Of a stretch of DNA of 64,000 bases, positions 1-64,000 are shown in pieces. Both the position numbers and the translations under genes were made by a program. Every line of letters starts with the position of its first letter. Position 1 is the stretch's first letter. The stretch spans positions 1,054,001-1,118,000 of the forward strand of contig NC_008530.1 in assembly GCF_000014425.1 (NCBI RefSeq). The letters run 5' to 3'. The notes under the pieces are model-generated. The model was not told where the DNA came from, did not search any database, and saw only the letters and a list, made by a program, of their open reading frames with translations. The DNA is from Lactobacillus gasseri ATCC 33323 = JCM 1131 (GTDB lineage Bacteria; Bacillota; Bacilli; Lactobacillales; Lactobacillaceae).

Positions 1-338
1 CCCAAATGCTGAAAATCATTCGACAGCCAATATCCAACTTCACCGGATTTTGAACTTAAGTAATGTAAATCAATCATACCTGCTGGGGTTTCATCAACTA
101 AAATCACCAAATTAAATGCCGTACCATCGACCATTTTCTGTTGAAATTGCTTGATTGAATCTACTTCTTTTTGAACAGAATCAATTTTGTTAGCCCAAAC
201 TAGCCATTTAGAAAATTCAACTAGATTTTTTTGAAGTTGATCAAACAAATCTTTCGCTTGCCAAGTTTCAGGTAAAACTAACTTAACACTATGTTTACCA
301 GTTACAAAATTATGTAAAACAAACGGATAATTATGCAA
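1..338 (-). CDS. GNAT acetyltransferase, RimJ/RimL type (partial, runs off left edge)
   Basis: The minus strand encodes about 112 residues of an acetyl-CoA-dependent N-acetyltransferase of the ribosomal-protein/spermidine class; the protein continues beyond base 1. The translation begins MHNYPFVLHNF and reaches a core reading GMIDLHYL then GEVGYWLSNDFQHLG, which is the beta4-beta5 acetyl-CoA binding part of RimJ/RimL-like GNATs. I chose the TTG at 336-338 because GGGGTGAG lies just upstream on the minus strand (343-350), and the nearby ATG in another frame stops after three codons. The substrate cannot be told from this half. It is transcribed leftward, away from the toxin-antitoxin pair. Confidence 0.72.
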   Translation of the reverse strand, partial: MHNYPFVLHNFVTGKHSVKLVLPETWQAKDLFDQLQKNLVEFSKWLVWANKIDSVQKEVDSIKQFQQKMVDGTAFNLVILVDETPAGMIDLHYLSSKSGEVGYWLSNDFQHL

Positions 339-444
339 TCATCTCACCCCATTTTCATCTTTTATTCTCTAGTTAAATTAAATATTACTTAAATATAATT
401 AATATTTCAATAGATTACTTATAAAATTTTTAACTACAAAAATA

Positions 445-470
445 AGCAGAGATCTTTTTTAATCTCTGCT
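445..470 (-). terminator. Rho-independent terminator-like hairpin
   Basis: AGCAGAGAT (445-453) pairs perfectly with ATCTCTGCT (462-470) around an 8-base loop. A T-rich tail follows on the minus strand and an ATTTTAAAA run on the plus strand. It lies between the acetyltransferase and the coding scrap at 497-598. The rest of 351-660 holds that scrap and the toxin-antitoxin promoter. Confidence 0.5.
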
Positions 471-496
471 ATTTTAAAACTATCTACAAAACTAAC

Positions 497-598
497 TCAC
501 TTAAAAGAGTCAAAGCCTTCACCAAGATTAAAGAAATCAGGTTGACTTAGCATTACATTATTTTCTAAATCATAACCCCCTTCAGAAAGTAATCTAGC
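497..598 (-). pseudogene. C-terminal remnant of an unidentified gene
   Basis: About 33 codons are open on the minus strand, ending at a TGA (497-499), and read like real protein: ARLLSEGG, YDLENNVMLS, PDFFNLGEGFDSF. There is no start codon or ribosome binding site, and the frame runs straight into the toxin-antitoxin operator palindrome. I cannot name the family. The simplest reading is the tail of a gene that was cut when the toxin-antitoxin module arrived or when the locus was rearranged. It is short, so chance is not fully excluded. Confidence 0.35.
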
Positions 599-600
599 AT

Positions 601-642
601 ACAATTTAATACAATTGTATTAAATTGTGATACAATGATAAT
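601..642 (+). promoter_or_regulatory. Toxin-antitoxin promoter with a perfect 28-bp palindrome
   Basis: Bases 601-628 form a perfect palindrome (each half ACAATTTAATACAA or its complement). Inside it, TTGTAT at 615-620 can serve as a -35 box, followed 16 bases later by GATAAT at 637-642 as a -10. An operator overlapping the promoter is the usual arrangement for autorepression by RelB/DinJ antitoxins and their toxin complex. The ribosome binding site GAGGTGA (659-665) follows before the antitoxin ATG. Confidence 0.7.
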
Positions 643-670
643 ATAAAGTATTTTATTTGAGGTGATACAT

Positions 671-946
671 ATGACAACTACCGTAAGTTTAAGATTACCA
701 GAAGATTTAAAGAAACAAGCAACAGATGTATTCAACGAATACGGTCTCGATTGGTCATCTGCAATGCGAATGATCTTAACTCAAGTCGTAAGTGAAAATG
801 CAATTCCTGTTAATTTACATAGATATTCTGAAATTTCTCCTTCGATGAAATCAAATATTGATAGGTCACTTCAAGAATACAAAGCAGGAAATTATAAAAC
901 CACAAACTCAGTAAAAGAGCTATTTGAGGAGTTAGATAAAGACTAA
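671..946 (+). CDS. RelB/DinJ family antitoxin
   Basis: A 91-residue antitoxin expected to neutralise the downstream YafQ-like toxin and repress the operon. The N-terminus (TTTVSLRLPEDLKKQATDVF) is the ribbon-helix-helix DNA-binding domain of RelB/DinJ proteins, including the typical continuation GLDWSSAMRMILTQV. The C-terminal third is charged, as expected for the toxin-wrapping tail. I chose ATG 671 rather than the in-frame GTG at 662 because that GTG is part of the ribosome binding site GAGGTGA. The stop overlaps the toxin start (TAATG), so the two genes are translationally coupled. Autoregulation is inferred from the palindrome just upstream. Confidence 0.88.
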   Translation: MTTTVSLRLPEDLKKQATDVFNEYGLDWSSAMRMILTQVVSENAIPVNLHRYSEISPSMKSNIDRSLQEYKAGNYKTTNSVKELFEELDKD

Positions 947-1251
947 TGGCTCAAATTAACTACACTCCTCAATTTAAGCGAGATTATAAGAAGCTTAAAA
1001 GAAAACATTATGATTTGAATAAATTAAAAAATGTCATTCAATTACTTATTGACGAAAAATTTAAAATTCTTGTTGATAAATATGATGACCATCAACTAAA
1101 AGGTTCTTTAAGGTCACTACGTGCATTACATGTTGAGCATAATAAAGCTGGTAATTGGATTTTAGTTTATAAAATTCATAGCGGCAATTTAGAACTGTTA
1201 ACCATCGACTTGGTTTCTACTGGTTCCCACGATCATACTTATAGAACATAA
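946..1251 (+). CDS. YafQ family (RelE superfamily) mRNA interferase toxin
   Basis: A 101-residue RelE-fold toxin; characterised YafQ proteins cut mRNA on the ribosome. The sequence has the family layout: an N-terminal basic helical part (YTPQFKRDYKKLKRK), then HQLKGSLRSLRALHVE, GNWILVYKI and a C-terminal STGSHDHTY. Candidate catalytic histidines are H49, H62 and H95, with W71 before the central strand, matching the His-rich YafQ active site. It overlaps the antitoxin by one base and is closed by a hairpin terminator, so the pair is a complete two-gene operon. Activity is inferred from the family. Confidence 0.88.
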   Translation: MAQINYTPQFKRDYKKLKRKHYDLNKLKNVIQLLIDEKFKILVDKYDDHQLKGSLRSLRALHVEHNKAGNWILVYKIHSGNLELLTIDLVSTGSHDHTYRT

Positions 1252-1269
1252 AGGAGAGCTTACTCCTTT
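1250..1269 (+). terminator. Terminator of the toxin-antitoxin operon
   Basis: AAAGGAG (1250-1256) pairs with CTCCTTT (1263-1269) around a 6-base loop, with T-rich sequence after it. It begins inside the toxin stop codon. Confidence 0.65.
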
Positions 1270-1368
1270 TTATTTTTCAATTATTTTCTTAACAGCTAGT
1301 GCAGTTAAAATTTCTTCCAGTTTCAAATCTACTGGGGTATATTCTGTATCAATACATTCATCCCAATA
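1270..1368 (-). pseudogene. C-terminal remnant of a DUF6176-like gene
   Basis: Thirty-two codons on the minus strand read YWDECIDTEYTPVDLKLEEI and run to a TAA at 1270-1272. This is a clear diverged copy of the C-terminus of the intact DUF6176 gene at 4261-4620, whose equivalent stretch is YWDECIDTEYKPVDMELEES. Homology stops abruptly near 1368; no start codon or 5' two-thirds remain. The fragment and the intact copy therefore bracket the Fic-phosphatase-orphan segment in the same orientation, a pattern left by duplication or recombination. Confidence 0.7.
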
Positions 1369-1374
1369 AATAAA

Positions 1375-1402
1375 AAAGCAGGTTCATACAAGAATCTGCT
1401 TT
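1375..1402 (-). terminator. Terminator downstream of the Fic gene
   Basis: On the minus strand AAAGCAG pairs with CTGCTTT (plus 1396-1402 and 1375-1381), followed by a T run, 11 bases after the Fic stop codon. Confidence 0.65.
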
Positions 1403-1413
1403 AATCTTACTAA

Positions 1414-2229
1414 TTACTTATCAAACTTATCCAATCTAGTTTGACTTTGTGCGAATTTTCTTTCTTTTTCAATCCTAGTTAACAAATCTATTCGCTTATC
1501 TAATTCATCTTGCTCATAATCAGCCACTAATTCAATAAATGACTCATAATTATCCTTAATTTGTGCTTGTTTTAAAGCTTCCATATAAGCATTTCGACTA
1601 ATCTTATCTGGTTGAATATTAATTATCAAATAACCATGCTTTACTAATTCAAAATTCATTAAAAGTCGTGCAGTTCGACTATTTCCATCTCTAAAGGGAT
1701 GAATAGTAACAAACTTCAAATGAAGCATAGCAGCCACTTTAACTGGGTGCTCTTTTCCCTCTACTTCTTGATACCACTGAATTAGTTTTTGCATGTCATT
1801 AGGAATATCACTTGGATCCGCATAATGTACTTCTGGTACGCCATTAGGCCATACTTTAATTTGACGATACTGACCAGCCTCTGCTCGTTTAGTAGGATTA
1901 TCAGAATAAGTTACTAGGCGATTAATATCACGAATAGCAATTTCATCAAGAGGCAATTTTCCAATTGCTAATTCTTGAACATAATCGTAAGCTCTACTCA
2001 AATCAAGTGCTGCCAAATGATCTGCGAACGGTTTCCCATGTACTGTTAAACCAGTTTCTAATAAAGCAGCAGTTTCATACTTGGATAAAGAACTTCCTTC
2101 AATAGCATTTGATGACCAAATATGATCATATTTTTTATCTTTTTCAATACTTTCTACTTCTTCTTTGGATAAGGGACGAAAGGTATTCATTTTATCACGA
2201 AGATCAGTTAATTTAGTATAAATTTGCAT
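1414..2229 (-). CDS. Fic domain protein (probable AMP-transferase, class II)
   Basis: A 271-residue Fic protein; most such enzymes transfer AMP from ATP to target proteins. The Fic motif is at residues 177-188 (HPFRDGNSRTAR), with the catalytic histidine H177 and the phosphate-binding turn; the usual second glycine of GNGR is a serine here. An inhibitory helix motif S-x-x-x-E-G sits near the N-terminus (residues 40-45, SNAIEG), which makes it a class II, self-inhibited Fic protein. No separate DNA-binding domain is visible, though the C-terminal 50 residues are charged and helical. It is a single-gene unit with its own terminator, beside a toxin-antitoxin pair. The target is unknown. Confidence 0.88.
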   Translation of the reverse strand: MQIYTKLTDLRDKMNTFRPLSKEEVESIEKDKKYDHIWSSNAIEGSSLSKYETAALLETGLTVHGKPFADHLAALDLSRAYDYVQELAIGKLPLDEIAIRDINRLVTYSDNPTKRAEAGQYRQIKVWPNGVPEVHYADPSDIPNDMQKLIQWYQEVEGKEHPVKVAAMLHLKFVTIHPFRDGNSRTARLLMNFELVKHGYLIINIQPDKISRNAYMEALKQAQIKDNYESFIELVADYEQDELDKRIDLLTRIEKERKFAQSQTRLDKFDK

Positions 2230-2293
2230 TTTATCACCTTAACTCTAAATTAATTGATAATATCTAACATAATTAATAATAAAACAAAACCTA

Positions 2294-2322
2294 GAAAAAG
2301 TGATGATAGGTTATCCTTTTTC
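2294..2322 (-). terminator. Possible terminator hairpin
   Basis: GAAAAAG and CTTTTTC form outer arms and GATA/TATC form an inner stem on the minus strand, about 50 bases downstream of the phosphatase gene. The tail is not a clean T run. Nothing else is evident in 2230-2373. Confidence 0.3.
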
Positions 2323-2373
2323 AGTAAATAAAATCATCAATTATTCTTGCCTAAAGCTTTTGCTTCTATAACA

Positions 2374-3162
2374 TCATCTTTCCAAATAAAGTTCGCGTAA
2401 TTTATTTTCTAATTCAGGAGTTACATTTAGAGCATTCCTTAAATATGTTTCGAGATCTCCATATTCTTTTTCAATAGTTAAAAGAACTGTGTCAAAAAGT
2501 GAATCAGATGCTGAACTTAAAACTCTCATGTTAGCTCTAAAAGTTAAACTTTTACCAGCTTCTTGAAATTTCTTATCTCTGACTGCACGATATTCAGTCA
2601 AAATCTCATTCGACGCTAGATAATCCTGTCGTATTAATTCTAAGTCAACGCCTAAAATATATAAAACAAATAAGGCAACAAATCCGGTCCGATCTTTTCC
2701 CTCAGTACAGTGAAAAATAACTGCTCCTTCATCAGTTTCAGACAATATTTTCAATACTTGACGAACAGTTTCTTGATCATGTGCTGCAATAGCATGATCT
2801 CTATAATGATCACGCATCATTTTAAATGCAGCATGTGGATTTTCATTATATAATTTTGATTCTTGTTTTAAGTTGTTTTCTCCTCCTAATGTTCCTTCTT
2901 CACTGGAAAGAGGCAGAGAAATATTTTGAACGCCGTCAATTTGAGGATCAGGATGCGAAATACTTTCTGCTTTTGAACGTAGGTCAATAATTTTAACAAC
3001 ACCGTAATCCTTTAGAAATTGCCTGTCTTTTGACGACATTTTACTAAGATCACCGGTTCTAAGCAGACGATGCATCTGTATTTTACGATTATTAAAACCA
3101 GTTAATCCCCCTAGTTCACGCGGATTAATGGCTGTTGTGATTGGTAATAGATTTGAGTACAT
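2374..3162 (-). CDS. Protein-tyrosine/lipid phosphatase (Y_phosphatase3 type)
   Basis: A 262-residue phosphatase of the tyrosine/serine family typical of lactobacilli and mycobacterial PtpB relatives. The active-site loop HCTEGKDRTGF carries the C-x5-R signature with C152 as nucleophile and R158 as phosphate-binding arginine, and the upstream strand IIDLRS (58-63) is the usual companion motif. The N-terminal NPRELGG motif is also typical. No signal peptide is visible, so it should act in the cytoplasm. Beyond the TGA the neighbouring frame could add about 13 codons, but I see no reason to prefer it. The natural substrate (phosphotyrosine or phosphoinositide) is not known. Confidence 0.87.
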   Translation of the reverse strand: MYSNLLPITTAINPRELGGLTGFNNRKIQMHRLLRTGDLSKMSSKDRQFLKDYGVVKIIDLRSKAESISHPDPQIDGVQNISLPLSSEEGTLGGENNLKQESKLYNENPHAAFKMMRDHYRDHAIAAHDQETVRQVLKILSETDEGAVIFHCTEGKDRTGFVALFVLYILGVDLELIRQDYLASNEILTEYRAVRDKKFQEAGKSLTFRANMRVLSSASDSLFDTVLLTIEKEYGDLETYLRNALNVTPELENKLRELYLER

Positions 3163-3230
3163 ATTGTTCCTCTACTATTTGTTATGCTTTCATTCTTCTC
3201 AGAAATTCTAACAAAATATCAAAATTGCCA

Positions 3231-3500
3231 TTAATAATCAGATAATAAAAATATATCCAAAGTAACAGGCATACTTAATTTCTTCGAAAAAGCATGATAA
3301 GCCAATATTAATAATAATGATTCTAAAATAAGTCGAATGATATTAGCATGTATTTTCAAGGGAAAAACTATAACTAAAATTGGAATAATAATTGCTGCGG
3401 ATAAATACCATTCTTTTGGAATTTTCTTAAACCAATCCTGGAATAAAAAAAATACGACAGCTGCTAAATAAGGGGAAAATGTATTTACATCTACTTCCAT
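3231..3500 (-). CDS. Small membrane protein, unknown function
   Basis: An 89-residue protein with about three hydrophobic segments (around YLAAVVFFLF, SAAIIIPILVIVFPL and LILESLLLILAYHAF). I place the start at ATG 3498-3500 because AAGGAGA stands seven bases upstream; a longer reading from 3560 would start inside the preceding gene. It lies 34 bases after that gene on the same strand and ends the run of small minus-strand genes. No family is recognised. Confidence 0.6.
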   Translation of the reverse strand: MEVDVNTFSPYLAAVVFFLFQDWFKKIPKEWYLSAAIIIPILVIVFPLKIHANIIRLILESLLLILAYHAFSKKLSMPVTLDIFLLSDY

Positions 3501-3534
3501 AAAAATCTTCTCCTTAAAAATAAACTTATATAAT

Positions 3535-4254
3535 CTACATATGTCTCTTAAAAGATTCAAAAGCCTGTAAAGCCAACTTTAATCGTGGAATATACCCCAG
3601 CCAGTCATAATCATTTCTACCTTTGTTATATTGAAAATTAAATGGCAGAAATGAAACTTCATTATAATTAACTATTATTTGGCTGTCTTTACAAATTAAT
3701 GGCCATTCTGTATCCGTTAATATTTCCGTAGAATTTTCGGCGATTACTTTTCCAACATTACTATCAAACGCGCAACAACCAGCTAATAAATCAACATTAT
3801 CAATTCCGAAAATTTTTGCAGCAACTTTATTAGTAATTCTTTCTGTTTCAATCCATGTATCTGGATACGATTCAAAATCTTTACTATTTCTTCCTACAAT
3901 TCGATATTCATTCTTTAAATTTAATGTTGAAATAAAATTTTTAAATTCAAAATTTCGATTTAACAGTGCAACAATTACTTTATCAAAATCACAATAAAAA
4001 TAATTAACTTTTCCACTAACATTTTTTAATGCGAACTTTAAAACTTTTCTTCTAGCATCTGCTGCACCATTTGGGAAAATTGTAAGACAATGAAAAGACT
4101 TTTCGCTAAGACTACTTTTAATTTCTGATGATGTTACATTACTTATTGTTAAGTAAACCTCATCAAAAATTATTTGTAATTGTTCACAAACATACTCTAA
4201 ATTTTTTAAAGACACATCGGGATGATGAACTGTCGATAATAAAATCTTTTTCAT
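3535..4254 (-). CDS. Unknown protein, possibly glycosyltransferase-like
   Basis: A 239-residue protein that I do not recognise with confidence. It starts MKKILLSTVHHPD, predicts alternating strands and helices, and contains YFYCDFDKVI near residues 87-96. A D-x-D reached after a strand-turn-helix (NGAADARRKVLKFAL) recalls the nucleotide-sugar site of GT-A glycosyltransferases; this is fold-level guesswork. There are no membrane segments. The start lies six bases after the stop of the DUF6176 gene, so it is part of the same transcript. Base composition is even lower in GC than its neighbours. Confidence 0.6.
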   Translation of the reverse strand: MKKILLSTVHHPDVSLKNLEYVCEQLQIIFDEVYLTISNVTSSEIKSSLSEKSFHCLTIFPNGAADARRKVLKFALKNVSGKVNYFYCDFDKVIVALLNRNFEFKNFISTLNLKNEYRIVGRNSKDFESYPDTWIETERITNKVAAKIFGIDNVDLLAGCCAFDSNVGKVIAENSTEILTDTEWPLICKDSQIIVNYNEVSFLPFNFQYNKGRNDYDWLGYIPRLKLALQAFESFKRHM

Positions 4255-4260
4255 TTAGCA

Positions 4261-4620
4261 TTACGCATCCTTTTCAATTGCCTTCTCAAAAGCCGGTGCA
4301 ATCAAACTTTCTTCTAACTCCATATCAACTGGCTTATATTCCGTATCAATGCATTCGTCCCAATATTCAGTATGTTTCTTATCAATATAGCTTTCTGATT
4401 CTTCAACGGCATTTCCGCCTTCTCCTTGAACTGAATACCAGTAAAAATAGGTATATCCATCTGGATTTTTCTCTTTAAAGACGCTTTCCACGTACATTTT
4501 TTCACCAGTCATTGTAGCTACAGTATCAGTGTGATGTTCATTTAGAAAGTCCATCCATTCTTGCGCTTTAGCTTCTTTTCCCTTTCTAATTCTAAAACGA
4601 GTAAGTTCTACTTTAGTCAT
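4261..4620 (-). CDS. DUF6176 family protein
   Basis: A 119-residue cytosolic protein that I place in DUF6176, a small ferredoxin-fold-like family without a known activity. Visible marks are ELTRFRIRKGKEAKAQEWM at the N-terminus, ESVFKEKNPDGYTYFYWYSVQ in the middle and HTEYWDECIDTEYKPVDMELE near the end. It starts inside the end of the MazG-like gene (8-base overlap), which suggests coupled translation. A broken copy of its C-terminus lies 3 kb away at 1270-1368. A role in handling a small metabolite, given the MazG neighbour, is only conjecture. Confidence 0.75.
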   Translation of the reverse strand: MTKVELTRFRIRKGKEAKAQEWMDFLNEHHTDTVATMTGEKMYVESVFKEKNPDGYTYFYWYSVQGEGGNAVEESESYIDKKHTEYWDECIDTEYKPVDMELEESLIAPAFEKAIEKDA

Positions 4621-4915
4621 CAGTAATTATCTTCTTTCCATGCACATATTTTCTTTTCGCATTAATCGCCATTTTCTTAACAATATCTTCACCAAGATCA
4701 CTACCAAGCATTTCAGATATTCCTAATAGAAAAATGGCTACATCTGCTAATTCTTCATTGATATTTTCTTGGTCCTCTTTAAGCCAAGCTTGAAACAGTT
4801 CATTTACTTCGCCATACAACAAAAGAATTTCAAACTTAACATCAGTAGTATTAAAATTATGTTTTTTCTTATTTTCAATAACGGCTTTTTGTAATTTTTT
4901 CGTATCTATAATCAT
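4613..4915 (-). CDS. MazG-like nucleotide pyrophosphohydrolase
   Basis: A 100-residue all-alpha NTP pyrophosphohydrolase of the MazG/MazG-like superfamily, which hydrolyses (d)NTPs to NMPs and pyrophosphate. The metal-binding signature is present: E-x3-E in the second helix (FEILLLYGEVNELFQAW) and E-x2-D in the third (EELADVAIFLLG). It overlaps the downstream DUF6176 gene by 8 bases and follows DUF2785 by 11 bases. As a single-domain short form it fits house-cleaning or phage-related types better than full-length MazG. The substrate is not predictable. Confidence 0.78.
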   Translation of the reverse strand: MIIDTKKLQKAVIENKKKHNFNTTDVKFEILLLYGEVNELFQAWLKEDQENINEELADVAIFLLGISEMLGSDLGEDIVKKMAINAKRKYVHGKKIITDD

Positions 4916-4926
4916 AATTTCGAACC

Positions 4927-5736
4927 TTAATATTTACTATTGAATTTTTTCTCTATTATTTCTTTTACATTAGGATCAAGCAGTGAAATAGAATTTAATT
5001 TTACATATATAACTTGCAACAACGACTTCAGATTATTAAATCGATAGTATTCTAAAAGTTCATCTGAATAAGGATTAAAAGCAAATGATTTTATCCAATT
5101 AATAAAACTATAAGAGTTAATTTTATTTTCTTTAATACCATTTACAAATACATCAGCTAAACGATATTCTTCCCCGTCAATAAAACGTCTATCGACTTTA
5201 TTCAACATTTCTTTAACCGCTAATAAAAAAGCATTTACCATTTTTTGATCAAAATTATCACAAAGTATGCTATCTGCTAATGCATCTGAACAATGTGCTA
5301 TTGCATGCACCCAACCATATTTTTTTGAAAAACCAGTAAAATCATGCTCATTAGCCAAATAATTGATTAAATCTTCAAATACTTGTTGCTCTTCATTCTT
5401 ATTTAAAACCTGATAATAACGAGAATGTTTATCATTATTTGTTCGAATAATTAAATCCCATAATAAGCATGTAAAAGATCTAGTTAACGTTGCCACTTTC
5501 TTTTCGTTAATTCGATAATATAGAAGATTTTTCTTCTGAAGTTGATCAATCAAATATTTAACTTGGTCAAAAGTAAATTTTCCTTCGAAAAATGAACTTC
5601 CAAAACTATTACAAACTAAATTATCACGAATTTTGCTTTCAGGATTTCCGATATTATCAAGTAGCCACTCTACCTCTTCGTCAGAATATGTTGCCTTTGG
5701 ATCTTCAAGTTTTATCTTAAATTTTTCTATATCCAT
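4927..5736 (-). CDS. DUF2785 family protein
   Basis: A 269-residue helical protein that matches the DUF2785 pattern: a tract GWVHAIAHCSDALADSIL in the middle, preceded by SRYYQVL and followed by RRFIDGEEYRLADVF. The conserved histidines and aspartates suggest a metal or ligand site, but the family has no established activity. No membrane segments or signal peptide. It starts two bases after the end of the frameshifted acetyltransferase, so all genes from 6521 down to 3231 look like one transcript. Confidence 0.72.
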   Translation of the reverse strand: MDIEKFKIKLEDPKATYSDEEVEWLLDNIGNPESKIRDNLVCNSFGSSFFEGKFTFDQVKYLIDQLQKKNLLYYRINEKKVATLTRSFTCLLWDLIIRTNNDKHSRYYQVLNKNEEQQVFEDLINYLANEHDFTGFSKKYGWVHAIAHCSDALADSILCDNFDQKMVNAFLLAVKEMLNKVDRRFIDGEEYRLADVFVNGIKENKINSYSFINWIKSFAFNPYSDELLEYYRFNNLKSLLQVIYVKLNSISLLDPNVKEIIEKKFNSKY

Positions 5737-5738
5737 AC

Positions 5739-6186
5739 TTACTTCATCTCCATCGTATCCTGCGAAAATTCTATTGGATACTCATTAGACCACTTTTCAA
5801 CCACAGTTTTTACTACTTTAAAACCATATTTTTCATACAATGTTTTTGCTGCCAAGTTGTCAGTAAATACTTCTAGCTTTATTGGTCTTTCTAATTGCTT
5901 TAAAGCAAACTCCATTAGTTTCTTTCCGACTCCGTGCTTTTGAAAAGTTTGGATCTACATATAAAAACGATAATTCATGTGATCGTAACCCGACAAATCC
6001 GACCATTTTTTCTTCCTTAATTGCGACATAAATTTTGCATTTTAACAAATACCCTAAATATGGGGCATCCCTCAATTGAATAAACACTTGCTCCATATTG
6101 GCTGTCTTTAATTCCTGCATGCGTGCCCTATCCATCACATGACACAATTGGTCAAAATCAGAATTTTCATACTTTCTAATAAGCAT
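5739..6186 (-). pseudogene. GNAT acetyltransferase, frameshifted
   Basis: An N-acetyltransferase of about 148 residues whose reading frame breaks at roughly residue 81. The first frame gives MLIRKYENSDFDQLCHVMDR to LSFLYVDPNF, then continues as nonsense and stops at 5860. The other frame resumes with KHGVGKKLMEFALKQL, the acetyl-CoA-binding motif, and ends at TAA 5739-5741. The break is a run of four T on the minus strand (plus A run 5943-5946) where three would restore DPNFQKHGVGKK. Either a recent one-base insertion killed the gene or the run is a sequencing error. Its ATG overlaps the stop of the upstream membrane gene. Confidence 0.8.
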
Positions 6187-6521
6187 TAGATATTAAAAGT
6201 CACTCCTAGCAAAATAAGCAGTACAATTGCCCAAACAAATCCTACCATCAAACCCAAAATCCAAGCCAGCCACTTTTTCATCTTTTGACTTAATAACATT
6301 GCAGCCAAGACAAACATTGCACTTTCAGAGATAATTACTGGATAAGTAACCCAAGATTTTAAATTAAAAATTGGGAAAAGAAAACTAATAATTGTCGAAA
6401 TAATAACTACAATAGCAGGTACTTTTATAGAAGTATTTTCATTAAATGAAACTACAAAGCCAATAATAATTGCAATAAATAAAGGTGAGATATTAATAAA
6501 AGACATTACATTTTCTTGCAT
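6186..6521 (-). CDS. Small multi-pass membrane protein
   Basis: A 111-residue hydrophobic protein with about four membrane segments (FINISPLFIAIIIGFVV, VPAIVVIISTIISFLFPI, VIISESAMFVLAAMLL, AWILGLMVGFVWAIVLLILL). ATG 6519-6521 is preferred because GGAGG stands ten bases upstream; a TTG at 6534-6536 would sit in that site. It heads the minus-strand run that continues to 3231 and its stop overlaps the next start (TAATG). Family unknown. Confidence 0.65.
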   Translation of the reverse strand: MQENVMSFINISPLFIAIIIGFVVSFNENTSIKVPAIVVIISTIISFLFPIFNLKSWVTYPVIISESAMFVLAAMLLSQKMKKWLAWILGLMVGFVWAIVLLILLGVTFNI

Positions 6522-6659
6522 GTACACTTCCTCCAAATTCTTTTATTAAAATAATATCTAATACTATTTTAATTTTCAACAGAATATGCTATATTATTTT
6601 CATCAAAGAAGAAACGACTTAAATGAAGTCACTTTGATGGGGTCTAGAAAGGTATATTT

Positions 6660-8237
6660 ATGTCACTAAAGTTTGCTAACAAAAAGAAGCTAGCACTTTA
6701 TGTCTTTTTGGCCTGCATAAGTGCTTGTGGTAATGTCGTTATCGCTTATGTCACGAAGATTATGCTTAACAGCGCTCAATATCATCGTGGCTCATTAAAA
6801 CAGTTAATTCTTATTGCTGCGCTGGGAGCAGTATCACTCATCATTATTATGTTTCTTAATTTTGCTTATAGATATTTACGTTCCGATATTACACGTGATA
6901 TCAACTTGAATTTAAAAGAGAAAACTATCACTTATTTAATTGCTCAACAAAATGATTCACAAAAAGACGGTCTAAATTTAATGACCAATGATCTAAAGCA
7001 AATCGAATCACTAAAAATTACGAATGAATTAATGATTATTTCTGAGATTGCTGCTTTTGCAATTTCAATTTTTGTCGGTTTGATCAATTCCTGGCTTCTA
7101 ACTATCATTTTCGTTATTGCTACAATTATTCCTGGTTTTATTCAAAAGTTTTTCATTAAGGATATTCAAAATAAATCTGCTATCTGGGAAAAGCAAAACG
7201 CTGAATATACTCAGGCTACAGTTGATGCAATTAATGGATCAAAAACGGCCATGTTGTATGATGCACAAGTTCCTGTTATTTCTTATGTCATCAAGCAGGC
7301 AAAACAAATGGAAAATGCATTACGCAGTCTTAACTACACTCAAGGTGCCATTTCTACGCTAATTATTACCATTGCTGATATCTTCAGCTTTATTATTCCA
7401 TTCTTAGTAGGTGCCATTTTAATGTTTAATGGTCAAATTGGAGCTGGTACTTTAGTAATGATCGTGCAGCTATCCAACGATTTCATTAATCCAATTACAA
7501 TGATTCTTGATCAGCTTAATCAAATTCGATCTACTAAGCCTATTTGGGATAAAGTTCAAAAAGCAATCAACTTTAATAATAAAAATGAAACTGCTACAAA
7601 TCTATCTTTTAATCAGTTATCAGTTGAGAAATTAACATATACAATTGATGATAAAACTATCCTAAAGAACGTAAGCTTCACTGTTAATGCTAAAGAAAAA
7701 GTCCTTCTAATGGCGCCAAGTGGTTTTGGAAAAACAACTTTACTCCGACTTTTAGTAGGTCAATTAAAGCCAACAAGTGGTTCTATTATAATTGACCAAC
7801 AGAATTTAACTGGCAATTGGCAGAAATCGCACGATTACTTTAGCTATATCAATCAAAAGCCGTTCATGTTTGACCGCAGTCTACTTTTTAATCTAACTTT
7901 AGGTAAAAAGTATTCCAAAGAGGAATTAAAGAATGCTATTAAATTAGCTGGTCTAACAGAATTAGTCAAAGAAAAAGGACTTGACTACCAGGTTGGTCAG
8001 ACTGGTAATAGTCTCTCTGGTGGTCAAATCCAAAGAATCGAAATTGCCAGATCTATCTTAGCAAAGCGTCCAATTTTGCTAGCTGATGAAGCAACGAGTG
8101 CTTTAGATAATGAACTATCACTACAAATTCATCAGACTTTGCTGAAAAATTCAAATTTTGCAGTAATTGAAGTTGCTCATAAGATCTCCGACCAGGAAAA
8201 AGAAATGTTTGATAGGATTATTGACTTGAGCAAATAA
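6660..8237 (+). CDS. ABC half-transporter (fused membrane and ATPase domains)
   Basis: A 525-residue exporter subunit expected to work as a dimer. Residues 1 to about 310 hold the type-I exporter membrane domain with six hydrophobic segments; the ATPase domain follows with Walker A APSGFGKTT near residue 351, signature SLSGGQIQRIEIAR near 452, Walker B ILLADEATSALD near 472 and a switch histidine in EVAHKI. It resembles lactobacillus multidrug/peptide exporters; substrate unknown. The ribosome binding site is AGAAAGG. A second, distantly related half-transporter lies on the other strand at 8848-10455, separated by a nitroreductase, so the two could form a heterodimer, though they are not co-transcribed. 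Confidence 0.88.
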   Translation: MSLKFANKKKLALYVFLACISACGNVVIAYVTKIMLNSAQYHRGSLKQLILIAALGAVSLIIIMFLNFAYRYLRSDITRDINLNLKEKTITYLIAQQNDSQKDGLNLMTNDLKQIESLKITNELMIISEIAAFAISIFVGLINSWLLTIIFVIATIIPGFIQKFFIKDIQNKSAIWEKQNAEYTQATVDAINGSKTAMLYDAQVPVISYVIKQAKQMENALRSLNYTQGAISTLIITIADIFSFIIPFLVGAILMFNGQIGAGTLVMIVQLSNDFINPITMILDQLNQIRSTKPIWDKVQKAINFNNKNETATNLSFNQLSVEKLTYTIDDKTILKNVSFTVNAKEKVLLMAPSGFGKTTLLRLLVGQLKPTSGSIIIDQQNLTGNWQKSHDYFSYINQKPFMFDRSLLFNLTLGKKYSKEELKNAIKLAGLTELVKEKGLDYQVGQTGNSLSGGQIQRIEIARSILAKRPILLADEATSALDNELSLQIHQTLLKNSNFAVIEVAHKISDQEKEMFDRIIDLSK

Positions 8238-8271
8238 AAAACATTGGTCCAGTATCAGGATCAATGTTTTT
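8237..8271. terminator. Bidirectional terminator
   Basis: AAAAACATTG pairs with CAATGTTTTT and the inner GTCC with GGAT, giving a long stem with T runs on both strands. It separates the convergent ABC and nitroreductase genes. Confidence 0.75.
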
Positions 8272-8283
8272 TACTACCTTCAA

Positions 8284-8766
8284 TTATTTTCTTACAACTT
8301 TATAACGTTTTGATCTATCTTCTGGCTTTCCATTATTAGCTGGATAACCAATTGGCAAAAGTACAGAAGTTTCGCAGCCTTCATCCATTCCCAACTCTTT
8401 TTGAATTTCAGGGAATTTGTTCAGCGCAATTGCTCCGCCCATTACGTAAACAGAAGCTAACCCCAACTCGAAAGCTTCAACCATCACATTTTCTGCTGCT
8501 ACAGAAGCATCTCTTTCACCAAATTGACTATCTTTTTTAGTATTGATCATAAAGACAAGCGGTGCATTATAACAAGAATTGTTAGTATTATCTTCAATTT
8601 TCTTAAGAAGTTCTTGATCCGTAATTACGCTCAACTCCATAACATCAGTTTGATGCAGTGCACACGGCGCAGCTTGAAAAGCATCGATTAACTTTTGAAT
8701 CTTTTCTTCATCAACTTTTTCATTAGTATATTCTCTAACTGCTCTTCTTTCAAAAATTGCGTTCAT
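8284..8766 (-). CDS. Nitroreductase family protein
   Basis: A 160-residue FMN-dependent oxidoreductase of the nitroreductase fold. The start MNAIFERRAVREY gives the phosphate-binding RR-x-VR-x-Y motif, AAPCALHQTDVME corresponds to the usual 'APS-x-x-N-Q-QPW' loop in altered form, and the end carries LLPIGYPANNGKPEDRSKR typical for the family. It is shorter than the 200-residue average, as in the lactobacillus subgroup. A cre-like sequence with two mismatches lies upstream (8794-8807) but is too weak to claim. Electron acceptor unknown. Confidence 0.85.
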   Translation of the reverse strand: MNAIFERRAVREYTNEKVDEEKIQKLIDAFQAAPCALHQTDVMELSVITDQELLKKIEDNTNNSCYNAPLVFMINTKKDSQFGERDASVAAENVMVEAFELGLASVYVMGGAIALNKFPEIQKELGMDEGCETSVLLPIGYPANNGKPEDRSKRYKVVRK

Positions 8767-8847
8767 TGTCTACTCCTTAAATGAATATTTTTAATAAATC
8801 GCTTTCACAAATTTATTCTATTACACTAATATTTAATAAGCAATTTT

Positions 8848-10455
8848 TCAAATCTCAACAATCTGGTCAAAATCAGCCTTATTTTCATTATGAAGTTGAT
8901 GACTAACAAAAATTACAGTTACATCATCTAGCCCTAAAAAAGTATTCTCCACTTTAAGCGCTGTTTTCTTATCTAAATTACTAGTACTTTCATCAAGTAA
9001 AAATAGTTTTCTCTTTCTCAATAACCCTCTCGCCAAAGCAAGTCGCTGTTTTTGTCCACCAGAAAAATTGTTGCCATTTTCATTTATTTCTGTATCTAGT
9101 CCATCAGGTAAGTTACTTATTGTTTCCCATAAATTAGCCTTTTTGAGTGCATCGATTATTTCAATATCCGTAAAATGCTCTCCTAAGGTCAGGTTATAGC
9201 GCACAGTATCATTGAATAAATATGGCGTTTGCTCCACATAAAGTAAAATTTTCTGGAGAGCACTATACTTTATTCGATTTAATTCTACTTTATTTAGCTG
9301 AATCTCACCGGTATAACTTCTTATTTGTCCAGAAATAATTTTCATGAAAGTAGTTTTACCACTACCTGATTTACCATAAATCCCTACTTTTTGATTTTTG
9401 CAAATACGTAGATTTATCGGACGAGTAAACACTTCTCTATCTTGATACTTCTTTTGTAAGTTAATTACTTCTAAAGAATTAAACTTATTTTCAGTAAAAT
9501 CTTGTCCCTCTTCTTTATAGTTCTTTTTCTCAGTTAAATGATACTTATCAAAAATTGGTTCTAAAGCTGTCATTTCAGTCCATATTGGTGCAATCACAGC
9601 TAAAGAATTAAACACATTATAAGCCAAGTTTCCAGACGAACCTATTACACCTATTGAGATTATCTTTTCAAGTGCTAAATAGCCTGTCCATGCTTGAATT
9701 CCAACTTGACCTAAAATATTAGAAAAACCTGCAATATTATTTGCAATTGATTGATACTTTGCTTGCTTAACTTTTTTATTCATTAAAAGAAAGACTGCTT
9801 TAGTAATTCTAGTCTCCAGCTGATTTTCAACCCCAAAAATTGAAAAGGTATTAAATCCCCGCAAGCTATCATTAATTACGTTCAACAACTTTCCATTAGC
9901 CTTAGTCGTTGAAAGACTGGCACTGGCAAGCCTTTTATGAATAAGTTGCGGCAAAAATACTGTTAAGAGAGAAACTAAAGCAATAATTGGAATAAAGGTC
10001 CATGAAAATTTAGCTAAAGCAATCATTGAAAACAAGGGATCTGTAATAATTTGTACACTCTGCAAAATATTATAAAAGCCATCATTTTCTACCGTAGTCA
10101 CGTCATTAGTTAACCAAGAGGCATAGACTCCTGTGTCCTGCTTATTAAAATCTTCAATTGATTTTCCTGACAATTGACGGATAATATCTTTTCTCAAGTC
10201 TAAGCTTAAAAGTTGCACTGTCTTAGCCATCTGAATTTGCATTAACACTAAGAAAACAGACAAAATTGCAAACACTACAATATCAATTATTACCCAATTA
10301 AAGAAGCCATGAAATTCTAACTTAATTAAGGCGTTAAAAATATTTACGTTAATTAAAGCGTGCGTCACTCTTAGAGCCGAAGTAATAATAGTTAAAACAA
10401 TTACAACTCCTACTGCTCCCGGTCTTTTTCTTAAATAATGAAATAAGTAATTCAT
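8848..10455 (-). CDS. ABC half-transporter next to an Rgg regulator
   Basis: A 535-residue exporter subunit with six membrane segments in the first 300 residues and an ATPase domain with Walker A GIYGKSGSGKTTFM near residue 360, signature NFSGGQKQRLALARG near 465, Walker B LFLLDESTSNLD near 485 and FVSHQ. I chose ATG 10453-10455 because GAGGTGAA is just upstream and the product then starts MNYLFHYLRKRPG like other exporters. The preceding gene on the same strand encodes an Rgg regulator 91 bases upstream; between them are a direct repeat TTGTCGTA and an inverted repeat over the ribosome binding site. Export of a peptide or drug is likely; the cargo is unknown. Confidence 0.88.
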   Translation of the reverse strand: MNYLFHYLRKRPGAVGVVIVLTIITSALRVTHALINVNIFNALIKLEFHGFFNWVIIDIVVFAILSVFLVLMQIQMAKTVQLLSLDLRKDIIRQLSGKSIEDFNKQDTGVYASWLTNDVTTVENDGFYNILQSVQIITDPLFSMIALAKFSWTFIPIIALVSLLTVFLPQLIHKRLASASLSTTKANGKLLNVINDSLRGFNTFSIFGVENQLETRITKAVFLLMNKKVKQAKYQSIANNIAGFSNILGQVGIQAWTGYLALEKIISIGVIGSSGNLAYNVFNSLAVIAPIWTEMTALEPIFDKYHLTEKKNYKEEGQDFTENKFNSLEVINLQKKYQDREVFTRPINLRICKNQKVGIYGKSGSGKTTFMKIISGQIRSYTGEIQLNKVELNRIKYSALQKILLYVEQTPYLFNDTVRYNLTLGEHFTDIEIIDALKKANLWETISNLPDGLDTEINENGNNFSGGQKQRLALARGLLRKRKLFLLDESTSNLDKKTALKVENTFLGLDDVTVIFVSHQLHNENKADFDQIVEI

Positions 10456-10456
10456 T

Positions 10457-10488
10457 TTGTTCACCTCGTTGCAGTTATTATTGAACAA
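10457..10488 (-). promoter_or_regulatory. Inverted repeat covering the ABC transporter ribosome binding site
   Basis: TTGTTCA (10457-10463) and TGAACAA (10482-10488) are perfect complements. In the minus-strand RNA this hairpin would pair the 3' part of the Shine-Dalgarno GAGGUGA with upstream sequence. Translational control is inference. Confidence 0.35.
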
Positions 10489-10509
10489 GGTAAATAAGAA
10501 AAGATTTCT

Positions 10510-10537
10510 TTGTCGTAATAGAAATTGTATTGTCGTA
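10510..10537 (-). promoter_or_regulatory. Direct repeat, candidate Rgg operator
   Basis: TTGTCGTA occurs at 10510-10517 and again at 10530-10537, 20 bases apart, so on the same face of the helix, in the short gap between the rgg gene and the exporter gene. Two-turn spacing of short repeats fits binding of a dimeric activator. That the adjacent Rgg protein binds here is inference. Confidence 0.4.
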
Positions 10538-10546
10538 TACGCACAT

Positions 10547-11365
10547 TTAGCTATTTAAATGAGGTAAAACAGAAACGAAATCTTTCCATCCTGCTTTTTC
10601 AAGAACATCACTAATAACTTTTACTTCATCTGCATTTTTATTAAAAACTGCTTGATAATAATTTTTAAGTATTTTAACTAACAGCAATTCCGAAGCATTT
10701 GAAAGTTTAGAAATATATTGGAGTGGTTGTTTTATTAATTCAGGTGTGTTGTGCTCATAACACTTATCTAAAAAATTAATACAAATGCCCCCTAAGATCT
10801 CCTGCGTTTTTATTGGTAACTCAGCTGGCTGGTGATACTTAGCCAAAATTGCATTTACTAAAAAACTAAGCTCATCTATATCGTAAACACGAATTGTTTC
10901 TCTAAACAACTGCAGTGAATTTTCATTCCAATTATTATCTTGAAAAACAAACTTCTTTAGATCATTTTTTAATTCAGCTGGAATATCAGCTGCTTTTGTT
11001 AAATAAACATTCAAAACCAAGTCAATTTGCAGCTGATAATACTTCTTTTGTCTCGAATCCGGTAATTGATCAATATCTTTTTTGATTGTCAAAAGTTCTT
11101 GCTTGTCTTTCTTCTCATACGCATCCCCTATTTCTTTTAGAAAATCTCTCTTTTCCTGTGAATTAAAATTAGAAAAATGAACAAAGAAAGCTGAGCTATC
11201 AATATGATGTCTGTTGAGAATAGCGATCAATTCATCCGCACTAATTTGATGAATGTTTCGTTCCACTTTTGAATAATAAGACGTTGAAACAATGTCAGCT
11301 GCCATCTCTGTTTGAGTTAAACCAAGGGATTGTCTTGTTTGTTTTAACAACTCGCCAATAGTCAT
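10547..11365 (-). CDS. Rgg/GadR/MutR family transcriptional regulator
   Basis: A 272-residue regulator with an N-terminal XRE-type helix-turn-helix (MTIGELLKQTRQSLGLTQTEMA, then SKVERNIHQISADELIAIL) and a C-terminal helical repeat region of about 200 residues like the TPR-type peptide-sensing domain of Rgg proteins. Members respond to short peptide pheromones in streptococci and control adjacent genes, often exporters or bacteriocins. The ribosome binding site is GAGGTGGG. It is upstream of, and co-oriented with, the ABC exporter at 8848-10455. I found no convincing SHP-like pheromone ORF in the gaps on either side. Confidence 0.85.
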   Translation of the reverse strand: MTIGELLKQTRQSLGLTQTEMAADIVSTSYYSKVERNIHQISADELIAILNRHHIDSSAFFVHFSNFNSQEKRDFLKEIGDAYEKKDKQELLTIKKDIDQLPDSRQKKYYQLQIDLVLNVYLTKAADIPAELKNDLKKFVFQDNNWNENSLQLFRETIRVYDIDELSFLVNAILAKYHQPAELPIKTQEILGGICINFLDKCYEHNTPELIKQPLQYISKLSNASELLLVKILKNYYQAVFNKNADEVKVISDVLEKAGWKDFVSVLPHLNS

Positions 11366-11519
11366 TACATGCCCACCTCGTCCTCTATTTTCTACAATTA
11401 TAATCGATTTTTTATCAGCTTAAATAATTTTTATCTGAAAAATATTTTAAAAACTATTTCATTTTACTAAAAATATTGGGATAATATAAGTCAAAATTAA
11501 GAAAAGGAGTTAAAGTATT

Positions 11520-12395
11520 ATGTTAATGCGAATTTTACTAATTGTTTTGGTGATTTTAGTTTTAGTTCTATTAGCTTTAAGCTTTCATATTGTTCCGCAA
11601 AACTATGAAGGTTTAGTTGAAACTTTAGGTAAGTATTCACGAACTGTAAAAGCAGGCTTTGTGATGATTTTTCCTGGAGTTCAAAGAATTAGAAAAGTGT
11701 CGCTAGCTCTTCAACCTTTAGAAATTTCTAAATACCGAATTATTACTAAAGATAACGCTGAAATTACTACTAGTCTGACTTTAAACTATCTTGTCACTGA
11801 CTCTTATAAGTACTTCTACAACAACACTGATTCTGTTGAATCAATGGTGCAATTAATTCGTGGGCACCTTCGTGATATTATTGGCCGAATGGAATTAAAC
11901 GAAGCTCTAGGTTCAACTAGTCAGATTAACGCACAACTTGCCGAAGCAATTGGCGATTTGACTGACATTTATGGTATTCGCGTTGTTCGTGTCAATGTTG
12001 ACGAATTGCTTCCTAGTCCTGAAATTCAAAAGGCAATGGATAAGCAATTAACGGCTGATCGTGAAAAAACAGCGGCAATTGCACGTGCTGAAGGTGAAGC
12101 CAGAAATATCGAATTAACTACTAAGGCGAAAAATGATGCCTTAGTTGCTACAGCCAAAGCGAATGCAGAAGCAATCAAAACTCAAGCTGATGCCGATGCT
12201 TACAGAATTAAGAAATTACAAGAATCACTTGATAGCGCTGGCGAGGGCTACTTTAGAAATCAAAGTCTTGATAGCTTCAACCAACTTGCTCAGGGTCCTA
12301 ACAATTTAATCGTTGTTGATAAGGATGAAATTAGCAATTTAGGAAAAATTCCAGCTGCTAAAAAAATCTGGGACCAAAGCAAAAAAGAAGATTAA
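11520..12395 (+). CDS. SPFH domain (stomatin/prohibitin-like) membrane protein
   Basis: A 291-residue protein with one N-terminal membrane helix (ILLIVLVILVLVLLALSF), an SPFH/Band-7 domain (QNYEGLVETLGKYSRTVKAGFVMIFPG onward) and a C-terminal alanine-rich coiled coil (AIARAEGEARNIELTTKAKNDALVATAKA). Proteins of this class oligomerise as membrane scaffolds, often regulating membrane proteases such as FtsH. Preceded by AAAAGGAG and a likely -10 GATAATATA near 11480. Its own terminator follows, so it is a single-gene unit. Confidence 0.88.
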   Translation: MLMRILLIVLVILVLVLLALSFHIVPQNYEGLVETLGKYSRTVKAGFVMIFPGVQRIRKVSLALQPLEISKYRIITKDNAEITTSLTLNYLVTDSYKYFYNNTDSVESMVQLIRGHLRDIIGRMELNEALGSTSQINAQLAEAIGDLTDIYGIRVVRVNVDELLPSPEIQKAMDKQLTADREKTAAIARAEGEARNIELTTKAKNDALVATAKANAEAIKTQADADAYRIKKLQESLDSAGEGYFRNQSLDSFNQLAQGPNNLIVVDKDEISNLGKIPAAKKIWDQSKKED

Positions 12396-12402
12396 GAAAA
12401 CA

Positions 12403-12434
12403 AAGACTTCTAACTTTTTTGAGCTAGAGGCCTT
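12403..12434 (+). terminator. Terminator after the SPFH gene
   Basis: AAGACTTCTA (12403-12412) pairs with TAGAGGCCTT (12425-12434) with one mismatch and G-U pairs, followed by TTTTA. Confidence 0.55.
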
Positions 12435-12475
12435 TTATCTTATAAAGATGTATTTAACTTGGAAAGGAAAACAGA

Positions 12476-13285
12476 ATGAAAATCAACCGCAAAGAATTAA
12501 GAAAAATTGCTTGCAAGCAGCTTAAAGGCAACTGGCTATGGGTAATTGGATTGTTAATCATTCCTGGAATTATTAATTTATTTCTCGAATATATAACTAA
12601 TTATGTCTGGACCGGTAGTTTGAATACTAATAATCTTTCTCTTATTTCATGGTGGCAAGGCTTAGGCTGGAGCATATTCACTATAATTACCGCCTTAATT
12701 GCTACGATGATTGCCTGGGGAGTTCAATATGCAACGTTAGCTTTTAGAGATACAGGTAAAAAGCCAAATGTTTTTAAAGCAATGTTTTCTAGTTTTACTA
12801 ATGGCTATTTCTTTAAAACATTCCTAACTAGCTTACTAACTACTCTATTTACTTTCTTCTGGGGACTTTTATTAATAGTTCCAGGCATTATTAAAAGTTT
12901 TTCCTACGCAATGACGCCTTACATTATGAAAGATATGATTGATTCAAAACACGAAATGACTGCAACAGAAGCAATCAGTGAGTCACGCAAGATCATGAAA
13001 GGTAATAAAACCACTTTATTCATCATTTGGTTAACTTTCAATATTTGGTATTTTATTATTGGTTTAGCTGGAATAGCTATTGCTTTTCTTTACCTGAAAC
13101 CATTTAATAAACCATTAGCTGATCTCATCTTCCAAGCATTGATTGCATATTTAATTGCAATTATTCTAATCGCTATCATCAACTTTCTACTTTCCCTTTA
13201 CCTTCAACCGTATTATCGTCAAACTGTTGCCAACTTTTACCGCAACTTAGTAGGCGATAAATATCTTAGAAAAGATAATAATTAA
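12476..13285 (+). CDS. DUF975 family integral membrane protein
   Basis: A 269-residue polytopic protein of the DUF975 family. It begins with the family's basic motif (MKINRKELRKIACKQLKGNW) followed by about six hydrophobic segments, and has the characteristic cytoplasmic stretch ATEAISESRKIMKGNKTTLFI before the later helices. No enzymatic activity is known; members are common in lactobacilli and streptococci. Ribosome binding site GGAAAGGA. Ends at a strong bidirectional terminator. Confidence 0.82.
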   Translation: MKINRKELRKIACKQLKGNWLWVIGLLIIPGIINLFLEYITNYVWTGSLNTNNLSLISWWQGLGWSIFTIITALIATMIAWGVQYATLAFRDTGKKPNVFKAMFSSFTNGYFFKTFLTSLLTTLFTFFWGLLLIVPGIIKSFSYAMTPYIMKDMIDSKHEMTATEAISESRKIMKGNKTTLFIIWLTFNIWYFIIGLAGIAIAFLYLKPFNKPLADLIFQALIAYLIAIILIAIINFLLSLYLQPYYRQTVANFYRNLVGDKYLRKDNN

Positions 13286-13297
13286 ATAAGATGGCAA

Positions 13298-13334
13298 AAA
13301 TACGATCTAAGACTCAATGCCCTAGATCGTATTT
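13298..13334. terminator. Bidirectional terminator
   Basis: AAATACGATCTA (13298-13309) and TAGATCGTATTT (13323-13334) form a perfect 12-bp stem between convergent genes. Confidence 0.75.
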
Positions 13335-13346
13335 CTTCTTTTGTCA

Positions 13347-13805
13347 TCAAACAGCCGTCCATTTCTTATTGTGAAAATGAGTAAACAAATTCTTATTTTC
13401 TCTTAAAAGTTGCACAATTCCCTGCTTATCTATTAATTCTATTTGATTATCCTTTAAAAACTGTATAATTGTAGCAAGCTTTTGATAGTCAGTATTCCCT
13501 AAAGACAATATGTATTTCTGTCCATCTTTTGTATCAAGATATAAGTTAAGATAATCTGGGTTAAAATCAACAAGACTGATTCTGATATTTTTCTTATATA
13601 CAATTTCCGCATTTCCAATATTAGCTAGTTTTATCACTTGCTCATCTTTTTTATGTAAGCCTAAAAGCTGCATTAACTTAATACCATCATTATTGCTATA
13701 AGAAGTAATCTTTACTTCTTCCTTATTAATCCTCCAATAAGAATTGAAATATGTCGGTAAAGTAATAAAAATTCTAGAGTTAAGACAATTATAAATACCC
13801 ACCAA
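13347..13805 (-). CDS. C-terminal part of a probably frameshifted membrane-anchored protein
   Basis: This open frame (152 codons at its longest, from a TTG) encodes a soluble-looking domain with NKEEVKITSYSNNDGIKLM, LLGLHKKDEQVIKLANIGNAE and QKYILSLGNTDYQKLATII. Its first 25 or so codons lie inside the frame of the preceding small membrane ORF and read unlike protein, and no good ribosome binding site precedes any start. Joining the frames near GGLI and NKEEVKI would give one protein of about 190 residues: two membrane helices followed by this domain. I therefore regard it as the 3' half of a gene broken by a one-base deletion near 13712-13735. Family not recognised. Confidence 0.5.
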   Translation of the reverse strand: MVGIYNCLNSRIFITLPTYFNSYWRINKEEVKITSYSNNDGIKLMQLLGLHKKDEQVIKLANIGNAEIVYKKNIRISLVDFNPDYLNLYLDTKDGQKYILSLGNTDYQKLATIIQFLKDNQIELIDKQGIVQLLRENKNLFTHFHNKKWTAV

Positions 13806-13921
13806 GGCAAATAGCTAAAGCCAGTAACAAATAATGAAAGTATAACAATTGCAGCTGCTCCAATTAAAACACGGCTAATTTTTACCGGTTTACCAATAAC
13901 GATTTCATTTATATTTTTCAT
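13712..13921 (-). CDS. N-terminal part of a probably frameshifted membrane protein
   Basis: Sixty-nine codons with a good ribosome binding site (AGAAGGCGA) before ATG 13919-13921. The product MKNINEIVIGKPVKISRVL is followed by two hydrophobic segments (LIGAAAIVILSLFVTGF and WWVFIIVLTLEFLLLYRHISILIGGLI) and then stops at RKK. The next frame continues at once with charged, folded-looking sequence, so this looks like the 5' half of a longer gene. It could instead be a genuine small membrane protein followed by a coupled gene. Confidence 0.5.
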   Translation of the reverse strand: MKNINEIVIGKPVKISRVLIGAAAIVILSLFVTGFSYLPWWVFIIVLTLEFLLLYRHISILIGGLIRKK

Positions 13922-14005
13922 TTCAATCGCCTTCTTTTATTATCATTTATATTATCAAGCGCTTTCAAGAAAATACTACTATAATAAATAATCAAGGAGT
14001 TAATT

Positions 14006-14551
14006 ATGGAAAAAGTTAGCTTAACCCAATTTACAGAAAACTCATTAAAAGGAATTTGGCAACAAGGCTTCTCAGCCGATCAGCCTGAATGGACCAAATT
14101 TAATGCACCATACTTTAACGATTATCAGAAATTTAGTGATTTTGAATCATTCAAGGACAGCACCATTGCCAAATTTTTATTAAGTGAAGATTGTCGCTGC
14201 ATTATAGTTAACAAGCAGCCAATCGGTATGGTTTCAAAAGATTGGATTGATGAACAAACGCGCTGGCTTGAAATCGGAATTGTAATCTATGATTCAAGCA
14301 AATGGAGTGGTGGCTATGGCACAACTGCGCTACGAATTTGGATTAATCACATTTTTCAAAATACTGATAAGTTGGAACACATTGGATTAACAACCTGGTC
14401 TGGTAATCCCTCGATGATGCGTGTTGCAGAAAAACTCGGATTTCAAAAAGAAGCTCAAATCAGAAAAGTACGGTATTACAATGGTAAATATTATGACTCT
14501 ATGAAATATGGGATTTTAAGGGATGAATGGGAAAATGTCTGTAAGAATTAA
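14006..14551 (+). CDS. GNAT N-acetyltransferase, RimJ/RimL type
   Basis: A 181-residue acetyl-CoA-dependent N-acetyltransferase of the ribosomal-protein/spermidine class. The acetyl-CoA site is visible as WLEIGIVIYDSSKWSGGYGTTALRIWINHIF, followed by HIGLTTWSGNPSMMRVAEKLGFQKEAQIRKVRYYNGKYYDS, the conserved C-terminal motif. Ribosome binding site AAGGAG. The next gene starts inside its last codons (about 17 bases overlap), so the pair is coupled. The acceptor is unknown. Confidence 0.85.
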   Translation: MEKVSLTQFTENSLKGIWQQGFSADQPEWTKFNAPYFNDYQKFSDFESFKDSTIAKFLLSEDCRCIIVNKQPIGMVSKDWIDEQTRWLEIGIVIYDSSKWSGGYGTTALRIWINHIFQNTDKLEHIGLTTWSGNPSMMRVAEKLGFQKEAQIRKVRYYNGKYYDSMKYGILRDEWENVCKN

Positions 14552-15251
14552 AAAGATCAAAGATAATCAATATCATGTTTGGTGCGATGAACAAAACATA
14601 GGTACTATTACTACTTATCATAATGAATTTCATAATAAGTATCTTTACCTAGAATTTAACCTGAGCAAATACCCTATTTACTTTCCATTTAGTGAAATCA
14701 AACAAATCGAAGGTAAATCACTTCAAGTAATGACTGATTCAACTAATACTGATTTAGTCCACTTATTGCTTCAAAATGGATTTAAATGTAAACGTCATTG
14801 TTATACTCCAAAAGTAACTAAAAACGATTTGAGGGTAAAACTAAATTCTAATTGTTCTCTGTATACCTTTGATATTAACAATAAAAAATATGACATACTT
14901 TGTCATCTACTATATAAATATTACCAAGCAATGCATCAATCCGTATCTCCGCTAACTGTTTCTGAGAATACTTTTGTTAAAGAAGTTCCGACCCAAACTG
15001 GCTACTATAGTACAAATGAAGATGGGAAAATTGAAAACCTAATTTTTACTGAGAAAAACGAGATAGCTTATATTTGTTCATTCAGTGAAAAATCTTGCAA
15101 TCTATTCATTCAAGCTATTTTAAGTAAAATGTTTAGTAAATATTCTGCGATTTTCTTTGAAGCAGACGACACAGATTGGTCTGCAACTAAGTTACTTGAT
15201 TGCTTTAATGTCGATAAAGAAAATAGTTTTAATACTTATATTTATATATGA
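14535..15251 (+). CDS. Unknown protein coupled to a GNAT gene
   Basis: About 238 residues, not recognised as a named family. The N-terminal half (VRIKKIKDNQYHVWCDEQNIGTI) starts with strand patterns like a degenerate acetyltransferase, with VHLLLQNGFKCKRHCYTP resembling the GNAT C-terminal 'LL-x-x-GF' element; the second half (LSKMFSKYSAIFFEADDTDWSATKLLDCF) again looks GNAT-like. It may be a tandem-GNAT protein that has lost key residues. An in-frame ATG at 14523 would add four residues. It overlaps the preceding acetyltransferase and is closed by a terminator. Confidence 0.6.
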   Translation: MSVRIKKIKDNQYHVWCDEQNIGTITTYHNEFHNKYLYLEFNLSKYPIYFPFSEIKQIEGKSLQVMTDSTNTDLVHLLLQNGFKCKRHCYTPKVTKNDLRVKLNSNCSLYTFDINNKKYDILCHLLYKYYQAMHQSVSPLTVSENTFVKEVPTQTGYYSTNEDGKIENLIFTEKNEIAYICSFSEKSCNLFIQAILSKMFSKYSAIFFEADDTDWSATKLLDCFNVDKENSFNTYIYI

Positions 15252-15252
15252 A

Positions 15253-15280
15253 AAAAGCCATCGCAAAAGCGATGGTTTTA
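15253..15280. terminator. Bidirectional terminator
   Basis: CCATCGC and GCGATGG, extended by A/T pairs, enclose an AAAA loop between the convergent genes. Confidence 0.75.
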
Positions 15281-15287
15281 TTTTGAA

Positions 15288-17558
15288 TTAATTTCTTTTC
15301 TTAATACCCAATCCAAAGAAGCTAACTAAGCCAGTTAAAGCTAATCCTAACCAAGAAATCCAGGATACATCTTCTGCCCCTGCCTTTGGCAATGAAGCTT
15401 TCTTAGATTCATTTCTATTAAGACTCTTACTTCTTGTTAATGTAGCCAAGCTAGAATTTTTGCCTACAGGTTCATTTACGACTTTAAGTGTATTTTCCTC
15501 TCTCTTAGCTTTTGAAAATACATAAATAATCTTCGTACTCTCTTCTGATTTCTTAGCCTGTTCTTGTTCAGAAGTCTTAGTCTCATCTGCTTTATTTACT
15601 AACTTATCAGTTTTATCTAAAATCTGACTATTTTTCTCACCTAAATCATTATTTGTCGTACCTTGCTTTGATACTTGCGTTTCTTGCTTTAACTTATTCA
15701 ACAATTCATCTAATTGTGGCTTAGTTAGATAAAACTTACGATTTAATTCAGGAGCAAGAATTAGTTTACCAGCTGCAGTTTGATCTTTGAAATAATCTAC
15801 GAATAAGTCAGTATCAATTCCTACATCAGCCACCTTTTTTGCACCCTTAAATTCAGCAGTTGAATCTACTAAATAGTTGCTTGTAATAACTCGATAAGTC
15901 TTGTTTAAATCAAATTGCTTACCATTGCCGTCTAACATAACAGCTACTTTTTGCGGATGAGATGGATCATCAGTATCTGTATATGCATAGCGCATCCCGC
16001 CAACGAGGTAGTAACGTTCACCGTTTTTAACGTATTGTGAATTCAAAACATCGTAAATTTGTTTTCCTGTTAAATTAAATACTTGAATTTGATTATTAAA
16101 TGGCTGTACAGCTTGAGCTGATTTCCATTTTATTGATCCGTCGTTTTCAATATTTAAGTTGCTTCGAACGCCGCCTCCATTAGTGATAGCAAAGTCAGCT
16201 TGGATTCCCTTCTTCCTAGCTTCAAAAAGTTGAGCATCAACGACTAAATCACCAACTGCATTTTCTTTATTATCATTGAGAGTGGTACTAATTTCAGTAC
16301 CAGGGGTCGTTTTACCAATTACAGAATTTGTAATCTTGCTAGTACGATTTTCTGCGTCTTTAATAATTGCTTCGACTTTAGGATCAGCCTTAGTAAATTT
16401 ATCTTCTTTTGGTGACATTACAGGATAAACATGAGTTATCAAGCTACCATTAACAAAATCATTTGTCTTAGGATCAATATAACCAATTGCGTCATCATAA
16501 GCCATTGAAAATTTATTGGCTTGAACAATTTTAGTTCTACCAACTGTACCATTTGCATATTGGTGTGAATGGGCAGCAACATATAAATCTACAGAATTAT
16601 TGGGATCGATTTGATACAGCTTCTTCAAAATGTCGACTGCTTCTCCACTAGTTTTACCTTTATATGTTGAAACACCAGTATGGGCTAAAACAACAATCGC
16701 ATTTACACCTTGATTTTGCAAAATACGATCATACTTTGCAATTGTTTCAGCTGGATCTAGAATTTGATAATCTTTTAAATTTTTAGCGAAAGTAAGTTTA
16801 GGCATATCAGCAGTTACAACACCAATAAAGCCAACCTTACTTGACTTATTGCCAGCTTTTACCTCTTTTGTCAAATATGGCTGCCAATTAAATGGCACAG
16901 TTTGATCTTTTTTATTAACTACATTAGAAATAACAATCTGTAAATTTGAATTTTCATGGGGATAGTTCTGCTCTTCTTGGTTAAATTGACCTTTTTGGGG
17001 AGCTTTACCTTCCACAATGCGGTCAAATTCACCTAATCCCTCATCAAATTCATGGTTACCCAGAGTACCAATATTAACGTTCATTGCCTTCAAAGATTTC
17101 ATCGTCGGTTCATCTTGGAGTAGTGATGACGTCGCTGGAGAAGCACCTACCATGTCTCCCGCTTCAACTCTAAATGTGTTACCTTCGGGATTTTTTTCTT
17201 TAAAATCACTTTCCGCATTGTTCAAGTAACTACTTAAGCGTGCCACATTTCCAGCATTATAATGCATTCCTCGTCCAACATATGCTTTCCCAGTGGTATC
17301 AATATTTCCATGTAAATCATTAATACCTAACACTTGAACTGGGATATCATCCTTATAATTAGCAGGATTGGCCCATTGATCATTGTTCGGCTTTTTAGCA
17401 TTATCTTGATTCGTCGTAACCCTTACTTCACTGCTTTGCTGAACTTGCCTTGGTTGAACGACTTCATCAGCTTTAACTGAACCATTATTTACTAAAAACA
17501 AGCTCATTAAAGCAGCACTAGCTAAACTACCAACTAAAACACGACGATGATTTTTCAT
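15288..17558 (-). CDS. Cell-wall-anchored 5'-nucleotidase / 2',3'-cyclic phosphodiesterase
   Basis: A 756-residue secreted enzyme of the UshA/YfkN class that dephosphorylates extracellular nucleotides. Residues 1-30 are a signal peptide, likely cut after VKA. The metallophosphatase domain shows GINDLHGNID, AGDMVGASPATSS, GNHEFDEGL, AHTGVS and AAHSHQY; the C-terminal nucleotidase domain shows ITNGGGVRSNL and NNQIQVFNLTGKQIYDVLN. A charged linker leads to a sorting signal LPKAG (723-727), a hydrophobic stretch and KKRN. The sorting motif has alanine where sortase A normally sees threonine. ATG 17556-17558 follows GAGGAG; a longer frame from 17585 lacks a site. Role: nucleoside salvage, possibly removal of extracellular ATP/AMP. 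Confidence 0.88.
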   Translation of the reverse strand: MKNHRRVLVGSLASAALMSLFLVNNGSVKADEVVQPRQVQQSSEVRVTTNQDNAKKPNNDQWANPANYKDDIPVQVLGINDLHGNIDTTGKAYVGRGMHYNAGNVARLSSYLNNAESDFKEKNPEGNTFRVEAGDMVGASPATSSLLQDEPTMKSLKAMNVNIGTLGNHEFDEGLGEFDRIVEGKAPQKGQFNQEEQNYPHENSNLQIVISNVVNKKDQTVPFNWQPYLTKEVKAGNKSSKVGFIGVVTADMPKLTFAKNLKDYQILDPAETIAKYDRILQNQGVNAIVVLAHTGVSTYKGKTSGEAVDILKKLYQIDPNNSVDLYVAAHSHQYANGTVGRTKIVQANKFSMAYDDAIGYIDPKTNDFVNGSLITHVYPVMSPKEDKFTKADPKVEAIIKDAENRTSKITNSVIGKTTPGTEISTTLNDNKENAVGDLVVDAQLFEARKKGIQADFAITNGGGVRSNLNIENDGSIKWKSAQAVQPFNNQIQVFNLTGKQIYDVLNSQYVKNGERYYLVGGMRYAYTDTDDPSHPQKVAVMLDGNGKQFDLNKTYRVITSNYLVDSTAEFKGAKKVADVGIDTDLFVDYFKDQTAAGKLILAPELNRKFYLTKPQLDELLNKLKQETQVSKQGTTNNDLGEKNSQILDKTDKLVNKADETKTSEQEQAKKSEESTKIIYVFSKAKREENTLKVVNEPVGKNSSLATLTRSKSLNRNESKKASLPKAGAEDVSWISWLGLALTGLVSFFGLGIKKRN

Positions 17559-17715
17559 TTCTTTCTCCTCTAAAACAATCAACATTAGCTTTTATACGTT
17601 CAAGTATATTCTTAATCATTACTACGTCAATGCTGAAATTGTTCGTTATTTTCGGTTAATATGTATATAGCTAGTTATCAGTAGCCCAAAAATATTTTTA
17701 TTTACGAATAATTGA

Positions 17716-18366
17716 GTCTCACTTGCAAAAAATGTTATTCAAGCTAGTTCTCAAAAAGAAAAGAACCAAATTTTAGAACATTATTTAAATGAAGCAATCA
17801 ATCCTAACGATGAATTAATTAACTTCGGCATTTATCCAGACAGTAAAATTCAACTATCTTACGTTCAAGTTTCAATAGCAGTCGCTTTATTAATTAACAG
17901 TCGTTCTTTAGACTTCATTGTTACTGGCTGCTCATCTGGTCAAGGGATGATGCTGGCTTGCAATACTTTCCCCAATGTTCAATGTGGCTATCTTCCTACC
18001 CCACAAGATGCTTTTCTATTCAGCCATATTAATAATGGAAATGTAGCTTCTTTCCCTCTAGGCCTAAATTGGGGTTGGAGCGGAGAAATTAATTTGGCGG
18101 AAACTATGAAATCCCTCTTTAAGCTGCCTTGGGGCACTGGCTATCCACCCTCTCAAGCATCCCGAAAAATGAAAAACACTACAGAAGTAAAAGAACTTAA
18201 CCAGCTCAATAAAAAATCTATAATTTCTATTCTCCCTTCTGTTGATCCTGATCTACTAATTCCTATCTTAAAGTACAAACCAGTTTATGATTTTATTATC
18301 CAAAATGGTACAAATCATGAACTAGTTGATTTGATTAAGAAATTAAGGTACGACTATTTCAATTAG
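17716..18366 (+). pseudogene. RpiB/LacA/LacB-like sugar-phosphate isomerase, start lost
   Basis: The frame is open from just after a TGA (17713-17715) to TAA 18364-18366, 216 codons, close to the full length of lactobacillus RpiB-family isomerases. Family marks are VTGCSSGQGMMLACNTFPNVQCGY, DAFLFSHINNGNVASFPLG and the C-terminal helices. What is missing is the first eight or so residues with the start codon and ribosome binding site: the upstream bases read as a decayed MKIALINE-type start. The only in-frame ATG is internal at 17947, after the active-site region. I take it as a recently inactivated gene. Confidence 0.72.
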
Positions 18367-18370
18367 ATAT

Positions 18371-18407
18371 AAATAAAGACCATGTTTTTCAGGCGTGGTC
18401 TTTATTT
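18371..18407 (+). terminator. Terminator after the rpiB-like pseudogene
   Basis: AAATAAAGACCA (18371-18382) pairs perfectly with TGGTCTTTATTT (18396-18407), with T-rich sequence beyond. Confidence 0.75.
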
Positions 18408-18425
18408 TTACTATAATTTTTCATT

Positions 18426-18716
18426 TTAATCATCAGGATGCAAACTATACAGCTGCGGATTATTTTTCAAATAAAGCTGAGTATTATCAATCATTAATCC
18501 CTTAGTTTTCAAATTCACGTACATTTCATAAAAGTCTTCTGGGCCTTCTTCATAAAAAGGTACAGGTGGATGACATAAATATTCATATACCTTTGAATCT
18601 TTAAAACGCTTTTCAGCTTCTTCCACTGATATGTGTTCGTTTCCAGCAATTAACTTAGATACTACATTAGTAATTCCAACAATGTATTCTTGTTCATTAT
18701 TATCTGTTTGTTTCAT
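18426..18716 (-). CDS. Small acidic protein, unknown
   Basis: A 96-residue soluble protein that I do not recognise: an N-terminal helix (EYIVGITNVVSKLIAG), then EEAEKRFKDSKVYEYLCHPPVPFYEEGPEDFYEMY and a short tail. The first half resembles the small helical 'VEEA-x-x-x-F-x-x-S-x-x-Y' proteins common as orphans in lactobacilli. The ribosome binding site is weak (GGTG six bases before ATG). It lies downstream of the small charged ORF at 18770-18970 but is separated from it by a strong terminator. Confidence 0.62.
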   Translation of the reverse strand: MKQTDNNEQEYIVGITNVVSKLIAGNEHISVEEAEKRFKDSKVYEYLCHPPVPFYEEGPEDFYEMYVNLKTKGLMIDNTQLYLKNNPQLYSLHPDD

Positions 18717-18731
18717 CTATGACACCATAAA

Positions 18732-18765
18732 AAAACCACTAAAACAAACCTGTTTTAGTGGTTTT
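18732..18765. terminator. Strong bidirectional terminator
   Basis: AAAACCACTAAAACA (18732-18746) and TGTTTTAGTGGTTTT (18751-18765) form a perfect 15-bp stem around a four-base loop. Confidence 0.8.
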
Positions 18766-18769
18766 AAAA

Positions 18770-18970
18770 TTACTTCTTATCTTTCTTCTTTTTGCTCTTT
18801 ACTTCCGGTTCCTTTTCATCATTAATGACATTTGGAGTTTGACCACCATCTTTTTTAGACTTATCAAGCCCTTCACCCGGTCTTTTTGGTGTCTTTTTTG
18901 GATCTGGAACAGTCGCAAATTTATCGAGCATTTGTTGTAAGTTATTAGGATTGTTAAAAGTTAGTCCCAT
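18770..18970 (-). CDS. Small lysine-rich protein, unknown
   Basis: A 66-residue ORF beginning MGLTFNNPNNLQQMLDKFA and ending in a long charged tail of lysines and glutamates (DEKEPEVKSKKKKDKK). ATG 18968-18970 is chosen because AAAAGGA lies eight bases upstream; an ATG at 18979 would sit in that site. The tail looks disordered and could bind nucleic acid or simply be soluble. Good ribosome binding site, a promoter-like upstream region and a strong terminator support a real gene. No family recognised. Confidence 0.6.
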   Translation of the reverse strand: MGLTFNNPNNLQQMLDKFATVPDPKKTPKRPGEGLDKSKKDGGQTPNVINDEKEPEVKSKKKKDKK

Positions 18971-19101
18971 GGTTATCATCCTTTTCTTTTTCTATGATTA
19001 TAAAACGGAATTGACCAACTGACAAATGTTTACCGAAAAAATTTACTTAACCTTAAGAGCCTTGCTATAGTCAACTTCTCTTAAAACCTTGGCAAAATAA
19101 A

Positions 19102-19125
19102 AAGCGGTATTTTTCAACACCGCTT
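19102..19125 (-). terminator. Terminator after the nitroreductase
   Basis: AAGCGGT (19102-19108) and ACCGCTT (19119-19125) form the stem, with a T run following on the minus strand, close after the gene's stop codon. Confidence 0.65.
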
Positions 19126-19132
19126 CTCTCGT

Positions 19133-19777
19133 CTATTCAAATTTCAAAATATCATCAACTGGATATCTAACCGACTTCAATTCTTCCGCACTCTTATCAG
19201 GTTTACCAATCGCAATACCCATCACAGGAACATATTGTGCTGGATCAAGTCCCATTACGCTGGCAGCTTTTTTAGCATCATAACCAGCCATTGCATTTGT
19301 TTCATAGCCGTGTGCTCGAGCAACCAGCATCAACTGCATGGCAGCAAGGGAAGAATCAACCATTGCATCAGCAGTAAGCATTGTCTTATCCGCATGTTCA
19401 TACAATGGTAAAAAAGTATTGTAGACCTTGTCTAATTCTTCTTTGGAAATTCTCTTTTCTTCATACATATGATCCCACAGAGCACGATACTTCTTAAAAG
19501 CTAAAGTATTGCCAAAGATTTGAATAATTGCACTTGAAGTATCAATTTGCGGATTATTAAATGGCATGTAAAATTCATGCAACTTCTTCTTGCCTTCGTC
19601 AGTGTCTACTACGATGAACTGCCAAGCTTGCAAATTACATGCAGATGGTGCAGTAATTGTTTCTTTGATCATTTCTCTAAGTTCTTCGCGAGGAATTTTT
19701 ACATCCTTATCAAAGTGACGAACTGAATGACGATTAAGTAATACGTCCCCAAAATTATTGTTTTCAAATTGTGTCAT
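19133..19777 (-). CDS. Nitroreductase family protein
   Basis: A 214-residue FMN-dependent NAD(P)H oxidoreductase. RHSVRHFD (residues 17-24) binds FMN phosphate, APSACNLQAWQFIVV is the classic APS-x-x-N-x-QPW-like loop, MQLMLVARAHGYETNAMAGYD is the second FMN-binding segment and MGIAIGKPD the C-terminal mark. ATG 19775-19777 is used, eight bases after GGAGG; a TTG one codon earlier is less likely. A cre-like site lies just upstream (19795-19808), so carbon catabolite control is plausible. The acceptor (quinone, nitro compound or other) cannot be told. Confidence 0.87.
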   Translation of the reverse strand: MTQFENNNFGDVLLNRHSVRHFDKDVKIPREELREMIKETITAPSACNLQAWQFIVVDTDEGKKKLHEFYMPFNNPQIDTSSAIIQIFGNTLAFKKYRALWDHMYEEKRISKEELDKVYNTFLPLYEHADKTMLTADAMVDSSLAAMQLMLVARAHGYETNAMAGYDAKKAASVMGLDPAQYVPVMGIAIGKPDKSAEELKSVRYPVDDILKFE

Positions 19778-19794
19778 CAAATTTGCCTCCTATA

Positions 19795-19808
19795 TATTAG
19801 CGCTTACA
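19795..19808 (-). promoter_or_regulatory. cre-like site (CcpA), one mismatch
   Basis: On the minus strand TGTAAGCGCTAATA matches the CcpA consensus TGNAARCGNWWWCA except for T instead of C at position 13. It is 18 bases upstream of the nitroreductase start, a position that would repress. Confidence 0.45.
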
Positions 19809-19846
19809 TATATAATTATAGACTAAAACTACCTCAGCGCACATAA

Positions 19847-19878
19847 AAACGGATATAGTTTAATCGCTATATCCGTTT
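19847..19878. terminator. Terminator after the flavin reductase
   Basis: AAACGGATATAG (19847-19858) pairs perfectly with CTATATCCGTTT (19867-19878). Confidence 0.75.
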
Positions 19879-19895
19879 AATTTCATTTTTAATCT

Positions 19896-21692
19896 TTATT
19901 CTAATCCCAGAATTGATTTTGCAGCACGTCTGCCTTGGTGAATAACACCACCAACAGCTGTACCAGAACCAGGATAATACGATCCAATCCAACCACCTGC
20001 ATTTAATCCTGCTGCATACAAACCAGTAATCGGTTGCTGATAAATATCAAGAACATTACATTTCTTGTTAATCTTTAAACCACCTATTGCTCCAAGATTT
20101 CCAGGAGTATTCTTATATGCATAATACGGACCTGAAAATGGCTTTACTCCCATCGTTCTGTCATATTCTGGATCAATACCTTTCGCTGCATTTCTATTCC
20201 ATGTATTTACACTTTTTACTAAATTATTTACTGGTACATCAATCAAAGATGACAGTTCCTTAAGAGAAGATGCTTTAATTACTAAACCATTTTTTACATC
20301 TGTATCTAATGATTCAGTACTCCATGGAGAAGCTTTTTCGGAAATTGATGTTTGTCCAAAAATTTGATAAGTAGGCTTATTAAGTTGCTTTTCTTGATTA
20401 AAAATTGCTCTAAATCCATATGCATATGTTGAGTCTTCATTAACAAATCTTAAACCTTTACCATTTACAAAAATTGACGGAATAGTTGGCAATCGGTCAT
20501 CTGTTCCGTTTCCAGTTCTAGCATCAAAATCAATTGTTCCGCCAAAACCAGTAACAGCAGCTCCTAATGACATTCCCATAACAATTCCATCACCTCTATC
20601 TGTCTGGACTGACCAACAATGATGTGCTTTTACATCTTCATAATGTTGAGGACTTAAATCTTTAGCTAGTTCAAGATTCTGATCAATAGAAGCTGTAGCA
20701 AGGATCACACCTCTTCTTGCTTTTAAATATTTAAGTTTCCGAGAATGATCTTCCGTAACCACTCCCAATACTTTATGTCTGTCATTAGAAACAATAAGCC
20801 CTACTACTGCAGTATTATATGTAAAACGTGCGCCTTGTTTTTTTGAATAATTCAGTAAAGCTTGAGTTAAAATAATTCCATTTCCTCCAGCTCCACCACC
20901 TTCGTATACATGAATTCGATCGGCAAAATTTTCTTTAGCATAGGGAATTTCAGTATGTCCATACACACTAGTCCACTTAATTCCCATCTTGCTAAGCCAT
21001 TCAATATTTTTAGGTGAATTTTGGGTGAAATCATGAACTAATTCTTGATAAACTCGTCCTTCACCTGCCTTCATATATTCTTTTTCATGATTTTCTGGTG
21101 TATCATTTTGATATTTAGTATATTTTTTCTGCCATTTATCACCAGCAGCTTGAATAACACCACCAGAATAATTTGTTGTTCCTCCAGCTATACCCTGCTT
21201 CTCAATAACCATTACTGAAGCATTATTTTCTGCTGCTGTAGCAGCTGCTGATAATCCTGCACCACCTGCTCCAACAACGACAATATCATATGTATCATCA
21301 TATTTAACTATCTCTTTTTCAGTAGTTAATTTATTAATAAGAGGAAAATTTGCTGGTTTAGGAATTCCATTATATTCCGAATGTGAATCATTTTGAGATG
21401 CACCTGTTATTGCATCTGTATTCACTTTTATCAATCCAGCTTCATTTGCAGCTTTAATAGCTGCTTTTCTAAAAGCTCCAGTGGAAATTGAAGCTCCTGA
21501 TATTGCATCAACTTCTACTGAACCCTTCTGGTTTGCTTTTCTAAGCCATTTTTTAATTCCAACTGCTCCAATAGTATTTTCAGCAATATCTTTTGCCCAT
21601 ACTTTTTTTAGCTTTTCATTATCTTTATCTACATCAATAACGGCTTCTATTTCATTATGAAATCCTTTTTCCCTTGCACTAAATTGAACCAT
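19896..21692 (-). CDS. FMN-binding, FAD-dependent fumarate-reductase-like flavoprotein
   Basis: A 598-residue flavoenzyme without a signal peptide. Residues 1-85 form an FMN-binding domain ending in DAISGAS (62-68), the D-x-x-[ST]-G-A-[ST] motif to which ApbE can attach FMN, here on Ser68. A second look-alike DAITGAS follows at 93-99. The FAD domain starts at VVVGAGGAGLSAA (138-150) and runs through FVNE (416-419) to YPGSGTAVGGVIHQGRRAA. Where fumarate reductases have their catalytic arginine (NE-x-TTRD), this protein has NEDSTYAYGF with Tyr423, so fumarate is probably not the substrate; a related electron-sink reaction is likely. A LysR gene is divergent, with a perfect cre site and an inverted repeat between. 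Confidence 0.85.
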   Translation of the reverse strand: MVQFSAREKGFHNEIEAVIDVDKDNEKLKKVWAKDIAENTIGAVGIKKWLRKANQKGSVEVDAISGASISTGAFRKAAIKAANEAGLIKVNTDAITGASQNDSHSEYNGIPKPANFPLINKLTTEKEIVKYDDTYDIVVVGAGGAGLSAAATAAENNASVMVIEKQGIAGGTTNYSGGVIQAAGDKWQKKYTKYQNDTPENHEKEYMKAGEGRVYQELVHDFTQNSPKNIEWLSKMGIKWTSVYGHTEIPYAKENFADRIHVYEGGGAGGNGIILTQALLNYSKKQGARFTYNTAVVGLIVSNDRHKVLGVVTEDHSRKLKYLKARRGVILATASIDQNLELAKDLSPQHYEDVKAHHCWSVQTDRGDGIVMGMSLGAAVTGFGGTIDFDARTGNGTDDRLPTIPSIFVNGKGLRFVNEDSTYAYGFRAIFNQEKQLNKPTYQIFGQTSISEKASPWSTESLDTDVKNGLVIKASSLKELSSLIDVPVNNLVKSVNTWNRNAAKGIDPEYDRTMGVKPFSGPYYAYKNTPGNLGAIGGLKINKKCNVLDIYQQPITGLYAAGLNAGGWIGSYYPGSGTAVGGVIHQGRRAAKSILGLE

Positions 21693-21700
21693 TTTATTAC

Positions 21701-21748
21701 CTTCTTATAAAAAACAATTGATATCGTTTACATTTTTATTATAAGAAG
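21701..21748. promoter_or_regulatory. Inverted repeat in the flavoprotein/LysR gap
   Basis: CTTCTTATAA (21701-21710) and TTATAAGAAG (21739-21748) are perfect complements, 28 bases apart. The left arm overlaps the flavoprotein's ribosome binding site AGAAGG. Together with the cre site between the arms it could be an operator of the divergent LysR regulator, though the spacing is wide for a single LysR site. Confidence 0.45.
21719..21732 (-). promoter_or_regulatory. Perfect cre site (CcpA)
   Basis: Minus-strand TGTAAACGATATCA matches all fixed positions of TGNAARCGNWWWCA, with A/T flanks as well. It lies 27 bases upstream of the flavoprotein start and 77 upstream of the lysR start, so glucose repression of the reductase is the natural prediction. 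Confidence 0.7.
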
Positions 21749-21808
21749 TATATAGTTATAAGTGAAATTAATATCTGTTATTAGTAATAAGAATAGGTTA
21801 TATCAAAT

Positions 21809-22714
21809 ATGGATATAAAAAAATTGACAATCTTTATTAACTTAGCTGAAACTAGAAGTTTCTCAAAAACCGCTATAAATATGCATGTAACCCAACCAAC
21901 CGTTACTCATACTATCAAATCAATCGAATCAGAAATTGGCACTCAATTGTTTAATACTAATAAACACTATGTAACAATAACTGAAAATGGAAAAACTTTC
22001 TATCACGATATTAAACCATTAATTAATAATTACTACTCCGCCTTACAAAATATTAAAAAGAAGAATTTAAATGCAGCAAGTCAAATAACAATAGGATACT
22101 CATATACTCCATTTAACCAGACATATCTTCCAATTTGGATAAATAATTTTCATAAAATTAATCCTAATATTAAATTTAATTTAACCGACCTAAATCATAA
22201 TGATTTTAAACAAGATCTTATATCAAATAATTTAGATCTTGTCATTACGACTGGAAGAGACGCACAAGGTTTAAGTAATATAAAAAGAACCATTTTATTC
22301 TCTGAATATTTTAAAGCCATTGTGCCCAACGATAATATTCTTTCTAAAAGAAAAATTTTAAATATCAATGATTTTACAAATCAAAATATGCTTTTTCTGG
22401 ATAATACTTGGGCAGCAATAGATCTTATCAGCCTTCAAAATAAAATCAAAAATTCGGTTTCAAATATAAACATAACTTACGCAAATGATATTTCTGCTTT
22501 AGACTTACTTATTAAATCACAACAAGGAATTGCATTAGGGTTATATTGTCTTTACCCAGAATTAGAAGGAAACTCATGTTATATACCTTTGAATTGGAAG
22601 TCAAAAGTAGAACTTGCCATTCTAACTTCTAAAACAAACAGAAAAAAGGCAGTTAATAGTTTTATAAAATCAATCGTAGCTTATACTCATAACATAACAT
22701 TTAATAAAAATTAG
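21809..22714 (+). CDS. LysR family transcriptional regulator
   Basis: A 301-residue LysR-type regulator. Residues 1-60 carry the winged helix-turn-helix (MDIKKLTIFINLAETRSFSKTA, THTIKSIESEIGTQLF), the rest the periplasmic-binding-like effector domain. It is divergent from the fumarate-reductase-like gene, the classical arrangement in which a LysR activates its neighbour in response to the substrate. The ribosome binding site is weak (AATAGG). The codon use is markedly AT-rich compared with the metabolic genes that follow. Confidence 0.88.
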   Translation: MDIKKLTIFINLAETRSFSKTAINMHVTQPTVTHTIKSIESEIGTQLFNTNKHYVTITENGKTFYHDIKPLINNYYSALQNIKKKNLNAASQITIGYSYTPFNQTYLPIWINNFHKINPNIKFNLTDLNHNDFKQDLISNNLDLVITTGRDAQGLSNIKRTILFSEYFKAIVPNDNILSKRKILNINDFTNQNMLFLDNTWAAIDLISLQNKIKNSVSNINITYANDISALDLLIKSQQGIALGLYCLYPELEGNSCYIPLNWKSKVELAILTSKTNRKKAVNSFIKSIVAYTHNITFNKN

Positions 22715-22725
22715 CCTAAAAAGGC

Positions 22726-22769
22726 AAAAAGTCTAGAACTCATGAAATCATGTTAGTTCTAGACTTTTT
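22726..22769. terminator. Bidirectional terminator
   Basis: AAAAAGTCTAGAACT (22726-22740) and AGTTCTAGACTTTTT (22755-22769) form a 15-bp stem, with CATGA/TCATG pairing inside the loop. It separates the convergent lysR and thrB genes. Confidence 0.8.
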
Positions 22770-22772
22770 ATC

Positions 22773-23636
22773 TTATTTTTCTATAAATACACCTTGAGAA
22801 CTGGCCTTTAATTGCTCAATTCTATCATCTAAGCCAGCTTTTCTTAAACTAGCAATAAACTCTTCAGTCCTGCTATGTTCAATAGTTGTCATTACTGTAG
22901 ATCCAGCACCGCTCAAATAAGTAGCAAAGGCTTCATGCTGATGCGCAATTTTTCTAATTTTTACTAATTCGGGCACTAACTTTTGTCGATATGGTTCATG
23001 AAATTCATCTGCTTCAATCAGTCTCTTAGCTGTTCCATAATCCTGTAAAGCTAAGCTAGCGGTTAAAGTTCCTAAAATGCTGCTTGCATGTGTTGCATTC
23101 TTAAAAGGCAGCTTTTCAGGTAAAGCATTTCTTGAAGCCTTCGTATCTAGCTCATAATTAGGAATATAAGCAAGAAAGTCAAATGGAATCAACGGTAATT
23201 CTTGAAAATAATATTGATCTTCTATCTTACTTGCAACTACCATTCCGCCTAAGATAGCTGGCATGACATTATCGGGATGCCCTTCAATCTTTGCCGCAAT
23301 TTTACATTTATCTTGCTGACTTAAATTAAGATTGGCTAGTTGATTCGCAAGCTCAATTCCAGCCACAATGGCTGTTGAACTACTACCTAAGCCTCGACTT
23401 AAGGGAATTTGACTCTTAACTGATAAACGATGCGGTGTTAATTTAGGAGCAAGTTCTAAAGCAGTTTTAACAATTAAATTACTCTCATCATGACTTATTC
23501 CACTCATATCATGCTCAACAAACCATTTATCGCTTGTTTCTAGTACATCTAACTCTAAGAACATCGACACGGCGGTTCCTAAACAATCAAATCCAGGTCC
23601 CATATTTGCTGATGTCGCAGGTACAAAAATTTTCAT
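22773..23636 (-). CDS. thrB: Homoserine kinase
   Basis: A 287-residue GHMP kinase that phosphorylates homoserine with ATP, the step before threonine synthase. VPATSANMGPGFDCLGTAV at the N-terminus and the phosphate loop LSRGLGSSSTAIVAGI are diagnostic, and the C-terminal YLSGAGSTVMT is the third GHMP motif. It starts nine bases after the homoserine dehydrogenase stop, so hom-thrB is an operon; thrC is divergent from hom. No leader regulation is visible. Confidence 0.92.
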   Translation of the reverse strand: MKIFVPATSANMGPGFDCLGTAVSMFLELDVLETSDKWFVEHDMSGISHDESNLIVKTALELAPKLTPHRLSVKSQIPLSRGLGSSSTAIVAGIELANQLANLNLSQQDKCKIAAKIEGHPDNVMPAILGGMVVASKIEDQYYFQELPLIPFDFLAYIPNYELDTKASRNALPEKLPFKNATHASSILGTLTASLALQDYGTAKRLIEADEFHEPYRQKLVPELVKIRKIAHQHEAFATYLSGAGSTVMTTIEHSRTEEFIASLRKAGLDDRIEQLKASSQGVFIEK

Positions 23637-23645
23637 TTTCTATCC

Positions 23646-24872
23646 TTAATAAACTTCATACAAACTATAAACTTTAATATCTTTTTCTTTCAAAGAGCTA
23701 AAAAATTTAGTTTTTTGATCAGCGGTTACATTACCTGTTAAATAGTAGCCATATTGGTCATCATTCAAAAAATCAGCCTCTTCAATTTGATACCTATTCA
23801 TTAAATTGCCTACTACTTCGTTTTGAGAATGATCAATCTTAAACCAATACTGTCTAGTAAAGATATCCTTAACGCTCGCAGAGGTAGAATTCCAATCAGT
23901 TTTAAAAGGTGCTTCATTTTTAACTGCAGCCACTAAATCATTGATAACGCTATTAGCGGTTGGTAGTTTTCCAGCACCCGGGCCATAATAAAAGGATTTT
24001 CCAATTGCATAGCTTTCTATTTCGATACCATTAAATTCATTCTTAGTTTGTCCCAACATACTATTCTCTGGAACTAGCATCGGCATTACAACTGGATAAT
24101 AAGTACTATTTTGAGTTTCAAGCTTAGCAATAAGTTTCAATGTGTAGTCAAACTTTTTAATTACTGCTAGTTCTTTCTGATTTATCTCGGTAATACCAAT
24201 TCTTTTAATTTGATTAAGCTTTAAATTAATACCAAAAGCTAGTCGTCCTAGAATAATTAGCTTATATGCCGCATCTTTTCCACTAACATCATTAGTTGGA
24301 TCAGCTTCTGCAAAGCCTAGTTTTTGTGCCTCACTCAAAGCCTGTTCATATGACCAATTATTATCTGCCATCTGAGTCAGGATGTAATTGCTAGTACCAT
24401 TAACAATACCAGAAATTTGTTTAATCTGATCTCCAACATAGTTTTGATTCAGGACCCTTAAAATTGGAATTCCACCAGCAACACTTGCTTCGTAGAACAG
24501 GCGACCTTGATGCTCGTTAGCGATTGCCATTAATTCAGGTCCAAAACTAGCAACTAAATCCTTATTAGCTGTAATTACCGTACACCCTTGCCTTAAAAGT
24601 TCTGATATATATTCTTTAGCTGGGTGAAGACCACCCATAACCTCAATAACAACTTCAATATCTTGATCTTGACTAATTTGCTCAAAGTCTGTAGTTAGAT
24701 TTAAATCTGGGTATAAACTACGATACTTATCAATATTTCTTACCAATACCTTAGATACTTTAAATTCTGTGTCAGTAATTTGGCTTATTTTTTCTTTACT
24801 ATGTTTTAAAATATCAATCACACCGGAGCCAACTGTACCTAATCCGAGCATTGCAACTTCAATGGTTTTCAT
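23646..24872 (-). CDS. hom: Homoserine dehydrogenase
   Basis: A 408-residue NAD(P)-dependent enzyme reducing aspartate semialdehyde to homoserine. The N-terminal Rossmann motif GLGTVGSGVID, the middle TANKDLVASFG, GGIPILRVLNQ, VNGTSNYILTQM and the substrate region FAEADPTNDVSGKDAAYKL are all present. The C-terminal 80 residues look like a shortened or diverged ACT domain, so threonine feedback may be weak. Transcribed with thrB. The gap to thrC (100 bases) holds a plausible minus-strand promoter (TTGTAA, 18 bases, TACAAT). Confidence 0.92.
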   Translation of the reverse strand: MKTIEVAMLGLGTVGSGVIDILKHSKEKISQITDTEFKVSKVLVRNIDKYRSLYPDLNLTTDFEQISQDQDIEVVIEVMGGLHPAKEYISELLRQGCTVITANKDLVASFGPELMAIANEHQGRLFYEASVAGGIPILRVLNQNYVGDQIKQISGIVNGTSNYILTQMADNNWSYEQALSEAQKLGFAEADPTNDVSGKDAAYKLIILGRLAFGINLKLNQIKRIGITEINQKELAVIKKFDYTLKLIAKLETQNSTYYPVVMPMLVPENSMLGQTKNEFNGIEIESYAIGKSFYYGPGAGKLPTANSVINDLVAAVKNEAPFKTDWNSTSASVKDIFTRQYWFKIDHSQNEVVGNLMNRYQIEEADFLNDDQYGYYLTGNVTADQKTKFFSSLKEKDIKVYSLYEVY

Positions 24873-24972
24873 TTTAAAGGCCTCTTTAATAATTTTTTTA
24901 TTTTTGATTGTATCATAGTAGTTAAACAGGTTACAATGATAAGAACAAACATGTTTTAAGAAGGAGTAATTT

Positions 24973-26460
24973 ATGCAATATCGTAGTACACGCGCTAACT
25001 TAAATTATCAATTAGATGCTCCCGCAGCTATTATTCAAGGATTATCACCAGAAGGTGGTCTTTTTGTTCCAACTACTTTTCCTAAGCCAATTTTTGATTT
25101 AGAACAATTTAAAAATATGTCCTACCAAGAAATGGCTAAAAAAGTTTTAGCAACCTTCTTTGATGATTTCTCAGATGAACAACTTACTCAAATTGTAGGC
25201 GAATCTTATGGTAATCAATGGGATGATAAAGAAGTTGTCAAAATTACTAAACATGCAAACAATTATTATCTAGAACTCTTCCATGGTCCAACGCTTGCCT
25301 TTAAAGATATCGCCTTACAAGTACTTCCTCGTTTAATGCATACAGCTATCAAAATCAAACAAAATGATTCTGATATCATTATTCTAACTGCTACTTCAGG
25401 AGACACTGGCGGTGCAGCAATGAGTGGTTTTAAAGGTCAAGACCATACTCACGTTATTGTCTTCTACCCTTACGGCGGTGTAAGTCCCGTACAATTAAGA
25501 CAAATGCTAGGTCTTAAAGGCGGTAACTTAACTGCGATTGCCATTAAAGGTAACTTTGATGATGCTCAAACTAACGTGAAGAAAATTTTTAATAATCAAG
25601 CTTTAGTTAAAAAATTAAAACTAAACAAATTGCAATTTTCTTCCGCTAATTCAATGAATATTGGCCGCTTAATCCCGCAAATTGTCTATTATTTTTATAG
25701 TTATGTTCAACTAGTTAAAAATGGTCAAATTTCAGCTGGACAAGAAATTAATTTTTCCGTTCCAACTGGGAACTTTGGCGATATTCTTGCGGGCTACTAT
25801 GCTAGAAAATTAGGGCTACCAATTCATAAACTTATTTGTGCTTCTGATCAAAATAATGTTTTGACTGATTTCTTTGAAACTGGTACTTATGATCGTCAAC
25901 GTAAGTTTTACTTAACTAACTCCCCTGCCATGGATATCTTAGTTTCAAGTAATTTAGAGCGATTATTGTTTGACCTTTATGATGAAAACGCTGATGAACT
26001 ATCAAAATTAATGAATAAATTAAGCAAGGAAGGAAAATATACAATCAGTCCAGCTGTTAAGGAAAAATTAGCTCAGTTATTTGCAGCTGGTTTTGCTACA
26101 GAGGATGAAGTTGAAACTGAAATTAAACGTATCTATGAAAAAGATCATTACACACTCGATCCACATACAGCAGTTGCCTCTTTTGTAACTAAAAAGTATC
26201 AAGAAATTAGTCTTGATCAAACACCAACTGTGATCGTTTCAACTGCTAGCCCATATAAGTTCCCTGAAACAGTCTTTCATGCACTTACTGGTAAAGAAGT
26301 AAAAGAAAAAGGCGTTCCTGCTATTAAAGAATTGAATAGCTTCTTAAAAGAAGACTTAAGCGGGAATGTAAACAATTTGATTCAAACTGGTAATTATCAA
26401 GAGCAAATAATTGATGCTAGCGAAATGGAAAATGCTTTACTTAATATTTTAGATATCTAA
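24973..26460 (+). CDS. thrC: Threonine synthase
   Basis: A 495-residue PLP enzyme turning O-phosphohomoserine into threonine. Length and the N-terminal YRSTRANLNYQ mark the long (type 2, yeast/E. coli-like) subgroup. The PLP lysine is K111 in GPTLAFKDIALQVL; the phosphate loop TATSGDTGGAAM and SANSMNIGRL support it. Divergent from hom; ribosome binding site AAGGAG. It ends in a strong terminator shared with asd. Confidence 0.92.
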   Translation: MQYRSTRANLNYQLDAPAAIIQGLSPEGGLFVPTTFPKPIFDLEQFKNMSYQEMAKKVLATFFDDFSDEQLTQIVGESYGNQWDDKEVVKITKHANNYYLELFHGPTLAFKDIALQVLPRLMHTAIKIKQNDSDIIILTATSGDTGGAAMSGFKGQDHTHVIVFYPYGGVSPVQLRQMLGLKGGNLTAIAIKGNFDDAQTNVKKIFNNQALVKKLKLNKLQFSSANSMNIGRLIPQIVYYFYSYVQLVKNGQISAGQEINFSVPTGNFGDILAGYYARKLGLPIHKLICASDQNNVLTDFFETGTYDRQRKFYLTNSPAMDILVSSNLERLLFDLYDENADELSKLMNKLSKEGKYTISPAVKEKLAQLFAAGFATEDEVETEIKRIYEKDHYTLDPHTAVASFVTKKYQEISLDQTPTVIVSTASPYKFPETVFHALTGKEVKEKGVPAIKELNSFLKEDLSGNVNNLIQTGNYQEQIIDASEMENALLNILDI

Positions 26461-26491
26461 AAAAGGAATGAGTTTTTAACTCATTCCTTTT
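26461..26491. terminator. Bidirectional terminator between thrC and asd
   Basis: AAAAGGAATGAGTT and AACTCATTCCTTTT form a perfect 14-bp stem directly after the thrC stop; the asd stop codon touches its other end. Confidence 0.8.
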
Positions 26492-27549
26492 TATAACCAA
26501 TCATTAGCAACTAGCTTTTCAGCAATTTGAACAGTATTTCCAGCTGCACCTTTTAATAAATTATCTGCTACAACCCACATATTAAAGGCACCGGCTGTTT
26601 CTAAATCTGGCCTAATTCGACCAACAAAAGTATCGTTAGATCCAACTGCATTTAATGGTTGAGGATACTCTTGTTTTCTAAAATCATTCTGTACTTGAAC
26701 TCCTGGGAAGTCTTTTAAAACCTTCTCTAGATCAGATACAGTAGCATTTTTATCTGCCAATTCAAAATAAACACTTTCTCCATGCGCAATTTCAACGGGA
26801 ACACGAACACAAGTAGCAGTTACTTTAATATCAGCTGCATCCATATCGTTTAAGAGAATCTTCTTAGTTTCGTGAATCATCTTCCATTCTTCATGACTAT
26901 AACCATCATCTTCAAAAACATCGATTTGGGGCAATAAGTTAAAGGCTAAAGGATAATGCTTTTTATCTCCTGCTGTAGGCAAAACTTGGGCATCTTCCTT
27001 AATATCACGCCCTGCCATATAGTCTTTAGCTTCTTTGAATAACTCTTCTAAAGCTGCGTGCCCAGCACCAGAAGCTGCTTGATAAGTTGATACAATTACT
27101 CGCTTCAGGCCAAATTTATCCATCATTGGCTTTAAGGCCATTACCATTTGAATTGTAGAACAATTTGGATTAGCAATAATACCATGATGATTTTTAATTT
27201 CTTCACCATTAACTTCAGGAACAACTAATGGAACATCAGGATCCATTCTAAATGCACTAGTATTATCAATGCAAACACTGCCCCTCTTAACAGCTTCAGG
27301 CAAAAACTTTTTAGAAACTGCTCCACCAGCAGAAGATAAAACTATGTCAACGCCGGAAAATGATTCTGGTTTAGTTTCTTCAACTTCAACTTCTTGATTA
27401 TGGAATTTTAATTTCTTGCCAGCAGATCTTTTAGAAGCTAGAAATTTAACTTTTTTAACTGGAACAGTGGACTGTTCAAGTTGCTTGATCATTCGCTGTC
27501 CCACTAACCCAGTTGCACCTAAGATAGCAACCGTAAATTCTTTTTTCAT
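26491..27549 (-). CDS. asd: Aspartate-semialdehyde dehydrogenase
   Basis: A 352-residue NADPH-dependent enzyme reducing aspartyl phosphate to the semialdehyde shared by threonine and cell-wall/lysine branches. AILGATGLVGQRMI at the N-terminus binds NADP; the catalytic cysteine is near residue 130 in ANPNCSTIQM; the substrate motif VPVEIAHGESVYFE and GRIRPD support the call. Divergent from the aspartokinase gene with only 88 bases between, so the two steps probably share a control region. Confidence 0.92.
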   Translation of the reverse strand: MKKEFTVAILGATGLVGQRMIKQLEQSTVPVKKVKFLASKRSAGKKLKFHNQEVEVEETKPESFSGVDIVLSSAGGAVSKKFLPEAVKRGSVCIDNTSAFRMDPDVPLVVPEVNGEEIKNHHGIIANPNCSTIQMVMALKPMMDKFGLKRVIVSTYQAASGAGHAALEELFKEAKDYMAGRDIKEDAQVLPTAGDKKHYPLAFNLLPQIDVFEDDGYSHEEWKMIHETKKILLNDMDAADIKVTATCVRVPVEIAHGESVYFELADKNATVSDLEKVLKDFPGVQVQNDFRKQEYPQPLNAVGSNDTFVGRIRPDLETAGAFNMWVVADNLLKGAAGNTVQIAEKLVANDWL

Positions 27550-27637
27550 AATATGTCCTCATTTCTTTTATTTGTAGGTTATAATGATGCATAATATAAG
27601 TCAACTAGAATTTTTCAAGGAAGGATAACTAATCCGT

Positions 27638-28993
27638 ATGAAAGTAGCTAAATTCGGTGGCAGCTCCGTTGCTTCAGGTGCAAAAATTGCTCAAGTAATT
27701 AACATTTTAAATAACGACAATAAACGCCAAGTCGTAGTCGTTTCCGCCCCAGGAAAAAGAAGTAAATCAGATACCAAGGTTACTGATCTTCTAATCAAGT
27801 ACGCCAATCTTACCCTTCGTAAGCAAAATTGTGAAAAAATTCAAGCACAAATTTATGCTCGTTATGCTGAAATTGGAAAATATTTTGACTTGAGTATGCA
27901 GGGACTTAACGAAATCAAAGCTTTAATTAATGATCTTCCTACTCATACTTTTCCTAATCGTGATTATTTGATGGCAGCATTTAAAGCTCACGGCGAATTT
28001 TTAAATGCTAAACTCTTAACAATGATTATGAAAAAACAAGGATTTAAGGTGCGACTTCTAACACCAAGACAAGCTGGTTTAGTTGTAACCGGCAGTCCAA
28101 ATGATGCTTCTGTCAACCCTGAAACTTATGTTAATCTCCGTAACCTTGAACTCGACCCCACTGAAAAAATTATCTTTCCTGGATTTTATGGTATTTCACC
28201 TTCTGGAAATATTGCCACTTTTTCACGTGGTGGTTCAGACATTACTGGAGCTATTTTAGCCCGCGGTTTTACTGCGGAATTATATGAGAATTTTACTGAT
28301 GTTGATGCTATTTTTTCAGCTAATCCTGCTATCGTTTCTCACCCCCAGCCAATCAGTAAAATGACCTACCGTGAAATGCGAGAACTGTCTTATGCAGGCT
28401 TTTCTGTCTTTCACGATGAAGCTTTAATTCCTGCTATTCAAGCACAGATCCCAGTTAATGTGAAAAATACTCAGCATCCCGAAAGACCCGGAACAATGAT
28501 CGTACCTGAGACCAACTTTAAAGCTCAACATACAATTACGGGCATCGCTGGCGGTAAAAACTTTGCAGCCCTTTATTTACACAAATATTTATTAAATAAA
28601 GGAGCTGGTTTCACTTTAAAGATTTTACAAATTCTTGATCAACATAAAGTTGCCTATGAACATATGCCCTCAGGAATTGACGATATTACAATTATTTTCA
28701 AAAAAGAAGATCTCAATGCCGAACTAATTGATCAAATTTGCAATGAAATTCAAGTTTCGCTTAATCCTGATCAAATGCAGTGGATCGATGACTATGCAAT
28801 TACAATGGTGGTTGGTGAAGGAATGCGTGACAAACTTAGCCTATGTGCAAGTATCCTTTATCCTTTAGGTCAAAAGAACATTTCAATTCAGATGATTAAT
28901 CAAGGTGCATCTCAAATTTCAATCATGATCGGAACTAGACGAGGCGACGCCGAAGAAGTTATTCGAACTATTTATCAGACTTTTTTTAATTAG
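27638..28993 (+). CDS. Aspartokinase
   Basis: A 451-residue aspartate kinase, first step of the aspartate pathway. KFGGSSVASGAKIAQV is the kinase signature and ATFSRGGSDITGAI the ATP/aspartate motif; the last 150 residues hold two ACT domains (SFTL.. to MVVGEGMRDK.. QGASQISIMIG). It is of the long monofunctional type (as E. coli LysC or B. subtilis YclM), so allosteric control by lysine or threonine is likely but not predictable. Divergent from asd; terminator follows. Confidence 0.9.
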   Translation: MKVAKFGGSSVASGAKIAQVINILNNDNKRQVVVVSAPGKRSKSDTKVTDLLIKYANLTLRKQNCEKIQAQIYARYAEIGKYFDLSMQGLNEIKALINDLPTHTFPNRDYLMAAFKAHGEFLNAKLLTMIMKKQGFKVRLLTPRQAGLVVTGSPNDASVNPETYVNLRNLELDPTEKIIFPGFYGISPSGNIATFSRGGSDITGAILARGFTAELYENFTDVDAIFSANPAIVSHPQPISKMTYREMRELSYAGFSVFHDEALIPAIQAQIPVNVKNTQHPERPGTMIVPETNFKAQHTITGIAGGKNFAALYLHKYLLNKGAGFTLKILQILDQHKVAYEHMPSGIDDITIIFKKEDLNAELIDQICNEIQVSLNPDQMQWIDDYAITMVVGEGMRDKLSLCASILYPLGQKNISIQMINQGASQISIMIGTRRGDAEEVIRTIYQTFFN

Positions 28994-29005
28994 CAATAAT
29001 ATCAA

Positions 29006-29037
29006 AAAAGAGCGGTGATTAATCTCATCGCTCTTTT
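29006..29037. terminator. Bidirectional terminator
   Basis: AAAAGAGCGGTGA and TCATCGCTCTTTT pair over 13 bases with one G-U pair, between convergent aspartokinase and pepO genes. Confidence 0.75.
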
Positions 29038-29048
29038 CGTTATGTCTT

Positions 29049-30992
29049 TTACCAAATAGTAATTCTGTCTTCTGGATCAAGCCACATCCCATCTTTTGGA
29101 GTAACATTGTAAGCTTCATAAAATTCATCCTGATTTTGAGCTGGGATATTCACTCTAGTTGGCTGCGGAGCATGAACATCAGATTGTACTTCGGCAGTAA
29201 TTGCTTCAGGACGTTGCTTTTGCATCCAGCTTTTAGCATAAGTTTCAAAGAGATCTTTCATCTCTCCTCCTTCTGCTTTGTTAGCTGCAATTGCACAAGA
29301 AAGTCCACTTAAGTCAGCAATATTTTCAGAAACGACTTGCTTACCATTTAACTTAACTGGGCCATATTGTAAGCCATCAAAGATATCAGCAACTGCCTTG
29401 GTCCGCTTATTAAATTCTTCAAAGTCTTCTTTGGTCCACCAGTTCTTCATGTTGCCTTTTTCATCGAATTGCGCACCATTATTATCAAAAGCATGAGAAA
29501 CCTCATGGCCAATTGTTGCACCAATTCCGCCATAGTTAGCAGCCCGAGATTGTTTTGCATCATAAAATGGAGCTTGCAAGATTCCTGCTGGGAAGGTTAA
29601 GTCATTCTTATAAGGATCGTAGCAAGCGTTGTTCAAATTGCCTGGCATTTCCCAAATACTTTTATCAGGCTTTTTATTTAATCTTTGAAGAATATCTTTA
29701 ATTCTTTCTTGATTAATCAAAACATGGTTTTCATATAAGGTCTTATTTGGATCGACAACTAGATTATCAAAAAGAGCCCTATTCTTTTCTGGATAACCTA
29801 CCTTTAACTTTAAAGCCTTTAATTTGATAATAGCCTGCTTTTTAGTATCTTCTGAAAGCCAAGAATTATTTTGAATTCTTTGTTCGTAAACCTTAAGCAT
29901 CTTTTTAATCATACTAATTACGTCAGCTTTGGCTTCATCACCGAGATAGGTCTTACCATAGTAAATTCCAATCACTTCATCAAAAGCAGCATTAGCTAGC
30001 CGATAAGCATGCTTATCTTGAGATGGTAGTTCTGGGACACCGTAAACTGCTTGTCTAAATGGAAAGGCGGCCTCTCTAAAATCCTGAGATAAGTAAGTTG
30101 CACTTTTATTGATGAATTTAATAATCATCCAGCCCTTAAATTCTTCAAATTCACTTTCATTCAAGAAGTCGTTAATATGTTTAAAGTAGCGTGGTTCTGC
30201 AACAATAACTTTGGCTGGCATTTCAGGCAAGAGCTGCTTTAAGAACGAATTAATATCAAATTGATCAAATTTTGCCTCAAAGTCAGACAAACTAGCTGGA
30301 TTATACATTGCCACTTCATCAGCCCATTCTTCTGTTGACTTCAAAATCTTAGAAAGTTTTTTATCAAATTCAATACCGTTCTTGGCCCAAGTTCTAGCTT
30401 GTTCTTCACTTACTCCAGCCATCGTAAGTAATTTTACAGTTTGCTTCTCTAAGACAGAAAGTAATTTTTCAGCATCTGGAACTTGATAAGCAGTAGTATC
30501 TGGCAAGAAAAGTTGTGGACCAGTTGCATATAAAGCATTATGATCTGTATCTTTCATATCCTCAGATACGTAGATGTCAAGTGGTAATTCATAGCCACTC
30601 GATATTAATTGAGCTGCTTTTTGGTTAAATTCTGCAAAATTTTTCAAAGAAGTTAATCTGCTTAGATCTTTTTTAATTGGCTCTGCTTGATCCTTATTTC
30701 TCTTATCAAAATCAGCTGCCAACTTGTAGTAGTTAACTGCCTTTTTAAAATTTGGCACATCAGGAAGAGGCTTTTTACCACTAGCAAAAGCTTCAAAATC
30801 CTTCATAAGCTTGTCTTCAATTCGCATGTCTAAAATCAAATTGATTCCAGTTGAAGTTCTATCGGCTGGAATTTTTGCTTTTGAAAGCCACTCAGAGTTA
30901 ACTGCTAAATATAAATTATCTTGTGGTCTAGTATTAACATTGGGCTTAGTTAAGTCGCCTGCACCCCCGCGAACGCTGAAATATCTTCTCAT
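29049..30992 (-). CDS. pepO: M13 family endopeptidase PepO
   Basis: A 647-residue zinc metallopeptidase of the neprilysin family that cuts oligopeptides inside the cell. The zinc site is IGHEVSHAFDNNG (HExxH), with the third ligand in SENIADLSGL, and the substrate-binding NACYDPYKNDLTFPAGILQAPFYD. No signal peptide, as in lactobacillus PepO. Single gene unit between two terminators. Part of the casein/peptide utilisation typical for the genus. Confidence 0.92.
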   Translation of the reverse strand: MRRYFSVRGGAGDLTKPNVNTRPQDNLYLAVNSEWLSKAKIPADRTSTGINLILDMRIEDKLMKDFEAFASGKKPLPDVPNFKKAVNYYKLAADFDKRNKDQAEPIKKDLSRLTSLKNFAEFNQKAAQLISSGYELPLDIYVSEDMKDTDHNALYATGPQLFLPDTTAYQVPDAEKLLSVLEKQTVKLLTMAGVSEEQARTWAKNGIEFDKKLSKILKSTEEWADEVAMYNPASLSDFEAKFDQFDINSFLKQLLPEMPAKVIVAEPRYFKHINDFLNESEFEEFKGWMIIKFINKSATYLSQDFREAAFPFRQAVYGVPELPSQDKHAYRLANAAFDEVIGIYYGKTYLGDEAKADVISMIKKMLKVYEQRIQNNSWLSEDTKKQAIIKLKALKLKVGYPEKNRALFDNLVVDPNKTLYENHVLINQERIKDILQRLNKKPDKSIWEMPGNLNNACYDPYKNDLTFPAGILQAPFYDAKQSRAANYGGIGATIGHEVSHAFDNNGAQFDEKGNMKNWWTKEDFEEFNKRTKAVADIFDGLQYGPVKLNGKQVVSENIADLSGLSCAIAANKAEGGEMKDLFETYAKSWMQKQRPEAITAEVQSDVHAPQPTRVNIPAQNQDEFYEAYNVTPKDGMWLDPEDRITIW

Positions 30993-31048
30993 AATACTTA
31001 CCTCATTTCTTTAATTAGGTAAATGATACCATTATTAAAAATATTAAG

Positions 31049-31147
31049 CTAATTTTTATTTTCTTGTTCCACCAATAATTGAGTAGTAGAAACTAACCGA
31101 TGATATTTTTGTTCGTTATGGTATAAATCAACAAAATCTGCAATTTG
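31049..31147 (-). pseudogene. C-terminal coding remnant, unidentified
   Basis: Thirty-two codons plus a TAG (31049-31051) read ADFVDLYHNEQKYHRLVSTT and LLVEQENKN on the minus strand, protein-like and charged, with a TAA immediately upstream and no start. Between 30993 and 31282 I see nothing else coding: a hydrophobic run on the plus strand (about 31140-31225) has no start codon. Confidence 0.3.
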
Positions 31148-31241
31148 TTATTCTCTTTATTTTATTCTTGCTTGCTCGTTTTATATTGCTATTCACTACA
31201 CCATTAATGATTTCCGATTTTAAAACTTATTCATTAAACGC

Positions 31242-31282
31242 AAAAGAACCGTATGCATCTTCAACATGCACACGGTTCTTTT
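31242..31282 (-). terminator. Terminator after the ABC permease gene
   Basis: AAAAGAACCGT (31242-31252) pairs with ACGGTTCTTTT (31272-31282), with TGCAT/ATGCA pairing further in. Confidence 0.75.
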
Positions 31283-33853
31283 TTAGTCTACAGACTTCAA
31301 AGCTTCAAGCATATTGACTTCTTTAATTTCACGGCTCACAAAAATTGCCATGATTGCTGTAATTGCCAGCGGAATTATTGCTGACAAAAGATAATTGCTA
31401 AATAAAATTCCAGGTCTAAACATCGCATTCATCGGAGCTAAATTGTCAATAATAAAACTATGCAGCCAATTTCCAATTAAAAAGCCAAATAAAATACCTA
31501 AAATTGAGAGAATGATCGTCTCACGATAAATATATAGACTAGCCTCTTTATTATAGAAACCTAAAACTTTCAAAGTAGAAATTTCTCTCATTCGCTCTTC
31601 TAAATTTGTTGTAGTTAAGGTAAAAATCACAACAATTGCTAAAAGGACTGCTAAACCAATTAACAGGAACATCACCTTATCCATACTTTGAATTAGGCTA
31701 TCAATTATTTGCTTATTGCTAGTATTTAAATTAATTGCATTAACTGCGCCAGTTTTCATCAACGAATTAGCAAAATCATCAGTTTGAACGTCTGACTTTA
31801 ATTCAATTAACTGGGCATTGGTATTCATTTTCTGGTCAAAATATCTCTCATAGACATTTGAATTCATCAAGACATAATGTCCCATATACATTTCACAAAT
31901 CCGACTAATTGGCAGTTTAACTTTCTTACCATTATTCAATTTTAAAATTAACTTATCGCCAGGCTTTAAATGTAAGAGATTAGCCAGCTTTTCAGAAATA
32001 ACCACGCCATGATTATTCAAGTTGATTTTTTGACCTGACTGTCTATTTCTTAGATTAATGTAGTCGTTAATATTTTGATCTTTCTTTGGCACGATTATTG
32101 AAATATTTTGTTTCGTTCCGTCGATCTTTTTAGTAATATTTTCAAAATGTACTGGTAAATACTTATTTATTTGCTTTGAACCAAGCTTTTGCTTTAACTT
32201 TCTGCTCTGACTCTTAGACAAATCATTTTTATCAACTGCAACTAAATCATACTTAATAAGCTCGCCATATTGTTTTTGACCAATACCTGCTAGTGAATCA
32301 CGAATACCGAATCCCATCATCAATAAGCCAGTACATCCCGCGATGCCCAGAATTGTCATGATCATTTTTACTTTATAACGAAAAATATTCCTTAACGTAA
32401 CTTTATAGTTAAAGCTTAAATTTTGCCAAAGTGGTTTGATTCTTTCTAAGAAAATTCGCGAGCCATTCTTTGGTGGTTTTGGCAACAATAATTCGCTTGT
32501 TTTTGCTCTTAAAACCAAAAATAGTTGAATTAAAGCTGCACCCGTTGTACATAAAACTGCAATTAAGATAGTTAAAAATAAATACTTCCATGAAAATAAA
32601 GTCTGAAAATTCGTCAGTGTTAGATTAGCAGTATAAGAATTAAATATTATCCGCGGTAATAACCAATAGCCTCCAATTGCACCAATCAAAACGCCCGTTA
32701 AAGCGGCGGTTAAGCTATAAACAATAAATTTTAGACTAGTGTCTAACTTGCTATATCCTAAAGCTCTTAAAACACCAATATTTTGTCTTTCTTCATCAAT
32801 GAAGCGTGTCATAGTTGAAAAACTGACTAAAGCTGCTACTGCAAATAGAAAAACTGGAAAAATGTCAGTAATTAATTCAATTTTTTCTGAATTTGACTGG
32901 TAAGTATCATAGCCAGGATCATTTTTACGATCATTAACATAATAAGAAACATTGCCCAATTGCTTGATTTGCCATTTTTGCTTACTTAATTTGCTTTCCT
33001 GTTTTTCTAATTGAGCTTTTTGCTCAACTACGTTTAAGCCATTAACTTCAGCTAACTGAACTTGCTGCCTAGCCTGATTAAGTTGCTTTTGAGCTGATAC
33101 TAAATTCTTATCAAGTTCTATTTTCTTTGTTCTGCCATTTCTATCTAGGGCTTTAATAAGCTTTTTCTTTTTATCATCAATGATTCTTTGATAAGCACTA
33201 GAATATGGATCTAAATTTTTAGTTTTATCAAAACGAATGCGAGCAATACTATAATTTGAAGAATTAAAAGCACTCTTTTTCACTACTGCAATTCCTGAAA
33301 GTTGACCAGTTCCGACAGTAGTTTGACCGATATTGCTTTTATCCGTATATTCGCTTGGTCGAATAAAACCAACAACTTTAAAACGATTAGTTTTCAAATT
33401 ATTATGATCATCTAACTTAATCCATTCCCCTAAACGATATTTGTTTTTAAGTAAATAACTAATCGCAATTTGGTTATTCTTATTGGGCAACTTACCACTA
33501 ACTACTTGATTAGTGGAAATATTTTTGGTTTCTGATAAAAGACGCAGGCTAGTCTTTGAATTATTAACGCTTGTATCTTGCAAATATCCCAAATCTAATG
33601 TTGAATTTTTAGCGTGATTCCTAAGCGTTTGAAGATCATTTTTATCAAGACCATAATTTGAACTGACTGTTAAATCTGCCAAATTTACATTTTGATAATA
33701 ACTTTGAGCGGTATTTCTCATGTCTGGACCAGCCATCTTTAAACCAATAAAGGCAAAAGCACTAACTGCCATTAATAACATAATCCCAATAAAACGTCCC
33801 CAAGAATTAGTGAGTGAATTGATAGCATCTTTCCATAAAATTTTTTTACTCAT
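31283..33853 (-). CDS. FtsX/MacB-type ABC transporter permease
   Basis: An 856-residue permease of the duplicated FtsX family. One N-terminal membrane helix (FIGIMLLMAVSAFAFIGL) leads to a large extracellular region with a coiled coil (QLNQARQQVQLAEVNGLNVVEQKAQLEKQ), then three helices, a second extracellular domain after FRYKVKMIMTILGIAG and three final helices. This is the layout of streptococcal/lactobacillus antimicrobial-peptide or lipid transport permeases. ATG 33851-33853 is preferred to a GTG nine bases earlier, since GGTGAG precedes it. The ATPase gene is nine bases upstream in the same operon. Confidence 0.87.
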   Translation of the reverse strand: MSKKILWKDAINSLTNSWGRFIGIMLLMAVSAFAFIGLKMAGPDMRNTAQSYYQNVNLADLTVSSNYGLDKNDLQTLRNHAKNSTLDLGYLQDTSVNNSKTSLRLLSETKNISTNQVVSGKLPNKNNQIAISYLLKNKYRLGEWIKLDDHNNLKTNRFKVVGFIRPSEYTDKSNIGQTTVGTGQLSGIAVVKKSAFNSSNYSIARIRFDKTKNLDPYSSAYQRIIDDKKKKLIKALDRNGRTKKIELDKNLVSAQKQLNQARQQVQLAEVNGLNVVEQKAQLEKQESKLSKQKWQIKQLGNVSYYVNDRKNDPGYDTYQSNSEKIELITDIFPVFLFAVAALVSFSTMTRFIDEERQNIGVLRALGYSKLDTSLKFIVYSLTAALTGVLIGAIGGYWLLPRIIFNSYTANLTLTNFQTLFSWKYLFLTILIAVLCTTGAALIQLFLVLRAKTSELLLPKPPKNGSRIFLERIKPLWQNLSFNYKVTLRNIFRYKVKMIMTILGIAGCTGLLMMGFGIRDSLAGIGQKQYGELIKYDLVAVDKNDLSKSQSRKLKQKLGSKQINKYLPVHFENITKKIDGTKQNISIIVPKKDQNINDYINLRNRQSGQKINLNNHGVVISEKLANLLHLKPGDKLILKLNNGKKVKLPISRICEMYMGHYVLMNSNVYERYFDQKMNTNAQLIELKSDVQTDDFANSLMKTGAVNAINLNTSNKQIIDSLIQSMDKVMFLLIGLAVLLAIVVIFTLTTTNLEERMREISTLKVLGFYNKEASLYIYRETIILSILGILFGFLIGNWLHSFIIDNLAPMNAMFRPGILFSNYLLSAIIPLAITAIMAIFVSREIKEVNMLEALKSVD

Positions 33854-33862
33854 CTCACTCAC

Positions 33863-34573
33863 CTACCATTCAATTTTTTCAATATCTTGCGGATGAGCGT
33901 TATATTCAATTTGCTTTATTTTTCCATCTTGGATCCTGATAACCTTGTCAGCTATTGGAACTAAAGCTGCATTATGCGTCACAATGATAACTGTTGAATT
34001 TTTCTTTAAACTACGATCTTGTAGAATCTTAAGGACTTTTTTACCAGTCTGATAATCTAAAGCTCCAGTTGGTTCATCACATAACAGTAAAGCTGGATTC
34101 TTAGCAATTGCACGTGCAATCGCAACTCGTTGCTGCTCTCCACCAGAGAGTTGGGATGGGAAGTTATTGATCCTATTTTCAAGCCCCACTTCTTTGAGGG
34201 CAACATCTGCATCAAGCGGATTAGCTACTAACTCATTTGCCAGTTCTACATTTTCTTTAGCGGTTAAATTAGGTATTAAGTTATAAAACTGAAAAACAAA
34301 ACCAATTTTGTTTCTCCGATATTTGGTTAATTCCTTGGCAGAATAGTTTGCAATGTTATTTCCATTAACAATAACTTCTCCCTTAGTAACATTCTCCATA
34401 CCGCCTAAAATATTCAATAAAGTAGATTTCCCGGCACCAGATGATCCTAAAATAATTACTAATTCACCCTGGTCAATATCAAAGCTAAGGTCTTTATTTG
34501 CCCAGACCGTAGTAGCGCCTGTACCATACCTCTTTGAACAGTTTCTTAATTCAATAAAAGCCAATTTATTCAT
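33863..34573 (-). CDS. ABC transporter ATPase, LolD/MacB type
   Basis: A 236-residue ATPase driving the neighbouring FtsX-type permease. Walker A is [17 protein letters not shown] (about residues 42-58), the Q-loop is [19 protein letters not shown], the signature [15 protein letters not shown] and Walker [13 protein letters not shown]. These are the marks of the MacB/LolD subfamily, which acts on substrates in the outer leaflet or outside the membrane rather than moving them through. Permease and ATPase are adjacent and co-oriented; no sensor kinase is present. Confidence 0.9.
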
Positions 34574-34669
34574 CCCCTATTTCTAGTCTCCCTATAAATA
34601 TATTGTATGAAAAATTGACCAAATATATGAGTAAAAAGCACTGATATAGAAAGACTTTTAGTAGTTCAA

Positions 34670-34828
34670 TTAATTTTTATTAAAAATAAACTTTACGGCA
34701 ATAAAGGTAAGTATCAAAATAACAAAAATTAAACTTTCTATTATATTGCCGTGCTTAATAGCCAAAATTAAAAAGCCGCACAAAACAAGAAGAGTAACAA
34801 GTTTGCTTAAATTACTCTTAGACTTCAT
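34670..34828 (-). CDS. Small two-helix membrane protein overlapping the AlkD-like gene
   Basis: A 52-codon ORF with two hydrophobic segments (LVTLLVLCGFLILAI and LIFVILILTFIAVKFIF) and basic ends (MKSKSNLSKL, FNKN). Its ATG (34826-34828) overlaps the TGA of the preceding DNA-repair gene in an ATGA arrangement, and GGAAG lies ten bases upstream, so translation is likely coupled. The frame is kept open by ordinary codons in the 250-base gap before the ABC genes. No family recognised; small size leaves some doubt. Confidence 0.55.
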   Translation of the reverse strand: MKSKSNLSKLVTLLVLCGFLILAIKHGNIIESLIFVILILTFIAVKFIFNKN

Positions 34829-35496
34829 GATAAATACTTACTTCCTTCTTTAATTGAAAGAGTTGCCATCTCAGTATGATGCTTGCTAATAAAATTTTTT
34901 ACCCAATCTGGATTAGTTTTAGAATAATCACGTAGTGCCCAGCCAATTGCCTTATTAATAAAGAATTCTGAATTACCCAAGTTGTTTTCTAAAATTGCAT
35001 TTAATAATTCAACATTCATTTTATCTTTACGCAAAAGCTGATGCTCAATTGCTACTCTTCTGACCCAAAAATCGTCATCCTTTGACCAAACTAACATTAA
35101 ATCGCTTACTCGATCATCCCTTAAACCAATATTTCCAATTGGCTTAATTAAACTATCAATTGTATCCCACCATTGTTTAGACTTTACATAATTAAAAATA
35201 TGGTCAATATCTTCAAATTTGAGATATTTTTCTAGTGCAATTAAATAGTCACAAACAAAATATTGAGCTTCACGATGTTCATCTACCCAGGCTTGATCTA
35301 AAAATTTCCAATCAATTTTTTTATTCGCTTTTTCTAACTTAATAAGATCATGATAGCTTTTCCGACGTTCTGGGGTCTTCAAACCATAAAATTTAAACTT
35401 ATTTCTCATATAGCTTTCCATTTGTCTAGCTAGTTCTGGATCACTATTCTCGATTAATTTCTTTCTTAATCGTTGATACTTACTTATTTCTTTCAC
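34825..35496 (-). CDS. AlkD-like DNA alkylation repair protein
   Basis: A 223-residue HEAT-repeat glycosylase-fold protein of the DNA alkylation repair family, which excises N3/N7-alkylated purines. Family marks are MESYMRNKFKFYGLKTPERR near the start, REAQYFVCDYLIAL, KSKQWWDTIDSLI, FWVRRVAIEHQLLRK and FINKAIGWALRDYSKTNPDWV. The C-terminal part keeps the WALR-YSK motif with the substrate-facing aromatic residues. The next gene, a tiny membrane ORF, overlaps the stop. Confidence 0.87.
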   Translation of the reverse strand: MKEISKYQRLRKKLIENSDPELARQMESYMRNKFKFYGLKTPERRKSYHDLIKLEKANKKIDWKFLDQAWVDEHREAQYFVCDYLIALEKYLKFEDIDHIFNYVKSKQWWDTIDSLIKPIGNIGLRDDRVSDLMLVWSKDDDFWVRRVAIEHQLLRKDKMNVELLNAILENNLGNSEFFINKAIGWALRDYSKTNPDWVKNFISKHHTEMATLSIKEGSKYLS

Positions 35497-35654
35497 TTCA
35501 GTTTCCTTACTTGTTAAAATAAATCTAGTACTTAGAAAAGATGATAATCAATGAAAATTTTAGCATAGAAAATTATGTTTCAAACTAATATTCAAACATA
35601 CAAATGTGTGATATCCTTATGTTAAATCTTTCACAAAAAGGAGGAAACTTTTTA

Positions 35655-38393
35655 ATGTCCATCAAGAAGTTAGAAAACAGTAGTGACCACGCAATGGTTG
35701 CTGAAGAGGTTAAGATTTTAACCAACTTGCTTAATGAAAGTACGCGTCAATTGAGCGGCGACGTTGTTTTTAATAAGATCCAAGACTTGATCAAGATTTC
35801 TGCTCAAAAAGACTACGATGCTCTTGAAAAGCAAATTGCTAGTTTAACTAATCAAGAGATGATGGTGGTTGCTCGCTACTTTGCAACCCTTCCCTTATTA
35901 GTTAATATTTCTGAAGATGTAGAATTAGCAAGCGAAGTTAACTTGCTCAACAATACTGATCAAGATTATCTGGGCAAGCTTGAAGATACAATTGATTTAG
36001 TTGCGCAAAAAGAAAACGCTAATGAAATCTTAAAGCATGTTAATGTTGTTCCAGTTTTAACCGCGCACCCTACTCAAGTGCAAAGAAAGACTGTTCTTGA
36101 ACTAACTGACCAGATTCACAACTTATTGCGTAACTACCGCGAAGTTAAAAACGGAACCATCAATCAGGCTGAATGGACTGAAAAGCTCCGTGCATATATT
36201 GAGATTTTAATGCAGACAGACATTATCCGTAGTCACAAGCTGCAAGTATCTAACGAAATTACTAATGTTTTAGCTTACTATCCTAAGGCTTTGATTCCAG
36301 CAATTACCAAATTTACGGCTCGCTATCAAGAATTAGCTAAGAAGTATAACTTAGATCTTAAAGGCGCAACCCCAATTACGATGGGAATGTGGATTGGCGG
36401 CGACCGGGATGGTAATCCTTATGTAACAGCTGACACTTTAAAGTTAAGTGCAAGTTTGCAGAGCCAAGTAATTTTTGAATATTACATCAAAAAGCTAAAT
36501 AAACTTTACCGCACTATCTCAATGTCTACATCTTATATGAAGACTTCCACAGCTGTTGAAAAACTTTCAGCACTTTCAAATGACGATTCACCATTTAGAA
36601 CCAATGAACCTTATCGTCGTGCTTTTTACTATATTGAGAGTCGCTTGCTTCATACTGAGTACCAACTTTTAGGTACAGTAGATAAAAATAGTTTTGTTAA
36701 AAGACGTGACTTAGAAAACTTAGATAAAATTCCTGTTTATAATAATCCTCAAGCTTTTAAAGCAGATCTAATTACGATTAAAGAATCACTTGAACAAGAC
36801 CATGATCAAGCAGTTATCAGAAGTTTCTTCACTGAACTTTTAGAAGCAATTAATATTTTTGGCTTTCATTTGGCAACAATTGATATGCGTCAAGATTCTA
36901 GCGTAAATGAAGCATGTGTTGCAGAGTTACTAAAAAGCGCAGGAATTTGTGACAATTATAGTGAGTTGCCAGAAAAAGAAAAAGTTCAAGTTCTACTTAA
37001 AGAGCTAAATGACGATCCACGCAATCTTCATGCTAATAACAAGCCTAAGTCTGACCTACTTCAAAAAGAATTAAAAATCTACAAGACTGCACGTGAGCTC
37101 AAAGATCGTATCGGTGAAGATGTAATTAAGCAACATATTATTTCGCACACGGAAAGTGTTTCCGATCTTTTAGAACAAGCAATTATGCTTAAAGAATATG
37201 ATCTTTTAGACAATCAAGGTGCTCGCATCCAAGTAGTTCCATTATTTGAAACAGTTGAAGACTTAGAGAACTCGCGTGAAATCATGAAAGAGTTTTTGAA
37301 CTTAGATATTGTTAAAAAATGGCTTGCTTCCCAGAACGATTATCAAGAAATTATGCTCGGCTACTCTGATTCAAACAAAGACGGCGGCTACTTAGCTTCT
37401 TGTTGGAACCTCTATAAGGCTCAAAAAGATTTAACTGCAATGGGCAAGAAATTAGGTGTTAACATTACCTTTATGCATGGACGTGGTGGAACTGTTGGCC
37501 GAGGTGGCGGTCCTTCATATGAAGCCATTACCGCTCAGCCTTTCGGTTCAATTAATGACCGGATTAGAATGACTGAACAAGGTGAAATCATTCAAAATAA
37601 ATATGGTAATCAAGACACTGCCTACTACAACTTAGAAATGCTTGCTTCAGCAACAATCGACCGAATTGTTTCTAAACAAATCGTAAGCGAAGATGACATT
37701 GGCGGATTCCGTGATTCAATGGATAAGATTGTGCTTGACAGCAATAAAGTTTACCGCAAATTAGTTTTTGAAACGCCTGCCTTTCTTGACTATTTCTTGC
37801 AAGCTACACCAATCAAACAAATTTCTAACTTAAATATTGGTTCTCGACCTGCCGCAAGAAAGAAAATCACTGACTTCTCAGGATTAAGAGCTATCCCTTG
37901 GGTCTTCTCCTGGTCACAAAGTCGGATCATGTTTCCAGGTTGGTATGGTGTTGGATCTGCCTTCAAGCATTTTATCGATGCCGATTCTCACAACTTAGAA
38001 ACTTTACAAAAGATGTATCAGGGCTGGCCATTCTTCCACTCTCTACTTTCTAACGTCGATATGGTTTTATCGAAATCTAACATGGATATCGCCAAGCAAT
38101 ATGCGGACCTATGTGAAGATGAAGATACTAAGCAAGTCTTTGATACTATCTACCAAGAATGGAAACTTACCAAAGAAGTTATTCTTCAAATTGAAGGTAA
38201 CAAGGAGCTGCTAGCTGATAATCCAAGCCTGCAAATGAGCTTAAATTACCGGATGCCTTACTTTAACATTCTTAACTACATTCAGATTGAAATGATTAAA
38301 CGTGATCGAGTTGCTGACATCGCCGGAGTTTATGAAAGCATCTTACCAATTACAATTAATGGTGTAACTTCTGGCTTACGTAATTCGGGATAG
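35655..38393 (+). CDS. ppc: Phosphoenolpyruvate carboxylase
   Basis: A 912-residue enzyme making oxaloacetate from PEP and bicarbonate. Visible motifs: [15 protein letters not shown] with the catalytic histidine, [58 protein letters not shown] and the C-terminal LRNSG (usually LRNTG). I use ATG 35655-35657, seven bases after AAAAGGAGG, rather than the upstream frame extension from 35604. In a homolactic organism without a full TCA cycle this is the main supply of aspartate, which the threonine and pyrimidine genes of this window consume. Confidence 0.93.
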
Positions 38394-38423
38394 TTTTAAG
38401 AAATTTATTTTGAGGGAAGTAAC

Positions 38424-38969
38424 ATGACAAAAGCGCTATTAATTATTGACTATACTAACGATTTTATTGCCGATAATGGTTCACTCACTTGTGGTAAGCC
38501 TGCTCAAGCATTGGAAGATTATTTAATTGAGCTTGCAGATCAGTTTTATGAAAATGGTGACTACGTAATTTTCCCAACCGACGGTCACACGGGTGATAAA
38601 TTCAGCCCTGAGTATAAGCTTTTTCCACCACATAATATCGTTGGCACTCCTGGTCAAGAACTTTATGGTAAATTAAAAGACTGGTACGAAAATCATAAGT
38701 CTAGCGACCGCGTTTATAAATTTAATAAAAATCGCTACTCTTCTTTCCAAAATACCAATCTTGATAACTACCTACGTGAACGTAAAATTGATGATCTTTG
38801 GCTGACTGGTGTATGTACTGACATTTGTGTTCTTCATACAGCAGTGAGTGCCTATAATTTAAACTACGGTATTACAGTCCCAACTAAAGGTGTGACAACA
38901 TTTACTGAGCATGGACAAGAATGGGCATTAGACCACTTCAAGAATTCGCTTGGTGCAACCTTGATCTAA
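38424..38969 (+). CDS. Nicotinamidase/isochorismatase-like hydrolase
   Basis: A 181-residue cysteine hydrolase. ALLIIDYTNDFIADNGSL carries the catalytic Asp, the lysine lies around FNKNRYSSF and the nucleophile in LTGVCTDICVLHTA, the isochorismatase-fold triad. FPTDGHTGDKFSPEYKLFPPHN looks like the metal-binding D-x-H loop of PncA-type nicotinamidases, so NAD salvage is the most likely role. Thirty bases downstream of ppc with its own ribosome binding site GAGGG; probably co-transcribed. Confidence 0.82.
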   Translation: MTKALLIIDYTNDFIADNGSLTCGKPAQALEDYLIELADQFYENGDYVIFPTDGHTGDKFSPEYKLFPPHNIVGTPGQELYGKLKDWYENHKSSDRVYKFNKNRYSSFQNTNLDNYLRERKIDDLWLTGVCTDICVLHTAVSAYNLNYGITVPTKGVTTFTEHGQEWALDHFKNSLGATLI

Positions 38970-39020
38970 GGTTCTGAATTAAGAATAATTACTATACTAA
39001 TGTACAAGTTAAATAATTAA

Positions 39021-39063
39021 AAATAAGCTGTATCATTTCTACAAACAATGATACAGCTTATTT
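39021..39063. terminator. Bidirectional terminator
   Basis: AAATAAGCTGTATCATT (39021-39037) and AATGATACAGCTTATTT (39047-39063) form a perfect 17-bp stem between convergent genes. Confidence 0.8.
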
Positions 39064-39079
39064 TCTTTGCTTAAAATTT

Positions 39080-39616
39080 CTACTTTAAATTGATTAATTC
39101 AATACTATCAACACCATCAATTTCACTGACATTAACTGACACTTGCTCATTAAGTGAAGTTGGAATATTTTTACCAACAAAATCAGCTTTGATCGGTAAT
39201 TCTCGATGTCCCCGATCGACTAAAACCGCTACAGAAATCGACTTTGGTCGTCCATTTGCAATCAGGGCATCCATCGCTGCCCTAATTGTACGACCAGTAT
39301 AGAGAACATCGTCTACTAAAACAACATTTTTATTAGTAATATCTAGATCCATCGGCTCTAAATCAGGTATTTTTTCTTGACTAAAATCTTTTTTTCGATC
39401 ATCCCGATAAGGCGTAATATCTAATTCACCTACTGGAACATCTACTTTTTCGACTTCTTTCAGCCTATCACGCATTCTACGAGCTAAATATACTCCGCGC
39501 GTCTTAATACCAACTAAGACTAGATCTTCTACTCCCTTATTTCTTTCAATAATTTCATACGTAATTCTGACAAGAGCTCGCTTCATTGCAAGCTTGTCCC
39601 AAATTTCTTTTGTCAT
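39080..39616 (-). CDS. pyrR: PyrR paralogue at the end of the pyr operon
   Basis: A 178-residue PyrR-type protein: an RNA-binding attenuator with a uracil phosphoribosyltransferase fold. The PRPP site [21 protein letters not shown] is intact, as are [10 protein letters not shown] and DRGHRELPI. It follows carB by 26 bases and is the last gene of the minus-strand pyr transcript. It is clearly paralogous to the PyrR at 46290-46832 (same length, most motifs identical), so the cluster has one copy at each end. No hairpin of its own separates it from carB. Confidence 0.9.
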
Positions 39617-39642
39617 TATATCTCTTCCTTAATCAAGGATTT

Positions 39643-42600
39643 TTATTTTAAGGCGTCTGTCGCAAATGATCTATTTTCAAGAGCAGTTAAAAGAGCATCG
39701 GCTGTGTCAAGAGCAGTTAACAAAGGAACATTTTGTTGAATAGCCATCCGTCTAATAATAAAGCCATCTGAATTCTTTTCAATATCATGTCCCATAGTAT
39801 TAATTACTAAGTCAATCTTTCCATCTCTCAGTTCATTCAAGATATTATCATCTTTATTTTCGCCTTCATGAACTTTAGTTACTAGATCAACATGCAAACC
39901 ATTACTCTTTAAAAATTCAGCTGTACCCTTAGTAGCAAAGATCCGATAGCCAATTCTAGCAAAACGCTTAGCAATCGGTAAAATTTTGTCTTTATCTCTA
40001 TCTTCAATTGTCAATAAAACATTTCCGTTTTCAGGTATCTGCATTTTAGCTCCAGCAAAGGCCTTATAAAGTGCTTTAGCAAAAGTATGGTCGCTTCCCA
40101 TTACTTCACCAGTTGACTTCATTTCAGGTCCAAGATATGAATCAACATCAGCCAACTTACTAAAGCTAAACACAGGAGCCTTAACGCTAATCATTTCTGG
40201 CTCTGGTGCAAGACCATCGCTATAGCCTTGCTCAGCTAAGCTTTCACCCATAATTACTCTAGTTGCAACTTGCGCCATTTCAATTCCGGTTATCTTGCTT
40301 AAAAATGGTACTGTTCTACTTGCCCGAGGGTTTACTTCAATTACGTATACTTCACCATTTCTAACAATAAACTGAATGTTCATAATTCCAACACAGTTAA
40401 GAGTAAGCGCCAATTTCCGAGTAACGTCCATAATCTTCTCTTTAACGTCATCAGTAAATGTTTGCGGAGGATATACCGCCATTGAGTCACCTGAGTGAAC
40501 ACCAGCATGTTCAATGTGTTCCATAATTCCAGGCAACAGAACATCTTTACCATCGCAAATTGCGTCAACGTCACATTCACGGCCATCTAAATAATCATCA
40601 ACTAAAATTGGGTGATCAGCAGCAATATCTACATGATCGTGTAAGTATTCTTCTAGTTCGCTCTTGTTATAAACAATTTCCATTGCTTTTCCACCAAGCA
40701 CATAACTTGGACGAACTAAGACAGGATATCCCAACTCTTCAGCTGCTTTAATTACGCCTTCATGCGTCGTAGCAGTCAATCCTTTTGGTTGATTAAGCTT
40801 AAGCTTTTTAATAATTTGATCAAACAATTCACGGTCTTCTGCACGGTTAAGATCTTTAACTGTCGTTCCTAAAATTTTAACTCCATGTCTTTCTAAACCA
40901 GCTGCAAGGTTAATAGAAGTCTGACCACCAAATTGAACAATAACACCTTCTGGTTTTTCTAAATCACAAACATTCAAAACATCTTCTAAAGTCAAAGGTT
41001 CAAAGTAAAGCTTATCTGAAATTGAGAAGTCAGTTGAAACAGTTTCTGGATTTGAGTTAATTACAATTGCTTCATAGCCCATTTTTTGTAGTGCTTTAAC
41101 ACAGTGAACTGTTGCATAATCAAACTCAACACCCTGTCCAATTCTAATGGGACCAGAACCAATAACAACGACTGATTTCTTACCAGATTTATGTGATTCA
41201 TTTTCACCATCATAAGTTGAATAGAAGTATGGTGTTTTTGATTCAAACTCAGCAGCGCAGGTATCAACCATCTTATAAACCGGGATGATACCATGTTTTT
41301 TACGTAAGTCTCTAACTTGGTCAGCTTTTTCATTCCATAAAGCAGCTATAGTTGGATCGCTAAAACCATATTTTTTAGCTAAACGTAAAGTTTCAAGATC
41401 ATCCTTATTTTCTTTAATGGTCTTTTCCATTTCAACCATATGACTCACAATATCTAAGAAATAAAAGTTGATCTTCGTTAATTCGTGTACATCTTCAAGA
41501 CTATACCCTCTTCTAAAGGCTTCAGCTAAATAAAAGAGACGATCATCTTGTGCTTTAACTAGTTTTTGCTCAATTTCTTCATCACTTGCTTTGTGAGCTT
41601 TTTCTGAATATAAATCTTTTTCATCAATCTCAAGTGACCTTACTGCTTTCTGCATTGCTTCTTCAGCAGTTCGACCAATTGCCATCACTTCACCGGTTGC
41701 TTTCATTTGCGTGCCCAAAGTGCGATCAGCCTTAGAGAACTTATCAAATGGCCAGCGTGGAATTTTGCAGACAACATAGTCTAATGCTGGTTCAAATTCT
41801 GCATAAGTTGTTCCAGTTACTGGGTTCTTAATTTCATCTAAAGTCATTCCGATTGCAATTTTAGCTGCCATCTTGGCAATTGGATAACCGGTTGCTTTTG
41901 AAGCAAGAGCACTCGATCTTGACACTCTTGGATTAACTTCAATCACATCATAATCAAAACTATTTGGATCTAAAGCTAGTTGTACATTACAACCACCTTC
42001 GATCTTAAGAGCACGAATTAAGCGTAATGAACAATCTCTAAGCATTTGGTACTCTTTATCGCTTAAAGTTTGACTAGGTGAAAAGACAATTGAATCTCCC
42101 GTATGAATACCAACCGGATCAAAGTTTTCCATGCAGCAGACAATCATTGCATTATCGTCATGGTCCCGCATTACCTCAAACTCAATTTCTTTATAACCAG
42201 CGATTGATTTTTCAATTAAACATTCAGTCACTGGAGAAAGCTCTAACCCATTCTTAGCGATTTCAGCTAATTCTTCATGACTATGACAGATTCCGCCACC
42301 AGTTCCACCCATTGTAAATGCTGGTCTAACAATGATTGGATAACCGATTTCATCCCCAAATGCTAAAGCATCTTCAACGGTATTAACAGTCTTTGATGGA
42401 GGAACTGGTTCACCTAATTTTTTACATAATTCTTTAAACTTCTCCCTATCTTCTGCTTGTTCAATGGAAGAAAGTTTTGTTCCTAGTAATTCAATATTTA
42501 ATTCGTCTAAAATTCCAGTTTTAGCCAAAGCTAGCGCCATGTTTAATCCAACTTGACCACCAAGAGTTGGCAGGATTGCATCAGGATATTCTTGTCTAAT

Positions 42601-42831
42601 AATTCTTGAAATTGATTCTACTGTTAAAGGTTCAATATAGACCTTATCGGCAATAGTCGTATCAGTCATAATCGTTGCCGGATTTGAATTGACTAAGACA
42701 ACCTCATAGCCCTCTTCTCGAAGAGCTAAGCAGGCTTGAGTACCTGAATAATCAAACTCAGCAGCTTGACCAATAATAATTGGGCCAGAACCAATCACCA
42801 TAATTTTATGAATATCTGTTCTTTTAGGCAT
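39643..42831 (-). CDS. carB: Carbamoyl-phosphate synthase large subunit
   Basis: A 1062-residue subunit that makes carbamoyl phosphate from ammonia, bicarbonate and two ATP. Both duplicated ATP-grasp halves are seen ([20 protein letters not shown] at the start; [19 protein letters not shown] near residue 560), followed by the C-terminal allosteric/MGS-like domain ([19 protein letters not shown]). ATG 42829-42831 starts [14 protein letters not shown] as in other CarB proteins and overlaps carA by eight bases; the longer frame from 42858 lies wholly within carA. Feeds pyrB in this operon. Confidence 0.93.
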
Positions 42832-43912
42832 GACGCTCTTCTTCCTTTCTTTGGTCAATCATTGACATGAAATCATCAAATAATGAATCTTCATCATGAG
42901 GACCTGGTGTTGCATCAGGGTGGAATTGTACTGAAAATGCTGGATACTTTTTATGGCGTAAACCTTCAACAGTCCCGTCATTTACTTCAACATGCGTAAT
43001 CATCAGATTTTCTTTATCAATTGAGGCAGGATCAACTGCATAACCATGATTTTGCGAAGTAAAACCAATATTTCCAGTTGCAATTTCTCGTACTGGATGG
43101 TTAAACCCACGGTGTCCAAATTTCATCTTGTAGGTTTTAGCACCGTTAGCAAGCGCAAAAACTTGGTGCCCCATACAAATTCCAAACAAAGGAACATGTT
43201 TTTCAACTTCTTGAACCATCTTTGCAGCTTCAACCATTTCTTCTGGATCTCCAGGTCCATTAGATAAGAGCACGCCATCTGGATTAAGACTTAAAATTTC
43301 ATCAGCACTTGCAGTGTAAGGTAAAACAATGCAATTACAATCTCTTTCAGCTAACTCTCGTAAAATACTATGCTTAATTCCAAAATCAACTACAACAATG
43401 TTACGTTTAGATCCTGGGACTGGATATGAATTTTTAGTTGAAACGCGGCTAATCACACCTTGAGTAATATTTTTTTCTTTTAATTCTTGAGCAATCTTAA
43501 CAGCATTTTCTTTAGAATCAGTGATCTTTCCTTTTAATGTACCGTGAATTCGAAGCTTTTTAACCAATTCGCGCGTATCAATTCCTTGTAGACCGGGAAT
43601 ATTTAATCTTTCTAAAAATTTTGGCAAAGTTGTTTGCATTCTCCAATTATCAGGATGACGAGCAACTTGATGACATACTACACCCTTAATTTGCGGTTCA
43701 AGTGATTCATAGTCGGCTAAAGTAATCCCATAATTACCAATTAAGGGATTGGTAAAAACTAAAATCTGGTCAGCATAACTTTGATCAGTAATTGCTTCTT
43801 GGTAGCCAGTCATTCCTGTTGTAAAAACAACCTCACCACTACTTTCGCAGTCAGCTCCGAAGCCTTCTCCTTCATAAATACTGCCATCTTCTAAAATTAA
43901 ATAGCGTTTCAT
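42824..43912 (-). CDS. carA: Carbamoyl-phosphate synthase small subunit
   Basis: A 362-residue class I glutamine amidotransferase that supplies ammonia to CarB. The N-terminal [34 protein letters not shown] is the CarA domain; the glutaminase nucleophile is the cysteine near residue 247 in GICMGHQ, with the His-Glu of the triad in [15 protein letters not shown]. Its ATG overlaps the TGA of pyrC (ATGA) and its end overlaps carB, so the three genes are coupled. Confidence 0.93.
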
Positions 43913-45186
43913 TTTGTTCCCCTTTGATATACAACTTCACCATCGACAAGCGTCATTACTGTTTCGCCATATACTTTTTGACCAGTAAATGGTGTATTTA
44001 CACCTTTTGACTTAAAATCAGCTTCCTTGATTTCGTTTTTATGCTCAATATCAAAAATTGCAACATCGGCATTCTTTCCTGGTTCTAAAACTCCCGCATT
44101 CTCGATTCCAAATACTTTAGCTGGTTTGTCGCTGAGAAGTGCTAATAGCTGCTCAAGGCTTAAAACTTTTTCTTCCTTTACGAATTTAGTATAAAGTGTA
44201 CTAAATGCAGTTTCACTTCCCGTAATTCCAAAAGCGGCATTTTTCATACCGCCTTGTTTTTCACTTTTCGCATGTGGCGCATGATCAGTGGCAATCAAAT
44301 CAATAGTTCCATCTAGTAAGCCAACCAAAAGAGCTGCTTGATCTTCTTTATTTCTTAATGGCGGATTCATTTTAAAGTAACCATTATCTTTAGGAATATC
44401 ACTATCAGTCAATAAAATATGATGCGGGGCAACTTCACAAGTTACGTTGATTCCACGCGCTTTAGCTAGGCGCACCAATTCAACGCTTGTCTTAGTTGAA
44501 ACGTGGCAAATATGATAATGAACTCCAGTTTTTTGTGCTAAAAGCAGGTCACGTGCAATTTGAGTTGTTTCTGCAAGTTCAGTAACTGGCGGTAAATCTA
44601 GCTTCTTCGCTGCTACTCCTTCGTTCACGATTCCTTTATTAAAAAGCGAATCATCTTGGGCGTGAGTTGCAATGATTAAGTTATTTTCTTTAGCCTTTTG
44701 CATTGCTAAATACATGGTTTGTGCAGTCTGTACGCCATGTCCATCATTACTTAAGGCAAAGGCTCCTGCCTTTTTCAAGGCTGCATAATCAGGGATAATA
44801 TCAGTTGTTTCATCATTGGTTATCGGTCCATATTGAAAAATATGAACTACACCTTTGTGTTTATTTTCCTCCACCATCTTTTTCATTAATTCAGGTGTAT
44901 TAGGAACTGGCGTAACATTAGGCATTGCACCTACAGTTGTAAAACCACCACGTGCTGCGGCTTCACTACCAGTCTTAATATCTTCTTTATATGTTTGACC
45001 AGGATCGCGGTAGTGAACATGAACATCAACCAAACCTGGACTAACAAGCATCCCTTGAGCATCAATAATTTTTTCGGCATCCAAATCTGTCCCAATAGCC
45101 TTTATTTTTTTACCTTCAATTAAGACATCAGCCTTAATTAAGCGCCCATTCTGATAAACTGTTCCATTTTTTATTACAGTTGCCAT
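43909..45186 (-). CDS. pyrC: Dihydroorotase
   Basis: A 425-residue zinc amidohydrolase closing carbamoyl-aspartate to dihydroorotate (class I, as in Bacillus). The zinc site [17 protein letters not shown], the lysine-loop region, [14 protein letters not shown] and [13 protein letters not shown] are all present. Its start overlaps the pyrB stop (TAATG) and its stop overlaps carA. Confidence 0.93.
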
Positions 45187-46142
45187 TAGTTAAGCCCTCC
45201 TAATTTTCTTCCCCGCAAAACTGCTTCAATCATTGCCATTCTCATAAATACACCGTTTTGCATTTGGCGGGTAAACATGCACTTGTCACTTTCAACTAAG
45301 TCACCACTTAACTCAACATCGTGATTAATTGGGCCTGGGTGCATAATAATCGTGTCGGGTTTTAATTCTTGGTAACGCTTATGATTAATTCCATATTCTT
45401 CATGGTATGCTTGGGCATCAAAGTTCTTTTCATTCGGATCATCACTGTGTCTTTCGTGTTGAACTCTCAAGAGCATCATGACATCCATTTCAGGAATTAG
45501 CTTGTCTAATTTTTCATATTTTCCATACTTATCATATTCGCTTGAATACCAATACTCAGGACCTGAGAAGTAGACTTCTGCACCTAGTCTAGTCAACAAT
45601 TCCATATTACTTTTGGCCACACGTGAATTAGTAATGTCGCCAACGATAGCCACTTTCAAGCCTTTAAAATGGCCAAAATGTTCATGAATTGTCATCATAT
45701 CCAATAAGCATTGACTAGGGTGTTGTCCACTTCCGTCACCTGCGTTAATTACGCCAATATTTAAATGTTGGTGCTTTTTTGGATGAATTAAATCTTGATA
45801 GTATTCATTCTGTGAGTGCCGAATCACTTCAATATTTACTCCAACGGCATCCATAATCAAAGAAGTGTCATATAAAGTTTCACCTTTATTAACTGAAGAA
45901 TGTGCTGGATCAAAAGGAATTACTGTTAAACCTAATTTTCTTTCAGCCATTTCAAAACTAGTATGCGTCCTGCTTGAATCTTCAAAAAACATATTTGAAA
46001 TATAAACTGGCTGAGTTAAACGCGGTGTTGCTCCACCATTTTTAAAGTACTCTGCTCGATTAATTAAGGCTTCAACTTCTTCAGCGCTTAAATTTTCTAC
46101 ACTAACAAAATGTGGTAAACTAACAAGATTTAATTTTTCCAT
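45186..46142 (-). CDS. pyrB: Aspartate carbamoyltransferase catalytic subunit
   Basis: A 318-residue enzyme joining carbamoyl phosphate and aspartate. [20 protein letters not shown] is the carbamoyl-phosphate loop (S-x-R-T-H-T), [18 protein letters not shown] and [13 protein letters not shown] are further family motifs, and [17 protein letters not shown] the C-terminal mark. I use ATG 46140-46142 ([12 protein letters not shown]). A PyrR-controlled attenuator lies between it and pyrR (46143-46262), so pyrB onward can be shut off separately. Confidence 0.93.
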
Positions 46143-46163
46143 TTTTATATTCTTTCTAAAACA

Positions 46164-46256
46164 AAAGGCCTGAAGCATTTAATTGCTCCAGGCCTATTTT
46201 TCGTATTCTGGTACACGAAAAATATAGCAACCCTTCTGGCCCTCTCTGGAGTCAAT
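46164..46256 (-). promoter_or_regulatory. PyrR-dependent attenuator before pyrB
   Basis: Read on the minus strand: first GACTC-CAGAGA-GGGCC (46241-46253), whose hexaloop matches the PyrR-bound CNGNGA, followed by AGAAGGG; then a terminator AGGCCTGGAGCA/TGCTTCAGGCCT (46166-46177 with 46184-46195) and TTTTG. CTCCAG of the binding hairpin can also pair with CTGGAG in the terminator, giving the antiterminator. PyrR with UMP would free the terminator. Mechanism as in Bacillus; the pairing here is read by eye. Confidence 0.8.
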
Positions 46257-46289
46257 TAAATGGTTGACTATTAAATTAATATTTCCAAA

Positions 46290-46832
46290 CTATTTTGGTA
46301 ATGACTTCAATTCAACTGAATCCCTACCGTCTTTTTCTACCATGTTAACAGCAACTTGTTCGTCAGCTGCTGTTGGAATGTTTTTACCAACAAAATCAGC
46401 ACGAATCGGCAATTCTCGATGTCCACGATCTACCAAAACTGCAACTTTAATTGAACTAGGGCGTCCATCATCCATTAAAGCGTCCATTGCTGCTCGAATT
46501 GTACGACCAGTATAGATTACGTCATCAATTAAGATAACCTTCTTATCGTTAATATCAACGCTTATTTTATTGGAATTAATTACTGGATCTTGCTTCAATG
46601 AAGCATCATGACGATCATCACGATAAAGAGTGATGTCTAGTTCATCAACTGGCACATCAACGTCTTCTAATTTTTGAATACGATCATGAATTCTCTTAGC
46701 TAGGTAAACACCACGAGTTTTGATACCGATCAAAACCAGATTATCTGTTCCTTTATTTTGTTCAATAATTTCATAAGTAATTCGAGTTAGTGCACGCTTC
46801 ATTGCTAATGCATCCCAAATTTCCTTTGCCAT
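46290..46832 (-). CDS. pyrR: PyrR, pyrimidine operon attenuation regulator
   Basis: A 180-residue PyrR: UMP-dependent RNA-binding regulator with weak uracil phosphoribosyltransferase activity. [21 protein letters not shown] is the PRPP motif; [12 protein letters not shown] and [22 protein letters not shown] the other family marks. It is the first gene of the pyrR-pyrB-pyrC-carA-carB unit, with its own PyrR hairpin and terminator upstream, so it is autoregulated. Second copy at 39080-39616. Ribosome binding site AGGAGGG. Confidence 0.92.
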
Positions 46833-46856
46833 CTTTTACCCTCCTGGTCTTGCCCA

Positions 46857-46942
46857 TGAAAAAAGCTCCTAGTGTCAGAGACTAGGAGCTTATAGTAAAG
46901 TCATACTTATTTAAGCCTGCCTTGCTAGCCTCACGGGACTAA
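46857..46942 (-). promoter_or_regulatory. PyrR-dependent attenuator before pyrR
   Basis: On the minus strand TAGTC-CCGTGA-GGCTA (plus 46926-46941) is the PyrR binding hairpin with hexaloop CCGTGA (CNGNGA), followed by GCAAGG; then a terminator AGCTCCTAGT/ACTAGGAGCT (46864-46873 with 46881-46890) and a run of six T. Confidence 0.8.
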
Positions 46943-46966
46943 TTTTAAAGGACATTCATTGCTTTA

Positions 46967-46995
46967 AAATTACTGTAAATTATCTTCTTTGTCAA
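46967..46995 (-). promoter_or_regulatory. Promoter of the pyrR-pyrB-pyrC-carAB operon
   Basis: Minus-strand TTGACA (46990-46995) and TAATTT (46967-46972) are separated by 17 bases, just downstream of the pyrD stop and directly before the PyrR hairpin. Confidence 0.7.
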
Positions 46996-47000
46996 GCAAT

Positions 47001-47924
47001 TTAATTAAATTCAACTTGATTGACCAAGTCATTAATGTCTTCAATACCTAATTTTTCTAATTCATTAGGCAATTCATCAGCAATATGCTTTGACGCAATA
47101 CTGTCTTTAAAATGAGCTGTTCCAACCGCAACAGCATTAGCACCAGCAAGCATGAATTTGATTACGTCTTGAGCTGAACTAATTCCGCCCATTCCAATAA
47201 TCGGCAAACTTGTACTTTGACGAACTTGGTGAACCATTCTAAGCGCAACTGGCTTGACTGCTTCTCCAGAAAGACCGCCAATATTGTGGCCTAAAACAGG
47301 TTTTCTTGTTTTAATATCAATATCCATCCCTAAAAGAGTATTAATTAAGGACAAACCATCTGCACCGCCTTTTTCAGCAGCTTTAGAAATTTGTGTAATA
47401 TCAGTCACATTTGGAGTTAACTTCACATAAATGGGAACATTAGTCACTGCCTTAATTTTCTTAGTTAAAGATTCAACTACATCTGGATGAACACCAAAAC
47501 TCATTCCGCCTTGGTTTACGTTAGGACAAGAAACATTAATTTCTAAAGCATTAACTAAACCTGAATCAGATAATTTTTTAGCTACTTCAACATAACCTGC
47601 TTCATCTTCGCCACCAACGCTAGCCATGATTGGCAAATCAGGATAACTCTGACGTAAAGGTTTTAACTTATCTTCAATTACCGCATCAACTCCAGGATTT
47701 GTTAATCCAACTGAATTTAAAACTCCGGTCTCTAAAACAGCTATTTGCGGCTGAGGATTACCTGTTGTTGCATGCGGAGTAGTAGTCTTAATAACCATTG
47801 CTCCAAGATCATTTAAATCAAACTTCTTAGCTGCTGGCACATCTCCAAAACCAAAAGTTCCACTTGCTGGCATAACTGGATTCTTTAAATCTAATCCCGG
47901 TAATTTTACATGCGTATTAATCAT
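47001..47924 (-). CDS. pyrD: Dihydroorotate dehydrogenase, class 1B-like catalytic subunit
   Basis: A 307-residue FMN enzyme oxidising dihydroorotate to orotate. [33 protein letters not shown] and the active-site [13 protein letters not shown] (Cys133) place it in class 1, closest to 1B by its GTFGFG/SCPN pattern; class 1B enzymes normally need the iron-sulfur partner PyrK, which is absent here. ATG 47922-47924 follows GGAGG; an in-frame TTG four codons earlier overlaps that site. It has its own promoter and a PyrR-type hairpin touching the ribosome binding site. Confidence 0.88.
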
Positions 47925-47939
47925 ATTTTCCTCCAAAAT

Positions 47940-47957
47940 GAATGCTCACGGTCATTC
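47940..47957 (-). promoter_or_regulatory. PyrR-type hairpin at the pyrD ribosome binding site
   Basis: On the minus strand GAATG-A-CCGTGA-G-CATTC: a 5-bp stem with the hexaloop CCGTGA, the same loop as the pyrR attenuator and matching CNGNGA. It ends four bases before the Shine-Dalgarno TTGGAGG of pyrD and no terminator lies between. Binding of PyrR here would block initiation. PyrR binding is inferred from loop identity and gene context. Confidence 0.6.
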
Positions 47958-47976
47958 GATTATTTTTCAAGAACTG

Positions 47977-48004
47977 ATTGTACACGCTTTTTTATTTTTT
48001 TCAA
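47977..48004 (-). promoter_or_regulatory. pyrD promoter
   Basis: Minus-strand TTGAAA (47999-48004) and TACAAT (47977-47982) with 16 bases between; it leaves a short leader of about 45 bases carrying only the hairpin above. Confidence 0.55.
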
Positions 48005-48019
48005 AGTTAAAAATTTTAT

Positions 48020-48048
48020 TTGTAATTCTCGACCGAAGGTGCTAAACT
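48020..48048 (+). promoter_or_regulatory. pyrF promoter
   Basis: TTGTAA (48020-48025) and TAAACT (48043-48048) with 17 bases between, about 20 bases ahead of the PyrR hairpin of the leader. Confidence 0.45.
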
Positions 48049-48069
48049 TCATTTTGATTAAACTTTAAA

Positions 48070-48165
48070 CGGTACAGAGAGACCGCAAGTTAAAAATTAT
48101 TGGCTTAAATTATCTGGGAAAGTCTATACCTAGTGTCTCTCTGCGCTCGGTGTAGACTTTTTTTA
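48070..48165 (+). promoter_or_regulatory. PyrR-dependent attenuator before pyrFE
   Basis: CGGT-A-CAGAGA-G-ACCG (48070-48085) is the binding hairpin with hexaloop CAGAGA. The terminator is AGTCTATACC (48121-48130) with GGTGTAGACT (48149-48158) followed by TTTTTTT. CAGAGAGAC (48075-48083) is the exact complement of GTCTCTCTG (48135-48143) in the terminator loop, which gives the alternative antiterminator pairing. Confidence 0.8.
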
Positions 48166-48175
48166 TGGAGGAAAA

Positions 48176-48883
48176 ATGACAAGACCAGTTATCGTTGCCT
48201 TAGATTTAGACAATGAAAAGAAATTAAATGAACTCTTACCTAAGCTAGGTAAACCAGAAAATGTTTTTATTAAAATTGGAATGGAACTCTTTTTTAATGA
48301 AGGTCCTGCAATTGTTAGAAACTTATCTAGACAAGGCTACCAAATTTTTTTAGATTTAAAGATGAGTGATATACCTAATACCGTCTACAATGGTGCTAAA
48401 GCCTTAGCTCAATTAGGAATCACTTATACTACTGTCCATGCTCTTGGTGGTAGTCAAATGATTAAAGCAGCAAAAGAAGGTTTAATTGCTGGCACCCCGG
48501 TCGGTAAAAATATCCCTAAATTATTAGCTGTTACAGAATTAACTTCAATTTCTGATGATATTTTGCACGAAGAACAAAATTGTAACTTATCAATGAACCA
48601 GCAAGTTTTAAGTCTAGCTGAAACTGCCAAAAAGGCTGGAGCTGATGGAGTAATTTGTTCACCATTAGAAGTTAAGAATTTGCGTCAAAATGTTGGCGAT
48701 GACTTTTTATACGTAACTCCTGGCATTCGCCCAGCAGGAAATGCCAAAGATGATCAATCTAGAGTAGCTACCCCAGCCCAAGCAAAAGAATGGGGTTCAA
48801 CCGCTATCGTCGTAGGACGACCGATTACCCTAGCAACTAATCCAGAAGCAGCATACGAAGCAATTAAGAAGGAGTTCAACTAA
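48176..48883 (+). CDS. pyrF: Orotidine 5'-phosphate decarboxylase
   Basis: A 235-residue TIM-barrel enzyme turning OMP into UMP. VALDLDNEKKLNEL, the catalytic FLDLKMSDIPNTV (Asp-x-Lys-x-x-Asp), GADGVICSPLEV and VTPGIRPAGNAKDDQSRVATPAQA are diagnostic. Ribosome binding site GGAGGAA directly after the attenuator; pyrE follows with one base between. Confidence 0.93.
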   Translation: MTRPVIVALDLDNEKKLNELLPKLGKPENVFIKIGMELFFNEGPAIVRNLSRQGYQIFLDLKMSDIPNTVYNGAKALAQLGITYTTVHALGGSQMIKAAKEGLIAGTPVGKNIPKLLAVTELTSISDDILHEEQNCNLSMNQQVLSLAETAKKAGADGVICSPLEVKNLRQNVGDDFLYVTPGIRPAGNAKDDQSRVATPAQAKEWGSTAIVVGRPITLATNPEAAYEAIKKEFN

Positions 48884-48884
48884 A

Positions 48885-49523
48885 ATGCATAAAGATCAAA
48901 TTATCAGCCAATTAATCCAAGAAAAAATTATTACCATTTCACCTGATAAGCCATTTACATACGCAAGCGGAATGCTTTCACCAATCTATACCGATTTACG
49001 CTTAACTGTTTCCTATCCTGAATTGCGTGACATGATTGCTAGCGACTTGGCCAACTTAATTGCAAAAGAATTTCCTGAAGCAACAATTGTCGGAGGTGTT
49101 GCAACAGCAGGAATTCCACATGCTGCTTTAGTTGCTGAAAAATTGCATCTACCAATGATTTACGTTAGACCTAAGCCAAAAGATCATGGAAAAGGTCGTC
49201 AAATTGAAGGCCGCTTCTCAGAAAATGATAAGATCGTTTTGATTGATGATTTAATTACCACCGGTGGATCAGTCCTTAATGCAGTTAAAGCCACAGAAAA
49301 AGATGGTGGTCATGTTGCTGGTGTTTCTTCAATTTTCACTTATTACTTACCAGATGCCAAAGAAAACTTTAAAAAGGCAAATGTAAAATATGCACCACTT
49401 CTTTCCTACCCTGAATTGCTGAAGAAAGAAAACGAATCTGGTCATATTACTAGTGAACAATATGATATTTTGAAGACTTGGCATGAAGATCCATGGGCTT
49501 GGGGTAAAAAGTTCAATAATTAA
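48885..49523 (+). CDS. pyrE: Orotate phosphoribosyltransferase
   Basis: A 212-residue enzyme joining orotate and PRPP to OMP. FTYASGMLSPIYTDLR is the orotate-binding part, VRPKPKDHGKGRQIEG the flexible catalytic loop and IVLIDDLITTGGSV the PRPP motif. In one operon with pyrF under the PyrR attenuator. Terminator downstream. Confidence 0.93.
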   Translation: MHKDQIISQLIQEKIITISPDKPFTYASGMLSPIYTDLRLTVSYPELRDMIASDLANLIAKEFPEATIVGGVATAGIPHAALVAEKLHLPMIYVRPKPKDHGKGRQIEGRFSENDKIVLIDDLITTGGSVLNAVKATEKDGGHVAGVSSIFTYYLPDAKENFKKANVKYAPLLSYPELLKKENESGHITSEQYDILKTWHEDPWAWGKKFNN

Positions 49524-49536
49524 GACAAATATTTGA

Positions 49537-49584
49537 AAAGCAGAGATGATAGACAACGATTATGTTGCAATTATCTCTGCTTTT
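49537..49584 (+). terminator. Terminator after pyrE
   Basis: AAAAGCAGAGATGAT (49537-49551) pairs with ATTATCTCTGCTTTT (49570-49584) with one G-U pair, then a T run. Confidence 0.75.
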
Positions 49585-49770
49585 TTGTTTTCTAATCATT
49601 TCCTTTATCTTTTGAAATTTCTACAAAAACAAAGTTAATTAATCGCTTTATTTCGCTTGTGTTAGACTTAAGAAGAGTAAGCGATTTTCTTTTTTATTAG
49701 CACTTTGTTAATAAAAAATACAACATTTTTATATATAATAATTGTAGCTAGCAGAAAGGATGGATGAAAT

Positions 49771-51366
49771 ATGGATACAAATAATATTTTGTCTTACATA
49801 AAATGGCGTGGCGATATTTCCCTTTCTGCACGACCATTTGACGAAGTAGATGCATTAGTGATTGCCACATTTTCTTATATTCATCTCGATGGAATCGTCC
49901 CAGACTCTAATAAAGAAATTTCAATTAAAGAAGTCGCTAAAAAATATTTTAATTCATCAAATCAAAACTTAGATCACTACAAGTATCAAGATTTACTTAA
50001 ATTAATGGCTAATTCCGTTCGGTTTGGGGATGCCAAATTATCTTATTTTGCAGACGTTCTAACTGACCGCATTCAGTTTTCTGCGATAAAAATCAGCTTA
50101 GATAATGATACTAATTTTATTTCTTTTCGCGGTACTGACGATACATTAGTTGGCTGGAAAGAGGATTTTGAGATTAGTTTTAGAACTACTGGAGCTCAAA
50201 AATATGCCTTGAAATATCTCACAAATATTCTTAAAAACACTAATCAGGTGTATAGCCTCGCAGGCCACTCTAAAGGAGGCAATCTAGCTGAATATGCAGC
50301 TGTTAATTTACCAGATGATTTAAAAGATAATATTGATACTATCTATACCTTTGACAGTCCTGGCTTGAGTACCCAAGTTGACGGTGTAACCGATAAATTG
50401 AAACGCTATGTTCCCGAATTTAGTATTATTGGACGATTGTTTGAGCCAGAAAATATTACTCCAACCATTTTAGTCAGTGATCGGCCTAAACTTGCCCAGC
50501 ATGATCCAATGAGTTGGGAAGTTTCAGGATCTCACTTTATTACTAGAGCTCACAGGAACCCTACTTCTAAAATATATAATCAAATTATCAATCAATGGAT
50601 TGGCGAAGCAAATCTACAAGAGCGAGAAGCCTTAACTAATGATTTGTTCAGTGCTTTTGCCGCAAGTGGTGCAACCAAAATTACTGAACTTAATAAAAAT
50701 GGTTTTGGTGGTTTCGGCGCAATCCTTTTTTCACTTACAGATTCTTCAAGAAGAACTAGGTTCGTTTTAGGTAGTTTATGGGAAACCATTTGGCGAAGCA
50801 TTAAAGCAACCCACCTTGAAAAACTTTTTATTAACACTAATTCAATTATTGGCTGGGTTCTAATTCTTCTGGGTATTGTCGATCTCACAATTCCTGATTA
50901 TGCTTATCGTGCGTTTGGTGGCTTAGTCGCCCTCTTCTGCATAGGTTGGAGTGGTTATCACATTGTTGAGGCTGCAAATTCTCATCTCTTACCTAAACCC
51001 AAACGATTCTTCATTATTACCTACTTAATAGTCTTTGGTCTCGCAATTGCAATTATTTCAAATAATCGCTTGCTTAACTTCCTAGCACACTACGTTTTAG
51101 GTATTTTCTTAATTGGTTTTGCTTACGTAAGATTACGTAGCGTAATTGTCAAAAATAAGAAAAATGGGATTTTTAGAAATATCATTGATGTCCTAGAAAG
51201 TTTAATTGCCTTTGCTGCTGGAATTATTGTGATTATAAATCCAAATTACTTTAGTAGGCAAGCAGTAATTAGCTTAGGAATTTTATTAATCATTTATGGC
51301 TTTTTCCAACTAATAATGGAATTATTCAAACAAAGAAAATTACGCATGCCATCTAAACATCGCTAA
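49771..51366 (+). CDS. DUF2974 alpha/beta-hydrolase fused to an HdeD-like membrane domain
   Basis: A 531-residue two-part protein. Residues 1-300 look like the Mbeg1/DUF2974 lipase-like domain: FRGTDDTLVGWKEDFEISF and the nucleophile elbow YSLAGHSKGGNLAEYAA with Ser167. Residues from about 345 on carry some six hydrophobic segments in pairs (IIGWVLILLGIVDL, FGGLVALFCIGWSGYHIV, IIDVLESLIAFAAGIIVI, GILLIIYGFFQLIMELF) resembling HdeD/DUF308 proteins. This suggests a membrane-tethered cytoplasmic hydrolase. Substrate unknown. Single gene between terminators. Confidence 0.78.
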   Translation: MDTNNILSYIKWRGDISLSARPFDEVDALVIATFSYIHLDGIVPDSNKEISIKEVAKKYFNSSNQNLDHYKYQDLLKLMANSVRFGDAKLSYFADVLTDRIQFSAIKISLDNDTNFISFRGTDDTLVGWKEDFEISFRTTGAQKYALKYLTNILKNTNQVYSLAGHSKGGNLAEYAAVNLPDDLKDNIDTIYTFDSPGLSTQVDGVTDKLKRYVPEFSIIGRLFEPENITPTILVSDRPKLAQHDPMSWEVSGSHFITRAHRNPTSKIYNQIINQWIGEANLQEREALTNDLFSAFAASGATKITELNKNGFGGFGAILFSLTDSSRRTRFVLGSLWETIWRSIKATHLEKLFINTNSIIGWVLILLGIVDLTIPDYAYRAFGGLVALFCIGWSGYHIVEAANSHLLPKPKRFFIITYLIVFGLAIAIISNNRLLNFLAHYVLGIFLIGFAYVRLRSVIVKNKKNGIFRNIIDVLESLIAFAAGIIVIINPNYFSRQAVISLGILLIIYGFFQLIMELFKQRKLRMPSKHR

Positions 51367-51372
51367 AGTCAC

Positions 51373-51408
51373 AAAAGGCTTTCGGAAAATTCACTCCGAA
51401 AGCCTTTT
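51373..51408. terminator. Bidirectional terminator
   Basis: AAAAGGCTTTCGGA (51373-51386) and TCCGAAAGCCTTTT (51395-51408) form a perfect 14-bp stem between convergent genes. Confidence 0.8.
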
Positions 51409-52228
51409 ATTTTTCTTGTAAAACTTTTTCAATTGCTGCAGCAACCCCATCATGATCACAATCTTTGGTAATCATTTGAGCATTATCTTTTACAAGCGTT
51501 ACTGCATTTCCCATAGCTACTCCAATTCCAGCATATTTAATCATACTTAAATCGTTCTCTTCATCCCCAATCGCCATTATATTTTCACTAGTTAAATTCA
51601 ATTTTTGACAAAGAAATTTCAAGGCATTTCCTTTTGAAACACCTTTTGGATTAGCTTCATAGTAAAACGGTGCAGTTTTTGTAAATGTAATTTTATCGTC
51701 TAAATGTGCAAATGGCATATGATCCGCGATTTTTTTATCTAAGTACTTTTGTTCATCAACGTACATGCATTTAATAATTGGAATATTTTTCATTTCAGCC
51801 GGTGTTCGATAAGAAATACCTAAATTAACCAAATTAGCCTCATATAGCGTAAAATCTCCGATATCACGATCGGCTGTATAAATTCGATCTGGAGCAGAAG
51901 CATGAAAATGCAGTCCTAATTTTAAAGCTATTGTTTCTAAATCAAGATAATTATCATAGGTCAGTTGCTTTTCAAATAAAACATTGCCAGAAGTTGTTAC
52001 AACCACGCCGCCTCCAAAGCAAACAACATATTCATCATTTTGATTAGCTAAGTCTAATTCATGCAGAATTTGCTTTACACCGCTTAATGGTCTTCCAGTT
52101 GCAATCACAATTTTAATTCCAGCTTTTCTCGCCATTAAAATTGCATTCTTTACTCCCCTGGTCAATTGCTTTTTAGAATTCAATAAAGTTCCATCAACAT
52201 CAATCGCAATTACTTTAATTTCATTCAT
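51407..52228 (-). CDS. Cof-type HAD phosphatase
   Basis: A 273-residue HAD hydrolase of the Cof/YidA group, which dephosphorylates sugar phosphates and similar metabolites. IAIDVDGTLLNS holds the nucleophile Asp10 and Asp12, IKIVIATGRPLSGVKQIL motif II, and NIMAIGDEENDLSMIKYAGIGVAMGNA motif IV; the KGVSKGNALKFL element is the usual third motif. Four bases separate it from the membrane gene upstream, so they form an operon. Confidence 0.88.
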   Translation of the reverse strand: MNEIKVIAIDVDGTLLNSKKQLTRGVKNAILMARKAGIKIVIATGRPLSGVKQILHELDLANQNDEYVVCFGGGVVVTTSGNVLFEKQLTYDNYLDLETIALKLGLHFHASAPDRIYTADRDIGDFTLYEANLVNLGISYRTPAEMKNIPIIKCMYVDEQKYLDKKIADHMPFAHLDDKITFTKTAPFYYEANPKGVSKGNALKFLCQKLNLTSENIMAIGDEENDLSMIKYAGIGVAMGNAVTLVKDNAQMITKDCDHDGVAAAIEKVLQEK

Positions 52229-52232
52229 CCTA

Positions 52233-53261
52233 TTACCTCAATAAAGCTCCTAATAAAACAACTAAGCCAATAAAACCAACTATACTCAGCTGTAAACGCC
52301 AAGTAATCGTTAAATAAGCAATAAATTCCCGCACAAATGCATTTAAAGTGAAATACCATTTGGTTTTAGCTCCATAACCGATACAGTCTAGCCCCATTCT
52401 TTTAGCTAAAACTAATGCGCGATACACATGATAAGAATTTGTTACAATTGCAAAACGTGAATTGGATTTCATTAACTTATGCGAAAAAGCTAAGTTTTGT
52501 CTAGTTGTTTTTGACTTATCTTCAACAATAATATCTTGGTTAGAGATTCCTTTTTCTTCGGCATATTTTGCCATTGCAACTGCTTCTGGAATTTCTTCCC
52601 CTGGTCCTTGTCCACCTGACATAATAATTTTTGAACCTGGATTATTGCGATAAACCTCAATTCCACGGTTAATTCTAGCCGCAAGCAGCGGTGTCACCTT
52701 TTTACCAATTAAACCAGCTCCTAGAACTACGATGTAATTTAATTTCTTAGTCTTAAAATTGATCAGATTAATCCATGAAGTCAAAGTATACATCATCATA
52801 ATAAAAATTAAGTAAATGACGGTCAAATTAACAAATAGATACAAGTAAGTACCAAAATTATTGCGTGTCAATCGTCCAACTATAGGGAACAAGAATAAGT
52901 AAGCAATAATTCCAATTCCCATTGCTAATGATAAAAAGTTAGTCCAACGATTACCTTCCCGAATTAAAATTTTAATTCCATTATAAATAAACATTACTAT
53001 TAAGATTGCAATAAATGCAAAGACCAAAACCATCAATGCAATTAAAATTAAAGCAAAAACAAGCAGAACAAATTGATGTGTAATTGGGAAAATTTCTGCG
53101 GCAATCATTAAGCTAACTGCTGTGATTAGACCGAAAGTTATTATTGTCCAAACTAACGTCATCCCTGACCACAGACTACGTCTTTCATGGGTCAATACCC
53201 AAACAAAGGTTGCTAAAGCCAATAAAAATAAAATTAATACAATTGAAAATGATAAGATCAC
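52233..53261 (-). CDS. YdcF-like DUF218 membrane protein
   Basis: A 342-residue protein: five or six membrane helices in the first 165 residues, then a DUF218 domain with YIVVLGAGLIGKKVTPLLAARI, IIMSGGQGPGEEIPEAVAMAKY, DIIVEDKSKTTRQNLAFS and VTNSYHVYRALVLAKRMG. DUF218 proteins (ElyC, YdcF, SanA) are tied to envelope metabolism; no firm reaction is known. The start is a GTG (53259-53261) preceded by AAGGTGG. A final helix anchors the C-terminus. Confidence 0.82.
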   Translation of the reverse strand: MILSFSIVLILFLLALATFVWVLTHERRSLWSGMTLVWTIITFGLITAVSLMIAAEIFPITHQFVLLVFALILIALMVLVFAFIAILIVMFIYNGIKILIREGNRWTNFLSLAMGIGIIAYLFLFPIVGRLTRNNFGTYLYLFVNLTVIYLIFIMMMYTLTSWINLINFKTKKLNYIVVLGAGLIGKKVTPLLAARINRGIEVYRNNPGSKIIMSGGQGPGEEIPEAVAMAKYAEEKGISNQDIIVEDKSKTTRQNLAFSHKLMKSNSRFAIVTNSYHVYRALVLAKRMGLDCIGYGAKTKWYFTLNAFVREFIAYLTITWRLQLSIVGFIGLVVLLGALLR

Positions 53262-53332
53262 TTATCATTTCACCACCTTAATGTAACGTAAATATTTCTA
53301 GATGTACCCTTTTCTTAATTATACAAAATAAA

Positions 53333-53361
53333 TTGCACTGATACGTTTGCTTCAGTATAAT
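53333..53361 (+). promoter_or_regulatory. Promoter of the YbjQ-family gene
   Basis: TTGCAC (53333-53338) and TATAAT (53356-53361) with 17 bases between, 29 bases before the ATG. Confidence 0.65.
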
Positions 53362-53390
53362 TAAGAAAATATTTTTAGGGAGGAATCAAT

Positions 53391-53717
53391 ATGACAGATC
53401 AACTTTTAGTAACAACCACTGAAAATATTCCCAACCAAAAATACGAAATTATTGGTGAAGTTTTCGGTGTAACTACTCAGTCAAAGAATGCTCTTCGCGA
53501 TTTAGGTGCTGGATTAAAAAGCATTGTTGGTGGTGAAATCAAAGCCTACACATCCATGCTAACTGAATCAAGAGATCAAGCAATTAATCGTCTTTGCGAA
53601 AATGCAGCGAATCTAGGAGCAGACGCTGTAGTAATGATGCGCTTTGACTCAGGGTCTATTGCAGGAGATATGCAATCGGTAGTTGCTTACGGAACTGCCG
53701 TTAAATTTATTGATTAA
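53391..53717 (+). CDS. YbjQ/UPF0145 family protein
   Basis: A 108-residue pentamer-forming UPF0145 protein (sometimes called heavy-metal-binding, without firm proof). Marks: [27 protein letters not shown] at the N-terminus, then [35 protein letters not shown] and [10 protein letters not shown]. Good promoter, GGAGG site and terminator: a stand-alone unit. Confidence 0.87.
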
Positions 53718-53720
53718 CTA

Positions 53721-53746
53721 AAAAGACTGGCAAATACCAGTCTTTT
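53721..53746. terminator. Bidirectional terminator
   Basis: AAAAGACTGG (53721-53730) and CCAGTCTTTT (53737-53746) with a six-base loop. Confidence 0.75.
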
Positions 53747-55141
53747 TTATTTTCTTAATCCTTTAGGGTAGAAATTCTTTAATATTTGATCATTGCCGAT
53801 TTTTCCAAAACTAAAGATATGATTTTGATATGCGACTAAAACAGAACCTCGCAATTCACTATTTACCTTAATAGTTTCACCATGTAGATAATGTTCATAA
53901 TCAGTTTCATTTTTCAAATTGAGCAATTGCTTTTGCTCTTTTTGACCTAAAACTTCAGCTAATTGATGACTAGGTTCAAAGCGTTTTTTCTTAAGTAGGC
54001 CTAATTCAACACCATTATTTAAAATGTGTAATTCATTTAATAATTCTGGATCAACAGCTGGGACAAAAACATGACCATTACTTTGTAAAACTGTTTTCTG
54101 CCAATTTTCTAAACTATCTGGCAGTACAAAATTATCTAAAACTTTTGCTACTGTTGTAATTTCATCCTTAGTTAAACGCGTAATAGAGCTCTTTTTCTGA
54201 TGTTTTTTCTATCTCTTCTTAACTTTTTTACCTGAAGCATCTTCAACTGCTTCAGTACTTCTCAAATGGGCTACAAACTGGCCTTCACCTACTCCATTCT
54301 GAAACCAAAGTCTAACTGTGTCTTTTAATTCAGGTAAATTAGACTTTGACCAATCAGCTTTACCCATTGACATTCCGGGATATAACTTTAAAGGCTCAAT
54401 TTTCAAATGATAGTTTTCAACTAGCCAAGCAACAATTTCTTCATCTTCTTCTGGTGAATAGGTACAGGTAGAATAAACCAATTCACCGCCAGGTTTTAAC
54501 ATATTCATTGCTTGTGTCAAAATTTCCTTTTGCCTTGCCTGACAAGTTAAGACATATTCTGGAGACCAGTACTGCATTGCTGCAGGATCTTTTCTAAACA
54601 TTCCTTCACCAGAACAAGGTGCATCGACCAAAATCTTATCAAAAAAATGGGGTAATTTTTTTGATAAACGTTCAGGACTTTCATTTGTAACTACGACATT
54701 TGTAGCTCCCCACCGCTCCAAATTTTCTCGTAAATCTTTAGCCCGACTCTTAGAAATTTCATTAGCTACTAAAAGTCCCTTATTTTCTAGAAAACTTGCT
54801 AGTGCAGTTGACTTACCACCGGGTGCAGCACATAAATCAAGCACCTTTTCTCCTGGTTTTACATTAAGAGCAACGGCTGGATACATTGCTGAAGGGTCTT
54901 GCGAATAAACATAACCACCAGTCCACTCGCTGTCACGACCTGAAACTTCACCATAGTAACCATCGCTAGTAAATTCAATGGGCTCTTCAAGACTATACTG
55001 AACATCCTGATAATTATTCTTTAAAGGATTTAAGCGAAAGCCCTTCTTACTTGGACTATCAATAGACGCAAAGAATTTATTGCTCTCTTCTTCTCCAAGC
55101 AGATTTTGATATTTTTTAATAAATTCAACTGGTAATGACAT
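53747..55141 (-). pseudogene. RsmF/YebU-type rRNA (cytosine-C5) methyltransferase, interrupted by an in-frame TAG
   Basis: The first 310 codons encode the methyltransferase: KVLDLCAAPGGKSTALASFL binds SAM, VDAPCSGEGMFRKDP and LVYSTCTYSPEEDEE carry the two catalytic cysteines. A TAG at 54209-54211 then stops translation after GKKVKKR, but the same frame goes on without another stop for 153 codons (SSITRLTKDEITTVAKVLDN to FYPKGLRK, TAA 53747-53749), which is the C-terminal RsmF/PUA-like RNA-binding domain. Full length would be about 464 residues, normal for the family. So a single nonsense mutation separates the two domains; the truncated product may keep some activity. It overlaps the preceding gene (TAATG). 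Confidence 0.85.
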
Positions 55142-56118
55142 TATTTTTCCTTCTTAATTTTTATCACAAGTAGCATCAACACATAGGTAATAACCTGCAT
55201 TGCAAATACGACTAAAAACAAAATATAAAGTTGACTATGGTTAGAATAGAATTTCCAAGTCTGTAGCCCTAAACTAGTTAACAAAATTACAATTCCGTTT
55301 GCTAGGAAAAAGCGTAGTCCAGAATCAGCCAATAAGTGGGCCCATATTTTTCCAGGTACAAATTTTACGTTTACTGGATTTTCAGCTAAAACAGCGGCTA
55401 TTGCAGCAACTACAAGAGCAATTACCACACACAAGATAGCTGCAATTAGTTTCTTAGTAGGGCTAATTCCATGCTGCCTATTATAAGTCTTACTGAAATC
55501 TTTAGTCTGCATGTTTCCTTTTAAATACGCATGCATAGAATTAGCTTCATTTCTATTCAAACCATCTACTACGATTTTGTAATTATTAATTGACTCTTTA
55601 GCCGTGGGCTGATTAATCCCAGTTGAAAGATAATAAACTGCTTGTCCGTTTTGGCTCTCATTGTTTCGCTTTAATTCACCAATAATAGTGACATAATCAT
55701 TATTCTCCTTTAGATAATGATTATTTTGTAAAGTTACAACTTTACTTTCGGTATCCGCTGAAATAACTGCAAAAGGAATTGATCCATCAAAGTCGCTTTT
55801 AGTAAAGTAACGTGAGCTTCCCTTAGCTAGGGGTTGACTCTTTAAGTTATAATTAGCCCAAATCAAGACTCTATCTGGAATATAATTGGATTCAAAATGA
55901 ATCTGCACTTTATCATGAGCGAAATTTCTATTCACATAGTTTAATAACTGCTTAATACTATGCTTTTTCTTAGATTTAAAAACATAATAAGTGCTCGACA
56001 AACCATTATTATTTAAAACTTGATCAGCTCTTTGAGATTGTTGACGAGATAAAATCAACCCTAATCCCAAAAAAGCTACAAAAGAAATTATTAAAAGAAT
56101 AAGTCGTTTTATTTTCAT
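55141..56118 (-). CDS. Membrane protein with an extracellular domain, unknown
   Basis: A 325-residue protein: N-terminal membrane helix (LILLIISFVAFLGLGLIL), about 180 residues outside (STYYVFKSKKKHSIKQLLNYV to MHAYLKGNM), then three helices (LIAAILCVVIALVVAAIAAVL, FFLANGIVILLTSLG, LYILFLVVFAMQVITYVLMLLVI). The design recalls FtsX-like or bacteriocin-associated membrane proteins, but no ATPase is near. Start and stop both overlap neighbours (TAATG on each side), making it the middle of a coupled three-gene chain with rsmF. Confidence 0.65.
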   Translation of the reverse strand: MKIKRLILLIISFVAFLGLGLILSRQQSQRADQVLNNNGLSSTYYVFKSKKKHSIKQLLNYVNRNFAHDKVQIHFESNYIPDRVLIWANYNLKSQPLAKGSSRYFTKSDFDGSIPFAVISADTESKVVTLQNNHYLKENNDYVTIIGELKRNNESQNGQAVYYLSTGINQPTAKESINNYKIVVDGLNRNEANSMHAYLKGNMQTKDFSKTYNRQHGISPTKKLIAAILCVVIALVVAAIAAVLAENPVNVKFVPGKIWAHLLADSGLRFFLANGIVILLTSLGLQTWKFYSNHSQLYILFLVVFAMQVITYVLMLLVIKIKKEK

Positions 56119-56846
56119 TATTTTATTTCAAAAACCTTTTCGTCAATGAAATCGAAGCTTTGAAAGCTACGATTAACTTTTGTATTAGTCCTACTTTTTG
56201 CTTTCTGCCAAAAAGTAGCAGAATTTGTAGCACCATTTTTTTCGCCAATAAACAGTAACACCGGTTGATGATCAAGACTACGATATAAATCGAGAATCTT
56301 TAAATCATCTTCTCCAAAATTAGGCGCCCAGGAGCAAATAATTAGATCAACCTCAGGGTGCTTTTTAATTGCACTCAAAGCATCCAAATTCTCTGTTGTA
56401 AAAATCGGAGCTTCGCCAGTTGTTGAGCTTTTAGCCCAAGAAAATGAGTCACTTGCAATTGCATTTATCCCTACCTGACTTAAGGCCTTTGACCAATATG
56501 CATTTCCTGCCATAATTTCTAAGCTAGATTTAACATGATACTCTTGTTTAATTAACCTAGCTGTTTCTAAGTTTGGCAAAGACCAAACTCCATATTCTCT
56601 TGAGAGAAAACTCCGAAAATTATTAAGGAGATTATTTGCTTCTTGGACTTTATCTTTATTTCCGATATTATCTATCATTATATCTAAGCTATCAGGTAAA
56701 AATCCAAGTGAATTAGGTGATTTTGGTAAAATCTTTTTTTGCTGAAGATTAGCAATTATATTATTAATTATGTTAACTTGTTTATGAAGAGGCAAATAAT
56801 TGAGTTCTTTGTCTAACTGATTTAGTTTAATTTGATACTGTTTCAT
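56118..56846 (-). CDS. SAM-dependent methyltransferase-like protein
   Basis: About 242 residues. The N-terminal 80 residues are helical; then comes a Rossmann-like core: SSLEIMAGNAYWSKALSQVG (motif I, where MAGN replaces the usual G-x-G), AIASDSFSW (motif II acid) and VDLIICSWAPNFGEDDLKIL (motif IV). That pattern is seen in small lactobacillus methyltransferase-like proteins of unknown target. ATG 56844-56846 is used, since AGGGA stands ten bases upstream; an ATG at 56855 would abut it. First gene of the chain that ends with rsmF. Confidence 0.65.
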   Translation of the reverse strand: MKQYQIKLNQLDKELNYLPLHKQVNIINNIIANLQQKKILPKSPNSLGFLPDSLDIMIDNIGNKDKVQEANNLLNNFRSFLSREYGVWSLPNLETARLIKQEYHVKSSLEIMAGNAYWSKALSQVGINAIASDSFSWAKSSTTGEAPIFTTENLDALSAIKKHPEVDLIICSWAPNFGEDDLKILDLYRSLDHQPVLLFIGEKNGATNSATFWQKAKSRTNTKVNRSFQSFDFIDEKVFEIK

Positions 56847-56936
56847 TTGATACATTCCCTACGAAATGATTTTACCATTCAAAGTTAATAAAAACAGGTA
56901 TAATAAAAGTGATGTAAGCATTAAGGAGCAAAAGTT

Positions 56937-57506
56937 ATGTCAAAACATAAAACTGAATCGGCTGAATCCCTTGGTCACTGGCTCCTGCAGGTATTTATTT
57001 TAGCAATTGTAATTTTCGGTTTATATATTTTTATGTTCCGTGTGCTACTTGCTAATGAAACTATCACTGGACCATCAATGCAGCCAACCTTTGAGAATAA
57101 TGATCGAATCATTGCAGTAAGACATTCCAAACTCTCACGCGGTGATATTGTGATTTTACGAGCGCCAGATCAACCAGGTGCACTTTACATTAAAAGAATT
57201 ATCGGCGTGCCTGGTGACAGCATTAAATCAAAAAATGATGTAATGTATATTAATGGGAAGCCAATCAAAGAGCCGTACTTAACAAAATACAAGAAAAAGC
57301 TTGCTAAGGGTCAACTGTATACCAATAATTTCAACCTGCAGCAACTTTATCATGTAAAACGAGTACCAAAAGACTGTTATTTCGTAATGGGTGATCACCG
57401 GAACATTTCAAAAGACTCACGGATGATTGGTTTTATCAAAAGAAAAGATATTGTTGGTGAAGTCAAATTAAGGTATTTTCCATTCGATCAAATACAATGG
57501 TTTTAA
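56937..57506 (+). CDS. lepB: Signal peptidase I
   Basis: A 189-residue membrane serine protease that removes signal peptides from secreted proteins. One N-terminal helix (WLLQVFILAIVIFGLYIFMFRVLL), then box B GPSMQPTF with the nucleophile S47, box D YIKRIIGVPGD with the general base K86, and box E VMGDHRNISKDSR. Gram-positive short form. Ribosome binding site AAGGAG. Several secreted proteins, including the nucleotidase in this window, would be its clients. Confidence 0.92.
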   Translation: MSKHKTESAESLGHWLLQVFILAIVIFGLYIFMFRVLLANETITGPSMQPTFENNDRIIAVRHSKLSRGDIVILRAPDQPGALYIKRIIGVPGDSIKSKNDVMYINGKPIKEPYLTKYKKKLAKGQLYTNNFNLQQLYHVKRVPKDCYFVMGDHRNISKDSRMIGFIKRKDIVGEVKLRYFPFDQIQWF

Positions 57507-57536
57507 TTTATAAATTTAGAAAGTGTGAATTATAAA

Positions 57537-57722
57537 ATGAGTCCTGAAGAATTATCTGATGCAATTATTGAATTTGAAGTTAAAAATAATGTCAACGATA
57601 CTGCGCTTGCTTTTTCAAGTCACCTATCTGTCGAAAAATTGCATGCAATGAAGACTGGCGAAGCAAAATACACAATGGAAGAAGCTGAACAAGTCCTCGA
57701 CTATATTCAAGCTAATTCTTAA
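57537..57722 (+). CDS. Small LBP_cg2779-like protein
   Basis: A 61-residue helical protein (or 65 from a GTG at 57525): MSPEELSDAIIEFEVKNNV, then TALAFSSHLSVEKLHAMKTG and EEAEQVLDYIQANS. It resembles the short LBP_cg2779 family of lactobacilli, seemingly a degenerate helix-turn-helix, function unknown. Eighteen to thirty bases after lepB and probably on its transcript. The ATG is preferred because the GTG has no room for a ribosome binding site. Confidence 0.65.
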   Translation: MSPEELSDAIIEFEVKNNVNDTALAFSSHLSVEKLHAMKTGEAKYTMEEAEQVLDYIQANS

Positions 57723-57742
57723 TCTGATTTTTAATAATAGCA

Positions 57743-57790
57743 AAAAAGGAATAGGGTTTTGAAATCAAATTTTCAAAATCTTATTCCTTT
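57743..57790. terminator. Bidirectional terminator
   Basis: AAAAGGAATAGGGTTTTGAAA pairs almost throughout (G-U allowed) with TTTTCAAAATCTTATTCCTTTT, a stem of about 20 bp between convergent genes. Confidence 0.75.
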
Positions 57791-57792
57791 TC

Positions 57793-58629
57793 TTATATCT
57801 TAGCCTCATGATATTTATTCAAAAGAAAAATATTAACGATAATCAAAATGATATCAACTACTAGTACTACTGCCATTGTTAAGTAATTCTCAGTTAGGTT
57901 TGATCTTACATCAATAGCATCTTTACTCAAGGTGGTTAAAAACATGCCATTTTGCAAAAACCCAGTTAATGAATTCATGACAAACCAATAAACATTCATC
58001 AAGAATATTAAGCCAATGCAAGTTAGAGAAACAACTACTAAGAAATAAACAAGTTTGCTTATCTTTTCTGGCAGAAAATCACTAACTATCTTCCCAGTAA
58101 AGTTTATCAAACTAACTGCAAGATAAATAAACATTCCAATCAAAATTATTAGTAAAATGACAGAAAGCAAATCTGCTAAATGTATATCCTGCCATAATTT
58201 TCCTTCTCCGATTGAGCCAAAATTTTTAAAAGTTGTCTGCCAAAACTCATTTGTAATAATTACAGGCAATCCAGCAATTACAATCATAACTATTTGTAAA
58301 ATAACTAGAAAAATTCCATCAATAATTGCTGAACCTAAGTTAGCAAATAATAATGCGCTGTTCTTAATCGGCGCTAATCGCCAAGTCTGTGAAGCATAAA
58401 CTTGCTCATTTTTCCTACTTGAAAGGAATAAATATGCCAAATCAAACAATGGCGTGATTGTGATGAAAGCTGTTAACATATATGATTTACTTTCACCTTG
58501 AAAGGCCATTTTTAAAAGTGCCCAAAATCCAAGTAATACGCCAACAACAATCTGCAGGAGTGCTAATCTACGAACAAGCCGCAGTTTACTTTTAGTTAAT
58601 TCTTTAAATATTGATGAAAAAGATGTCAT
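57793..58629 (-). CDS. ABC-2 type permease, second copy
   Basis: A 278-residue membrane protein with six hydrophobic segments, no ATPase motifs. It is a tandem paralogue of the next gene: both share SKLRLVRRLALLQ-like starts, a QTWRL-P-I-S motif (residues near 83) and the same helix pattern. Acts with the ATPase at 59460-60167 in a GntR-controlled exporter like YtrABCDEF/Bcr systems. Last gene of the operon; ten bases after its neighbour. Confidence 0.8.
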   Translation of the reverse strand: MTSFSSIFKELTKSKLRLVRRLALLQIVVGVLLGFWALLKMAFQGESKSYMLTAFITITPLFDLAYLFLSSRKNEQVYASQTWRLAPIKNSALLFANLGSAIIDGIFLVILQIVMIVIAGLPVIITNEFWQTTFKNFGSIGEGKLWQDIHLADLLSVILLIILIGMFIYLAVSLINFTGKIVSDFLPEKISKLVYFLVVVSLTCIGLIFLMNVYWFVMNSLTGFLQNGMFLTTLSKDAIDVRSNLTENYLTMAVVLVVDIILIIVNIFLLNKYHEAKI

Positions 58630-58638
58630 CAGTATTCC

Positions 58639-59457
58639 CTACTTTCCTTCGTGGAAATTCTTTAAAAGCCAAATGTTGACTGCTCCTAAAGCAACATCAA
58701 TCAAGGCAACCATCAAGTTACTCTCGCTAAATGCAAGTAAACTATTTGAGGTTTCTCCCCAACGCAATTGATTTAATAAATTAATCAGATTATCTGATAA
58801 GAAAATAAAGATAAAAATCAAAACAATCATAATAACAAAGCGGATTAACTTGCTATGTTTATCAGGAAGAAAGTCTGTAATTGTTCTACTTGAGAGATTT
58901 AATGCAGTCACAATACTATAAACTAAGACAGCGAACAACAAAAATGCTAAAAATGCACTCAACATTTCTCCGAATGGAAATGACTCAAGAAACTTTTGCC
59001 AAAAGTTACCAGCATGGCTTGACTTAGAAATAGCTTGATTAATTTCCCAGATATTTGTTCGAACGTCTTTACTCAAAAGAGCTGGCAAAAAAGTAATAAT
59101 TCCCATTCCAATTTGAATTAAAACCAAGTAAAGTCCATTAACAAACGCTGATAAGATATTAGCTAAGTAAAATTTACTTGATGAAATTGGAACAAGGCGC
59201 CAAGTTTGTGAGCTATATTCTTTCTCATTTTGCCAAGCAGAAAGTACCACATAAGCCATATCCGCAAACGGAGCAAAAGTAGATAACATTACAAACCAGG
59301 CTATTGGTTTAGCTTGACTAGAAAATGCATCGCCATTTGAAAATAATGCCCAAAGCGCGAAAACTGAGGCTGCTACCAATTGTAAGAGAGCCAGTAAATA
59401 AACGCTGCGACGCTTCTTTTTTCCCATTTGACTAAATAATGCTTTAAAGGTCGTCAT
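58639..59457 (-). CDS. ABC-2 type permease, first copy
   Basis: A 272-residue protein with six hydrophobic segments (LALLQLVAASVFALWALF onward), QTWRLVPISSSKFYLANILSAF and a long middle loop. Paralogue of the downstream gene, so the transporter is probably an ATPase dimer with two different permeases. Two bases after the ATPase stop, so translation is coupled. Confidence 0.8.
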   Translation of the reverse strand: MTTFKALFSQMGKKKRRSVYLLALLQLVAASVFALWALFSNGDAFSSQAKPIAWFVMLSTFAPFADMAYVVLSAWQNEKEYSSQTWRLVPISSSKFYLANILSAFVNGLYLVLIQIGMGIITFLPALLSKDVRTNIWEINQAISKSSHAGNFWQKFLESFPFGEMLSAFLAFLLFAVLVYSIVTALNLSSRTITDFLPDKHSKLIRFVIMIVLIFIFIFLSDNLINLLNQLRWGETSNSLLAFSESNLMVALIDVALGAVNIWLLKNFHEGK

Positions 59458-59459
59458 TT

Positions 59460-60167
59460 TTACTCAGCTCCTTCATCTGTATATAGACTTTCATAATATT
59501 CTTCAATACTATGTCCCTTTGCTCTAATATCATCTGCTGATAAGTGACTTGCAATCTTCTTGTCTTTTACAATTACCACTTCATCTAAAATCGTTGTAAT
59601 TTCATTTACAAAGTGATCAGAAATAACAATAGTGCTGTCTGGACTCTTCCAAAGTAAAATTGAATTAATAATTCTTTTTCTAGCCATTGGATCGATTCCA
59701 GAGAAAGGCTCATCAAGTAAATACAATTTTGCTTCTCGACTTAGAGTTACAGCAATTTCCAGCTTTTCACGCATTCCTCGTGATAATTGCCCGAGCTTCA
59801 TCTCATTGTTGAGTTTCATAAAAGAACGTAATTGCTCAAATTTACTACTATCAAAATCTACAAATAACTTTTGATAAAATTCTTCTACTTCACCAACTTT
59901 TGTTGAATCACTTAACCCTTTCAGGTTATCAGTCATAGCAATGTTAGCCTTTCGGTAAACTTCACTGCTATCCCCATTAAGAAGCACTTCACCTTGATAG
60001 TGTTTAGCAATACCAACGATCACTCTCATCAATGTTGTTTTACCAGCACCATTTTCACCTAAAAGCGCGATAATTTTACCTGAATCAATGTCTAAATTTA
60101 CATTATCAAGAATAGTTCTCAAATTTTTGCGATATGTTAATCCCTTTACTTCGAGTAATTTATTCAT
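59460..60167 (-). CDS. ABC transporter ATPase
   Basis: A 235-residue ATPase. Walker A LLGENGAGKTTLMRVIVG, signature QLSRGMREKLEIAVTLSR (S-R-G variant typical of YtrB-like proteins), Walker B LYLLDEPFSGIDPMAR. ATG 60165-60167 follows GGGAG; the longer frame from 60212 overlaps the regulator and has no site. Second gene of the GntR operon. Confidence 0.88.
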   Translation of the reverse strand: MNKLLEVKGLTYRKNLRTILDNVNLDIDSGKIIALLGENGAGKTTLMRVIVGIAKHYQGEVLLNGDSSEVYRKANIAMTDNLKGLSDSTKVGEVEEFYQKLFVDFDSSKFEQLRSFMKLNNEMKLGQLSRGMREKLEIAVTLSREAKLYLLDEPFSGIDPMARKRIINSILLWKSPDSTIVISDHFVNEITTILDEVVIVKDKKIASHLSADDIRAKGHSIEEYYESLYTDEGAE

Positions 60168-60168
60168 C

Positions 60169-60537
60169 TTAGTCTCCCTTCTTCTCTTCAATAAACTTTT
60201 TAAGCTCCTCAAGCGTCTTTTCCGGGGTTAGACCTAACTGTGCTGTACTTTCTAAAAACTCGCTTATTGTGTCTTTAATTAATTCCCTGCGCTTTTGTAA
60301 AATCAATTCCGTATCAGTTGTGACAAATGAACCAAGGCCCCGTCTAACTTCAAGGATTCCTTCAACATTCATCTGGTTAAGAGCACGTTGAACTGTATTT
60401 ACATTTACAGTCAAATCAACCGCCAATTGTCGTACTGAGGGAACCTTTTCACCAGGCTTTATCTTTCCTAAAGCGATTTGTCGATAAAGATACTTCTCAA
60501 TTTGTACATAGATTGGAATATTATCTTGAAATTGCAA
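60169..60537 (-). CDS. GntR family (YtrA-type) repressor
   Basis: A 122-residue regulator with an N-terminal winged helix (IPIYVQIEKYLYRQIALGKIKPGEKVPSVRQLAVDLTVNVNTVQRAL) and only a short helical tail, the YtrA subtype that controls ABC transporters. It is the first gene and, by family rule, represses its own operon; the inverted repeat at 60556-60581 next to the promoter is the likely operator. YtrA systems often answer cell-wall antibiotics. Confidence 0.9.
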   Translation of the reverse strand: MQFQDNIPIYVQIEKYLYRQIALGKIKPGEKVPSVRQLAVDLTVNVNTVQRALNQMNVEGILEVRRGLGSFVTTDTELILQKRRELIKDTISEFLESTAQLGLTPEKTLEELKKFIEEKKGD

Positions 60538-60555
60538 TCTTTACACCGCCTTCAC

Positions 60556-60612
60556 TAGTGTATGGTTTATCTATTACACTAATATAATACCAACATCTAT
60601 TTTTAAATACAA
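60556..60612 (-). promoter_or_regulatory. Promoter and operator of the GntR-ABC operon
   Basis: On the minus strand TTGTAT (60607-60612), 17 bases, TATTAT (60584-60589). Directly after the -10 lies TAGTGTA (60575-60581 as complement) and its mirror TACACTA (60556-60562), a perfect 7-bp inverted repeat with 12 bases between, typical in form for GntR operators. Confidence 0.65.
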
Positions 60613-60658
60613 GTCTTATTTTTGTTTCACAATTTTTAATTTACATTTTTTAATAAAA

Positions 60659-60705
60659 AAATAGCAGATAAAATGCTGATATTGCAAGCATTTTATCTGC
60701 TATTT
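60659..60705 (-). terminator. Long hairpin terminator, distal to pepT
   Basis: AAATAGCAGATAAAATGCT (60659-60677) and AGCATTTTATCTGCTATTT (60687-60705) form a perfect 19-bp stem, with TTTTTTTATT following on the minus strand. It lies 142 bases after pepT; the bases between hold nothing else that I can see. Confidence 0.7.
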
Positions 60706-60847
60706 AGCAAGTTAATAGTATCAGTGTAAAACTATTTTTAATTTTTAACTAATTTATCAATGTTGATATAAAAGTATTTATCTACTATCAAGAAGAACCT
60801 AGAACTAATAAATTTAATCAAAAATAGTTAAAATTGTTTCACTAATT

Positions 60848-62095
60848 TTATTTCTTATTTCTTTCAACATTCAATTGATTGATTTTACGTAAAACGTCCA
60901 CAGCTTTCCACATGGATTCAAGGACGGTGTATTCATATCTACCATGCATATTCTCTTCACCGGCAAAAAGATTTGGACAAGGTAAGCCCATATAAGTTAA
61001 TTGTGAGCCATCAGTACCACCGCGAACTGGATCTTCATTAACAGTAAGCCCCTCAGCCTTGTAAGCATCTCTAGCTAAGTCCACAATCTCCATATGCTTT
61101 TCGAGTTCATCAGCCATGTTGTAGTATTGGTCCCACATTTTAAGCTTAATTCTCTCAGTGCCAAATTCGTCATTCATTTTCTTAACGATGTCTTTAACCA
61201 AGTTCTTTCTTCTTTCAAGGCCATCGCGTTTAAAATCACGAATAATATAATCCATATGTGCTGAATCAACGGTTCCATCAAAATTCATTAAATGGAAAAA
61301 CCCTTCTCGACCATCAGTGTGTTCTGGACGATCATGTTCAGGCAATTGATTATGAAAATCAATTCCAACCTGAATTGCATTGATCATTTGTCCCTTAGCA
61401 ACTGCGGGGTGAACATTTACTCCTTGAATATCTAAGCCAAATTGAGCTGCTGAAAACGTACCCCAGTCAAGTTTTCCTGGTGCTTCACCATCAACTGTAT
61501 AAGCAAAATCTGCTCCAAATTCTTCAACATCAAAATGTTCTGCTCCAGTTCCAATTTCTTCATCTGGAGTAAAAGCTAATTTAATTTCACCGTGTTTTTC
61601 TTCGGGATGTTCCATCAAGTATTCCGCAAAAGTCATAAGTTCTGAAATACCACACTTGTCATCCCCACCAAGTAAAGTATCACCAGAAGCTGAAATAATC
61701 ATTTGACCCTTATAATTTTTTAAATGTGGAAAGACTTCAGGATCTAAGTAAAATTCGCTATCTCCTAATTGAATTTTAGACTTACCATCATAATTCTCTG
61801 TAATTTGTGGCTTGACATCAACTGAATTAAAGTCTGCTGTATCACAGTGTGCTAACAAGCCGAATGTTGGCACTTTATAGTCAATGTTTGATGGAATAGT
61901 AGCAATTACGCAACCACTTTTTTGATTATAGTGAACATCTTTAAGACCTAACTCTTCTAGGTCCTTCATAATTACATTCTTTTGAAAGTTTTCTTCTCTT
62001 TCAGTTGATGGAAAACGGTCTGAATGCTCATCAGATCTAGAATTTACCTTAACGTATTTTAAAAATCTAGGTAATAAATTTGGATATTCAGTCAT
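60848..62095 (-). CDS. pepT: Tripeptidase T
   Basis: A 415-residue M20 zinc aminopeptidase releasing the N-terminal residue of tripeptides. GLLAHCDTADF, GGDDKCGISELMTFAEYL, FTPDEEIGTGAEHFDVEEFGADFAYTVDG and VRGGTDGSQLTYMG supply the metal ligands and catalytic glutamate. Ten bases after the Nif3-like gene and probably co-transcribed with it. Confidence 0.92.
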   Translation of the reverse strand: MTEYPNLLPRFLKYVKVNSRSDEHSDRFPSTEREENFQKNVIMKDLEELGLKDVHYNQKSGCVIATIPSNIDYKVPTFGLLAHCDTADFNSVDVKPQITENYDGKSKIQLGDSEFYLDPEVFPHLKNYKGQMIISASGDTLLGGDDKCGISELMTFAEYLMEHPEEKHGEIKLAFTPDEEIGTGAEHFDVEEFGADFAYTVDGEAPGKLDWGTFSAAQFGLDIQGVNVHPAVAKGQMINAIQVGIDFHNQLPEHDRPEHTDGREGFFHLMNFDGTVDSAHMDYIIRDFKRDGLERRKNLVKDIVKKMNDEFGTERIKLKMWDQYYNMADELEKHMEIVDLARDAYKAEGLTVNEDPVRGGTDGSQLTYMGLPCPNLFAGEENMHGRYEYTVLESMWKAVDVLRKINQLNVERNKK

Positions 62096-62105
62096 TTTAA
62101 TTCTC

Positions 62106-62903
62106 CTAAAATAAATCTTGGAATGGGTTAGTTGATACCTCTGAGACTACTACAGGTACCTTCCAATTATAATCCTTATTCCACTTTTCAAGACGATCCC
62201 CGACCTTATACTTAAAAAGCTTTTCAGTATAGTGACCCGGATCAACTACAGTTAAGCCACTTGAGATCATGTCATGACCCACATGATAATAAACGTCACC
62301 AGTGATAAAGGCATCAACTCCATCAACTAGGGCCTGACGCCAAAACTTACCGCCATCACCGCAAATGAAAGCAACCGTTGAAATCATCTTATCATTATCT
62401 GCGGTAATCAAACGTGCCATTTTAATGTGCATCTTATCTTTGACATAGTATGCAAAGTCTTTAGCGGTCATTTCTTTAGGTAATCTACCTTTTCTCCCAA
62501 TGGCAATTCCATCTGAATCTAAGGCAAAGGGTTCAACATCTTCAAGCCCCAGCTCTTCTGCTTGCCAATCTGCCGATCCATTTTGAGCTTTATCAGAATT
62601 AGTATGAATTGAGTACACAGTAATTCCATTTGCAATCAGCTTGCCATACATGGCATTTTGAGGATCAGAAAAGTCTAAATTCTTTGCTGGTCTAAACATT
62701 ACCGGATGGTGACTAATAATCAGATCAACGCCTTTTTCGATTGCTTCATCTACTACCTGCGGACGAACATCTAAAGTAGTCATCATTTTAGTAACTTCAG
62801 CATCCATCGATCCAATTTGCATTCCAACTGGATCACCTTCAGAAGCGATTTCTTCTGGAAAATCTTCTCTTAAACGCTTTACAATATCTGCCACTTTTGT
62901 CAT
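62106..62903 (-). CDS. Nif3-like dinuclear metal center protein
   Basis: A 265-residue Nif3/YqfO family protein with a dinuclear metal site: DLIISHHPVMF, YSIHTNSDKAQNG and the C-terminal DAFITGDVYYHVGHDMISSG. It is the short form without the inserted PII-like domain. Proposed roles include GTP cyclohydrolase-like activity; unproven. Overlaps trmK (ATGA) and stands next to it, as in most Firmicutes. Confidence 0.9.
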   Translation of the reverse strand: MTKVADIVKRLREDFPEEIASEGDPVGMQIGSMDAEVTKMMTTLDVRPQVVDEAIEKGVDLIISHHPVMFRPAKNLDFSDPQNAMYGKLIANGITVYSIHTNSDKAQNGSADWQAEELGLEDVEPFALDSDGIAIGRKGRLPKEMTAKDFAYYVKDKMHIKMARLITADNDKMISTVAFICGDGGKFWRQALVDGVDAFITGDVYYHVGHDMISSGLTVVDPGHYTEKLFKYKVGDRLEKWNKDYNWKVPVVVSEVSTNPFQDLF

Positions 62904-63583
62904 TTCAACACTTCCTCAATCATTTTAATTAAGTCATTTATTTTGTTTATCTTATCCTCATCTTTGTTTTTAGCTTTATTTAAATTGGTTTTTAAATTTT
63001 GATAGTACTTAAGTTGATTAGTCCACTTTTTAAAAAAAACAGGATTCTTTTCCTTTAATAAAAATGGGCCAAAAACTAAATCTTTTTCAGAAAGCTCAAC
63101 TTTATTTTTTCCTTGTACAGCTTTAATTATTTCATAAATATGACCAGCTACTTCAATAATTTGCTCAGCTACAATTTCATATTGATGGTCCATCAACCAT
63201 TTTCTAACCAAATGTTCACCAATATTAGCTTCTAAAATTAATGTTGGGTATGCTTTTCCTTCTTGATATGCCGTCTCTAAAAGATTAGTCATTAGCTTTC
63301 CACCCATACCGGCAATCACGACAGTATCAATTTGATCTTCTGTCCTTAAAGTTGCTAAGCCAGAGCCCAATCTTGTTTCAATTTTTTCTTCTAAACCTGC
63401 TTCTTCAATATCTTGTTTTGCATTATTCAAAGGACCTGCAGCAACGTCGCTTGCAATCGCAAAATCTATTTTTCCTTCTTTTACTAATGCAATTGGTAAA
63501 TATGCATGATCAGTACCAATATCAGCCAATCGGCTTTCAGGATCTACCATTTTACCAATTTGAGCTAGTCTTTCTTCTAACAC
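62900..63583 (-). CDS. trmK: tRNA (adenine(22)-N1)-methyltransferase
   Basis: A 227-residue SAM-dependent enzyme methylating A22 of tRNA. RLADIGTDHAYLPIALV binds SAM, VVIAGMGGKLMTNLLE is the catalytic region and LILEANIGEHLVRKWL follows; the C-terminus is a coiled coil of lysines and asparagines. GTG 63581-63583 follows AGAGGTGAG, hence the start VLEERLAQIGK. Gene order sigA-trmK-nif3 is typical for Firmicutes. Confidence 0.9.
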   Translation of the reverse strand: MLEERLAQIGKMVDPESRLADIGTDHAYLPIALVKEGKIDFAIASDVAAGPLNNAKQDIEEAGLEEKIETRLGSGLATLRTEDQIDTVVIAGMGGKLMTNLLETAYQEGKAYPTLILEANIGEHLVRKWLMDHQYEIVAEQIIEVAGHIYEIIKAVQGKNKVELSEKDLVFGPFLLKEKNPVFFKKWTNQLKYYQNLKTNLNKAKNKDEDKINKINDLIKMIEEVLK

Positions 63584-63652
63584 ACTCTCACCTCTTACTA
63601 AAAATTTTAGCATAGATAGTCTAAAACTTAGTTGAAAAATTTTTTATAAGAA

Positions 63653-63687
63653 ACAAGCCTTGCAGCAACTTATACTACAAGGCTTGT
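63653..63687. terminator. Terminator after sigA
   Basis: ACAAGCCTTG (63653-63662) pairs with CAAGGCTTGT (63678-63687), perfect 10 bp, between sigA and trmK. Confidence 0.65.
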
Positions 63688-63702
63688 CTTTATATAAATA
63701 TC

Positions 63703-64000
63703 TTAATCTAAGAAATCCTTTAATTGGTTTGAACGACTTGGGTGACGTAACTTCCGCAAAGCTTTAGCTTCGATCTGTCTGATACGCTCACGAGTTACTC
63801 CAAATACCTTACCAACTTCTTCAAGAGTACGAGTACGTCCATCATCTAGACCGAAACGTAAACGCAACACATTTTCTTCACGGTCAGTTAAAGTATCAAG
63901 AACTTCTTCAAGTTGTTCCTTCAATAGTTCATAAGAAGCATGTTGTTCAGGACTAGTTGCATCTTTATCTTCGATAAAGTCACCTAAGTGAGAATCATCT
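63703..64000 (-). CDS. sigA: RNA polymerase primary sigma factor, C-terminal part (runs off right edge)
   Basis: The last 98 residues of the housekeeping sigma factor. [19 protein letters not shown] is the end of region 3, then [24 protein letters not shown] (region 4.1) and [22 protein letters not shown] (region 4.2, -35 recognition). Ends SNQLKDFLD as in other lactobacillus SigA/RpoD. The rest lies beyond the window. Confidence 0.95.

What the first reader, a model, noticed from the sequence alone, without database searches (positions are those of the whole stretch)
47940..47957. PyrR-type hairpin on the pyrD ribosome binding site, without a terminator
Seen: on the minus strand GAATG-A-CCGTGA-G-CATTC ends four bases before the Shine-Dalgarno of pyrD. 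Its hexaloop CCGTGA is the one in the pyrR attenuator (46926-46941), and its A/G closing pair mirrors the pyrF hairpin (A-CAGAGA-G). Known: PyrR binds a CNGNGA hexaloop; in Bacillus it works by attenuation, while mycobacterial PyrR blocks translation at a similar hairpin. Inference: one PyrR system in this genome uses attenuation for pyrR, pyrB and pyrF and translational repression for pyrD.
Basis: partly seen in the sequence, partly recalled or inferred. Interest (0 to 1): 0.75.

Follow-up and report, generated by a model that had tools for sequence, protein, structure and literature searches.

The report
PyrR-type RNA switch blocking ribosome site
In front of a pyrimidine-making gene of a Lactobacillus sits a tiny RNA hairpin that looks like the docking site of the pyrimidine sensor PyrR, placed so that a bound PyrR would block the ribosome; the same switch occurs widely in lactic acid bacteria, mostly in front of an unstudied transporter that probably imports orotate.

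Summary
The hairpin is real (47940-47957, minus) but is the top of a 37-nt element (47931-47967): short A/U lower stem, purine-rich 5' bulge, 5-bp upper stem and CNGNGA hexaloop, ending on the Shine-Dalgarno. A promoter-like site just upstream leaves no room for an attenuator. The element precedes pyrD in 48 of 56 Lactobacillus leaders read. Its upper stem covaries strongly (90% of cells paired, 79% in shuffles). A covariance model finds it in 136 of 251 family genomes (30 of 38 genera, E up to 0.1) and in four further families of the order. Of 76 hit stretches checked, 69 precede one MFS transporter and 7 pyrD. That transporter is divergent from pyrF in 51 of 126 genomes read and sometimes in an operon with pyrD, so it is probably an orotate importer. 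Transporter leaders carry the element in 88 of 89 genomes with PyrR and 0 of 7 without a good one, though these seven are only two lineages. Best reading: PyrR-UMP clamps the hairpin and blocks translation, as reported for mycobacteria, beside attenuators on pyrR, pyrB and pyrF. PyrR binding, repression and the substrate are inferred. The window leader alone folds weakly.

The parts
47940..47957 (-). upper stem (5 bp), A.G closing position and CCGTGA hexaloop
   Evidence: sequence; conserved in 48 of 56 genus pyrD leaders
47931..47967 (-). whole element: lower A/U stem, purine-rich 5' bulge, upper stem, loop, up to the Shine-Dalgarno
   Evidence: covariance model R1, 53.5 bits, E 4.1e-8, full scan of the window; the window leader is one of the 50 training rows
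47930..47934 (-). Shine-Dalgarno GGAGG of pyrD, 5 nt after the upper stem
   Evidence: sequence
47977..48004 (-). promoter-like site TTGAAA-16-TACAAT; implies a leader of roughly 45 nt
   Evidence: consensus scan, 10 of 12; 3 sites found in the region against 7.1 in shuffles, so weak alone; a -10-like hexamer ends 15-20 nt before the upper stem in 47 of 48 genus leaders
47001..47924 (-). pyrD, dihydroorotate dehydrogenase class 1
   Evidence: NCBIfam NF005574, 415.7 bits, cut-off 269
46856..46955 (-). PyrR attenuator of pyrR
   Evidence: RF00515, 59.1 bits
46159..46267 (-). PyrR attenuator of pyrB, below Rfam's cut-off
   Evidence: RF00515, 46.4 bits; terminator-like site; pyrB by NF002032
48058..48166 (+). 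PyrR attenuator of pyrF, weak Rfam match
   Evidence: RF00515, 24.2 bits, E 3; terminator-like site
46290..46832 (-). PyrR, first copy
   Evidence: NF003548, 284.5 bits, cut-off 218
39080..39616 (-). PyrR, second copy, behind carB
   Evidence: NF003548, 280.9 bits
48176..49523 (+). pyrF and pyrE, divergent from pyrD
   Evidence: NF001273, 287.3 bits, cut-off 193; TIGR00336, 149.1 bits, cut-off 106.8

Best explanation
The element is a minimal PyrR operator acting on translation. It starts within a few nucleotides of the predicted 5' end of the mRNA. When UMP is plentiful, PyrR-UMP binds the CNGNGA loop, upper stem and purine-rich bulge, holds an otherwise weak hairpin closed, and covers the Shine-Dalgarno that abuts it, so pyrD is not translated. 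When UMP is low the hairpin opens and ribosomes load. The same operator controls an MFS transporter, probably an orotate importer, which is its main target in the order. The pyrD copy in the window probably arose when the transporter was lost from an older hairpin-transporter-pyrD operon. Shown: the conserved structure, its covariation, its place, its targets and its absence in two lineages without a good PyrR. Inferred: PyrR binding, the direction of control, translation as the step, the substrate orotate, and the origin of the pyrD copy.
For: Covariation: 90.4% of cells paired against 79.0% shuffled, 57 cells changed on both sides against 12.8, covariation score 0.395 against 0.162 (each 0 of 500 shuffles as high); sliding partners destroys it; RNAalifold finds the 5-bp stem unprompted; on all 82 distinct segments 87.6% against 72.2%. 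Targets: of 43 exact pattern matches in 84,980 genomes 18 precede pyrD, 23 the MFS gene, 2 neither; of 76 model-hit stretches 69 MFS, 7 pyrD; outside the family 24 of 24 precede the MFS gene. pyrD leaders with unrelated stems in two other genera (5 g17, 1 g18 of 110 leaders). PyrR: 88 of 89 transporter leaders with PyrR, 0 of 7 without a good one. Transporter beside pyr genes. The same loop type stands with a terminator before an NCS1-permease-like gene in G182. Stem end to SD 5-7 nt in 48 of 48 pyrD leaders and 3-7 nt in 87 of 87 transporter leaders.
Against: The window leader alone folds no better than shuffles (-4.6 kcal/mol, z 0.34, 130 of 200 as good). The count of pairs with any change on both sides (6) is reached by 107 of 500 shuffles, and the shuffles ignore relatedness. 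15 of 50 rows have A.G, not a standard pair, at the closing position. The lower stem hardly varies; swapping flanks lowers pairing in the whole set (0 of 500 as high) but not within genus pyrD leaders (39 of 500). 8 of 56 genus pyrD leaders, and 104 of 110 in other genera, lack it at the start codon. G099 has PyrR but no element on its closer transporter copy. Absence of PyrR is two lineages (g10, g29), not seven events. No binding or expression data.
Confidence: 0.77

Rival explanations
1. PyrR binds the hairpin but acts on mRNA stability or transcription (pausing, early termination) rather than on ribosome loading.
For: The element sits near the predicted 5' end of the mRNA, where a bound protein can change decay. 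PyrR elsewhere acts on transcription, and a relative of this loop stands before a terminator in G182.
Against: No terminator-like site between hairpin and pyrD. Distance from stem end to Shine-Dalgarno is held at 5-7 nt in 48 of 48 pyrD leaders and 3-7 nt in 87 of 87 transporter leaders, which a link to translation initiation explains most simply.
Confidence: 0.12
2. Another RNA-binding protein, or the ribosome itself, reads the hairpin; the likeness of the loop to PyrR sites is incidental.
For: The closing position is A.G or U.G in 63 of 87 transporter leaders, unlike the C-G of the Rfam consensus; the lower stem is weak; no binding data exist.
Against: Same hexaloop, purine-rich 5' bulge and kind of target as PyrR sites; pyrF, a likely attenuator, has the same A.G closing; C-G, U-A, A-U and G.U closings also occur; absent where PyrR is absent.
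Confidence: 0.08
3. The two PyrR proteins are divided: the second PyrR (39080-39616) reads this operator and the first reads the attenuators.
For: Genus members with only the second type (G012, G017, G061, G067) keep the element on the transporter.
Against: All 48 genus pyrD leaders with the element lie in genomes that also have the first type, while 5 of the 8 without it do not; most family genomes listed have a single PyrR.
Confidence: 0.2

Closest known systems
PyrR binding site and attenuator of Bacillus type (Rfam RF00515)
   Same: CNGNGA hexaloop, short upper stem, purine-rich 5' bulge, lower stem; [quoted passage not shown]
   Different: no antiterminator or terminator; only 37 nt; abuts the Shine-Dalgarno; RF00515 does not report the site even at E up to 10
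PyrR-dependent translational repression in Mycobacterium smegmatis (Fields and Switzer 2007)
   Same: PyrR site near the start codon, block of translation (content recalled; only the title was seen, in reference lists; the paper itself is not held)
   Different: other phylum; there the pyr operon (recalled), here pyrD and an MFS transporter; attenuator-like leaders coexist in the same genome
PyrR1 and PyrR2 of Lactobacillus plantarum
   Same: two PyrR proteins on one pathway; PMC3582564 (passages seen) says that they answer to pyrimidines and to inorganic carbon
   Different: the passages seen speak of the pyr operon, not of a translational site
Orotate transporter OroP of Lactococcus (recalled)
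   Same: predicted substrate
   Different: OroP belongs to another transporter family (recalled); the gene here is MFS, best NCBIfam match TIGR00895 aromatic acid/H+ symport, 239.1 bits, below its cut-off of 418.55

Membership tests
RF00515 PyrR attenuator | matches the covariance model at its cut-off | tested here: not met
   no match at 47931-47967 even at E up to 10; in 20 stretches that hold the element, the 7 gathering-level Rfam matches all lie elsewhere
RF00515 PyrR attenuator | intrinsic terminator downstream of the loop | tested here: not met
   none between hairpin and pyrD
PyrR binding loop (as a kind of RNA site) | CNGNGA hexaloop on a paired upper stem | tested here: met
   exception: a five-base loop in 4 stretches of genus g83
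PyrR binding loop (as a kind of RNA site) | purine-rich internal bulge on the 5' side and lower stem | tested here: inconclusive
   AATAA stands 5' of the upper stem in 81 of 82 segments and in 39 of 39 pyrD rows; lower stem nearly invariant, so covariation cannot test it well
PyrR binding loop (as a kind of RNA site) | binds PyrR, better with UMP | not testable with these tools
   co-occurrence only
PyrR translational operator (mycobacterial kind) | site overlaps or abuts the ribosome-binding site of a pyr gene | tested here: met
   stem end to SD 5-7 nt in 48 of 48 genus pyrD leaders that have the hairpin
PyrR translational operator (mycobacterial kind) | translation repressed by pyrimidines through PyrR | not testable with these tools
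   no expression data in hand

The most novel reading that the evidence does not exclude
Lactic acid bacteria share an order-wide 37-nt PyrR operator on translation that I found in no paper searched. Its main and oldest target is an unrecognised MFS orotate importer beside pyrF-pyrE; pyrD gained the operator in Lactobacillus when the importer was lost from a hairpin-importer-pyrD operon. PyrR thus uses attenuation for synthesis genes and translation for orotate supply (import or pyrD) in one cell.
Probability: 0.6. Interest if true: 0.8.

Novelty: new variant of a known kind. Interest (0 to 1): 0.7.

Why it matters
It would make translational repression by PyrR, known to me only from mycobacteria, a common mode in lactic acid bacteria, beside attenuation by the same kind of protein. 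It also names a candidate orotate importer, a function of interest in milk fermentation, through its regulation and its neighbours rather than by sequence likeness. The element is so short and so regular that the step from attenuator to translational block can be tested with small reporter constructs, and RF00515, the Rfam model for PyrR sites, does not report it.

Tried and rejected
Rfam at gathering and at E up to 10 did not report the site, nor at gathering level in 20 relatives. A search for the loop motif alone was useless. Attenuation at pyrD was set aside for want of a terminator and of room. A first alignment of genus leaders put the lower stem out of register between species with 3, 4 and 5-nt bulges, so I used loop-anchored segments. 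That alignment holds 50 of the 82 distinct segments: 39 of 54 transporter and 11 of 28 pyrD segments. Left out were near-duplicates, the pyrD rows with a bulged upper stem (TGTAATG group) and some irregular transporter rows (L266, L267, L277, L279, L305), which flatters the pairing; genera g17 and g18 were not in the 82. A recount on all 82 gave 87.6% paired against 72.2% in shuffles, largest 75.2. The flank-swap test of the lower stem was not significant within genus pyrD leaders. Ten paper searches listed no title or abstract that reports a PyrR site on this MFS gene or a translational PyrR site in lactobacilli; the library lacks most subscription journals, and RegPrecise was not available, so I claim no more than that.

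Full report
What is there. On the minus strand the leader of pyrD reads AAAAATAATC-GAATG-A-CCGTGA-G-CATTC-ATTTT-GGAGG-AAAAT-ATG. A promoter-like TTGAAA-16-TACAAT ends at 47977, which puts the start of the mRNA near 47970, so the leader is about 45 nt (inference). Three other leaders in this cluster look like PyrR attenuators: pyrR (RF00515, 59.1 bits, above the cut-off of 54), pyrB (46.4 bits) and pyrF (24.2 bits, E 3), each with a terminator-like site. Two PyrR genes lie in the window. The window belongs to the genus Lactobacillus; its pyrD is 97% identical to that of G033 and 89% to that of G022, whose contig length equals that of a Lactobacillus johnsonii record.

Conservation at pyrD. pyrD was found in 57 of 75 genomes of the genus. 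56 leaders were read, from 55 genomes, one with two copies; two partial genes (G011, G017) gave none. 48 of 56 have the hairpin: 47 by pattern and one, L058, by eye with a C-G closing pair; one search counts the same 48. Eight lack it: L043, L044, L051 and L053 to L057. In two of these (G036, G067) pyrD is the second gene behind an MFS gene whose leader carries the hairpin, and G012 and G061 carry it on an MFS gene elsewhere. In other genera 6 of 110 pyrD leaders have a hairpin with at least 4 pairs beyond the closing position in the last 60 nt, against a shuffled mean of 0.33 and a largest value of 3 in 200 rounds. Five are of one genus (g17) and have stems unlike those of Lactobacillus, for example CTAAT-AAAA-TTGTC-CAGTGA-GACAA-ATTAG-GAG and CTAATA-AAA-ACAGC-CTGAGA-GCTGT-TATTAG-GAG, where the lower stem takes in the first G of the Shine-Dalgarno; the sixth is of g18. 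In five others a CNGNGA hairpin lies 100 to 380 nt upstream (L094, L095, L098, L123, L131), with a terminator-like stem and T run visible by eye in L094 and L095. Many of the rest seem to lie inside operons, which I did not check.

A second target. An exact pattern of stem, loop and following T run, scanned over 84,980 genomes, gave 43 stretches. By the downstream gene, 18 are pyrD, 23 are one MFS transporter of about 410 residues, and 2 (a Clostridium and a Ligilactobacillus contig) are neither (the cut genes of L176 and L197 were assigned by eye). The named hits include Lactobacillus, Furfurilactobacillus, Bombilactobacillus, Apilactobacillus, Secundilactobacillus, Lapidilactobacillus and Philodulcilactobacillus. 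The transporter matches in 151 of 251 family genomes at E up to 1e-80 and in 33 of 75 of the genus, ten genomes being in both lists. I read leaders of 91 of these genomes (51; 40): the best-scoring ones and a hand-picked spread of genera, not a random draw. 87 have the hairpin by rule; G081 has a shorter one that the model scores at 45.2 bits; G083, G119 and G099 lack it. The window's own genome has the element at C1:550213-550249, before a transporter gene split between two frames.

Structure. 50 loop-anchored leaders align without gaps. In the six upper-stem positions, the closing one included, pair types such as GC, UA, AU and CG replace one another; 90.4% of cells of the whole structure pair against 79.0% in shuffles, 57 cells differ on both sides against 12.8, and sliding the partner by one to three columns drops pairing to 25-46%. 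One of the five measures, the number of pairs with any two-sided change, is not above shuffles (6 against 4.8; 107 of 500). RNAalifold finds the same 5-bp stem without being told. The 50 rows are a choice from 82; on all 82 the upper stem pairs in 87.6% of cells against 72.2% in shuffles (largest 75.2), with 72 two-sided changes against 14.3. Across 87 transporter leaders the closing position is A.G in 35, U.G in 28, C-G in 20, U-A in 2, A-U in 1 and G.U in 1. The lower stem is less certain: it is nearly invariant A/U. Swapping 3' flanks among all 115 distinct leaders lowers the mean pairing from 5.44 to 4.95 (0 of 500 as high), likewise for 76 transporter leaders, but not within the 33 genus pyrD leaders (39 of 500). 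In some pyrD leaders it is long and reaches the GG of the Shine-Dalgarno (L025: CCAAAAAAT with ATTTTTTGG, -11.8 kcal/mol, z -2.5), whereas the window leader alone folds at -4.6 kcal/mol, z 0.34. I read this as a hairpin that needs its protein.

Regulon. Model R1 found 136 of 251 family genomes positive at E up to 0.1, in 30 of 38 genera; many of its hits are training rows. Of 345 genomes of the order, 58 were positive at E up to 0.01, 23 of them in four other families. All 24 stretches from those 23 genomes precede the same transporter (in G356 the gene is broken). Of 76 hit stretches classified by BLAST (30 best family hits, 22 of the order search, 24 outside the family) 69 precede the transporter and 7 pyrD. 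I fetched 13 weaker or unplaced hits: 9 precede the transporter or its remains (in G218 a broken gene), 3 precede a class 1A pyrD in genus g21 (NF002702, 459.2 bits, cut-off 301), and 1, in G182, precedes an NCS1-permease-like gene and a cytosine-deaminase-like gene, both below curated cut-offs, the second cut by the end of the stretch. In the g21 case read in full (L349) the stem ends about 85 nt before the start codon. In G182 a strong terminator follows the loop, which joins this loop type to attenuation. Hits that one search did not list were not examined.

PyrR. In the family 244 of 251 genomes have a PyrR match. Transporter leaders from genomes with PyrR carry the element in 88 of 89 cases; the exception, G099, has a second transporter copy with an attenuator-like leader (the terminator was seen by eye, its loop being too long for the scan). 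Leaders from genomes without PyrR (G119 and five of genus g29) or with only a remote match (G083, E 4.8e-32) carry it in 0 of 7. These transporters still sit beside pyrF and pyrE (g10) or pyrE and a class 1A-like pyrD (g29), though the g29 proteins are only 38-39% identical. This is two lineages, not seven independent losses. In the genus, all 48 pyrD leaders with the element are in genomes with the first PyrR type; of the 8 without it, 5 lack that type.

Transporter function. In 51 of 126 genomes whose transporter stretch I read, mostly with 1.5 kb on each side, pyrF is divergent from it; 7 more have another pyr-related neighbour; in the remaining 68 no such neighbour was seen in the stretch (the 51 include G277, with a pyrBCDF operon 3.5 kb start to start, and the two g10 genomes). 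In G036 and G067 the order is pyrE-pyrF, divergent, hairpin-transporter-pyrD; G017 has the same order with an incomplete pyrD match. The best NCBIfam match is aromatic acid/H+ symport, below its cut-off. Orotate, an aromatic acid made by PyrD and used by PyrE, is the natural guess; dihydroorotate or other precursors remain possible. In the window pyrD with its hairpin lies divergent from pyrF-pyrE where other genera have the transporter, and the stretch from promoter to SD of the two genes can be aligned. Hence the inference that pyrD took over the leader when the transporter was lost from between them.

Comparison and verdict. It would work like the PyrR-dependent translational repression described for Mycobacterium smegmatis (title seen in reference lists of PMC6455119 and PMC13328217; content recalled). 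It is not a member of RF00515 as modelled. PMC3766115 (passages seen) surveyed 15 Lactobacillaceae with Rfam motifs including RF00515, a model that does not report this site here. I call it a new variant of a known kind. PyrR binding, repression and the substrate await experiment.

Noticed in passing
39080-39616 and 46290-46832: Two PyrR genes in one pyr cluster, one close behind carB, one behind an attenuator downstream of pyrD.
   Followed up: partly
L350 (G182), 165-300: The AATAA-type PyrR loop followed by a strong terminator before an NCS1-permease-like gene and a cytosine-deaminase-like gene: the same loop used for attenuation.
   Followed up: partly
L397, L403, L406, L407 at 1501-1536: In four genomes of genus g83 the loop is five bases long (CGAGA) instead of CNGNGA, with stem and place kept.
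   Followed up: no
L347, L348, L349 (genus g21): The element stands before a class 1A pyrD, in L349 about 85 nt from the start codon and without an abutting Shine-Dalgarno; how it acts there is unclear.
   Followed up: no
L315 (G099): A second transporter copy has a CNGNGA hairpin farther upstream and, by eye, a terminator-like stem in place of the SD-abutting element (not flagged by the scan, whose loop limit is 8).
   Followed up: partly
48075-48083 and 48135-48143: In the pyrF leader CAGAGAGAC of the PyrR loop is the reverse complement of GTCTCTCTG near the terminator, a possible antiterminator pairing.
   Followed up: no
G000:C1:550213-551487 (outside the window): The window genome keeps the transporter with its element, but the reading frame is split in two.
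   Followed up: no
L363 (G131): Two tandem transporter copies, each with its own element.
   Followed up: no
L222, L236, L253: A TPP riboswitch lies just behind the transporter gene in three genomes; probably the next gene's, not studied.
   Followed up: no
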